Source: Hadesarchaea archaeon (GTDB lineage Archaea; Hadarchaeota; Hadarchaeia; Hadarchaeales; Hadarchaeaceae). From it: a stretch of 37,622 bases of DNA. A program made the position numbers and the translations under genes. Below, piece by piece: positions 1 through 37,622 of this stretch. Numbering within the stretch: the first letter of the stretch is position 1; each line of letters starts with the position of its first letter. The DNA lies in NCBI GenBank assembly GCA_030601675.1, contig JAUWBN010000011.1, forward strand, positions 1 to 37,622, written 5' to 3'. The notes under the pieces are model-generated. The model did not search any database, was not told where the DNA came from, and worked only from the letters and a program-made list of their open reading frames with translations.

Positions 1-639
1 ATAGCCGATGAACAACGCGATTCCGAAGAAGGCTACTACCAGCGCTACTGTATACACTACATCTAAAGGACCCACTATTCCCACTGTTATCGCCTTTATG
101 ACCACAGCGAGGATGATGAACGTGAAAATATTATCCACCATCGCCCCGCCCATCATGGTGTACCCAACTTTAGATTTGAGGATGCCCAAGTCGCCGAGTA
201 TCCTCACTTTGGTAACAAGAGAAGTGCCCGAGATGGCGAGTCCCACGATGAGCGCTATCCAAAAATTGTGTGTAAAGAACCAGGTGACGAGCCCCCCAAA
301 AAGTAAAGGCATAAGGGTGCCCGCTATCCCCACTCCAAAAAAAGTCTTTACCCTCTCCCCTAACTTTTTTGGATCGGTTATTAGCCCTGCATAGAACATC
401 AGGAAAAACATCCCTAACGTGGCAAGGATGCCCAGTTCAGCTGAAGTCCATTCAAAGATGGGATTCCCTATGATGCCCTCCTTAACCCCCGTTTCTCCTA
501 CGATGCCCAAGATGGAAGGGCCGATGGCCAACCCCGCTAGGAGCTCCCCTAAAATTAGAGGTTGGCCGAATTTTTCAAAAAGTAGCCCAACACCCCACAC
601 CACCGCCAATATAAAGAGGATGGTAAAAATTATTTCCAT
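1..639 (-). CDS. CPA2-type (KefB/NapA-like) monovalent cation/proton antiporter, 3' end outside window
   Basis: Only the first 213 residues lie in the window; the reading frame stays open through base 1. The protein is an almost continuous run of membrane helices. It shows the family pattern of an N-terminal helix followed by GQPLILGELLAG, then FLMFYAGL, then GLAISGTSLVTKVRIL, as in the Na+/H+ exchanger domain (KefB/NapA). It would exchange Na+ or K+ for protons across the cytoplasmic membrane. The start is firm: a TAG stop lies immediately before the ATG, and GGTGGG sits a few bases upstream. In the ion-site helix the usual Asp-Asp pair reads Asp-Asn (MVDNIF). Residual doubt concerns the ion specificity, not the family. 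The 117 bases between this gene and the upstream peptidase hold only its leader and probable promoter (a TTTATG-like box near 690). Confidence 0.9.
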   Translation of the reverse strand, partial: MEIIFTILFILAVVWGVGLLFEKFGQPLILGELLAGLAIGPSILGIVGETGVKEGIIGNPIFEWTSAELGILATLGMFFLMFYAGLITDPKKLGERVKTFFGVGIAGTLMPLLFGGLVTWFFTHNFWIALIVGLAISGTSLVTKVRILGDLGILKSKVGYTMMGGAMVDNIFTFIILAVVIKAITVGIVGPLDVVYTVALVVAFFGIALFIGY

Positions 640-756
640 CTAGTGCCCACCAACTTGTTTACCTCCGATGTCCCTCCTGAAGTTGAACATAAATCACTTT
701 GTATAGAAGCACAAACTTTCTCTTTACTCAAATCATAACTGGAGTTGCAACTACCA

Positions 757-1896
757 TCAAGTGGGTTTACCTCTGTCCATGACGAGCTCGTCGTCCACGA
801 AAACCTGTCCCCGCCGCATATCTTTGATAAGGTCGAGGTGGCTCGAAGCGCGGTTTTTGCCGTGGTAGGCTCCACGGTTGTTGCCTATGGCGATGTGGGC
901 CGTACCAAAAATCTTCTCGTCGACGATTATGCTTCCCCCCGTGTAAGCCGCACCCGGATTTGTGCCTATGCCGAACTCCCCGATGCGGTCCTTTTCGCCC
1001 GTGTTCGCCGCGAGGAACTTGGAGAAATTTTCCTTGCCGCGCGCCGCTTCATAGCTCACGACCTTGCCCCTCTTGAACTTGAGCTTCAGTCCCTCAAGCT
1101 TCCCGAACCCCGGGATCGCGACCTGTTTAAACAATATCTCCCCATCTGCACTCGTCTCAAGCGGTGCAACGAAGATCTCACCCGCTGGGATATTCACCCC
1201 GACATCGCCGCGCGCGAGATCCCCGCGGGAGATTATGCCATCGTCGACCAGCACCGGACGACCCTTTATCCTAAAAACTAAATCCGTGCCATCGTCCGCC
1301 ACTATCCTGACCTCATTTTTTCCCGCGAGAGCCGCACGATAAAACTCACAAAGTTTGAGCAGTTTCCGCGCGAAGGTCTTCCGGATGCTGTTGAAAAAAA
1401 TCCCTCTGAATCGCTTGACCGGACAACCGTAGGCGCGGGCTGCCCTCGGGACGGGCCAGCCGAAGTATGCCCACCTCGTCCGCCTCCGATCGGTTATCTC
1501 GTGAAGTCGCTCCCGAACGGGTGCGGTTAGTTTAACTTTTTCCGTGAGCCCCCTCGCCCAATTTGGTTCATCCTCCTCCCCGATGAAGATCAGCACATCC
1601 GCCCGCCTCGCTATCGCCTCCGCGAACGGGCTCATCTCGCGCAGGGATTCTTCGGGAGACAACATGTACTTTAATTTTTGCCTCCTCGAGGAGTATCCAA
1701 GTGAAAGTGTGTGCGCGCCCACCCGCCAGCATTCTTCCTCAACCTTGAAAGCGAATTTTTCACAGCTCGGGTCGGTGCGGTTGTAAAGGATTCTCACCGC
1801 ATCGCGCTTGCCGCGCCCCTTCCCTATCCTCATCGAGCGCCTCACAAAAGCCCTCGCTGTATTTCCCATTTCCCTGTCCGATAGCTCCACTGACAC
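757..1896 (-). CDS. M29-family aminopeptidase (AmpS/thermophilic aminopeptidase type)
   Basis: The protein has 379 residues, within the usual length of M29 metallo-aminopeptidases, which release N-terminal residues from peptides using two co-catalytic metals. The C-terminal half carries the family ligands in order: Glu240 (AGEIFVAP), Glu307 (IGEFGIGTNP), His334 (GTAHIAIG), Tyr344, and His353/Asp355 (SSHLDL). The motif NPGAAYTGGSIIVDEKIFGTAHIAIGNN spread over residues 313-340 is characteristic. There is no signal peptide, so it is cytoplasmic. The GTG start at 1896 is followed by a second in-frame GTG two codons later. A TTTAA-rich box about 15-35 bases upstream suggests a leaderless or short-leader mRNA. 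It is transcribed alone, toward the antiporter. Confidence 0.9.
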   Translation of the reverse strand: MSVELSDREMGNTARAFVRRSMRIGKGRGKRDAVRILYNRTDPSCEKFAFKVEEECWRVGAHTLSLGYSSRRQKLKYMLSPEESLREMSPFAEAIARRADVLIFIGEEDEPNWARGLTEKVKLTAPVRERLHEITDRRRTRWAYFGWPVPRAARAYGCPVKRFRGIFFNSIRKTFARKLLKLCEFYRAALAGKNEVRIVADDGTDLVFRIKGRPVLVDDGIISRGDLARGDVGVNIPAGEIFVAPLETSADGEILFKQVAIPGFGKLEGLKLKFKRGKVVSYEAARGKENFSKFLAANTGEKDRIGEFGIGTNPGAAYTGGSIIVDEKIFGTAHIAIGNNRGAYHGKNRASSHLDLIKDMRRGQVFVDDELVMDRGKPT

Positions 1897-1990
1897 TTGG
1901 GCACCGATTTAACTACAATTTCAAGACTTAAATTCTCAGCTCAGAACGGAAACGAGCGATGGACTCCACACGCTTCAGCCGTTGGGGGCG

Positions 1991-2725
1991 TCACCGGATG
2001 TAGCTGACCTCTTCCTCGACCCCCCTCGGCAGCCTGAGCCTTGGCGGCCTGAACCGGGGAAGGGTCATCGCGTGTTTGTGAAGCTCCTCTAAATCTAGCT
2101 TAAATCCCAGTACCTCGCTCAAAGCTCGGAGAACGGATTCCGCCGCCCCGACATCGAGCAGCCCCCCTTGAGTGGCGCCCAGCAGGCAGAACCCGCGCAT
2201 GCCCCGCGCCGCGGCCAACCCTGGGAGCAAGCCGTTCATCCCCACTATCATCCCGCTATCGAGAAGCTCCACCCCGTGGTCGCGGAGGAGCTTAACCGTC
2301 TCAAGATCCGACGCCGCCGCGACAACCTTCGCCTTCGACTCGCGAGGGGAGAGCACGTATGCCGCCATCGTGACAACGGTGTCCGCTCCAAGCTGCGCCG
2401 CGATATCCAAGATCTCGCCCGTGAGCCTGTACTGCCCTGTCGGCGAGGCCGCTTGGGCATCGGCGGTGGCGAGCAAGAGGTCACGCTTTAACTCATCGGG
2501 CTTGCAGTGGGAGAGATCTACCTTCAACGTCTTGACCGAGCCATTGTCCCGGACGACCCATTCGGGGAAGTGCTCAGAATATAGCTCGGCAAATTTTTTC
2601 GCGCGAAGCTTGTGGATCAAATACTCGACTGCCAGCTTGCCTATGTGGGCTATGCCCGGCAGGCCGGCGATGAGCATCGGTCGCTTGAGCCTCGGGCGCT
2701 TCAAGTAGTTCAGGTGCGTGGGCAT
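1991..2725 (-). CDS. PAC2 family protein (archaeal proteasome-assembly-chaperone-like)
   Basis: This is a 244-residue soluble protein of the PAC2 superfamily. It opens with LKRPMLIAGLPGIAHIGKLAVEYL, the family's glycine-rich start, and has a central SPTGQYRLTGEILDIAAQLGADTVVTM segment. Relatives in eukaryotes help assemble the proteasome, and archaeal PbaA/PbaB-type members bind proteasome-related proteins; the role of this one is inferred. I chose the ATG at 2725, giving MPTHLNYL, over a longer start at 2770. The longer form would leave only 14 bases to the divergent gene at 2785 and would cover the shared promoter. The gap of about 60 bases carries a TTTAAGTTTT tract that can serve either direction. 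Confidence 0.82.
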   Translation of the reverse strand: MPTHLNYLKRPRLKRPMLIAGLPGIAHIGKLAVEYLIHKLRAKKFAELYSEHFPEWVVRDNGSVKTLKVDLSHCKPDELKRDLLLATADAQAASPTGQYRLTGEILDIAAQLGADTVVTMAAYVLSPRESKAKVVAAASDLETVKLLRDHGVELLDSGMIVGMNGLLPGLAAARGMRGFCLLGATQGGLLDVGAAESVLRALSEVLGFKLDLEELHKHAMTLPRFRPPRLRLPRGVEEEVSYIR

Positions 2726-2784
2726 CGGTAGTTGTATGCGGCGCTTGGGATTTAAGTTTTCGCGGAGCAAGTGGATTTGATCAC

Positions 2785-3771
2785 ATGAAGCCCGTGCCGG
2801 TGGGTAACGGTGAAATTCGAGTGCTCCCGCTCGCCTTCGAGAGCTTTGGTGTTCGGAGCATGGCTACGTTTGTCGAAACTGATGACCTCAAACTCGTCAT
2901 CGACCCAGGCTCTGCACTTGGGCCACGGTTCAAGCTGAGTCCCCACGAGCGTGAGTATGTTGCACTCGCCCGCTCCCGACAGGAAATTTTGGACGCCGCA
3001 CGGAATGCCGACGTGCTGACGATAAGCCACTACCACTTCGACCACTATGTCCCCGGCTTCGAGGATTGGCTCTGGGTGTGGAGTTCACCCGAGCTCGCTG
3101 GGCGGCTTTACCGGGGAAAGCTCATCCTGGTGAAGGACATGAGCTCGAACATAAACCTGAGCCAGCGAAAGCGGGGTTACATGTTTAAGAAGCTTAACTC
3201 GAAACTCGCCAAGGAAATCCGCGTCGCTGACGGCAAGAGCTTCAAATTTGGCCGTACCACCCTCGAGTTCTCAAGACCCGTTTTTCACGGCACCCCTGAA
3301 TCACAACTTGGGTACGTGCTCATGCTGACGATTCAAACGCCGGGCTGCTCGGTCGTGCACGCGTCAGACGTGCAAGGCCCAATCGATGACACCACGCTCG
3401 CGCTCATCATGAAACAGGAACCGGATGCGCTCCTGATCGGCGGTCCTCCCATCTACCTGAAAGGATTCAAGATAGATGAAGAGAGCCTCGTGAGGGCTCG
3501 TACCAACATGATCAAAATCGCAGGCGAAGTACCGCTAAGCATTGTAGATCACCACCTCCTGCGAAGTTTGGAGTACCGGGAATACCTGAAGCCCGTGCAC
3601 GCTGAGGCCGAGCGGAGTGGACATCGTGTACTCTCGGCCTCCGAACTCATCGGTCGAAAGCCGGAGCTGCTCGAGGCGCGTCGAAAGGAGTTACATCAAC
3701 AGAAACCAGTGGGGCGAGAGTGGTATGAACACCTCGAGCGGGGCGAATTCAAAGCAGGCCTCCAAGAGTAA
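2785..3771 (+). CDS. UPF0282-family metallo-beta-lactamase-fold hydrolase
   Basis: The 328-residue protein has a metallo-beta-lactamase fold. The metal site HYHFDH lies near residues 81-86 (TISHYHFDHYVPGF). Later ligands are likely in VFHGTPESQLGY, VVHASDVQGP and IVDHHLLR. The segment between the first Asp (IDPGSALGPR) and the HxHxDH motif, and the ending with a basic tail, fit the archaeal UPF0282 group. Its substrate is unknown. It ends one base before the ArgRS gene, so the two genes are convergent and abut with no spacer. An SD-like site before the start is not clear, and the closeness of the divergent PAC2 gene suggests a short leader. Confidence 0.85.
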   Translation: MKPVPVGNGEIRVLPLAFESFGVRSMATFVETDDLKLVIDPGSALGPRFKLSPHEREYVALARSRQEILDAARNADVLTISHYHFDHYVPGFEDWLWVWSSPELAGRLYRGKLILVKDMSSNINLSQRKRGYMFKKLNSKLAKEIRVADGKSFKFGRTTLEFSRPVFHGTPESQLGYVLMLTIQTPGCSVVHASDVQGPIDDTTLALIMKQEPDALLIGGPPIYLKGFKIDEESLVRARTNMIKIAGEVPLSIVDHHLLRSLEYREYLKPVHAEAERSGHRVLSASELIGRKPELLEARRKELHQQKPVGREWYEHLERGEFKAGLQE

Positions 3772-5622
3772 CTACATCCGCTTCGGGGCCACTATCCCCA
3801 CCAAATCGAGCGCGTTGTGCAACACTATCCGAATACAATTTACCAATCGCAGACGTGCAGCCCTGAGCTCAGCTGTTCCAGCCTCGATCACGGGGGCTGC
3901 TTCATAAAATGTGTTGAACGCCAGCGCGAGATCGGCCGCGTAAAGCGCGGGCAAGTTCGGCTGCAGTTTCTCGCCTGCCTCGCGCACGACCTCTGGGAAC
4001 TTCGCAAGCAACTTGATCAGGCGCTCCTCCTCGGACAACTTGAAGACATCGCTGGGGTGCTTCCCCCCGCGACGCTTCGCCTTTTTTAAAATGCTGCACG
4101 CCCGAGCGTGAGAATACTGCACCGCTGGGCCGCTGTTGCGATTGAAGTTGAGTGCCTCCTCCCACCTGAACGTGATGCGCTTCTCCGGAGAGGTACAGAC
4201 CAACGAATACCGAACCGCCCCCACCCCCACCAACTCAGCGGCCTCACGCTTGAATCGCTCACTCGCCTTGGGGGCGTGCTCCTCGACAACCACGTGGGCG
4301 CGGGCTACCGCCTCCTCGATGACATCGTCGACCGAGAACCCAACCCATGTGCCCTTGCGCCCGGAAAACCTGCCGCTCGGGAGCCAGACGTGCTCGTATG
4401 CGAGGTGGTGCGAATTCCCGTGTTCCTTTTCCAAGCCGAGTGCCTTTAGAGCTGTAAACACGACCTGCTGGGGGAACCTCTGCTCCGCCCCGACGACGTT
4501 GATGACCTTGTCGGCTCGGCCAAACTTCGCGCTCGACCTGCCCCGCTGAGCAGTCGTGTAAGTCCTCATTCCATCCGGGCGTTTTGAGTGGAGTTTGAAC
4601 CGCAGTCCCGCCTTCGTCCGCCCAAACTTCCAGAGCTGGTAGGCGATGTCCCGTGCGGTGTAAACTGCGGTGCCACCTGAGCGGACGAGGATCTTGTCCC
4701 CGATGCCAAAATCGGCGAGCCTCAAAATCAGCGTCCCAGCGCGCTCGCCCGTGCCCTCAATTACATACTGGGTTGCACGCAGTCGCTCAAGTGTTTCCTT
4801 AAGCATCCCCGACCGCGCAATATCGCTTTCCCACGCGAGCAAATCATAGCTTACGCCCAGCCGATCGGTCGTCTCGAGGTTCGCCTCAACGCAGCGCTCA
4901 GCAAGTTGCCTCGCCCTGCGAACGGGGGCACCCTTGCCGCGCTCGAGCTGCGCGAGCACCCTCCGCACCTGCTGCTCGAGCTTCGGGTCCTGTCCGAGGC
5001 GCTTGTGCATGTCCGTGTAGATCAAACCAAGCACGTGGTCGAACTTCGCGCGGGGCTTTCGCTTGATCAGCCGGTATGCGAGCAGGGCCTCGGCCACCTG
5101 TCGCCCCATGTCGTCGATGTAGTTCTGCACCTCAACCCCGTGGCCCAATGCACGTAGGATTCGCGCCATGGTGTCGCCTATGACCGCGTTCCTGCCGTGG
5201 CCGATGTGGAGCGGCTTCGTCGGGTTTACGCTCGTGTGCTCGATGACGGCTTTCTTACCCTTTCCGATGTCGAAACAGCCAAACTTGGTGTCGGCCCGCT
5301 CGATTGTCCGCAGGGTGAGTTCGGCGAGCTTGGGGACATCGACGAAAAAGTTCACGTAGCTGTCCGCGACCTCCACCCGCGCGATCAGCCCTGCGGGTTT
5401 TATCGCCTTCCCCAGCTCCGCCGCGAGCCACATGGGGGACTTGTGAAGCGCCTTCGCGAGCTCGAAGCAGAGCCTCGTGGCTAGGTCGCCGAGCTTCGGG
5501 TCTGGGGGCTCTTCTAACGTCTCCTCTGGGCCCACCGGCGGCTTCCAACCGAGCTTGGAAAGCGCGGCCTCTAGCGCATCGCATACGTCGTGCTTAAATT
5601 CACCCCACGGGCTGGCGGCCAT
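3772..5622 (-). CDS. argS: Arginyl-tRNA synthetase
   Basis: This is a class I aminoacyl-tRNA synthetase of 616 residues. It joins arginine to tRNA-Arg and, unusually for the class, needs the tRNA for amino-acid activation. The HIGH signature is HIGH itself in NPTKPLHIGHGRNAVIGD (around residue 139). The second signature is replaced by the archaeal form SGRKG (FSGRKGTWVGFSVDDVI). The N-terminal Add-1 domain (residues 1-100) and C-terminal DALR anticodon-binding domain (last ~120 residues, ending NALDLVGIV) are present. I start at the ATG at 5622: GGGAGA sits 12 bases upstream, while the longer frame begins with TTG at 5646. About 185 bases separate it from divergent tiaS and hold only promoter-like AT tracts (ATAAAAACC near 5660). 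Confidence 0.95.
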   Translation of the reverse strand: MAASPWGEFKHDVCDALEAALSKLGWKPPVGPEETLEEPPDPKLGDLATRLCFELAKALHKSPMWLAAELGKAIKPAGLIARVEVADSYVNFFVDVPKLAELTLRTIERADTKFGCFDIGKGKKAVIEHTSVNPTKPLHIGHGRNAVIGDTMARILRALGHGVEVQNYIDDMGRQVAEALLAYRLIKRKPRAKFDHVLGLIYTDMHKRLGQDPKLEQQVRRVLAQLERGKGAPVRRARQLAERCVEANLETTDRLGVSYDLLAWESDIARSGMLKETLERLRATQYVIEGTGERAGTLILRLADFGIGDKILVRSGGTAVYTARDIAYQLWKFGRTKAGLRFKLHSKRPDGMRTYTTAQRGRSSAKFGRADKVINVVGAEQRFPQQVVFTALKALGLEKEHGNSHHLAYEHVWLPSGRFSGRKGTWVGFSVDDVIEEAVARAHVVVEEHAPKASERFKREAAELVGVGAVRYSLVCTSPEKRITFRWEEALNFNRNSGPAVQYSHARACSILKKAKRRGGKHPSDVFKLSEEERLIKLLAKFPEVVREAGEKLQPNLPALYAADLALAFNTFYEAAPVIEAGTAELRAARLRLVNCIRIVLHNALDLVGIVAPKRM

Positions 5623-5807
5623 GATAATCCAAATCTCCCTTGTCAATGAAGCTCAATAAGGTTTTTATGGAGAGATGATTTAATCAGCGCTATCATCTAG
5701 CCAACCCTTATCCACTATGGCCTTATGCATGCCTTCGTCTAACTACTACCAGAACTGCTACCCAAACCATACTTCTATTTTTCATGATGGGGATAGTTGA
5801 ATGGTCG

Positions 5808-7106
5808 ATGAACTTGGCGTTGCTCCATGTCGGCATCGACGACACGGACTCGAAAGAGGGCATGTGCACTACCTATGCCGGAGCTGTAGCTATCGACAGC
5901 CTAAAGGCCAAAGGTGTCAAGCTCCAGGGGTACCCTAAATTGATCAGACTCAACCCGAACTGGAAATTGAAAACTAGAGGAAATTGCGCTGTCGCTTTTA
6001 CAGCTAGGGTACAAAAGCATCAAGTCCCCATCGTTAAAGAGACCGTGCTCCGCGCAGTCGAAGAGCTAGCCGAACTCCACGTCGAAACCACAAACCCCGG
6101 CGTCGTGTTTTATGAAAGCGAAAAAATTCCTGTAAAGCTGAGGAAATTCTCGAAGAAGGTTGTACAGGATATTGTAACGATTGACGAAGCTGAAGTCCTA
6201 GCACGAAAAATCGGCGCAGAGGTGCACAAGTTCAAGCTAGGGCGTGGGATCATCGGCGCGCTAGCCGCGATCGGCAACCCCCTCGAGCGCGACCGGACAT
6301 TTGAACTCATCGCATATCGTGCGCCGGAAAATCGAGGAACCCCGAGAAAAATCGATGCCGCTTCAGTTGTTAGGATGAATGATCAAACTTTCCCACGCAC
6401 GTTCGACAATTTGGACCCCTTCACCGGGGAGATTCGCATCACCCCACACACACCCTGCCCAATTCTCTACGGCATTCGTGGAGAGGACGCCGAAACCACG
6501 CTGGGGGCTCATGAACTCGTAAAAGCTTTGGAACCCATCAAGCGCTTCATCGTCTACAAGACGAACCAGGGTACCGACGAACACCTCAGGCGAGCGAAGG
6601 TTGCGGGAGTCAAACCTTATTGGTCGGTGATCGTCGAGGGTGAGGTCTCAAGCGCGCCCAAGATCATCCTTGGGGGCCACGTCATTTTCAGCATGCGAGA
6701 TAAAACCGGAGAAATCGACTGCGCCGCCTACGAGCCTACTCGCCAGTTTCGCGATGTTGTAAAGAAATTTGTTGTCGGCGATAAAATCGTTGCTTATGGT
6801 GGAGTGAAGGAGAAACCTGAATTGCCTCTCACCATCAATTTGGAAAAACTTTTAATCCTGAAGCTTGCGCCGGTGTTACGAAAGGTCAACCCGACGTGCC
6901 CGCGCTGCGGCAAGCGGATGAAGTCCGAGGGGAAGGGAAAGGGATATTCGTGCAAACGGTGCAAGGTTAGGGTGCCAGCCAGTGCGGCAAAAATTGTGGA
7001 GATGCGGAGGGAGATTGAGGTAGGTGCTTTCGAGGTCCCACCACGCGCTCGCAGGCACTTGGCTCGACCCCTCGTGCGGGTTGCATACCCAAGGAGAGAA
7101 TACTGA
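5808..7106 (+). CDS. tiaS: tRNA(Ile2) 2-agmatinylcytidine synthetase TiaS
   Basis: TiaS attaches agmatine to C34 of the CAU-anticodon tRNA-Ile so that it reads AUA; the enzyme is archaea-specific. The 432-residue protein begins with the family N-terminus VGIDDTDSKEGMCTTYAG. It continues with the TCKD-type kinase domain (KVVQDIVTIDEAE..., MNDQTFPRTFDN, RITPHTPCPILYGIRGE), then an OB-fold. It ends with a zinc ribbon, CPRCGKRM...YSCKRCKV (near residues 370-393). I prefer the ATG at 5808 to the one at 5784 because family members start a few residues before GIDDTDS. Its TGA shares the A of the next gene's ATG (TGATG), so the two are translationally coupled. Confidence 0.95.
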   Translation: MNLALLHVGIDDTDSKEGMCTTYAGAVAIDSLKAKGVKLQGYPKLIRLNPNWKLKTRGNCAVAFTARVQKHQVPIVKETVLRAVEELAELHVETTNPGVVFYESEKIPVKLRKFSKKVVQDIVTIDEAEVLARKIGAEVHKFKLGRGIIGALAAIGNPLERDRTFELIAYRAPENRGTPRKIDAASVVRMNDQTFPRTFDNLDPFTGEIRITPHTPCPILYGIRGEDAETTLGAHELVKALEPIKRFIVYKTNQGTDEHLRRAKVAGVKPYWSVIVEGEVSSAPKIILGGHVIFSMRDKTGEIDCAAYEPTRQFRDVVKKFVVGDKIVAYGGVKEKPELPLTINLEKLLILKLAPVLRKVNPTCPRCGKRMKSEGKGKGYSCKRCKVRVPASAAKIVEMRREIEVGAFEVPPRARRHLARPLVRVAYPRREY

Positions 7107-8029
7107 TGGAGAAGCGCGTTGAACACATCGAACTCAAGCCCGAGATGCGGGTCGACGAACTCGTAGCGGCCATGGGGAAATCAGGCGTCTTCGGCGCTGG
7201 CCGAGTTGCGAAAGCAGTCGAGATTTACCGCGAGATGCTCGAGGCCGGGTCGACGATTTTCATGGGTGTTGGGGGTGCAATGGTTCCCGGAGGGCTTCGC
7301 CGAGTTTTGACCCAAGTAATTAATAAGGGACTTGTGAACGTCCTCGTCACCACGGGTGCAAACGTCGCCCACGACCTCATCGAGGCATTCGGTGGCTACC
7401 ATGCGCGAGGAGGGGCTCCGGTGAAGGATGCCGAGCTGCGCGAGCGAGGCATAAGCCGCATCTTCGACGTTTACGTCCCGCAGCAGGTTTTCGAGCTCTT
7501 CGAGGATCGAATCCAACCGATGTTTGCCGAGGTCACGAAAGAGGGGGCACGGATGTCATCGGCCGAGCTTTTACGTAAAGTGGGATTGCGTCTCGATGAT
7601 AAAAATTCATTCGTGAAAGCCGCTGCGGCGAAAGGGGTGCCCGTCTTCTGCCCGGCGATAGCTGACTCAATCCTCGGGCTCCAAGCGTGGCTCTACTCGC
7701 AGGAGCACGAGCTCTGCATCGATTGCCTGCGCGATGTCCGAGAGGCGGTCGAGTTGGCGAGCAACGCGAAAAAACCCGGGGCGGTGTTGCTCGGTGGGGG
7801 CGTTCCAAAAAACTTTATCCTACAGAGCATGTTGCTCGCGCCGAGCGCGTTCAAGTACGCGATTCAGATAACCACGGACCGCCCGGAGCACGGGGGGTTG
7901 AGCGGTGCGACCCTCGAGGAAGCGAAGTCTTGGGGCAAGATCGAGCCGGACGCTGAGGTGGTAAACGTGGTCGGGGACGCGACCGTGATATTTCCGATTA
8001 TGGTTGCAGCGATTTTAGCGAAGAAATAA
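7106..8029 (+). CDS. dys: Deoxyhypusine synthase
   Basis: The 307-residue NAD-dependent enzyme moves the aminobutyl group of spermidine to one lysine of aIF5A, the first step of hypusine formation. Visible hallmarks are STIFMGVGGAMVPGGLR, VTTGANVAHDLIEAFGG, and LGGGVPKNFILQS, which contains the catalytic lysine (residue ~239). The terminal segment VVNVVGDATVIFPIMVAAIL is also typical. Its length is normal. The ATG overlaps the tiaS stop by one base, so the genes form a two-gene operon joining two polyamine/agmatine-dependent translation modifications. It ends one base before the convergent surface-protein gene. Confidence 0.95.
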   Translation: MEKRVEHIELKPEMRVDELVAAMGKSGVFGAGRVAKAVEIYREMLEAGSTIFMGVGGAMVPGGLRRVLTQVINKGLVNVLVTTGANVAHDLIEAFGGYHARGGAPVKDAELRERGISRIFDVYVPQQVFELFEDRIQPMFAEVTKEGARMSSAELLRKVGLRLDDKNSFVKAAAAKGVPVFCPAIADSILGLQAWLYSQEHELCIDCLRDVREAVELASNAKKPGAVLLGGGVPKNFILQSMLLAPSAFKYAIQITTDRPEHGGLSGATLEEAKSWGKIEPDAEVVNVVGDATVIFPIMVAAILAKK

Positions 8030-8030
8030 C

Positions 8031-11000
8031 TCAGGGTTCTTTCCGATTAAGCGTCCACTCAGGGTGCGCCTGAGATTCGCCAGCTACGCCCACGCTTTGA
8101 GACGGTGCCGACGAAAGGGACTGTTTTTTCCACCACCATATCAGCACTATCGATATTACAACAATAATTATCACCCCAGCCACCACGGCCCAGTAGGGTG
8201 TTGGTGCTGCGGGCTTTTCGCCCGTCACCGCGAACCAAGATAGACTTGGCACCGTCGCCGAGAAATGCACGTGGCTTGCGTTTTCGCCCACGTTGGTCGT
8301 CGACACCTCTTGCCACGTGTTGTCCGTATTGTCCAACTTCCACAACTTCACATCTGCCGCCCCAATTCCGAGGTTGTCAAGCCAAGACTTCGCCACGTCA
8401 AATCTGATCTCGACATTATCGAGGTTATCCGCCGGAGCGTTTGTCTCTACCTCAAAATAGTACGTCGCCGTGCCGGGTGCCGCCTCGGAGACCTCGGCGG
8501 GCTTTTCTTGAACCACCTTAACCTCAACCTCAACGTTGTCAATATTATCCTTCGCGAACAGATTGATGCCCGTCACCAGAAGGCCAAATTGACCGAAATC
8601 CGCGAGTTTATTCTCGTTTTCGGCTATCGTGCCAAGCGACTCCATGTAGACCCCAGTCTCAAGTACGATCCAATTATCCACCACGGCTGACTCGTTCCCG
8701 GCATTATCTTTAACTTTGACGTAAACCCTCTTGTTTTCGTCGCCCGCGGGGAGGACGTAATCGTTCTCCGACTCGTACGGTTCCCAATCCGTCCAATTCT
8801 CGTTGTCATTGCTGAACCTCATCTGGTCGAGGCCGGAGAGATTGTCCGGGTCCTGCGCAACGATCGAAATGACGACCGAGGTCGAGGGGGTCACCATATT
8901 TTCCCCGTTTATCTGGACCGATGAAATAGTGGGAAGCACCCTGTCGAATCCCGCGTTCTCATCCGCCGTAGACGGTGCAGCCTCGGTCTGGTCATCGTCA
9001 TCGGTCGCGCGGGTGTAAAACTCATAGTGCCCGTCGTTGTCCGGCGCGTCAAACGCCCACGACCAGGGGGAGCTATTGTCGACTCCGAAGTTATCCCACG
9101 AGCCCCAGCTCGCGCCCGAATTTTCGCGGTAGCGGTACCAGAGCGTGACGTTGTCGACCGTGCCATCGTTGTCGCTTGCGGTGGCCGTGATCGTGACGGA
9201 GGCAGATCGCCAATAGGGGGAGATCGTGTCGACCGAAGAAGTTGGCGGTATGAACGGGGAAGTTGTAAATTGCTGGTCGCTGGACAATGGGGCGGTATTG
9301 CCTGCCGCGTCGATTGAGCTCACCCTGTAGTGATAAGTCGTGTTCTCCGACAGTCCACTCAAGGTTATGGAGTGACCAGTGCCCAAAGAGTTGTCCGATT
9401 GGGTCAACCCATAATCGGTAGTCTCCCCGTACCACACGACGCTGGTGGCGGGCTCGTCGGTCGTCCACTCAATCGTGATGAAGGTTTTGCCGGGACTCGA
9501 TTCCGTTATCCCTGAAATCGTGGGGGGTGTGACATCGACGGTCAGGGTCATCAAGTACACATTGTCTGATTTGTTACCGGCCCGGTCGATCTCTTGGATA
9601 GACAGTTCGTGGGTATTCTCGCTCAGCGTGTCGCTTATGAACACGACTTCACCGTCGTTATCGCTGTCGGCCGCGGAGCCCACCAGGCCATCGATATCAG
9701 ACCAGAGTTTTACGGTTGACCCGTTCTCGTCACAGGTGACCTCGACCAGGAACTCGGTTTCTGAGATCGCGCCCCCGGTCACTACTGTGAGTGTGTCGGG
9801 ATCCATTATGGTCACGTTATCCGCTGATGGCGTGGGTTTCTCAGTATCGATGAGAAGCGTCCAGACCTCCGAGAAGTGGCTATTCTCCTGGTTAAAGGCG
9901 CGAACTTTCCAAAACCAATTCTCATCCGCCCAGCCATCTGTCGGGTAATTCTCATCGTTATTATCATAAATGTTGTCGGTGGTATTATCTTTGAAAAGAT
10001 TAGCCGACGAAAACGTTGAGTCATTGTCAATCCAGATCTCATAGTTATCTACTACCACCTTGTTTTCCCAAGTGAAGGTAGGAGTATTTTCGTTCGTAAC
10101 GGTGCCATCGATAGGTGAAACAAGGGAGGGCATCGAAACGTCTACACAGAAGGAGTTATCTGACCAATCGCCCACATTTCCCGCGTTGTCCTTCGCCCGA
10201 ACCCTCCAGTACCAGTTACCGTCGGCCAGTTCGTTCTCCACCTGATAGTTGTCATCCAAGATCCAGTCTGAGATCCAGCCCGAGTTCTCGTTCTCGTGGG
10301 GGAACTCTGAGTTATCACTCACAGCGATGTAATAGCGAACAGGTGTGGAGTTATCCTTTGGGTCGAGGTTCTCCCAAGTAAGGGGTGGGGTGTTGTCGTT
10401 TATGATCTCGTTGTTTTCCGGTGAGATGAGGGAGGGTGCCGGAGGCGCCTCGGTGTCAATGGTTATGTAGAAAGTGTTATCTGACTGGGTCTGGTTCCCA
10501 GCGTAGTCAACCGCGATTACATACCAGTAGTGTTCCCCGTCAGTCAGTTCGGACGCGTTCTCGGAGGTCTGAGTGTTATCAGTAATCGTATTATCTAAGG
10601 AACCGTCGACATAAAGCAGGTAATTATCTATTCCACCCAAGTCAGAACTAGCATTCCAAGAGAGTTCGGGCGTGTTATCGTTGTCGTGAATGCCGTTTTC
10701 GGGGGAGGCTAGAGTGAACGAGTTCGGGGCCTGAGTGTCGACCCTGAATGTCCAGGTATTCTCTGACCAGTTCTCCCCACCAGCATTCTCCGCCATGACC
10801 TTCCAATAGTAGACGCCATCAGCCAGCGCGTTCTCGAGCGGCGTGATGAAGAAGTTATCCCCGACGATCACGTTATCTATTGCGTTTTCCCCATCCGCGA
10901 AGTTCTGGTCGTTGTCGACTACAAGCCTATGGTTGTCCGCGCCCGCGCCGTTCTCCCACCAGAAGGTCGGCTGGTTTTCACTTATATTCTCATTGTTCTT

Positions 11001-11123
11001 CGGTGAAACTAGGACGGGCTTGCTTGGCTGCGCAGATGCAGATAAATTAACGATTAGAAGCAGCGCTAGGGCCAAGAGCATGCCGACGATGAGACGTGAT
11101 TTCCGTATACTCCCCACCTCCAC
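8031..11123 (-). CDS. Large membrane-anchored surface protein with Ig/FnIII-like repeats
   Basis: This 1030-residue protein starts with a signal peptide (KSRLIVGM, then LLALALLLIVNLSASA). Four copies of a repeat of about 95 residues follow, each opening with P-x-L-x-SP-x-N/D-G/N and N-T-P-x-x-x-W and closing with DG-x-x-YWxV-x-A and a DT linker. Next come a fibronectin-III-like module (TTYHYRVSSIDAAGNT) and further Ig-like modules. A domain like the PGF-pre-PGF family follows (YYFEVETNAPADNLDNV to SLSWFAV, about residues 865-965). One membrane helix (WAVVAGVIIIVVISIVLIWWW) and a 33-residue inner tail end it; there is no PGF-CTERM signal. By hand count about 73 of 97 Asn follow Asp or Glu. The GTG start is uncertain by a few codons (another GTG lies two codons later). 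It probably forms part of the cell surface; its partner is unknown. Confidence 0.85.
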   Translation of the reverse strand: MEVGSIRKSRLIVGMLLALALLLIVNLSASAQPSKPVLVSPKNNENISENQPTFWWENGAGADNHRLVVDNDQNFADGENAIDNVIVGDNFFITPLENALADGVYYWKVMAENAGGENWSENTWTFRVDTQAPNSFTLASPENGIHDNDNTPELSWNASSDLGGIDNYLLYVDGSLDNTITDNTQTSENASELTDGEHYWYVIAVDYAGNQTQSDNTFYITIDTEAPPAPSLISPENNEIINDNTPPLTWENLDPKDNSTPVRYYIAVSDNSEFPHENENSGWISDWILDDNYQVENELADGNWYWRVRAKDNAGNVGDWSDNSFCVDVSMPSLVSPIDGTVTNENTPTFTWENKVVVDNYEIWIDNDSTFSSANLFKDNTTDNIYDNNDENYPTDGWADENWFWKVRAFNQENSHFSEVWTLLIDTEKPTPSADNVTIMDPDTLTVVTGGAISETEFLVEVTCDENGSTVKLWSDIDGLVGSAADSDNDGEVVFISDTLSENTHELSIQEIDRAGNKSDNVYLMTLTVDVTPPTISGITESSPGKTFITIEWTTDEPATSVVWYGETTDYGLTQSDNSLGTGHSITLSGLSENTTYHYRVSSIDAAGNTAPLSSDQQFTTSPFIPPTSSVDTISPYWRSASVTITATASDNDGTVDNVTLWYRYRENSGASWGSWDNFGVDNSSPWSWAFDAPDNDGHYEFYTRATDDDDQTEAAPSTADENAGFDRVLPTISSVQINGENMVTPSTSVVISIVAQDPDNLSGLDQMRFSNDNENWTDWEPYESENDYVLPAGDENKRVYVKVKDNAGNESAVVDNWIVLETGVYMESLGTIAENENKLADFGQFGLLVTGINLFAKDNIDNVEVEVKVVQEKPAEVSEAAPGTATYYFEVETNAPADNLDNVEIRFDVAKSWLDNLGIGAADVKLWKLDNTDNTWQEVSTTNVGENASHVHFSATVPSLSWFAVTGEKPAAPTPYWAVVAGVIIIVVISIVLIWWWKKQSLSSAPSQSVGVAGESQAHPEWTLNRKEP

Positions 11124-11168
11124 CTAAAAAATTGTGGCTATCCTGATTAATAACACTACCGAGAACTC

Positions 11169-11840
11169 TCAGAACTCGTGGCTCTCCCCGGGTTTCAGCA
11201 CGACCACCTGCGTCCCGAGCTCCTTCTCCTTCACCGCGTTGACGAAGTCGTCCGCCGATTGCGCCAGCACGGGGAAAGTTAGGTAGTGCATGGGGATGAC
11301 GACCTTCGGCAGGAGCAGCCTAACCGCCTCCGCCGCCTCCTTGGCGCCCATCGTGTAGTAACCACCGATCGGGAGACAAACTATCTCGGGCCTGTGAAGC
11401 TGACCTATCATCCGCATGTCGTTGAATAAACCCGTGTCGCCCGCGTGATAGATGCGCGCCTTCCCCACATCGATCACGAAACCCGTGGGGGCGCCGCGTT
11501 CGGCCGAGTGAAATGCTTGGACCATCGATATCTTGATGCCCTTAACCTCATGGGTCGCGCCGATGTTCATCGCTACGACATCGGCGACACCCTCGGCCTG
11601 CGCGTGGTTGCCGAGTTCATATATCCCCACGAAGGTCGCGCCCGTGCGCTTACAAATTTCGATCGCATCTCCGAGGTGATGGCTGTGATCGTGAGTGACG
11701 CAAACGATATCGGCCCGCGTGATGTCCGAAGCCTTCACCGTAGTCTTCGGGTTCCCGGTGAGAAAAGGATCCACCAAGATAACTTTCTTGTCGGCGTTTA
11801 TCTCAAACCCCGAGTGCCCGAACCAACGGATGCTCGCCAT
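11169..11840 (-). CDS. UPF0173-family metal-dependent hydrolase (metallo-beta-lactamase fold)
   Basis: The 223-residue protein matches the UPF0173 group in length and pattern: IRWFGHSGFEI at the start, DPFLTGNP, YHAGDTGLF near the middle and VIPMHYLTFP near the end. Its reaction is unknown; the fold hydrolyses a wide range of esters and phosphodiesters. The first metal motif, normally HxHxDH, reads HDHSHH (residues ~50-55, codons CAC GAT CAC AGC CAT CAC). The Asp ligand is therefore replaced by His through a change equivalent to GAT to CAT. The other ligand positions look intact. It is divergent from the DUF429 gene across 57 bases. Confidence 0.88.
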   Translation of the reverse strand: MASIRWFGHSGFEINADKKVILVDPFLTGNPKTTVKASDITRADIVCVTHDHSHHLGDAIEICKRTGATFVGIYELGNHAQAEGVADVVAMNIGATHEVKGIKISMVQAFHSAERGAPTGFVIDVGKARIYHAGDTGLFNDMRMIGQLHRPEIVCLPIGGYYTMGAKEAAEAVRLLLPKVVIPMHYLTFPVLAQSADDFVNAVKEKELGTQVVVLKPGESHEF

Positions 11841-11873
11841 CTTCGCCCGCCGAAAGTTTTCAAGCGTCAGAGC

Positions 11874-11880
11874 TTATAAG
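11874..11880 (+). promoter_or_regulatory. TATA box for the DUF429 gene
   Basis: TTATAAG is centred about 21 bases before the GTG at 11898 and no Shine-Dalgarno lies between, which fits a leaderless archaeal promoter. An out-of-frame ATG at 11887 hits TGA after four codons and is not a credible start. Confidence 0.55.
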
Positions 11881-11897
11881 TTTTTAATGGTGTTGGC

Positions 11898-12449
11898 GTG
11901 AAAATCATCGGCATCGATCTAGCCGGGCGCGCGACGAACCCGAGCGGCTTCGCCGTGCTCTCCGACCATAGGATTGACGTGCGACTGATTCACCCCGACG
12001 AAGAGATAATCGAGCTATGCGCGCGCGAGCGTCCCGATTTAGTCGCCATCGATGCCCCGCTCAGCCTACCGAAGCGCGGCAACTTTAGAAAAGCCGATGC
12101 CTCGCTGATCGGGCGGGGGCTCCGCGTCCTCCCCCCTACCTTCGCTGGGATGCGATCGCTCACCGAGCGAGGGATGCGGCTTGCGGGCATGCTTCGAGCG
12201 AAAGGTCTTCGTGTCATAGAGATACACCCCCGGACTTCAGGCGTGCTCCTCTTCAAAACCCCAGACCGCCGTCGATGGGTGGCCGAGCTCAGGGGGGAGG
12301 GAATGAAATTGAAAGAAAGCGCGAGCGAACACGAAATCGACGCGGCCCTAGCTGCGCTGACCGGTGCGCTCCACCTCCAAAAGAAAACAGAAGAAGTCGG
12401 GGAGGCCGAAGAGGGAACGATTGTTATCCCCCGTCGCCAGTTGTCGTAA
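11898..12449 (+). CDS. DUF429 domain protein (RNase H-like fold, predicted nuclease)
   Basis: The 183-residue protein begins MKIIGIDLAGRATNPSGFAVL, the DUF429 signature with the first acidic residue of an RNase H-like fold. Further signatures are LVAIDAPLSLP, the GLRVLPPTFAGMRSLTERG segment, VIEIHPRTSG, and a late SEHEIDAALAALTGALH with acidic and histidine residues. This family is predicted to bind or cleave nucleic acid; the activity has not been shown from sequence alone. The start codon is GTG, and a TATA box ~21 bases upstream suggests a leaderless transcript. It is convergent with the TFB-like gene, which ends four bases away. Confidence 0.82.
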   Translation: MKIIGIDLAGRATNPSGFAVLSDHRIDVRLIHPDEEIIELCARERPDLVAIDAPLSLPKRGNFRKADASLIGRGLRVLPPTFAGMRSLTERGMRLAGMLRAKGLRVIEIHPRTSGVLLFKTPDRRRWVAELRGEGMKLKESASEHEIDAALAALTGALHLQKKTEEVGEAEEGTIVIPRRQLS

Positions 12450-12453
12450 TTTA

Positions 12454-12834
12454 TCATGCCTCACGACCAACCACGAGTTCACGGATGCTTCGAGCGGTCC
12501 TCGATAGGTTTGATACCCCAACACCCATCATGTTCGTAATTTTTTTGATCGTGACCTTCTCTCCCGTCGATTTCGACGCGAGGTAGAGTATGGCCGCAGC
12601 AAGCAAGAGCGGGGGCTTTGCCTGTCTAAACCTCTTGGGTAAAGCACCGTGAAGCTCGTGGGCGCGCTCGATCGCCCGCCTTGACAGCCCAAGCTGGGTA
12701 GCAAATCGATTGATGTAATCGTCGGTCGAGATGCGGGGTAGTTCGAGCTTCAACTTTCTGGTAAAAAATTTTGTAAGCCGACGAAGGTTATTCGAAGCCT
12801 CGCGCGCGCCCGAGCCCGAGCGGGTCGCGGGCAT
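12454..12834 (-). CDS. Single-cyclin TFB-like (TFIIB family) protein
   Basis: The 126-residue protein resembles one cyclin repeat of archaeal transcription factor B. Matching segments are DYINRFATQLGLSRRAIERAHEL, PPLLLAAAILYLASKSTGEKVTIKKITNMMGVGVSNLSRTARSIRELV. A normal TFB (about 300 residues) has a zinc ribbon, a B-reader and two cyclin repeats; here only one repeat remains behind a short basic linker (MPATRSGSGAREASNN). The ATG at 12834 has GGAGGGTGA about 10 bases upstream, so the short form may be genuinely translated. The same frame is open upstream but has no start codon before a stop near 12924. It could be a promoter-binding modulator or a decayed TFB. It overlaps an oxidoreductase N-terminal remnant in another frame. 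Confidence 0.75.
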   Translation of the reverse strand: MPATRSGSGAREASNNLRRLTKFFTRKLKLELPRISTDDYINRFATQLGLSRRAIERAHELHGALPKRFRQAKPPLLLAAAILYLASKSTGEKVTIKKITNMMGVGVSNLSRTARSIRELVVGREA

Positions 12835-12872
12835 ACGGGAGATTTCACCCTCCGTGCGCGGCAGACTCCGCA

Positions 12873-12932
12873 GCCTGCAGCTAATCCGGCTGGACCACCT
12901 CCGGCCACAACCACACCGTATAGTTCAACCAT
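12873..12932 (-). pseudogene. N-terminal remnant of an FAD/NAD-binding oxidoreductase
   Basis: An ATG at 12932 follows a very strong purine-rich ribosome site (AGGAGGGGAGGAG). It reads MVELYGVVVAGGGPAGLAAG, the beta-strand plus GxGxxG dinucleotide-binding loop that opens geranylgeranyl-reductase and thioredoxin-reductase type flavoproteins. After about 20 codons the likeness is lost into Arg/Ala-rich sequence, and the frame closes at 12750 inside the TFB-like gene. This looks like a gene cut off by a deletion or rearrangement that joined it to the TFB-like gene. Confidence 0.5.
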
Positions 12933-13029
12933 CTCCTCCCCTCCTCCTTTAGCAGGCGGTTGTTTATTAGCCGGAAAAAATTTCACCGCATAGTATTTAG
13001 ATTAACAGCTTTAGGTTTTTGTGATTAAC

Positions 13030-13749
13030 ATGCGCCGCATCGCCGTCGCCTCTGGCAAGGGGGGAGTGGGGCGAACCACGCTCGTCGCAAACCTCGGTAT
13101 CGCCCTCGCAAGTTTGGGCAAGGAAACCATAATCATCGACGGCAGCTTGACGACACCCGACCTCGCCCTCCTCTTCAAGCTCGAGAAGTCCGTCTACACC
13201 CTGAACGATGCCTTGGTGGGTGATGTCACGCTCGCCGATGTGATGTACCCGGGACCGAAACGGGTCAAAATCGTGCCAGCCGGGGTGACGCTCGAACAGA
13301 TCAGGAAGGCCCGGCCGGAGCGCCTGGCCGAGCTGATGCGCCAGGTGCCTGAAAAGACCGACTTCGTGCTCATCGATGTCCCGAGCGGCCTGAGGCGTGA
13401 AACAGTTTCCGCCATGCGCGCTGGGCGTGAGGTCCTGCTGGTCGCGACGCCCGAGATGACCTCGATCTCGGACGCCATGAAGACCCGCCTCATCACCGAA
13501 TTCTTGGGCTTGACGCCGATAGGAGTGGTACTCAACCGCGTACGCCGGGAGGAGTTCGAGTTGACCCGTGATGAGATTCGGACGATCATGAACGTGCCCG
13601 TGCTGGCGGAGATACCCGAAGACGAAAAAGTGAAGCAGGCACTCAAACAGGGGAAACCCTTGCTCGAACTCAGCCCCAACTCGCCCGCAGCTAAGGCGAT
13701 CAAGCAATTAGCGAAGAAATTACTCAAGGTGAGGGGCCGGGCCCGCTAA
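13030..13749 (+). CDS. minD: MinD/ParA-type P-loop ATPase
   Basis: The protein is a 239-residue MinD-like ATPase: MRRIAVASGKGGVGRTTLVANLG at the start, a switch I Asp (IIDGSLTTPDLALLF), FVLIDVPSGL as Walker B/switch II, and GVVLNRVRR as the base-binding region. It has a basic amphipathic C-terminus (KQLAKKLLKVRGRAR) suited to membrane attachment. Such ATPases position proteins or division components at the membrane. The signature Lys10 of the deviant Walker A is kept, but the phosphate-binding Lys at position 15 is Arg (codon CGA). An in-frame GTG at 13021 is an alternative start. A TATA-like TATTTAG near 12994 favours a leaderless mRNA starting close to either codon. Confidence 0.88.
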   Translation: MRRIAVASGKGGVGRTTLVANLGIALASLGKETIIIDGSLTTPDLALLFKLEKSVYTLNDALVGDVTLADVMYPGPKRVKIVPAGVTLEQIRKARPERLAELMRQVPEKTDFVLIDVPSGLRRETVSAMRAGREVLLVATPEMTSISDAMKTRLITEFLGLTPIGVVLNRVRREEFELTRDEIRTIMNVPVLAEIPEDEKVKQALKQGKPLLELSPNSPAAKAIKQLAKKLLKVRGRAR

Positions 13750-13770
13750 AGGCCATCATATTTTTTGAGA

Positions 13771-13830
13771 GGTGATCCCATTGCTGGCCCATGTGCATTC
13801 GTGTGTTCACCCTTAAGCGCTGCACACGAA
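13771..13830 (+). other. SD plus mini-ORF and stem-loop downstream of minD
   Basis: Just after minD a T6 run (13761-13766) could end its transcript. Then come GAGGTGATC and a 12-codon frame from TTG 13781 to TAA 13816. An inverted repeat TTCGTGTG (13798-13805) / CACACGAA (13823-13830), loop 17, overlaps the end of that frame. It resembles a leader-peptide arrangement but may be chance. The next gene has its own TATA box. Confidence 0.25.
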
Positions 13831-13844
13831 CGAACACCAAACGG

Positions 13845-13852
13845 CTATTAAG
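13845..13852 (+). promoter_or_regulatory. TATA box for the small charged protein gene
   Basis: CTATTAAG lies 19-26 bases before the ATG at 13871, the spacing of leaderless archaeal promoters, and no ribosome-binding site intervenes. Confidence 0.45.
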
Positions 13853-13870
13853 CTGACGTGTAAAACTTAA

Positions 13871-14020
13871 ATGGTGTTTCGTTTGCGACGCTTCAAGCGC
13901 CGCGAGAAGGAACGAAAAGGCAGCGAGAAGGATCAAGAACTCGAACGAAAGCGGCTCAAGCGCGCGCTCGAGAAGGGCCTCGAAGAGAAACAGATCTTTG
14001 AGGAAGAGGAAGAGGGCTAA
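13871..14020 (+). CDS. Small, very highly charged hypothetical protein
   Basis: This 49-residue frame is rich in Lys, Arg and Glu (MVFRLRRFKRREKERKGSE at the start, EEEEEG at the end). It should form a single long charged helix or coiled coil, basic at the N-terminus and acidic at the C-terminus. No family was recognised. Support for it being real comes from the TATA box at leaderless distance and from its position in an otherwise empty 270-base gap. Its stop overlaps the end of the convergent gene by four bases. A nucleic-acid or ribosome-associated role would fit the composition but is a guess. Confidence 0.55.
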   Translation: MVFRLRRFKRREKERKGSEKDQELERKRLKRALEKGLEEKQIFEEEEEG

Positions 14021-14382
14021 CCTTTCGCTCGCTCTGGCGGGATGGTAAAGCAGACCACGCCCGGCTTCGGCTCGTAGATATGGCCGGCTTCCTTCTCCCC
14101 AGCCAAGACCCCATCGACCTCCTCGTGTGAGAGTCCTACCTTCCCGGCTAAGTCGACGATCTCCTCGACCTCTATCATCCCGCTCGGCTCCTTGCTAGCC
14201 AGCGCCCGCATCGCGCGAAGCACGAAGTCGACCTTTGCCTCTTGGCTCCGCAATACCAGCGCTACCCCGCGCTTTTTCGTTGGGGGTGCCGCCGCCTCAG
14301 CTGTGACGTAAGTGCTTATCTCAAGCTCCACGGTGAAGGGCTTACCACAAATGGGACAGGTTACCTCTATGTGATGGCGCAT
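14017..14382 (-). CDS. Zinc-knuckle plus winged-helix protein
   Basis: The 121-residue protein starts MRHHIEVTCPICGKPFTVELE, with a single CPxC knuckle. After a linker it has a winged helix (residues ~60-118) with EVEEIVDLAGKVGLSHEEVDGVLAGEKEAGHIYEPKPGVVCF. That ending closely resembles the C-terminal winged helix of archaeal MCM helicases and related replication or transcription factors. It lacks any ATPase, so it is probably a small DNA-binding or adaptor protein. I chose the ATG at 14382 because GGTGGTGA lies six bases upstream; the longer frame to 14478 runs into the divergent nuclease promoter and has no homology signal. Confidence 0.7.
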   Translation of the reverse strand: MRHHIEVTCPICGKPFTVELEISTYVTAEAAAPPTKKRGVALVLRSQEAKVDFVLRAMRALASKEPSGMIEVEEIVDLAGKVGLSHEEVDGVLAGEKEAGHIYEPKPGVVCFTIPPERAKG

Positions 14383-14484
14383 TTTTGTCACCACCCTTAA
14401 TGTCTTCTCCGACCTTTTAAGGTTGAAAGGACCACGGCAAGCGACAACTACTTTTTGGGGCGCGGCAAAGAATAGCACGGTTTA

Positions 14485-14973
14485 ATGAAATTCGTCGCGG
14501 ATGGTATGCTCGGCAAGCTTGCGCGCTGGCTTAGGCTGGCCGGCCACGATGTCATTTACATAGGTGATCTCGGGGTGCCCGCGAGCGAGCAGGACGATGC
14601 CTTGCTCGAGCTGGCCAAACTCGAGCGGAGAGTACTGCTGACGTGCGACTTGGTCCTACACCGCCGCGCCAAGCGGGCCGGCATCCGGAGCGCCTACGTC
14701 GAGAGCAACGATGTCGTCGGGCAGCTTGTGGAGGTCTCGAAACGTTGCGGGCGGAGGATCAGAATCGAGCCCGAGAACTCCCGATGTCCGATGTGTAATG
14801 GTCAGCTCAAGCTTGCGAGCAAGGGTGAGGTCAAGGATATCGTCCCAGCAACCGTGCTGAAAGCGCAACGGGAGTTCTGGCGATGCGGGAACTGTGGTAA
14901 AATATATTGGCATGGCACACATTGGAAGACCATACTTGAAATGGCCTCGCGATATAATCGGATGGTGGGGTAA
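14485..14973 (+). CDS. Mut7-C RNase-domain (PIN-like) protein with zinc ribbon
   Basis: The 162-residue protein matches the Mut7-C family throughout. It starts MKFVADGMLGKLARWLRLAGHDVIY (acidic residue in FVADGMLG), followed by LLTCDLVLHRRAK with the second acidic residue. It ends in a four-Cys zinc ribbon, CPMCNG...WRCGNCGKIYWHGTHW. The N-terminal part is a PIN-like nuclease fold and is predicted to cleave RNA. The gene probably begins at or near its transcription start, with a TTTA box just upstream. AMMECR1 follows five bases after its stop, so the two are probably co-transcribed. Confidence 0.88.
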   Translation: MKFVADGMLGKLARWLRLAGHDVIYIGDLGVPASEQDDALLELAKLERRVLLTCDLVLHRRAKRAGIRSAYVESNDVVGQLVEVSKRCGRRIRIEPENSRCPMCNGQLKLASKGEVKDIVPATVLKAQREFWRCGNCGKIYWHGTHWKTILEMASRYNRMVG

Positions 14974-14978
14974 ATCCC

Positions 14979-15584
14979 GTGCTCACGCTCGAGGAAGGAA
15001 AGTTGCTGGTGAAGCTCGCTAGGGAAACGATCGAAACCTACCTGCGCGAGGGGAGGAAACCACGGGTGTCGAAGGTGCCCGCGAAATTGCGCGAACGCCG
15101 GGGTGTTTTCGTTACCCTAAACAAAGGTGGTGAACTCCGTGGGTGTATCGGCCACCCCCTGCCCACCACCCCTCTCATCGACGCCGTAATCGACTCCGCT
15201 ATAAGCTCCGCGACCCGCGACCCCCGCTTCCCGCCGGTGGCCCCTGAGGAGCTCCCCACGCTGGAGGTGGAGGTGAGCGTGCTCTCGAAGCCCGAGCCCA
15301 TCGAGGTGAAAAGCCCACGCGAATATCCGAAACACGTCGTGATCGGCAGGGACGGTCTAATCATCGAGTGGTCGGGTTATGCCGGCCTGCTCCTGCCACA
15401 AGTGCCCGTCGAGTGGGGGTGGGATGCCGAGGAGTTCCTCTCGCACGCTTGCATGAAGGCGGGGTTGACGCCCGACTACTGGCTCCGTGAAGGGGTGTGC
15501 ATAAGCAAGTTTTCGGCGCAGGCCTTCAGACAGCGGAAGCCGGGCGGCAAGGTAGAGGGGCGCAAAATGGCCCAGAAGGAATGA
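14979..15584 (+). CDS. AMMECR1-domain protein
   Basis: The 201-residue protein is an AMMECR1 homologue of the archaeal TIGR00296 type. It carries the invariant LRGCIGHPLP motif (residues ~52-61), SATRDPRFPPV, VEVSVLSKPEPI and GLLLPQVPVEWGWD. The molecular function of the family is unresolved. Many genomes pair it with a Memo-like protein and a radical SAM enzyme, but neither partner is adjacent here. The start is GTG at 14979, five bases after the nuclease stop, which indicates coupling. The basic tail after residue 185 is not conserved. A T-rich stretch (CTTTTTCGGACTTTTT) follows and may terminate transcription. Confidence 0.9.
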   Translation: MLTLEEGKLLVKLARETIETYLREGRKPRVSKVPAKLRERRGVFVTLNKGGELRGCIGHPLPTTPLIDAVIDSAISSATRDPRFPPVAPEELPTLEVEVSVLSKPEPIEVKSPREYPKHVVIGRDGLIIEWSGYAGLLLPQVPVEWGWDAEEFLSHACMKAGLTPDYWLREGVCISKFSAQAFRQRKPGGKVEGRKMAQKE

Positions 15585-15662
15585 TGGGGCTTTTTCGGAC
15601 TTTTTGGGGCAAAAACTAACTTTAAATACTGGAAATCTCAAAAACAAAAGAGAGGTGAGGAG

Positions 15663-15896
15663 ATGGAACAAATTGCAAAAGATGAGCGCATTTCATCCAT
15701 CGAGGGCAAGTTAAACTCATTAACTCAGCAGTTATCGAGTTTGGAACGCCGATTGAGCGTTTTAGAGCGTTCCACTGGGACTTTGAAGTCGCTGCCCTCC
15801 CCACCAACACCTGCCCAGCCTACCAAGATAAGCCACAACTACCTCAACCGCGCCATATCCAAGGCACGACGCGACTACGAGAGAAAGTACCGATAG
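15663..15896 (+). CDS. Small coiled-coil hypothetical protein
   Basis: The 77-residue protein has a heptad-patterned helix at residues 8-40 (ISSIEGKLNSLTQQLSSLERRLSVLER). A Pro/Thr-rich hinge (SLPSPPTPAQPTK) and a basic C-terminal helix (ISKARRDYERKYR) follow. A strong ribosome site, GAGGTGAGGAG, directly precedes the ATG, so translation is likely. No family was recognised; oligomerisation through the coiled coil is the only safe prediction. It is followed after 20 bases by a membrane protein gene and probably shares its transcript. Confidence 0.65.
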   Translation: MEQIAKDERISSIEGKLNSLTQQLSSLERRLSVLERSTGTLKSLPSPPTPAQPTKISHNYLNRAISKARRDYERKYR

Positions 15897-15916
15897 CCCA
15901 GCACCTCGGTGAAGCG

Positions 15917-16477
15917 ATGCGCGGGGAATACTGGCACGCCGCATTTTGGTTGCTAATCATCGGAAGCTGGGTCCTCGGCGTCGCTTACGGACGGTGGGGT
16001 GGTGGTGGAGGACTCTTCGTCGACCTCAGCCAAGCCGTGCGCGTGCCCTCGCCGCTCGAACTGAGTGACTGGTGGCAGCCGCTCGCTTACTTTGCTCTTA
16101 CCGTCCTCGCGACCTTCGTGCTCTCTCAACTCTTCTTCGGCGTGGGGGCTGCTGTCTTCCTCTTCTCGCGAGGTGTTTATGACGGTATGCTCATCACCGA
16201 ACTCGAGCAAACGGTTGGGGGTTGGTCCTTCCCCAACATCCCGGCCACCCAGTTCTGGGGGGTCCTGTTCATCGTGCTCATCTTGACCGTGAACCTGCCG
16301 CTCTGCCTGTGGGCCGCGCACCTCGGCACCCGGCGGACGACGTACATGTGGTACCGGCTCCGGGGGAAGCCCCTAAAGCCGGAGATGGGGGCGAGACCGA
16401 TGATAACTCTATTACTCATCCTCGCGGCTTCGGTGGCCGCAGGTCTAGTTGGGGCGTTCCTTATTTCTTACACGTAA
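15917..16477 (+). CDS. Hypothetical four-helix membrane protein
   Basis: The 186-residue protein has about four hydrophobic helices: residues 9-27, 50-85 (probably a bent pair with AVFLFSRGVYDGM), 112-133, and 157-184. The arrangement of FGVGAAVFLFSRGVYDG between helices recalls SpoIIM/DUF95-type membrane proteins, but the match is weak and I do not assign it. GGTGAAGCG precedes the ATG. It lies 20 bases after the coiled-coil gene, so the two may act together at the membrane. It ends in the promoter region of the FBP aldolase/phosphatase gene. Confidence 0.65.
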   Translation: MRGEYWHAAFWLLIIGSWVLGVAYGRWGGGGGLFVDLSQAVRVPSPLELSDWWQPLAYFALTVLATFVLSQLFFGVGAAVFLFSRGVYDGMLITELEQTVGGWSFPNIPATQFWGVLFIVLILTVNLPLCLWAAHLGTRRTTYMWYRLRGKPLKPEMGARPMITLLLILAASVAAGLVGAFLISYT

Positions 16478-16488
16478 CATTTAAATGT
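16477..16488. promoter_or_regulatory. Perfect 12-base palindrome overlapping the FBP aldolase/phosphatase promoter
   Basis: ACATTTAAATGT is its own reverse complement and contains a TTTAAA TATA-like core about 25-40 bases before the possible start codons at 16513-16531. A second half-site-like AAATGTGCAT follows. A dimeric regulator could bind here and block TBP, which would fit control of a switch gene for gluconeogenesis; this is inference. Confidence 0.45.
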
Positions 16489-16530
16489 AAATGTGCATAC
16501 TGAAACGGGTATGTGGGGGCGATGAGTGGA

Positions 16531-17652
16531 ATGGCTGAAAAAACGACCATATCGATAATCAAGTGCGATGTGGGGTCTTTAGTCGGACACCACACGGTTC
16601 CTAAACCACTACTGGATCTCGGGGAAAAGCGTCTGCAGGAAGCGCAGAAAAACGGGCTCATCAACAGCCGCTACGTCTTCCATGCCGGAGATGACCTTGA
16701 ACTTCTGATGGTTCACCAAAAAGGGGAAAACAACCCCGATATCCACAAGCTGGCTTGGGACATTTTCCAAGAGACCGCCAAAAAGGCTGCAGACCTCAAG
16801 CTCTACGGTGCGGGGCAGGATATTCTGAAGGGGGCTTTCAGCGGAAATGTTCGAGGAATGGGTCCCGGCGTGGCTGAAATGGAAATCGAGGAGCGAAAAT
16901 CGGATCCAATCGTTGTCTTTGCCGCTGATAAAACGGAACCCGGCGCTTTTAACTATCCAATATTTCGCATATTCGCTGACCCCTTCAATACTGCCGGACT
17001 TGTAATCGATCCAAACATGGGCGGAGGATTCAAATTTGAAGTCCTCGACACGCTCAAAAACAAGAAAGTTGTCCTGAAGTGTCCTGAAGAGATGTACGAG
17101 TTGATCGCATTGGTTGGGACGCCCGGGCGTTACGTGATTTCACACGTACGGCGAGCCAGCGACGACCTCGTATGTGCCGCAACTAGCACGACTCGGCTCT
17201 CGTTGATAGCGGGAAAATATGTGGGGAAAGATGACCCTGTCTCGATCGTGAGGTGCCAGCACGGCCTGCCGGCGCTGGGGGAAGTGGTGGCGCCCTTCAT
17301 GCACAGCTACTTTGTTGAGGGTTGGATGCGCGGTAGCCACTGGGGGCCCCTGATGCCCGTGGGGCTGAAAGATGCCAAGTGCGTGGCTTTTGATGGCCCC
17401 CCGAGAATCGTAGCACTCGGCCTCCAAGCCAGCCACGGCAAGATAGCCTGCGATGATGACGGCAATCCAATGATAAGCGATTTATTCGAAGATCCCTCGT
17501 TTGACTTGGCTCGCCGGGAGGCTGTCGAATACGCGGTTGTCCTGCGTCGGATGGGTGAGTTTGAACCAGCTCGCTTGGGCGCCGAGGCAATGGAATACAC
17601 CACCTTACCCAAAGTCTTAGAAAAGTTGAAGAATAGATTCATGAAAGCTTGA
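16531..17652 (+). CDS. fbp: Fructose-1,6-bisphosphate aldolase/phosphatase (bifunctional, archaeal type)
   Basis: This single-domain enzyme condenses DHAP with glyceraldehyde-3-phosphate and then removes the C1 phosphate, giving fructose-6-phosphate; it makes gluconeogenesis one-directional. The 373-residue protein has the family N-terminus TISIIKCDVGSLVGHH and the Mg-binding region FHAGDDLELLMVH. The Schiff-base lysine region is AGKYVGKDDPVSIVRCQHGLPALGE, and the ending KVLEKLKNRF is also typical. Three in-frame starts exist (GTG 16513, ATG 16522, ATG 16531); I prefer 16531 because relatives begin a few residues before TIS. The palindromic TATA element upstream is the likely control point. 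Confidence 0.95.
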   Translation: MAEKTTISIIKCDVGSLVGHHTVPKPLLDLGEKRLQEAQKNGLINSRYVFHAGDDLELLMVHQKGENNPDIHKLAWDIFQETAKKAADLKLYGAGQDILKGAFSGNVRGMGPGVAEMEIEERKSDPIVVFAADKTEPGAFNYPIFRIFADPFNTAGLVIDPNMGGGFKFEVLDTLKNKKVVLKCPEEMYELIALVGTPGRYVISHVRRASDDLVCAATSTTRLSLIAGKYVGKDDPVSIVRCQHGLPALGEVVAPFMHSYFVEGWMRGSHWGPLMPVGLKDAKCVAFDGPPRIVALGLQASHGKIACDDDGNPMISDLFEDPSFDLARREAVEYAVVLRRMGEFEPARLGAEAMEYTTLPKVLEKLKNRFMKA

Positions 17653-17736
17653 TTCCAAGTGACTTCCCTATCTGAATTAAAAATCATGGGTATTCACTAA
17701 TCAGGATAAAAAAACTTCCTTCATTCCCAGAGGGTT

Positions 17737-17746
17737 GTTTATAAAC
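17737..17746 (+). promoter_or_regulatory. TATA box (palindromic) for the GT-C-like membrane protein gene
   Basis: GTTTATAAAC is a 10-base palindrome with a strong archaeal TATA core. It is centred about 25 bases before TTG 17766 and 36 before GTG 17778, so the transcript starts close to the coding region. Confidence 0.6.
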
Positions 17747-17777
17747 TCCTAGGGCCCCCTCGAACTTGGGGTGGAGT

Positions 17778-19076
17778 GTGAAGCCGCGATTTGACATGCG
17801 CTTGGCGCTTATTGTCGCAGGTATTAGCATTTACGCTTACATCCTATTCCTACTGTTCGCTAAAAATTTAGCCTATTGGCCCGACTACCCCTTCCACCTC
17901 CACAACATCTGGGCGGCATCAAATGGTTTCCTGGGACAAGACCCGTTTCTCGCGGGCGGTGCTCATCTGACTTTGGCGTACGGTGCCCCGGTGACCTTTC
18001 TGGGTGTGCTCTTGTATCCACTCGTGGGTGTCTTCACCGTAGCGGTTTTGCTTGGCGTAGCTGCTCCAGGTATTTGGTTTTCCTCGAGGGCGATATTTAG
18101 GCATTTAGTTCAGGGGAGAGCCGCGACGCTTGGTGCATTTCTGGTGCTCTTGAATCCCTTCACGATATACCTGTTTCTGACGGCAAAGCTGCCGTTTATC
18201 TGGGGTCTCTGCCTCGCGTTGATGTCGGTTCACTTTTATTTCAAGGGGAGATGGATCTTTGCCGTGTTGTTAGGGGCGTTGGCAGTGATAACGCACCCAA
18301 TGGCCATCTTTTTACTTGGCGCTCCAGTTCTGCTCACCCAGAATATCATGGGTTGGCTGAAGACATATTTTGTCCCTTCAGGAATATTTCTTGCGCAAAT
18401 GGTAATGCTCTTTGGGATTTCGTTCCACGCCGCATCCGAGATTCACGCTTTGAATATTCTGTTTCTGTCTGGAGCATTGGTAACTGTGCTGTGGCTGAGG
18501 AAAGACTGCCGGCTTCTTTGTGTCGTCGGGCTCTTGGTTTTGCTTGCTTCGGCGGCAAGCTTTTTTGGTTTACCAGTTCCTGGCGCAATTGTGCTAGATA
18601 GAGTTGGCTTTGTCGCTCTGCTGTTTACGCTGCCGTTTCTGATGCAGAAGTATGCACCGCTCGCACTAGTCTTTATACTACTCTCAGCGGGAGTTGTTGT
18701 TGCACATTCTCCAATTCCAGACAATCCTGCGGCGTACGACAACCTATCGCCTGAACTCGTGGAGCTCCTGAGCACAAGCGAAGTCAGATATGCATCTGAT
18801 GGCTCAGCTCTTTACATACTGCCAAAGCTGGGCATCAGATTCACTAACGAGGGAAGGGAGTCTTCCGAAGAAGCGCCCGATAATCTTGAGGCGTACGTTG
18901 AGTTGATAGAGGCAGAAAACGCTTCCTACGTTCTCATCTACAATGGCTATAGTAAACACTCTTGGCGTGCTCAGGCAGAAGAGAATATGATTCAAGAACT
19001 CGGGTACTCGCTAATCTACTCTCAAGACAACATAAGGGTCTACAAAACACATCTAGCACTCGAAAATGTCCCTTAG
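17778..19076 (+). CDS. Polytopic membrane protein, GT-C glycosyltransferase-like
   Basis: The 432-residue protein has about 10-11 hydrophobic helices up to residue ~320 and then a soluble C-terminal domain. The first outer loop carries an acidic YWPDYPFHLHN motif (residues ~35-45). That layout is typical of GT-C-fold enzymes, which take sugars from lipid-phosphate carriers. The C-terminal part (YVLIYNGYSKHSWRAQAEEN...QDNIRVYKTH) resembles the small mixed domain that closes several archaeal relatives. Substrate and family are not certain. The start could be TTG 17766, GTG 17778 (GGTGGAG just upstream) or ATG 17796. It opens the glycan region on the plus strand. Confidence 0.65.
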   Translation: MKPRFDMRLALIVAGISIYAYILFLLFAKNLAYWPDYPFHLHNIWAASNGFLGQDPFLAGGAHLTLAYGAPVTFLGVLLYPLVGVFTVAVLLGVAAPGIWFSSRAIFRHLVQGRAATLGAFLVLLNPFTIYLFLTAKLPFIWGLCLALMSVHFYFKGRWIFAVLLGALAVITHPMAIFLLGAPVLLTQNIMGWLKTYFVPSGIFLAQMVMLFGISFHAASEIHALNILFLSGALVTVLWLRKDCRLLCVVGLLVLLASAASFFGLPVPGAIVLDRVGFVALLFTLPFLMQKYAPLALVFILLSAGVVVAHSPIPDNPAAYDNLSPELVELLSTSEVRYASDGSALYILPKLGIRFTNEGRESSEEAPDNLEAYVELIEAENASYVLIYNGYSKHSWRAQAEENMIQELGYSLIYSQDNIRVYKTHLALENVP

Positions 19077-19155
19077 GGCATTCTCGACCACTGTACTTCA
19101 GAAACTCCCAAGTTCTACTTCATGAAAGGAGACATCACAAACGCAAGGATTGCCT

Positions 19156-19833
19156 TCATTTATCTTTCTTTCGTGGCAAATATTTCTCAATCGCTTTCTC
19201 CCAGTCGATTTTGAACATTGCAACTACAATCAAAACTAGCAATACCGCCGTCACTAGTGCTATGATCAAGTTTTCCGCGAACATTTGACCCGCTGCTGAA
19301 CCAACGTAAACGACGATTAACGACATGAGAAATTTTCCAGCCACGCAGGGAATGAACGCCTTCCAGAGGCTGTAGTGCATCAGTCCGAGTGGAATGAAGA
19401 GGAGGTCATCAGGCAGAGGTGTCAGGGCAAAGATGAAAACTGCTGGCATACCAAAACGATCGAAAATCCTTAACATCGCGTTCAAACGGCGGTCGTACCT
19501 TTTACTCACGACCCGCCTGCCAGCATAGCCCAGCCCATAGCCCACGAGCTCGCCCACCGCCGCCCCAAAAGCGGCAACGATGGCAAGCAGGAGGAGATTA
19601 AAACCGAATTGTGGTGCACTGATGGTTAACAAAACTACGGTATATGGGATTGGAACTATAACAGATGCGGCACCGATGAAGCTGAGCAGAAAGATGCCTG
19701 GGTAGCCGAGCTCGCCCAGAGATCTGAGCATCGCGCAAAGGTCCTCGTGGGCAAAAAACACTGCCGCTAGTGCAATAATCACGATAAGAAAAAGGGCGAG
19801 CAGTAAGGGCCTTCGCGGGGTGAATTTCTTCAT
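19156..19833 (-). CDS. VTT/DedA (SNARE-associated) family membrane protein
   Basis: The 225-residue protein has the VTT-domain pattern. An N-terminal helix (RPLLLALFLIVIIALAAVFF) is followed by GELGYPGIFLLSFIGAASVIVPIPYTVVLL, then GAAVGELVGYGLGYAGRR. FALTPLPDDLLFIPLGLMHYSLWKAFIPCVAGK corresponds to the F-x-R-F/PG region of the family. Members scramble or move phospholipids and lipid carriers between leaflets, which suits the surrounding glycan genes. I start at the ATG at 19833 (MKKFTPRR), where the positive n-region begins; the longer frame adds 16 polar residues. It is downstream of the nucleotidyltransferase gene and probably co-transcribed. Confidence 0.8.
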   Translation of the reverse strand: MKKFTPRRPLLLALFLIVIIALAAVFFAHEDLCAMLRSLGELGYPGIFLLSFIGAASVIVPIPYTVVLLTISAPQFGFNLLLLAIVAAFGAAVGELVGYGLGYAGRRVVSKRYDRRLNAMLRIFDRFGMPAVFIFALTPLPDDLLFIPLGLMHYSLWKAFIPCVAGKFLMSLIVVYVGSAAGQMFAENLIIALVTAVLLVLIVVAMFKIDWEKAIEKYLPRKKDK

Positions 19834-19889
19834 TTGAATCACACAGCTAGGGCTTGTAGCCAATCCTGCAGCTGATCTCACCCAAGCGG

Positions 19890-20894
19890 CTACCTCACCG
19901 CGTAGAAATCCTTTACCCTCACTACATCCTCAGGGTGGGGTGTCGAGATCTCGTGAATCAATGTGTTTTTGGAGGCTATGAAACTGTGAATGACTTTGGG
20001 CTTGATGTGTATCTTTATCCCCTTCCTGAACCGCCTCCGCTTGCCCCGCTCGAACTCAATCCACCCAACACCACCGAGCACGTGAAGGGTCTCATCCCTG
20101 ACTTCATGATAATGGAGCGAGGTTCGGTAGCCGGCCATGAGGAAAAGCAATTTTTCCATTCGTTTGTTGGTGAGTTTGAGCAACTTTTCGTGCCCCCAGG
20201 GTTTGTCCGTGCGATTTGAATACTCCTTCCTGACCTCCTCTAAATCCTTCGCCGTGTCAATCGCCGCCCAAAATGGGTCCCCATCCTCTTTGTAGCACGC
20301 GAGTTGTCCGCGGGTTGCAAGCTCTGGAAACACCGTGCGCTCGATGTTTCCTGTTTTGAACTTCTCAAGCAGACCCAGCACGCGCCTAGAAAGGCAGTAG
20401 TAGCCCGCGTTGATGTAGTGCTCGAGCAGCGGCTTCTCCTCGAATGACTTGATACGCCCCCCCGCGAGCCGCAGGATGCCGTAGGGGCTCCGCATCCGTG
20501 TGACGAACATCGACGCCGCGCAGCGAGTTCTTGTGAATCCTCGCATCATCCGCTTTAGGTTGATGTCTGCGACCACGTCACCATTACTAACGACTACATC
20601 CGCGTCAGCTTCCTTCAGACCCAACCTGATTGCGTTGAGCGTGCCGAGGGGCTTTTTCTCAACTATGTACTCAATTTTGAGCCCTCTGTACTCACTGCCG
20701 CATTTCTGCCTAATTTTTCCACCGAGATGACCTGTGAGCAGGAACACGCGATCGATGCCAGCGCTCTTGTAGCCGGAAAGTTGTCTGTCCAGAATTGTGT
20801 AACCGGGCTTGAGCTCGAGCAGCACTTTTGGTACCTTACCCGTTAGGGGGCGCATACGCTTGCTGAGCCCCCCGCAGAGGATCATGCCTATCAC
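19890..20894 (-). CDS. Sugar-1-phosphate nucleotidyltransferase fused to a C-terminal cupin
   Basis: The 334-residue protein has two parts. Residues 1-230 form an NTP-transferase domain: MILCGGLSKRMRPLTGKVPKVLLELK, VVSNGDVVADINLK, FEEKPLLEHYINAGYY, FWAAIDTAKDLEEV. It would make an NDP-sugar from a sugar-1-phosphate. Residues ~235-334 form a cupin like that of mannose-6-phosphate isomerase (KPWGHEKLL, LHYHEVRDETLHVLGG, IKPKVIHSF). Together the domains suggest supply of GDP-mannose or a related donor to the glycosyltransferases nearby. The start is ATG 20894 or 20885 (MILCGG). An AT-rich box (AAGATATTTAG near 20930) is the likely promoter. Confidence 0.85.
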   Translation of the reverse strand: MIGMILCGGLSKRMRPLTGKVPKVLLELKPGYTILDRQLSGYKSAGIDRVFLLTGHLGGKIRQKCGSEYRGLKIEYIVEKKPLGTLNAIRLGLKEADADVVVSNGDVVADINLKRMMRGFTRTRCAASMFVTRMRSPYGILRLAGGRIKSFEEKPLLEHYINAGYYCLSRRVLGLLEKFKTGNIERTVFPELATRGQLACYKEDGDPFWAAIDTAKDLEEVRKEYSNRTDKPWGHEKLLKLTNKRMEKLLFLMAGYRTSLHYHEVRDETLHVLGGVGWIEFERGKRRRFRKGIKIHIKPKVIHSFIASKNTLIHEISTPHPEDVVRVKDFYAVR

Positions 20895-20975
20895 TCGCTC
20901 ACCGCTGTGGTTTTTAACCCTCGCTCGCTAAATATCTTAACTTTAGGGGATGAATGCCCAAAAGCAAAACGCCAA

Positions 20976-22070
20976 CTACTGTAGAAGAGAAGAGTAGAAT
21001 CTGATCCACTGCTCCCCGATCCTTTTGGAGGAGAACTTCTCCGCCTTCTCGCGCGCCTTCCTCCCCATCTTCTGCCAACGCCGCTCGTCCGCCAATAGCC
21101 TAATCACATAATTGGCGAGTTCATCCGAACTGCCTGGTCGAAACAGGTAGCCGTCCACGCCGTGGGTTATCACATCCTTCAGCCCCAGGGCATCGGCTCC
21201 CACGACCGGTCTCCCGCACGCCATCGCCTCGAGGGCGACCAGCCCCTGAGTTTCCGTTTCGGAGGGCATGGCAAAGACATCGCATGCCCTGTACGCCTCT
21301 ATCAGGTCCGACAGATCTAAGTAACGTTCGAAAACGAAGCTATCGGTCAAGTTTCTCTTCCCGACCAGCTTTTTGTACCACGCCTCATGAATACCTGTGC
21401 CAATTATCCTGAACCTAGCCTTGGGGTATTCCCTCAAAATCTTGGGCGCTGCGTCTATCAACACCTCTATCTTCTTTTCCTTGCCCAACCTCCCGACAAA
21501 TAAGACGCAGGGATTTTTGTTCCGTGGCCTTTCCCCCGGACGAAAGAGGCCCACATCGACGGCGTTTGGGATCACGTACACGTTTTTCAAACCTCTCTCA
21601 ACAAGGCGCTCCCTCATCGGGTTGGAGGGAGTTGTCACGACGTTGCAGCGCTTGTAAAACATAGTGACGTATTTCCAAGTGAGCCTACTCAGCAGGGGGC
21701 CCAAAGTTTCAGAGATGTAGTGAGTGTACTCGGGGATGAGCGTGTGAAAAGTCCCTACGGCAGGGAGGGTGAGTTCTCTCGCGGCTTTTATCCCCGCCGC
21801 TCCTAAAGAGAAGGGCGTGTGAACGTGGACTATGTCTATGTCTTCCTTCCTGAAAATTTTGGCTACCATCTTCGGTCTGAAGAAGGCTATCTTATAGTCT
21901 GGTTGGAGGTAAAACGTGAAGGAGCGAAAGCTGTGTACGTGTTTCACCTTGGTCGGGGCAAAGATATGAACTTCGTGCTTCTTCCCGACCTCCCCCGCGA
22001 TTGAGTCGATGGAGCTCACCACGCCGTTGACCTGCGGGTGGTAAGTATCCGTCATCAGGGCTATTTTCAA
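20976..22070 (-). CDS. GT4-family glycosyltransferase (diacylglycerol-glycosyltransferase-like)
   Basis: This is a GT-B enzyme of the GT4 family. The start, LKIALMTDTYHPQVNGVVSSI, and VHVHTPFSLGAAGIKAARELTLPAVGTFHTLIPEYTHYI resemble the SQD2/alMGS group that adds sugars to lipid acceptors. The donor-site E-x7-E motif is in PSETETQGLVALEAMACGRPVVG. No signal peptide is present; it is probably peripheral to the inner membrane. The TTG at 22070 gives the family N-terminus and begins four bases after the deacetylase stop; the ATG at 22100 (MWDKGLERSR) would overlap that gene by 26 bases. It is the last gene of the GT4-CE4-GT4 operon. Confidence 0.85.
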   Translation of the reverse strand: MKIALMTDTYHPQVNGVVSSIDSIAGEVGKKHEVHIFAPTKVKHVHSFRSFTFYLQPDYKIAFFRPKMVAKIFRKEDIDIVHVHTPFSLGAAGIKAARELTLPAVGTFHTLIPEYTHYISETLGPLLSRLTWKYVTMFYKRCNVVTTPSNPMRERLVERGLKNVYVIPNAVDVGLFRPGERPRNKNPCVLFVGRLGKEKKIEVLIDAAPKILREYPKARFRIIGTGIHEAWYKKLVGKRNLTDSFVFERYLDLSDLIEAYRACDVFAMPSETETQGLVALEAMACGRPVVGADALGLKDVITHGVDGYLFRPGSSDELANYVIRLLADERRWQKMGRKAREKAEKFSSKRIGEQWIRFYSSLLQ

Positions 22071-22074
22071 CCTA

Positions 22075-22836
22075 CTACGCTCCAGACCCTTGTCCCACAT
22101 GCTTGGGCATCGCCGGTTGGATTCCAACCCCGCGAAGCGATGCTATTTCCCTCATCAATTTAAACTTCACTTTTTTTGCTAGCAGGTAATCTAGCACTTT
22201 GTCCAGCCGCTGCAATGCGACCTCGCCAGTGGCAAATCTGCAATCAAATCTAACCCCAGTTACTTTAACGAGCTCCCAAGGGTGATAGTCCAAAACCGTC
22301 AGCGGCAACATGACCAAACATAAACGCAACACGCGTGTGGAAAATCCCGGTGGTAAACGGAGAAAACTCGAGGGCCATGTGTTGCGAATTTCGGCCAACC
22401 CAAAACGAGTGGGATCTGGACCGATTCTGTAGCATGCATTTGATGCGTCGTAAAGGTAACCCACTCGCTTAAGAGCTGCGAAGGTGTGGATGTTCGGTCT
22501 GAAGTTTGGTGCCCTGAACCCCAATATCTTCCGCCGAGTGACCTTGGTCAGTATCTTCGTTGCTAGCTTAATCCTCCGAAGTTGCTCTTTGGCGCTCATT
22601 TTATCGAATCTTTCATGCTCATAACCATGACAGCCAACTTCATGCCCACGTGAAACCTTGCGAATCAATTTTGGAAACTTCTCGGCTGCTTGACCTGTCA
22701 CGAAAAATGTGGCGGGAACCTCATGCTTCGAAAGTAAATCCAAAAGGGATGGCAATCCTTCCTCCACGCCTCGCCACGTATTTAAAGATGGGGGGGCATC
22801 CTGCTCGACATCAATGCTGAGTACGACGTTTCGCAT
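22075..22836 (-). CDS. Polysaccharide deacetylase (NodB-type, CE4)
   Basis: The 253-residue protein has the NodB fold. MRNVVLSIDVEQDAPP supplies the catalytic/metal Asp pair region, HEVPATFFVTGQAA is the ATFF motif, and GHEVGCHGYEHERFD gives the two metal His residues (H-x-x-E-H variant). GFRAPNFRPN is the R-x-P motif and LDYHPWEL the late His. It would remove N-acetyl groups from an amino sugar on a glycan or glycolipid. The ATG at 22836 overlaps the upstream glycosyltransferase gene by 26 bases, and AAGGTGTG lies upstream, so expression is coupled. There is no signal peptide, so it should act on the cytoplasmic face on an intermediate. Confidence 0.88.
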   Translation of the reverse strand: MRNVVLSIDVEQDAPPSLNTWRGVEEGLPSLLDLLSKHEVPATFFVTGQAAEKFPKLIRKVSRGHEVGCHGYEHERFDKMSAKEQLRRIKLATKILTKVTRRKILGFRAPNFRPNIHTFAALKRVGYLYDASNACYRIGPDPTRFGLAEIRNTWPSSFLRLPPGFSTRVLRLCLVMLPLTVLDYHPWELVKVTGVRFDCRFATGEVALQRLDKVLDYLLAKKVKFKLMREIASLRGVGIQPAMPKHVGQGSGA

Positions 22837-23968
22837 GTTCTTCACACACCTTCTCATAGAGTTCAAGAGTTTGTCTGGCCGCCCTTTCCCAGGTGAATTT
22901 CTCGCGTACAATTTTTAAACCGCTCTGCCGAAGACGCTTTGCCAGCTGCTTGTCATTCAGGATGCGTGTAATCGCGTTAGTCAGTGCATCAACGTTCGCT
23001 GGGGGGACCATTAGCCCGTTTATCCCATCTTCGATAATTTCAGAAACACCGCCTGCCCTGGGACACACAACAGGCACACCAACTCCCATGGCTTCCAGTA
23101 GCGTGAAGGGAGATGACTCGACTATTGAAGGTAAAACAAATACATTTGCTGCCGCCATCAGTTCTGCCACTTGCCCATGTGGCAACGCCCCAAGCATAAA
23201 TATCGAATCCTCGATGCCTAGTTCTCTAATCTGAGCGCGCAAATTCGCGGCCTCCGGACCCTTGCCCGCTATTGCCAATTTCGCGTCCGGTAAGCTCTTG
23301 CGCACTTTCAAGAACGCAGCCACGAGGTAGTGCATCCCCTTCCGCCTGACCAACCGAGTTGCGCTCACGACAAGCGACTCTGACTTAAGCCCCAAGCGGA
23401 CACGCATTTGTGAACCGTCAACGGCTGGGTTAAATTTTAATAAATCGACGCCATTCGGGATGACTTCCATCTTGTGGTCTGGAACGCCTAGCACACGACA
23501 AAATTCTCTTGTCGCGTTGCTGACAACTATCACGCGATTTGCGCGGCACACCATGAGCACCAACGGTCGGTAGATGAGTTGCCAGAGGCCAGCCGTTTTA
23601 TGAATCGAGTGGCAGGTCAGCACAGATGGTATTCGGCGCCTGCGGGCGGAGTATATGGATTGCAACGCCATCGGTGAATATATGTCCTGGCCATGAACCA
23701 CATCAAACCCACCAAACTTGATGCATTCGTGGAGACGCTTGGCAAGGCTAGCCGAGATAGCGCGATTGAAACGTGGTATGACGAAGCCCTTTAGACGCTT
23801 GACCGTTAACCCGTCGAACTCCTCTCCCTCGGCTTGCCCCGGATGAGTATGGGTAAAAAGGGTTGGTTCCGCATCTAGCTTAGCCAATGCCGTGCCCAAC
23901 CCCATGGTATAAGCGGGTGCTCCGCCTATGGCTGGGTAAAATTCGTCGCCGACCATTGCGATACGCAA
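22811..23968 (-). CDS. GT4-family glycosyltransferase
   Basis: This is a 385-residue GT-B glycosyltransferase: MRIAMVGDEFYPAIGGAPAYTMGLG at the start with the acceptor-site glycine loop, VVHGQDIYSPMALQSIY, VIPNGVDLLKFNP, ATRLVRRKGMHYLVAAF. The donor-site motif is PSIVESSPFTLLEAMGVGVPVV. It is the first gene of a GT4-CE4-GT4 operon. The order suggests that it adds an N-acetylated sugar, which the next enzyme then deacetylates, as in PIG-A/PIG-L type steps; this is inference from order only. The start ATG is the first in the frame and matches family N-termini. Confidence 0.88.
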   Translation of the reverse strand: MRIAMVGDEFYPAIGGAPAYTMGLGTALAKLDAEPTLFTHTHPGQAEGEEFDGLTVKRLKGFVIPRFNRAISASLAKRLHECIKFGGFDVVHGQDIYSPMALQSIYSARRRRIPSVLTCHSIHKTAGLWQLIYRPLVLMVCRANRVIVVSNATREFCRVLGVPDHKMEVIPNGVDLLKFNPAVDGSQMRVRLGLKSESLVVSATRLVRRKGMHYLVAAFLKVRKSLPDAKLAIAGKGPEAANLRAQIRELGIEDSIFMLGALPHGQVAELMAAANVFVLPSIVESSPFTLLEAMGVGVPVVCPRAGGVSEIIEDGINGLMVPPANVDALTNAITRILNDKQLAKRLRQSGLKIVREKFTWERAARQTLELYEKVCEEHAKRRTQH

Positions 23969-24155
23969 AGTGCCACCAGTTTTAAGAATCTCATTAGCAC
24001 AAATAAAAGACCCCTATAATCTATAATCCAGACTCTACGATCAGCGAATTTTCAAGCCTGATAAACGACCCATGATCGACTATTTTTTAAATCCAGATTA
24101 CACCCATAGGGGCCTAACCTAGCGCCTTATTGGGATACGATGGTTCTGGGGGGCA

Positions 24156-25193
24156 TCAGCGCCAAACCTTCTCTCGGAAATATCCTATATCGTCTCTCAA
24201 AAGCAATGAAAACGAACGCCAGTCGCGGGGCATGGCAAGTTCGGAAGTCTCAAGATAACATCTAATTATGCATCCATCACAAAACGGATAACGACCGCAT
24301 CCTGCTCTGACCTTCCAAGCAAGCCCGGAATCCCATGCATCCCTAACGTGCAAATATTCCCGACTCAAATCGAAATGAGCTTCTGGATAGTACAAACAAG
24401 GCAAAAGCATCTGCCCGTTCGCTGTAACTGTTGCCATGACTGAAGCAGCTCTGCAGATGGGTTTTTCTATCCGGTTGCCCCCTTTTCGTAAAAGCTCAAT
24501 CATATTTCTACTTATGATGAGATTTGGAAATTTCCTCGCTGCCTCAAGTCGATTTGCACATTCTTGATAATCAACGGTCATCTCTGCAACATCGGTTTCG
24601 TCATGGTCATGTTCAAGAGGTGCCGGAAAAACGATGTTGACATTCATGTCTATCCCGAGGTTTTGGGCGAGTTCTGATAAACCCTTCAAGCGACCTAAAG
24701 TTTGATTGGTAAGCGTGCAAACGCCATTTACTGGCACTGAATATTCTTTAAACAATTTTAGAGCCTCAACGGCTCGAGCGTAAGCGCCCCGAATACCTCG
24801 GATGTGGTCATTTTCTTGGGGGACTGGGGAATCTATTGAAATTTGAGCCATATCCACAAAAGGCGCAAGTTCTCCAATTCGATCCTTGACCAGCCATCCA
24901 TTTGTATTGAGTGTCGTTAACAAGCCACAATCCTTTGCGTAAGCATAAAATTCTGGCAGTTCTTTCCTCAGCAAGGGCTCTCCACCTGTAAAATCAATGT
25001 TCAGAGTCCCAATATCCGTAAACTGCTTGACATGTTTTTTAACTTCGGAAGCTGGAGTTTCCGTTGGATAAAGTTGTTTTCCTTTGTACCAAAAGTTGCA
25101 GAAAATGCACTTAAAATTACAGGAAGCCGTAACATGGTAGTAAACGACAAGAGGAATCGGATCGCCAACAAGTGTATGACAGAAGGATTTCAG
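24156..25193 (-). CDS. Radical SAM enzyme with C-terminal cysteine-rich (SPASM-like) region; CTG start
   Basis: Read from the CTG at 25191-25193, the protein has 345 residues. The radical SAM cluster motif is CNFKCIFC (Cys25, Cys29, Cys32); FTGGEPLLRKELPEF gives the GGEP loop, and LNTNGWLV follows. The C-terminus has extra cysteines: CRAA, LPCLYYPEA, and GCGRYPFCDGCIIRCY, as in SPASM-type enzymes that bind auxiliary Fe-S clusters. No ATG, GTG or TTG occurs in frame before the TTG at 24974, which would delete the cluster motif. The CTG overlaps the TGA of the small membrane protein gene as CTGA, the geometry of ATGA couplings. The substrate is unknown; peptide or glycan/lipid modification is possible. 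Codon use is AT-rich compared with the flanks. Confidence 0.75.
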   Translation of the reverse strand: MKSFCHTLVGDPIPLVVYYHVTASCNFKCIFCNFWYKGKQLYPTETPASEVKKHVKQFTDIGTLNIDFTGGEPLLRKELPEFYAYAKDCGLLTTLNTNGWLVKDRIGELAPFVDMAQISIDSPVPQENDHIRGIRGAYARAVEALKLFKEYSVPVNGVCTLTNQTLGRLKGLSELAQNLGIDMNVNIVFPAPLEHDHDETDVAEMTVDYQECANRLEAARKFPNLIISRNMIELLRKGGNRIEKPICRAASVMATVTANGQMLLPCLYYPEAHFDLSREYLHVRDAWDSGLAWKVRAGCGRYPFCDGCIIRCYLETSELAMPRDWRSFSLLLRDDIGYFREKVWR

Positions 25194-25510
25194 TGCCCTA
25201 AAGACGACCGTAAAATCACCTTTATTTCGTCAAAATTCTGGTATACTTTTCTTCCAACAAATGCGATGGTAAAACCCGCCGCTACAAAATAAAGCCACCA
25301 AGGCGACGGCAAAAATGGAATTATTCCTAAAGAACCAAGTGTCCAAAGCACCCCTGCCGCAACTGCGCTAGGAGTAATCACTGCCCAAGCTAGCCATTTG
25401 TCTGCGTTTATAGCATATGCTCCAATGACAGCCCACAAGGAGCCGATGGTAAATGCCGCCACAAATCCCAATCCCGCCGTTGATAGAAATAATCCAAATA
25501 GTTCAAGCAT
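25190..25510 (-). CDS. Small three-helix membrane protein, partner of the radical SAM gene
   Basis: The 106-residue protein has three hydrophobic helices (about residues 3-32, 39-63 and 68-88) and a short basic/polar tail (RKVYQNFDEIKVILRSSLGH) facing the cytoplasm. No family was recognised. A GAAGGA ribosome site precedes the ATG. Its stop TGA overlaps the probable CTG start of the radical SAM gene, so the two are made together. It may anchor that enzyme at the membrane or be part of the same modification system. It is divergent from the B12-radical SAM gene. Confidence 0.65.
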   Translation of the reverse strand: MLELFGLFLSTAGLGFVAAFTIGSLWAVIGAYAINADKWLAWAVITPSAVAAGVLWTLGSLGIIPFLPSPWWLYFVAAGFTIAFVGRKVYQNFDEIKVILRSSLGH

Positions 25511-25582
25511 GTGTGGTCCTTCTCATTTTTATTTTTTTATCCCTGTCTCCATCTCGCGCTTGGCCACGTTCCTTTCCAACCG

Positions 25583-25589
25583 TTATATA
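25583..25589 (+). promoter_or_regulatory. TATA box for the B12-type radical SAM gene
   Basis: TTATATA is centred 36 bases before ATG 25622. That leaves a short leader with an AGAGGG ribosome-binding site at 25611-25616. Confidence 0.5.
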
Positions 25590-25621
25590 CTCAAATGATT
25601 AAAAACGTGTAGAGGGTCAAA

Positions 25622-27007
25622 ATGTCTTCCGTGCTCTTCATCTACCCCCCAATTAGCTTTAGCGAAAAGAGTGCGCTGTCCGCCTACTCCCCTCCTCTGG
25701 GGGCACTTTATCTGGCAACCATTCTCAAAAATGACGGGCATGAAGTGCACGTTATAGATGTCGAAGCGGAACGACTATCTCTAAAACAGGTGATCGAGAG
25801 GGTAAAATCGATTAATCCTGAGGTCATCGGATTGACTTGCCTCACATACACGCTCGATTCCTGCAAAACTATAATAAAAGAAGTCAGGGGGGTTACGGAT
25901 GCTTACATCGTCGTCGGGGGGGCCCATATCGCCGTCGCTCCGAGGGAGTCCCTTGAAAAACTTGGGGCAGACACTTACGTAGTTGGTGAAGCCGAATCGA
26001 TTATAGAAAAAATTGTGAAAGAAACGCCGCGGGGTGTGGTAAATCCAAAGGAAATTCAAAACGTCGACCCCATACCTTTTCCCGACCGAAGCTTGGTTAA
26101 GCATGTCAAATACGGCGTTTTTTACGGTTTGAATTTCGGGAAAAATATGACTGGAATCCTGAGCACGCGCGGCTGCAAATATGGATGCACCTACTGCAAC
26201 CGCCCAAAAAAGTTGGGTTTCAGGGTAAGATCTCCAAAAAACATCCTGCAGGAGTTAAAGGAAATTGACCGAATGGGAATAGAATCCGTGTGGCTGGCTG
26301 ACGACAATTTTACAAACAATCCTAAAAACGTGATAAAACTAGCTCGATTGATAAAAAGGGAAAAATTAAAGTTCAATTTCTTTGGACAAGCTAGGGTGGA
26401 TACTCCAAGTGAAGCTTTATACAAGAGCATGAGGGACATGGGCGTCATCGCCCTTAGCTATGGCGTCGAATCGCTTAAACCAGAAGTTATCCGGTGGTAT
26501 AACAAAACCAAGTATCCTGAAAAATGGCCTGCCTATGTAAGAAAAACTTTGAATCTGTGCGACGAATATGGGATCATTTTTCTCGGGAGCTTGATTTTCG
26601 GGGCCCCGATGGAAACAAAGGAAGACATGGAATATTCGATCGAATTTCTCGAGAAAAATGGAGCCGACCTGATCAACGGGAACGTGCTGCTGTACCTCGT
26701 TGGCTCAGCGATTTGGTACTCGGCAAGAAAGGCGGGTAAAATCAAAGCGGATCAATTTATCGTGCCAGCTCCGGAGGCTGGGTTAACGCCCTACTCATAT
26801 GAAGAGTTAGAAGAATTGTGCACTCGTTGTACAGATATGTGCAAGAGCGAGGGGTGGAAGAGGGTCTTTCGTAAACTTCTAAAAAATCGGAAGTTTGGAC
26901 TTATTTACTGGGGAGCGAGAGAACTCATCGGGCACTATTCACGTATGAGAAAAGTGCGCCGAGAGCTTTACGGCTATGGCTACGGAAAGGAATCCGTGGC
27001 CGTGTAA
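25622..27007 (+). CDS. B12-binding-domain radical SAM protein
   Basis: The 461-residue protein begins with a cobalamin-binding-like Rossmann domain: LFIYPPISF, YSPPLGALYLATILKNDGHEVHVIDVEAE, and VVGGAHIAVAPRESLEKLGADTYVVGEAE. A radical SAM domain follows with CKYGCTYC (Cys185, Cys189, Cys192), VWLADDNFTNNP, and YGVESLKPEVI. Such class B or BchE-like enzymes methylate or cyclise unreactive carbons; several act on membrane lipids. Neighbouring glycosyltransferase and lipid genes suggest a glycolipid or lipid substrate, but no specific reaction can be read off. Its codons are AT-rich. The promoter TATA and a ribosome site are both present. Confidence 0.85.
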   Translation: MSSVLFIYPPISFSEKSALSAYSPPLGALYLATILKNDGHEVHVIDVEAERLSLKQVIERVKSINPEVIGLTCLTYTLDSCKTIIKEVRGVTDAYIVVGGAHIAVAPRESLEKLGADTYVVGEAESIIEKIVKETPRGVVNPKEIQNVDPIPFPDRSLVKHVKYGVFYGLNFGKNMTGILSTRGCKYGCTYCNRPKKLGFRVRSPKNILQELKEIDRMGIESVWLADDNFTNNPKNVIKLARLIKREKLKFNFFGQARVDTPSEALYKSMRDMGVIALSYGVESLKPEVIRWYNKTKYPEKWPAYVRKTLNLCDEYGIIFLGSLIFGAPMETKEDMEYSIEFLEKNGADLINGNVLLYLVGSAIWYSARKAGKIKADQFIVPAPEAGLTPYSYEELEELCTRCTDMCKSEGWKRVFRKLLKNRKFGLIYWGARELIGHYSRMRKVRRELYGYGYGKESVAV

Positions 27008-27022
27008 TAAGCAAATGGGCAA

Positions 27023-28015
27023 TCACCTTTTCATTAAATGCTCGTACACTTCCCTAAGTTGTGCGCCAACTTTTTCAAGGGAATGTTCTCTTGAGAGCTT
27101 GTGCGCATTCTCAGCTAACCTGCGCCTTAGTTGCTCGTCTTCGATGAGTCTCTTCAGTTGCAATCCGAACTCCTCATCGGTTCTTGCTTTCAAACAGTTC
27201 ACTTCATTTACTAACTGACCGTCATATGCCAAAATATCCCTCACTAATATCGGTCTTCCGCACGCACCCGCCTCCAACGTCACGATCCCCTGATTCTCAC
27301 AAAAGCTCGGGAAGAAGAAAATATCACAACCTGAATACCCTGCTATTATGTCCTTCACATAACCGGCAAAAATCACATTTGGCGGGGCACTCTTTACAAT
27401 CCCTGATGTTCGGGGGTCCTCAATGCCCTTATACCTTCTTCCTATCCAAACAAATTTATTCTGAAATTTTTTTGCCGTGTTGATGAATGTGGCAATTCCT
27501 TTTTTTATGAACAAGTGGCCGACGCTGAGCGGGACAATTCCGTCTAGATTAAATTCCTCTCTAAACTCTTTTCTATTCTCGGCTGAAAATTTGAACTTGC
27601 CCAAATCTATGCCATTGCTAACAGCTCTGATCTCTTTTTTTACGCCATACCCGATCAACACGTTCTTAGTATACTCCGACGGGCACAACACTAAATCTGC
27701 TTGATTGTGAAAGTAAGTTAAATATCTACGTAAAAATGGAGCAATCTGATTGCTGAAGCAAAAACTGTCCCGGAAATCATCGGCAGTCAGGTGTGCGTGG
27801 GTTATCACTTTTTTTCCTTTTGCCCTCGCTTTTCTTATTGCTCGAATGGACCTCGGACCTATCATGTAGATGTGGAGAATGTCGAAATCATCTTTTAGAT
27901 TATGGGTATACTCAACTCCACTCAATTCGAGGGCTTTCCTGTGATTGCCCATAGCTGAGCCCATCCCGCTGTGTTTAAGCCACCGCCCCAACTCCAAGTA
28001 AATGCAAACTCTCAT
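27023..28015 (-). CDS. GT4-family glycosyltransferase
   Basis: The 330-residue GT-B enzyme is short for GT4. Its N-terminal domain is reduced (MRVCIYLELGRWLKHSGMGSAMGNHRKALELSG), followed by HAHLTADDF, VSNGIDLGKF, LSVGHLFIKKGI. The donor motif is PSFCENQGIVTLEAGACGRPILV. The pattern is close to archaeal and Gram-positive diacylglycerol glucosyltransferase-like enzymes that lengthen a glycolipid head group. It is convergent with the B12-radical SAM gene and follows the LPG-synthase-type gene after a 45-base gap. It probably acts on the cytoplasmic membrane face. Confidence 0.85.
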   Translation of the reverse strand: MRVCIYLELGRWLKHSGMGSAMGNHRKALELSGVEYTHNLKDDFDILHIYMIGPRSIRAIRKARAKGKKVITHAHLTADDFRDSFCFSNQIAPFLRRYLTYFHNQADLVLCPSEYTKNVLIGYGVKKEIRAVSNGIDLGKFKFSAENRKEFREEFNLDGIVPLSVGHLFIKKGIATFINTAKKFQNKFVWIGRRYKGIEDPRTSGIVKSAPPNVIFAGYVKDIIAGYSGCDIFFFPSFCENQGIVTLEAGACGRPILVRDILAYDGQLVNEVNCLKARTDEEFGLQLKRLIEDEQLRRRLAENAHKLSREHSLEKVGAQLREVYEHLMKR

Positions 28016-28060
28016 ACATATCCCCCAAGTCGAACGCTACCACAAGATTTCTTCCGCGTG

Positions 28061-29095
28061 TCAAGCTTTTGAAATTTGCTTAGCCCACGCGCGGATACCA
28101 AGGTAGGATAATGCGCTTGCTCCAATGATTGTGCCGAACACAAGCGAAATGACTCGTTCGATGAGCGTGGCGAGTATTGCGATCTCCAAGGGGGCGCCGA
28201 GCAAGACGAAGACCGCCACATAGGTAACGTCCACGTGACCTAACCCACCCGGGAGCAAGGGCAGGAGGCCCGCCATTGGGGGTAAAGTTATGCCCAGCAG
28301 TAGCATCGGAAGAGGTGGATCGAAGCCAAGCGCTTGAAAAATAAAAAATAAGCGTGTTAGTGCAAGGGCCCACGCAATCACAGCGAAGATAAACATGGAA
28401 AAGGCTATTTTTGGTCTGTTGGTAATCGCCTGCGCTCTAGCGTAAAATCTCTTCACTCCACCCATTACTTCCCTTCGACTGACCGGCCTTCGAAAGACTT
28501 TGAGAATACGTATGATGCTTCTGCCCAGCCAACTTGCCCCAGTTCTTTTGGGGAAGAAATATATGATAAGCATAAACAGCAAAATCATCACTGCAATCCA
28601 TATCGTTGCTACGATTAGTTTGGCCAGCGGAGTCCTGCAAAAGTGTAACAGAATGCCCGTCATCAAGAGGGAGATAGAAACGGGTAAATCCAACAAGTAC
28701 TCGCTCATGATGGAAGCGGAGCCTGAGGAATAAGGTACGCGTTGAGTTTTGCGCAAAATAAATAAGCGCGCAAGCGGGTCTCCTCCAGAATACGTAAATG
28801 GTGTAAGGTTGTTGATGAAGATGCTTCCAAAGACTATCAACCATAAATTGTGTATTCCAACGCTATGCCCAGTCGCAGAAAGTGAGATACGCCAACGTGT
28901 GGCTAAGGTTATGGTAGTAAAAATGTAGGCCCCAAAAGCGAGTAGCACGAAAGAATAGTTTGCTTTACCGAGCGCGTTCAGCAAACTTCCGAGATCTGCG
29001 CGCAAAAAAACGAAAAGTACTACCCCGACCACTAGGGCTACGAAAATTCCTAGAATGAGTGTCCTCCGCCCAAGCCCAAATCTGCGTTCAATCAC
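28061..29095 (-). CDS. LPG-synthase-TM/UPF0104 (AglD-type) integral membrane protein
   Basis: The 344-residue protein has about eight membrane helices with the family signatures ATRWRISL and FGSIFINNLTPFTYSGGDPLARLFILRK. LPPMAGLLPLLPGGLGHVDVTYVAVFVLLG and the closing ERVISLVFGTIIGA are also present. Members include flippase domains of lysyl-PG synthases and the membrane part of haloarchaeal AglD; they move or modify lipid-linked substrates. There is no attached transferase domain here. The start is GTG at 29095. It lies upstream of the 27023-28015 glycosyltransferase and likely shares its transcript, and it is divergent from the PAP2 phosphatase. Confidence 0.82.
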   Translation of the reverse strand: MIERRFGLGRRTLILGIFVALVVGVVLFVFLRADLGSLLNALGKANYSFVLLAFGAYIFTTITLATRWRISLSATGHSVGIHNLWLIVFGSIFINNLTPFTYSGGDPLARLFILRKTQRVPYSSGSASIMSEYLLDLPVSISLLMTGILLHFCRTPLAKLIVATIWIAVMILLFMLIIYFFPKRTGASWLGRSIIRILKVFRRPVSRREVMGGVKRFYARAQAITNRPKIAFSMFIFAVIAWALALTRLFFIFQALGFDPPLPMLLLGITLPPMAGLLPLLPGGLGHVDVTYVAVFVLLGAPLEIAILATLIERVISLVFGTIIGASALSYLGIRAWAKQISKA

Positions 29096-29260
29096 GACTT
29101 TCCCTCACCCTCGCCATTTGTGGAATTTGTTGGGAAGCTTTAAAGTTTGCCGAAGTTCCGTCAGAGCGCCCAGCACCAAGACAGTAGCAAGTTTTGTCGA
29201 AGTGCATTTAAGATGATGGGGGCATGTAATGGTGCATCAACGAGCAACTTGGGGACGCAG

Positions 29261-29911
29261 ATGAGGAAGTGGATAATACTCAGCTTGCTGCTCGTCCTGG
29301 CCACGCTTACTTACTTGGTATTTCCAAAGCTTATTCCCGAGGCTTCCACGCCAGCGACATTCGGTGGAGAAGAAGTTCTCTTTCTACAAAGGAATCTGTC
29401 AAGCCAAGCGATGGATTGGTTTACGGTGATTGTGTATACCGCTGGTTACATTGTGTTGATTTACGGAACGGGTGGCTTTCTCCTGTGGAAGAGGGACTAC
29501 AACGGATTTACAAACTTCCTTTTGGTCTTCGTGTTGGCTCAAACTTTGGGTGTAATTACCTGGGCGTTGCACCCCGTTGCCCCTCCACGAATCGGTGTTG
29601 GAGGAGTGATTGGTATAAGGGAATCTCTCTTGGGGTTCACACTGGGTTTTGACCCCTATATTTTCGGTGCCTTTCCCAGCCTTCACACAGCTAATGCCTT
29701 GACAGCTGTCCTTTTTGTGAGGCGCCATGGCAAGAAGATAGCCACGGCCTGGCTCTGCCTTTTGGCCCTCTCCATCTTCTCGATGATTTACCTTGGGGAG
29801 CACTACTGGCAGGATGTCCTCGCGGGGGTTTTTTACTCTATTGGACCCTACCTCTTGGTCACGAGGGTGGTCGGAAAAAGATTATTAAGCGAACGAACGA
29901 AAATGACTTGA
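29261..29911 (+). CDS. PAP2-family membrane phosphatase
   Basis: The 216-residue protein has about six helices and the PAP2/IPC-synthase motifs: HPVAPPRIG (motif 1 region), FGAFPSLHTANALTA (motif 2 with catalytic-triad His), and YLGEHYWQDVLAGV (motif 3 with nucleophile His and Asp). The usual Arg of motif 3 is not obvious. It could dephosphorylate polyprenyl diphosphate or transfer a phospho-head group, recycling the lipid carrier used by the glycosyltransferases nearby. I chose the ATG at 29261 because it begins the first helix with MRKW; the longer frame to 29147 adds a polar stretch lacking conservation. Confidence 0.8.
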   Translation: MRKWIILSLLLVLATLTYLVFPKLIPEASTPATFGGEEVLFLQRNLSSQAMDWFTVIVYTAGYIVLIYGTGGFLLWKRDYNGFTNFLLVFVLAQTLGVITWALHPVAPPRIGVGGVIGIRESLLGFTLGFDPYIFGAFPSLHTANALTAVLFVRRHGKKIATAWLCLLALSIFSMIYLGEHYWQDVLAGVFYSIGPYLLVTRVVGKRLLSERTKMT

Positions 29912-29916
29912 GCGCG

Positions 29917-30078
29917 ATGCCAGAAACAATCGATCCGAAGTTGCTGGAAATACTGGCTTGCCCCGTCTGCAAGCGCGATGTTAAGCTTAAGGGCAACGAG
30001 CTCATCTGCGTTAACTGCGGTCGCCGCTATCCAATCGTGAACGGCATCCCCCACATGCTGCCCGATGAGCTACGGTGA
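29917..30078 (+). CDS. Trm112-like zinc-binding small protein
   Basis: This 53-residue protein begins MPETIDPKLLEILACPVCKRDV and continues LICVNCGRRYPIVNGIPHMLPDE. This is the Trm112/YcaR pattern: two CxxC knuckles (residues 15-18 and 36-39) and the G-R-x-YPI-x-xGIP-x-ML core. Archaeal Trm112 binds and stabilises several methyltransferases that modify tRNA, rRNA and release factor. It starts five bases after the PAP2 stop and is convergent with DUF371. It may serve a methyltransferase encoded outside the window. The closing DELR is short compared with eukaryotic forms. Confidence 0.82.
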   Translation: MPETIDPKLLEILACPVCKRDVKLKGNELICVNCGRRYPIVNGIPHMLPDELR

Positions 30079-30081
30079 CTA

Positions 30082-30504
30082 TCACTCGACTTTTATCGTG
30101 ACTTTAACCTCTATTGACGGGTCACGCAGTTTTGCCACCAAAGCCTTGGACAAATCTGCTGCCGCCTTGTCCGCACCTACTGCAAGCGTCCTGCCACACG
30201 TGAACCTGCTCTTTCTGATGACGAGATCTTTAGGGTGGATAAGAGTTAGCGAAGGGTGTCCACAAGCATGAATCCCATCCCTTTCGCCTCCCACCTCAAT
30301 CGTTATGTTTACCGCTGCACCGGATCTGAGGGCTGATTTCAACTCCCCGCTCAGCCCCGCTGCCCCTTTGTTCGCGGCGACTCCGACTATGCAATCCCCT
30401 TTAGGACCAACTTCTTCGTCCTTCGTAATCATCAACGTTGTCGGGTGCCTCGCCGTGATCTGGAGATGCCCCTTCGCCCTGATGACCTCGATGATTTTTC
30501 CCAT
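30082..30504 (-). CDS. DUF371 family protein
   Basis: The 140-residue protein matches the archaeal DUF371 family: EVIRAKGHLQITARHPTTLMITKDEEVGPKGDCIVGVAANKG at residues 6-46, then ITIEVGGERDGIHACGHPSLTLIHPKDLVIRKSRF. The family is conserved among archaea and has no established function. Charged turns and one conserved His (RARHPT/ARHP) are visible. A TTAAG-containing AT-rich spacer of 49 bases lies between it and divergent pcm and holds promoters for both. It ends three bases from the Trm112-like stop. Confidence 0.85.
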   Translation of the reverse strand: MGKIIEVIRAKGHLQITARHPTTLMITKDEEVGPKGDCIVGVAANKGAAGLSGELKSALRSGAAVNITIEVGGERDGIHACGHPSLTLIHPKDLVIRKSRFTCGRTLAVGADKAAADLSKALVAKLRDPSIEVKVTIKVE

Positions 30505-30553
30505 GTTCCCCCCACCCCCTTAAGCTTGAAGGTGGATAATTTATTTTGGTCAT

Positions 30554-31213
30554 ATGTACGAGCGGGAGTGCGAGGAGTTAGTTGAGCGCCTCGTCCGATG
30601 GGGCTACCTGAGCAAACGAGATATCATCGACGCTTTCAAAAAAGTACCACGTCATGATTTTATCCCTGAAAACATCCGGGACTACTCCTATGCCGATCAA
30701 CCGCTCTCGATAGGCCACGGGCAGACGATCTCGGCCCCCAGCATGATCACCATCATGTTGGAATCGCTCGACCTCAAGGCGGGGCAGAAGGTGCTCGAGG
30801 TGGGTACGGGCTCCGGGTACAACGCCGCCCTCATCGCCGAGATAGTCGGTAAAGGGGGAAGGGTCTTCTCAATGGAGCGGATTGACGAACTGGCCGAATT
30901 TGGGCGCGCGAACCTCGAGAGAACTGGATATGGCTGGGTTCAGGTCGTCATTGGGGATGGGACATGCGGCTACGAAAAAGAGGCCCCTTGGGACCGCATC
31001 CTCGTGACCGCCTGCGCCCCCGAGCTGCCGAAGCCCCTAGTTGAGCAGCTGAAAATCGGCGGAAAGATCGGTGCGCCGGTTGGTCAACACTACATGTTTC
31101 AGACATGGCTCGTCGCGGAAAGACGTGGAAAGAAGGAACTTAAAATTGAGGAGCGAGGGGGCTGCTCCTTCGTGCCCCTAGTTGGAAAATGTGGGTGGAA
31201 GGCGGGGGACTAA
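30554..31213 (+). CDS. pcm: Protein-L-isoaspartate O-methyltransferase
   Basis: The 219-residue enzyme methylates isoaspartyl residues formed by ageing of Asn and Asp, starting their repair. Signature segments are RHDFIPENIRDYSYADQPLSIGHGQTISAPSMIT for substrate binding. SAM binding is by VLEVGTGSGYNAALIAEIVG, RVFSMERIDELAE and WDRILVTACAPELPKPLVEQLKIGG. Its length is normal. The gene ends four bases inside the 3' end of the convergent FEN1 gene. A TTTATTTT tract 12-20 bases before the ATG is the likely TATA region. Confidence 0.95.
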   Translation: MYERECEELVERLVRWGYLSKRDIIDAFKKVPRHDFIPENIRDYSYADQPLSIGHGQTISAPSMITIMLESLDLKAGQKVLEVGTGSGYNAALIAEIVGKGGRVFSMERIDELAEFGRANLERTGYGWVQVVIGDGTCGYEKEAPWDRILVTACAPELPKPLVEQLKIGGKIGAPVGQHYMFQTWLVAERRGKKELKIEERGGCSFVPLVGKCGWKAGD

Positions 31214-32238
31214 CCTAACCACTTCTCGAGCGAAACCTGTTCCCGCTCGCGCTGCTCCTTGAGCAATCGATCGATGCCCGTCTGTACTCTAGATTCCGAA
31301 AAATCGTGCTCCGTGCACAGGAACTCCTTGATCCCCTCTGGGTCCGGGTCACCCCATTCCAGCTTATACTTACCCGTGATATTCGGCTTCAGAAAAATCT
31401 CACGTACCTCAAGCGGGTCAATTTCAAATTTTTCGCCGAGCTCGGTCTTCGCGATCTGCTTGATAGAACCGTGTTCTTTGACGAGCTCGAGCGCCTTTTT
31501 CGGCCCTATACCCTTTATTCCTGCGTTGTAATCGGTCCCGATTAAGATGCCGATATCTACGAGCTGCTCTTGGGTTATCCCGAGTTCCCTCAAGAACGCT
31601 TGGAGTTCGATCATCTCAGGAGAAACCTCGATGTACACGTCCTTTCCAGGTAGCTTCCGCCTGCCCGTGATGGCCAAGTTGCGCACGAGTATCTGGGCCC
31701 CAAAGAGGAGGCTGTCAAAATCTTGGCTCGCGGCCGCCCACGCATCGCGCTGCCGAACGAGGTGCGCCGCCTGAGCCTCGCCCTCCCCCGGTGCCTGAAC
31801 CCAAGGTAATCCCATGTGACCCAAAAGTGTCTGCGCTTGGTTAATCATCCGCTCGTTCACCCGCCCCGCACGCTGGGCAAACTTCTTCGCCTCTTTTACC
31901 CTGCCCTCCTTGAGCGCGGCTGCCCACTCCTCGGCCGCCTCCTTCCTCACCGCGCGACGCTGCTCAACGGTGCGTAGCTTCAGCTTGGGCGGCTCCCCAT
32001 CGAACACGTACACTGGCTTGATCCCTGCCTCGATCAGATTCGCGGTCCGGTAGAAGAGGCCGGAGAGATGGGAGGTTATTCTCCCCTTGGAGTCCTTAAG
32101 GAACTCCCCGTCACGCTGCCGGATAATCGAGAGGAACTGATAGAGCGAGTTCATCGCGTCAATCGCAATTATCTGTCCGCGAAGCTGCTCCAGCCCAACT
32201 TTTTGTTTCGGCACGATGTCGCCTAACTGGACGCCCAT
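31210..32238 (-). CDS. fen: Flap endonuclease 1
   Basis: This structure-specific nuclease removes 5' flaps in Okazaki-fragment maturation and repair. The 342-residue protein carries all acidic sites: AIDAMN (Asp27), VFDGEPP (Asp80), GEGEAQAA (Glu152/Glu154), SQDFDSLLFG (Asp173/Asp175) and GTDYN (around Asp225). The helix-hairpin-helix GIKGIGPKKALELV is also present. It closes with QVSLEKWLG, a canonical PCNA-binding PIP box. The TATA-like TTTTTAAG around 32270 lies about 30 bases before the ATG. The 111-base gap to rpoK shows no other gene. Confidence 0.96.
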   Translation of the reverse strand: MGVQLGDIVPKQKVGLEQLRGQIIAIDAMNSLYQFLSIIRQRDGEFLKDSKGRITSHLSGLFYRTANLIEAGIKPVYVFDGEPPKLKLRTVEQRRAVRKEAAEEWAAALKEGRVKEAKKFAQRAGRVNERMINQAQTLLGHMGLPWVQAPGEGEAQAAHLVRQRDAWAAASQDFDSLLFGAQILVRNLAITGRRKLPGKDVYIEVSPEMIELQAFLRELGITQEQLVDIGILIGTDYNAGIKGIGPKKALELVKEHGSIKQIAKTELGEKFEIDPLEVREIFLKPNITGKYKLEWGDPDPEGIKEFLCTEHDFSESRVQTGIDRLLKEQREREQVSLEKWLG

Positions 32239-32349
32239 GCCAGCCCCAATGATAACTCATCTTGCAATGCACTTAAAAATCAGAGCACGTGAAGATCGTT
32301 AAGCGGTAATTTTGGGAGCAGGGAGCCACGTCCTTTAAGGCAGGGTAGT

Positions 32350-32561
32350 TCACGCCATTTCACCAGGTAATCTTCGCACAACAGTTATCGGAATTGCTTC
32401 CTTCTCGAACTCTAAAAGGGCGATATCGATGGGGTTACCCATGGCCTCCGGCACCTCAATGAGCACGGGTGCACCCATTGATATTTGAAGGGCTCTGGCC
32501 CCAACGATGCGGGCTTTCTCGAAGCGGGTATATTTTTTTGGAAAAATGAGCGAGCCCCCAT
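32350..32561 (-). CDS. rpoK: RNA polymerase subunit K (Rpb6 homologue), frame interrupted at an A7 run
   Basis: The frame reads [20 protein letters not shown], then MGAPVLIEV and [17 protein letters not shown], ending LPGEMA. This is nearly the whole archaeal RpoK, the small subunit that helps hold the polymerase clamp. The conserved frame has no ATG/GTG/TTG start: its first candidate is ATT at 32547 (65 residues). The natural start is the ATG at 32561, which overlaps the thermosome stop as TGATG, but it is in a different frame. Adding one A to the A7 run (32533-32539), or slipping -1 at A-AAA-AAT, joins the two as [16 protein letters not shown]. Either the assembly lost a base, a frameshift occurs, or ATT is used. 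Confidence 0.85.
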
Positions 32562-34201
32562 CACATCGGCGGCATACCGCCCATTCCAGCGCCTGGTGGG
32601 CCTCTCTCCTCCTCTAATTTGCCCGCAGCGATGACATCGTCGATCCGTAGAATCATCTCCGCTACCTCGCTAGCCGACTTGATGGCCTGTGTCTTAACGC
32701 GCAGGGGCTCAACTATACCCAGCTTTGGTGCGCTCGTCACCTTCCCGCTTATCACGTCGATTCCGATGTCCTTGCCACCTTTCTTTTCATGGGCTGCGCG
32801 CAGCTGTACCAAGATGTCTATTGGATCCAGCCCAGCATTCTCCGCCAAGGTTCGCGGAATTATCTCAATTGCATCGGCAAACGCATTGACGGCGAGAGCC
32901 TCGCGTCCCCCGACCGTATCGGCGTACTCTCGCAGGCCCTTCGCAACCTCTATCTCTGGAGCACCCGCACCCGCTATAATCTTGCCGTCCTCAATCGCTG
33001 CTGAGACTACGCTAACCGCATCGTGTGCTGCCCGCTCGACCTCGTCGACCACGTGCTCGGTGCCACCCCTCACCAGCAGGCTTACGGCTTTCGGATCCTT
33101 GCAACCCTCGATGAACGTCATCTCCTCGCCCGCTATCTTGCGCTCCTCCACGAGCGCTGCCGAGCCGAGGTCCTTCGCCGTGAAATCCTTGATGTTACTT
33201 ACTATCTTGCCCCCCGTCGCACGAGCGAGTTTCTCCATGTCAGACTCCTTGACCCTTCGAGCCGCTAGGATTCCTGCCTTCGCGAGGTAGTGCTGGGCTA
33301 TGTCGTCGATTCCCTTTTGGCACAGGACGACGTTGGCGCCCGCCTTCTTCACCTGCCCAACCATTTCCTGCAGCATGCGCCGCTCCTCCTCTAGGAAACT
33401 TCGAAGCTGCTCAGGGTCGGTTATGTTGATCTTGGCATCGGTCTCGGTTTCTTTGACCTCGAGGGCTAGGTTGAGCAGGGCTATCTTCGCCTTCTCAACC
33501 CGCCTCGGCATTCCGGGATGAACGACTTCCTTGTCGAGTATCAAGCCTTGGACGAGTTGGGAGTCCGCCGAGCTGCCCCCACTCTTCTTCTCGACCTTGA
33601 TGTTGTCGATGTCCGCCTCGAGCTTGCCGTCCGATTCCTCGACTATTTGCCCGACGGCTTTGACACAGAGCTCCGCGAGCTTCTCCCCCCGCATCTCTGA
33701 GCCCTTGCTGCTCATCGAGGTCAAGGCGATCTGCTGGAGCATCCTGTCGTCGTCTTTTGAAACACTTACAACCATGTTGCCCAAAATTTCTTGCGCCTTC
33801 GCGGCTGCCCGTCGATAACCGGACGCGATGACGGTAGCATGGATGTCCCGATCGAGAAGCTCCTCAGCTTGCTTCAAAAGCTCTCCCGCAAGCACCACTG
33901 CGGTGGTCGTGCCATCACCCACCTCGTCCTCCTGGACCTTGGAGACCTCGACCATCATCTTCGCTGCAGGGTGCTCGACGTCCATTTCATCGAGGATGGT
34001 GACGCCATCGTTGGTTATGGTGACGTCGCCCAAGCTGTCGACGAGCATCTTATCCATCCCGCGCGGGCCCAAAGTCGTGCGGACCGCCTGAGCAATCACT
34101 CGGGCGGCCATGATGTTCATGCGCTGGGCATCTCGCCCCAAGTACCGCTGAACCCTCTCAGGCAGAATTAGGACTGGTTGTCCTCCCAACTGGCTTGCCA
34201 T
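32561..34201 (-). CDS. Thermosome subunit (group II chaperonin)
   Basis: The 546-residue protein folds proteins in a closed two-ring complex using ATP. Signatures are [33 protein letters not shown] (ATP site, residues ~42-75), [16 protein letters not shown] (hydrolytic Asp region), VLLRGGTE-like [18 protein letters not shown], and [20 protein letters not shown]. It ends in the flexible Gly/Met-rich tail [10 protein letters not shown]. The rpoK start overlaps its stop, so the two form an operon. GGAAGA lies seven bases before the ATG. Only one subunit type is present in the window. Confidence 0.97.
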
Positions 34202-34260
34202 AAAATCTTCCTTAAATCCATCTACTCTAATTTTCTACTAATTCAGAAGATTTGTTCGTA

Positions 34261-35781
34261 TTAAAGCTTTACTTTTGGGCCTTTCCACTCGCCTAGCGGC
34301 ACCCCTAGCTCCCGCTCGACCACTGGTCTGTGGATCGAGTTCATACTGCAAAATGGTATTATGCGACCATCTGGTACAGCGTAGTGGATGACACAGCGCT
34401 CAACCCGATCTTGGCAGAAGTTGTAGGGGTCCATGAAATGCATGCATCCTATCATCAGCGCTCGCTCGTGGAACTCCGCGAGGGCTGAATACTCGCCGGT
34501 GCGGAGGATGTTAAACATGATCTTCAACAAGTTGAGTCCTTTAGGCGCTTTTCTCAAATCGATAGTGCCTGGTATATCCTTGAGGGCTTTTGCTATGACC
34601 TTCGCCTTAGTGCCGAATCCGCCGCGTTTGATTTCATCCACGTATTTGTCCAACAGCTTAAACAGCTCCTCAACATTCACGAACCTCGTTATCGGGATCA
34701 TCTTGCCGTCATCCACAAAAACGTAGGTCCCTGCACCGCAGTGCTCATGGCAGGCGAACTCAACGTGGGGTTCGCCCTTATACGCCTCGATGAAGTGAGA
34801 AATGGAAACGACGCACGGTATGGGGTAAAAATCTGAAACATTGATCTGTCCATCGGTCTGCTTCTCCACAGCTTTCAGAAAATCTGGGATAGTTATTCTC
34901 CATTTTTCCCGCTCCTGCTGGGAGATGCGCCCGGCGAACGAAACTGGCTGCACGTTCACGCACTTGACGACGTCCAAGTTCTTGATCGCAAAACGGATGA
35001 TATCACCAACTTGATTGTCGTTCACCTCCTTAACGAGGGTCACAACAAGCACGACGCTGCGAAGGCCCGCCTTTCGACAGTTTTCAATCGCCTCAAGCTT
35101 GTGGTGCAAAACGTCCTGCCCCCGCGTGATCTTGTACGGTTCAGGCGTCACGCCATCAAATTGGAGATAGAGGGTACTCAATCCCGCTTCCACAAGCCGC
35201 TTCACGAAGTCCAAGTCCTCGGCAATCCTTATGCCGTTGGTGTTGACTTCAACGTGAGGGAACCCCGCCTTTTTGGCGGCGCGCACGATGTCTGGAAGGT
35301 CTTCGCGGAGGGTTGGCTCACCGCCAGAAAGCTGTAGAGCTGGCGCCGGTACCGGCTTGTTTGCTCGAAGGTTATGAATCATCTCAACCACCTGTTCAAA
35401 CGTGGGTTCGTAGACGTAGCCAGCTGCCGCTGCATTTGCAAAACAAATTGGGCAGCGCATGTTGCAACGATTGGTGACATCGATTATGCCCAAACTCGTG
35501 TGCGACTTATGATTGGGGCAGATGCCGCAATCTAACGGGCACCCCTGATTTTCCTCTGTCCGCGGGTTTTCAACCTTTTTGCCGACGCGCGCGAACTTTT
35601 GAACCCATTTGTATAGCTCCACATCTGACCAGTAAATATCTTCGAATTTGCCGTGCTCGGGACATTCCTTCTTTATCAGTGCTTTACCATTTTCCTCAAC
35701 CACATCCGCTTCGATGACCTTTAAGCACTCTGGGCAAAGGCTCTTCGTTTTTTTAAGTAATTTTTCCCTCATCCCAATCAT
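34261..35781 (-). CDS. tes: Radical SAM tetraether lipid synthase-like protein (Tes family)
   Basis: The 506-residue protein resembles the archaeal Tes enzymes that join isoprenoid chains of two lipids into GDGTs. N-terminal metal-binding cysteines (CPEC at 16-19, Cys40/His43) are followed by CPLDCGICPNHKSHT (Cys81, 85, 88). The radical SAM motif is CNMRCPIC (Cys106, 110, 113), with LSGGEPTLREDLP next. A late CHEHCGAGTYVF and FCQDRVERCVIHYAVPDGRIIPFCSMN bind further clusters. The length agrees with Tes. Its neighbour carS makes CDP-archaeol, an upstream lipid precursor, which supports a lipid role. A TATA box lies 24 bases before the ATG (leaderless). Related radical SAM proteins of unknown function are the alternative. 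Confidence 0.82.
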   Translation of the reverse strand: MIGMREKLLKKTKSLCPECLKVIEADVVEENGKALIKKECPEHGKFEDIYWSDVELYKWVQKFARVGKKVENPRTEENQGCPLDCGICPNHKSHTSLGIIDVTNRCNMRCPICFANAAAAGYVYEPTFEQVVEMIHNLRANKPVPAPALQLSGGEPTLREDLPDIVRAAKKAGFPHVEVNTNGIRIAEDLDFVKRLVEAGLSTLYLQFDGVTPEPYKITRGQDVLHHKLEAIENCRKAGLRSVVLVVTLVKEVNDNQVGDIIRFAIKNLDVVKCVNVQPVSFAGRISQQEREKWRITIPDFLKAVEKQTDGQINVSDFYPIPCVVSISHFIEAYKGEPHVEFACHEHCGAGTYVFVDDGKMIPITRFVNVEELFKLLDKYVDEIKRGGFGTKAKVIAKALKDIPGTIDLRKAPKGLNLLKIMFNILRTGEYSALAEFHERALMIGCMHFMDPYNFCQDRVERCVIHYAVPDGRIIPFCSMNSIHRPVVERELGVPLGEWKGPKVKL

Positions 35782-35798
35782 TCACCACTAAAAGGGGA

Positions 35799-35822
35799 GA
35801 TATTTAAATCATCGGTATAAAT
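35799..35822. promoter_or_regulatory. Divergent TATA boxes between tes and carS
   Basis: GATATTTAAATC (35799-35810) lies about 24 bases before the tes ATG on the minus strand. TATAAAT (35816-35822) lies 44-50 bases before the carS TTG and leaves a short leader with its ribosome site. The two boxes are only six bases apart, so the promoters may interfere or be co-regulated. Confidence 0.6.
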
Positions 35823-35865
35823 CGGAGTGGCACCAAGTTCCTGTGGAAGACTCTAAGGTGAGGAG

Positions 35866-36372
35866 TTGAACGAGCTGCTTCAAATTCTGGGCTCAGCACT
35901 TTGGTTTATCCTGCCCGCCTACATCGCGAACGCGGCGCCGGTCGTGCTGGGTGGTGGCGGGGCCATCGATGGGGGCAGGCGGTTCATCGACGGGCACAGG
36001 ATTTTCGGTGCGGGCAAGACGGTGCGCGGGTTCCTCGCTGGGCTGGCGGCCGGCACCCTCGTCGGGATGCTACAAGGCATCGCCACAGGGTCGCTCTCGC
36101 ACTACCTCGCCTTGGGTTTCCTGCTCGCCCTGGGGGCTCTGATGGGCGACCTGCTCGGGAGCTTCATCAAGCGCAGGCTCGGCATCAAACGCGGTAGCGC
36201 AGCTCCTGGACTCGATCAACTTAGTTTTGTAGTCGTCGCCCTGCTCGCGGCAAGCCCATTAGCCCTCCTCGGCTGGGGGAAAATTCTCACTATAATCATC
36301 ATCACCCCACCGATTCACCTCGCCACAAATTTCGGCGGCTACAAGCTGGGGCGCAAAAGCAGGCCCTACTGA
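35866..36372 (+). CDS. carS: CDP-archaeol synthase
   Basis: The 168-residue membrane enzyme activates digeranylgeranylglyceryl phosphate with CTP to CDP-archaeol, the branch point for polar head groups. It has about five helices and the family motifs YIANAAPVVLGGG, DGGRRFIDGHRIFGAGKTVRGFLAGLAAG (catalytic/metal region), GALMGDLLGSFIKRRLGIKRGSAAPGLDQLSFVV, and a late PIHLATN. The start is TTG. It is fixed by AAGGTGAGGAG immediately before it and by the family N-terminus. It ends seven bases inside the convergent phosphoribosyltransferase gene. Confidence 0.93.
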   Translation: MNELLQILGSALWFILPAYIANAAPVVLGGGGAIDGGRRFIDGHRIFGAGKTVRGFLAGLAAGTLVGMLQGIATGSLSHYLALGFLLALGALMGDLLGSFIKRRLGIKRGSAAPGLDQLSFVVVALLAASPLALLGWGKILTIIIITPPIHLATNFGGYKLGRKSRPY

Positions 36373-36827
36373 CCGCCGCGCTTGACTGGTGCCTTTTCCC
36401 AAGGAAAGACGACCCATTTGTCGGTTTTAAACGTAAAATAATCCGGCTTCAATCGAGACTGCGGTTTATATGCGATGGTTGCTACGCGTATCTCCTTCGC
36501 CCCCTTGCGCTTGAGGTGTTTGAGCGCGAACTCCAAGCTCGTGCCTGTATCCGTGACATCATCGACGACCAACACCTTACCCGAAATCCCCTTGATGTCG
36601 GCATAGAGCTCAGGTTTCTTGAGGTGCAGGTTGACGCCATTATAAAACTTCACGTGAATGACGCGCAGAAGCTTGTCCCCAAGCAGGTGCGAGAGCCGCA
36701 CGGCGGGGATCAGACCGCCTCGGGCTATGCCGACGATGATATCTGGATCGAACTCGCGCTTTATGGTGTCGGCTAGAGCAGTAACGGCCTCCTCGACCTC
36801 TTCCCAACTCATCGATAGGAGTTCCAT
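36366..36827 (-). CDS. Purine phosphoribosyltransferase-like protein
   Basis: The 153-residue protein is a type I phosphoribosyltransferase. The PRPP motif VLVVDDVTDTGTSLEFAL lies at residues ~84-101, and IIVGIARGGLIPAVRLSHLLG is the PPi loop. FKTDKWVVFPWEK closes the base pocket as in XGPRT-like archaeal enzymes. It would salvage a purine base with PRPP. The ATG at 36827 (MELLSMSWEEVEEAV) is the family start; the longer frame runs into the cation exporter gene. It follows the CDF gene by 67 bases, perhaps in the same transcript. Confidence 0.88.
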   Translation of the reverse strand: MELLSMSWEEVEEAVTALADTIKREFDPDIIVGIARGGLIPAVRLSHLLGDKLLRVIHVKFYNGVNLHLKKPELYADIKGISGKVLVVDDVTDTGTSLEFALKHLKRKGAKEIRVATIAYKPQSRLKPDYFTFKTDKWVVFPWEKAPVKRGGQ

Positions 36828-36894
36828 CGCGGCCACTTGGGAAATAATCTCATAGGATGAATTAAAAAAGGATTGCTGAGGCGCGAAATTGCAG

Positions 36895-37622
36895 CTATTC
36901 TCCCGGCGCCAAGCGACAGACAAAAGGACCCTCACACTTCTCGCACTCCAATTGAAGAGTCGTGTGCGCGATGCCGAACTTCAGCCTGAGAAGCTCATTT
37001 ACCTCGTCTAAAATCTCCGCAGCTTTGCTGACCATTTGATCCTCAATCAGTAGGTGCCCGCTCATCGCGTGCATCCCGGAAGTGATCGTCCAGACGTGTA
37101 AATCATGGAGATCGCGAACTCCTTTCACCTTTTTGACTTCATGGGTGATTTCCCTCACGTCTGTGTGCTTCGGCACTGATTCAAGTAAAACGCCGCCCGC
37201 CTCTCTTATCAAGCCAATCGCCCAAATTAGGACCATCGCACCTATCAGGAAGCTTACCAGCGGGTCAACGACGTAAACGCCAGTAAAAATGATTACAATA
37301 CCCGCTGTGATGACCCCCACCGAGGAAATTGTGTCAGTAAGGACGTGTAGGAAGGCGCCGCGAATGTTGATGCTTTCCGATCTCGTCCTCTTGAGCGCGA
37401 GGAGCACAGCTAAATTCGCCCCAAGCCCCACGATTGCAACCCCTAACATTATCGGGCCCCCGACTTCAGGTGGATGCAAAAATCGCAGGTACGCCTCATA
37501 AAATATGTAGAGGGCTAGGAAGACGAGAATGATGCCGTTCGCAAGCGCGGCAAGGATTTCCGCTCGATAATAACCATATGTCTTCGTTCGAGTCGCCGGC
37601 CTTCGAGCCACCCTTATCGCGA
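36895..37622 (-). CDS. Cation diffusion facilitator (CDF) metal exporter, 5' end outside window
   Basis: The frame is open past the window end and lacks its first helices. What is present starts in IRVARRPATRTKTYGYYRAEILAALANG, the CDF loop after TM2. HVLTDTISSVGVI follows, with the metal-binding HxxxD. Next come the last helices, and then the cytoplasmic CDF dimerisation domain (DVREITHEVKKVKGVRDLHDLHVWTITSGMHAMSGHLLI) with HVW. It ends ECEKCEGPFVCRLAPGE, a Cys-rich tail. It exports Zn2+ or a related divalent ion in exchange for H+. The CxxC tail may bind a metal. Confidence 0.92.
   Translation of the reverse strand, partial: AIRVARRPATRTKTYGYYRAEILAALANGIILVFLALYIFYEAYLRFLHPPEVGGPIMLGVAIVGLGANLAVLLALKRTRSESINIRGAFLHVLTDTISSVGVITAGIVIIFTGVYVVDPLVSFLIGAMVLIWAIGLIREAGGVLLESVPKHTDVREITHEVKKVKGVRDLHDLHVWTITSGMHAMSGHLLIEDQMVSKAAEILDEVNELLRLKFGIAHTTLQLECEKCEGPFVCRLAPGE

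Follow-up and report, generated by a model that had tools for sequence, protein, structure and literature searches.

A secretome-wide excess of acid-asparagine pairs in an order of Hadesarchaea, and a probable change of N-glycosylation sequon

The window, by which is meant the whole stretch of DNA analysed, comprises 37,622 nucleotides from the genome of a Hadesarchaea archaeon (G000; 938 kb, 85.6% complete). On its minus strand, from 8031 to 11123, lies an open reading frame of 1030 amino acids that encodes a secreted, membrane-anchored protein with Ig-like repeats of the Big_13 type. Hydropathy places a hydrophobic segment, either a signal peptide or a signal anchor, at its N-terminus (11025 to 11108, minus strand) and a membrane anchor near its C-terminus (residues 971-1001; 8121 to 8213, minus strand). 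Between the two is the outside part (residues 34-970; 8214 to 11024, minus strand), which includes a PGF-pre-PGF domain (residues 837-968; 8220 to 8615, minus strand; NCBIfam TIGR04213, E 1.2e-22, above the cut-off). A cluster of glycosyltransferases, together with a sugar-nucleotide transferase, is found near this gene at 19890 to 28015. One product of the cluster, from 27023 to 28015, resembles the glycosyltransferases that make glycolipid anchors (IagA/BgsA), at a score below the cut-off.

The surface protein contains 97 asparagines, and 73 of them directly follow an acid (41 Asp, 32 Glu), exactly the number that had been counted by hand in a preliminary description of this DNA. Such pairs will be called [DE]N, with positions numbered relative to the asparagine. 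Asp and Glu make up 16.2% of the residues, and when the protein was shuffled 5000 times, [DE]N appeared on average 15.7 times (sd 3.4) and never more than 28 times. All 73 pairs lie in the outside part and none in the tails. The gene uses all eight GAN-AAY codon pairs, so selection must act on the protein and not on the DNA, as the preliminary description had it. It was also right that ordinary N-x-S/T glycosylation does not account for the pairs: N-x-S/T sequons number 19 over the whole protein and coincide with only 14 of the 73 [DE]N, and Ser/Thr is not enriched at +2 of the pairs.

The preliminary description took the excess for a trait special to one surface protein, and this view has to be given up: it is a trait of the secretome of the whole order. 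The relevant figures were computed on samples, amounting to about 0.64 Mb for G000 and to smaller stretches for other genomes, with genes called as longest open reading frames and topology judged by hydropathy rather than by a trained signal-peptide predictor. In secreted regions the ratio of observed to expected [DE]N is 2.76 in G000, 4.08 in G023, and 3.69 in G015, all of the same Hadesarchaeal order, and in their cytosolic proteins it is 0.81, 0.92, and 1.13, respectively. An independent set of loci from other species of the order gives 3.12 times expectation, and 21 of 23 members, each represented by one sampled locus, reach at least 2.38 times. The surface protein, whose outside part stands at 4.4 times expectation, is among the highest in its own genome, yet its excess is shared by numerous unrelated proteins, secreted or in the membrane, while the cytosolic class has none. 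The 15 proteins that rank highest for [DE]N in the 0.64 Mb all have a hydrophobic signal or transmembrane segments. Several secreted proteins have little excess or none. The sister genome G027, from another order of the same phylum, shows none in its secreted regions (0.99).

Within membrane proteins the pairs sit in acidic segments of the outside type and are nearly missing from basic loops and tails of the cytosolic type. The window offers a second example in a membrane protein encoded from 17766 to 19076 on the plus strand, which matched no Pfam family and in which 7 of 15 asparagines are [DE]N (0.9 expected). Elsewhere, the protein at L016:4977-6638 has an Ig-like outside part in which 28 of 42 asparagines are [DE]N, then a transmembrane segment, and at the C-terminus a winged-helix (MarR-like) domain that is basic and lacks asparagine altogether; it is possibly a surface sensor and regulator in one piece. 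G023 (C1:97000-124500; L153-L155) encodes two huge surface proteins rich in [DE]N, whose open frames run to 7944 and 5638 amino acids.

What could such a pair be good for? One view is that it serves a physical or chemical role in hot, exposed proteins, such as binding cations, aiding solubility, or controlling the deamidation of asparagine, and the restriction of the bias to exposed proteins and loops is what one would then hope to see. It is too much to ask of this view, however, that it explain the rest. In secreted regions of the order, [DE]Q is not enriched (0.42-0.79), nor is the acid on the other side of the asparagine, N-[DE] (0.79-0.98), and the excess spans unrelated folds. The sister lineage does without it. 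Furthermore, the total of asparagine is raised, rather than a fixed number being protected: [DE]N constitutes 1.74% of secreted residues in G000 versus 0.26% of cytosolic residues, the figures for other asparagines being 2.72% and 2.32%, and thus most of the surplus asparagine of secreted proteins is [DE]N. Because the [DE]Q, cytosolic, and sister-lineage controls are all negative, cation binding and control of deamidation, both put forward in the preliminary description, are set aside, and a physical or chemical role of any sort is very improbable.

The context of the pairs is more telling. The acid is confined to position -1, and at -2 acids are fewer than expected (29 Glu versus 65, 29 Asp versus 48). 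Acids before Ser or Thr are likewise not enriched in secreted regions of the order (0.69-0.87). The pattern of PglB, with an acid at -2 and Ser/Thr at +2, is absent from secreted [DE]N, where +2 shows no enrichment of Ser/Thr. When homologues are compared, acids that change are exchanged for the other acid in 25 of 70 cases at [DE]N versus 35 of 232 elsewhere (p 3e-4, a value that is only approximate because the counts take both directions of each pair as well as related pairs). Where the acid at [DE]N is lost, the asparagine is lost with it in 38 of 45 cases.

Then there is proline. It occurs at +1 in 13 of 888 secreted [DE]N, compared with 63 of 1127 other secreted asparagines and 45 of 584 cytosolic [DE]N, and the independent set of loci repeats the contrast (2 of 453 versus 23 of 592, p 1.4e-4). 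The exclusion survives the removal of similar contexts (12 of 724 versus 56 of 978, p 1.4e-5) and loses significance under the harshest filter (6 of 199 versus 15 of 233, p 0.12). Its persistence bears on the suspicion that the pairs merely echo families of Ig-like repeats that by chance carry DN at certain positions, the dipeptide itself not being selected. Ig-like repeats are indeed common in these proteins, and certain DN positions do recur in them. Nevertheless, EN and DN are enriched to the same degree, and the excess is found where there are no such repeats: 8 of 10 asparagines in one loop of an M50 protease are [DE]N, as are 7 of 9 in the C-terminal outside-type segment (residues 319-436; 18720 to 19073, plus strand) of the second membrane protein of the window. 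Chance inheritance within repeats is hardly credible as the source of the excess.

The exclusion of proline at +1 is a structural signature of the acceptors of oligosaccharyltransferase (OST), set by the TIXE frame of its loop EL5 (PMC8342417). G000 has a single STT3/AglB-type protein above the family cut-off, encoded outside the window at L003:13025-16555 (on contig C35). It is 1176 amino acids long and belongs to the STT3 family by its score against PF02516 (38.6 bits, cut-off 24.5), it matches solved STT3A/B (E 4.7e-9), and against NCBIfam archaeo_STT3 it scores 52.5 bits, below the cut-off of 450. Across the phylum, 20 of 28 genomes have an OST above the family cut-off, including all 11 of higher quality (10 of the order and the sister G027), and only G021 has two. 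A second STT3-like match in G000, at C35:18462, proved to be a membrane protein of the PMT_2 type and not an OST. The contig of the OST also encodes, at L003:1925-5113, a PMT_2-type membrane glycosyltransferase-like protein (1062 amino acids) with [DE]N in its long segments of outside type.

What was kept and what was not can be read from an alignment in which 19 OSTs of the order stand beside 21 further ones. The catalytic and metal-binding acids are in place (the Asp of EL1 in 17 of 17; the Asp and the Glu/Asp of EL2 in 19 of 19), as are the Glu of EL5 at the TIXE position and Arg436, which contacts the phosphate of the lipid-linked oligosaccharide (LLO), both 19 of 19. At the position of WWD, the motif that forms hydrogen bonds with the Ser/Thr at +2 (PMC7226087), all 19 read [E/Q]WS. 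W..D is retained by 18 of the 21 others, among them that of the sister G027 (WWDYG). WWD is the clamp for Ser/Thr and not the reaction centre, and assignment to the STT3 family does not depend on it. In a tree all OSTs of the order group together in a single clade with a long stem. The outside domain of the G000 enzyme is itself rich in the pair (27 of 43 asparagines).

I propose that [DE]N are sites of N-glycosylation and that the OST of the order, reading position -1, recognises an altered sequon, [D/E]-N-(not P); judged from sequence, this is quite likely. Taken together, the exclusion of proline, the swap of WWD with the residues of catalysis kept, and the want of N-x-S/T enrichment (1.0-1.1 in secreted proteins of the order) point to N-glycosylation. 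With an excess of [DE]N on one side and, on the other, a sole detected OST that lacks the part that reads Ser/Thr, the lineage appears to have replaced the N-x-S/T signal. The order would then probably have altered a nearly universal signal, its OST reading an acid at -1 instead of Ser/Thr at +2 and its secretome being rewritten to match. The spacing of some [DE]N, which stand only two residues apart, counts against glycosylation, since this is tight for large glycans.

The model can be put as a series of steps. WWD, the clamp on Ser/Thr at +2, would have turned into [E/Q]-W-S, and Ser/Thr at +2 would no longer have been required. Specificity for the acceptor would have shifted to the -1 side, where a basic pocket in the OST would read Asp or Glu. 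Arg439 and Arg603, basic residues invariant in and specific to the lineage, are candidates for this task, but as a guess; a structure predicted from three sequences was set aside (pLDDT 32). Secreted proteins would have gained [DE]N sites and afterwards dense glycosylation outside the cell, the 73 pairs of the surface protein at 8031 to 11123 being proposed acceptor sites. That glycans are attached at all, that the OST at L003:13025-16555, the only one detected, of STT3/AglB type, is their writer, and that it reads -1 in this manner is what I infer.

Does the loss of WWD by itself foretell such a change? The correspondence between WWD and an excess of N-x-S/T is a loose one. Genomes G029 and G048, which possess OSTs with WWD, show N-x-T at 1.92 and 1.75 times expectation and no excess of [DE]N. 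G027 and G030 also bear WWD and yet have no excess of N-x-S/T (0.91 and 0.75), and so a missing excess is a weak test on its own. In G055 the OST (L121) reads LWPDG at this position, and the few secreted regions sampled there give N-x-T in excess, at 1.77. G029 has, in addition, two OSTs that lack WWD (EWNYG and DWSYG) and still no excess of [DE]N. Loss of WWD is therefore not sufficient, and the gain of reading at -1 would be the special step. Since the excess of [DE]N and the swap of the motif coincide only once in the tree, their link is not an independent correlation.

It might be argued, then, that the altered OST has nothing to do with the excess and that the dipeptide is selected by some other extracellular enzyme that modifies asparagine, or by a protein that binds [DE]N. 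The statistics, after all, show a recognition site of two residues outside the cell and name no enzyme, and G029 has paralogs that lost WWD with no excess to show for it. Nonetheless, the exclusion of proline at +1 fits an OST directly, as does the fact that the sole OST lost precisely the residues that bind Ser/Thr while keeping the catalytic ones. No other candidate turned up, in work that included no systematic search for one. I regard another enzyme, or a binding protein, as unlikely. The preliminary description was close to the mark in suggesting a recognition site for a modifying enzyme: the class is right, and the best candidate is the lineage's own OST with an altered sequon. For a protease site, which that description also raised, no evidence came to light.

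N-x-S/T is regarded as the core signal that OST-made N-glycosylation shares across the three domains, the only addition being an acid at -2 in some bacteria. A search of the literature outside most subscription journals and outside preprints turned up no earlier [D/E]-N sequon and no N-glycosylation in this phylum. What would be new is the [D/E]-N sequon; N-glycosylation of the OST type is itself known. If the model is correct, this lineage would illustrate the rewriting of an acceptor code along with very many target sites, it would provide protein engineers with an OST that has a sequon of two residues, and prediction from the usual sequon would overlook most glycosylation sites in these archaea.

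How does the proposed system compare with those already known? That WWDxG varies among AglBs present in several copies is already on record (PMC5131992). Families f6, f36, and f89 have AglB paralogs that read E/D/S-W-S/N-Y-G (EWSYG, DWSYG, SWSYG, EWNYG; L213 in G091, L218 in G071, L215 and L216 in G201, L104 and L129 in G029) and are altered at the same two positions of WWD as the OST of the order. These paralogs occupy a separate branch of the tree, however, and in the one genome tested, G029, are accompanied by no excess of [DE]N. In f6 and f36 the paralogs without WWD adjoin each other, and a canonical WWDFG copy lies elsewhere in the genome.

Archaeal AglB of the STT3 family, as in Archaeoglobus fulgidus, resembles the OST of the order in fold family (by sequence), in the acids of EL1 and EL2, in the Glu at the TIXE position, in the Arg that contacts the LLO, and in the exclusion of proline at +1. 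The OST of the order differs in having [E/Q]WS in place of WWD, in serving a secretome whose signal is [DE]N with no excess of N-x-S/T, and, in G000 and several relatives, in its C-terminal Ig-like repeats. Bacterial PglB, with its sequon D/E-x-N-x-S/T, also reads an acid N-terminal to the asparagine, by means of Arg331 (PMC7226087), but that acid is at -2, where the order is depleted in acids, and PglB needs Ser/Thr at +2, which the OST of the order would not, and retains WWD, which that OST does not. Finally, haloarchaea have sporadic non-canonical N-glycosites (PMC8241124, which cites Zeitler 1998 for such sites), and so N-glycosylation without Ser/Thr at +2 has a precedent in archaea. There it is a matter of a few exceptions in an otherwise canonical system, whereas in the order considered here the signal is of another form and extends throughout the secretome.
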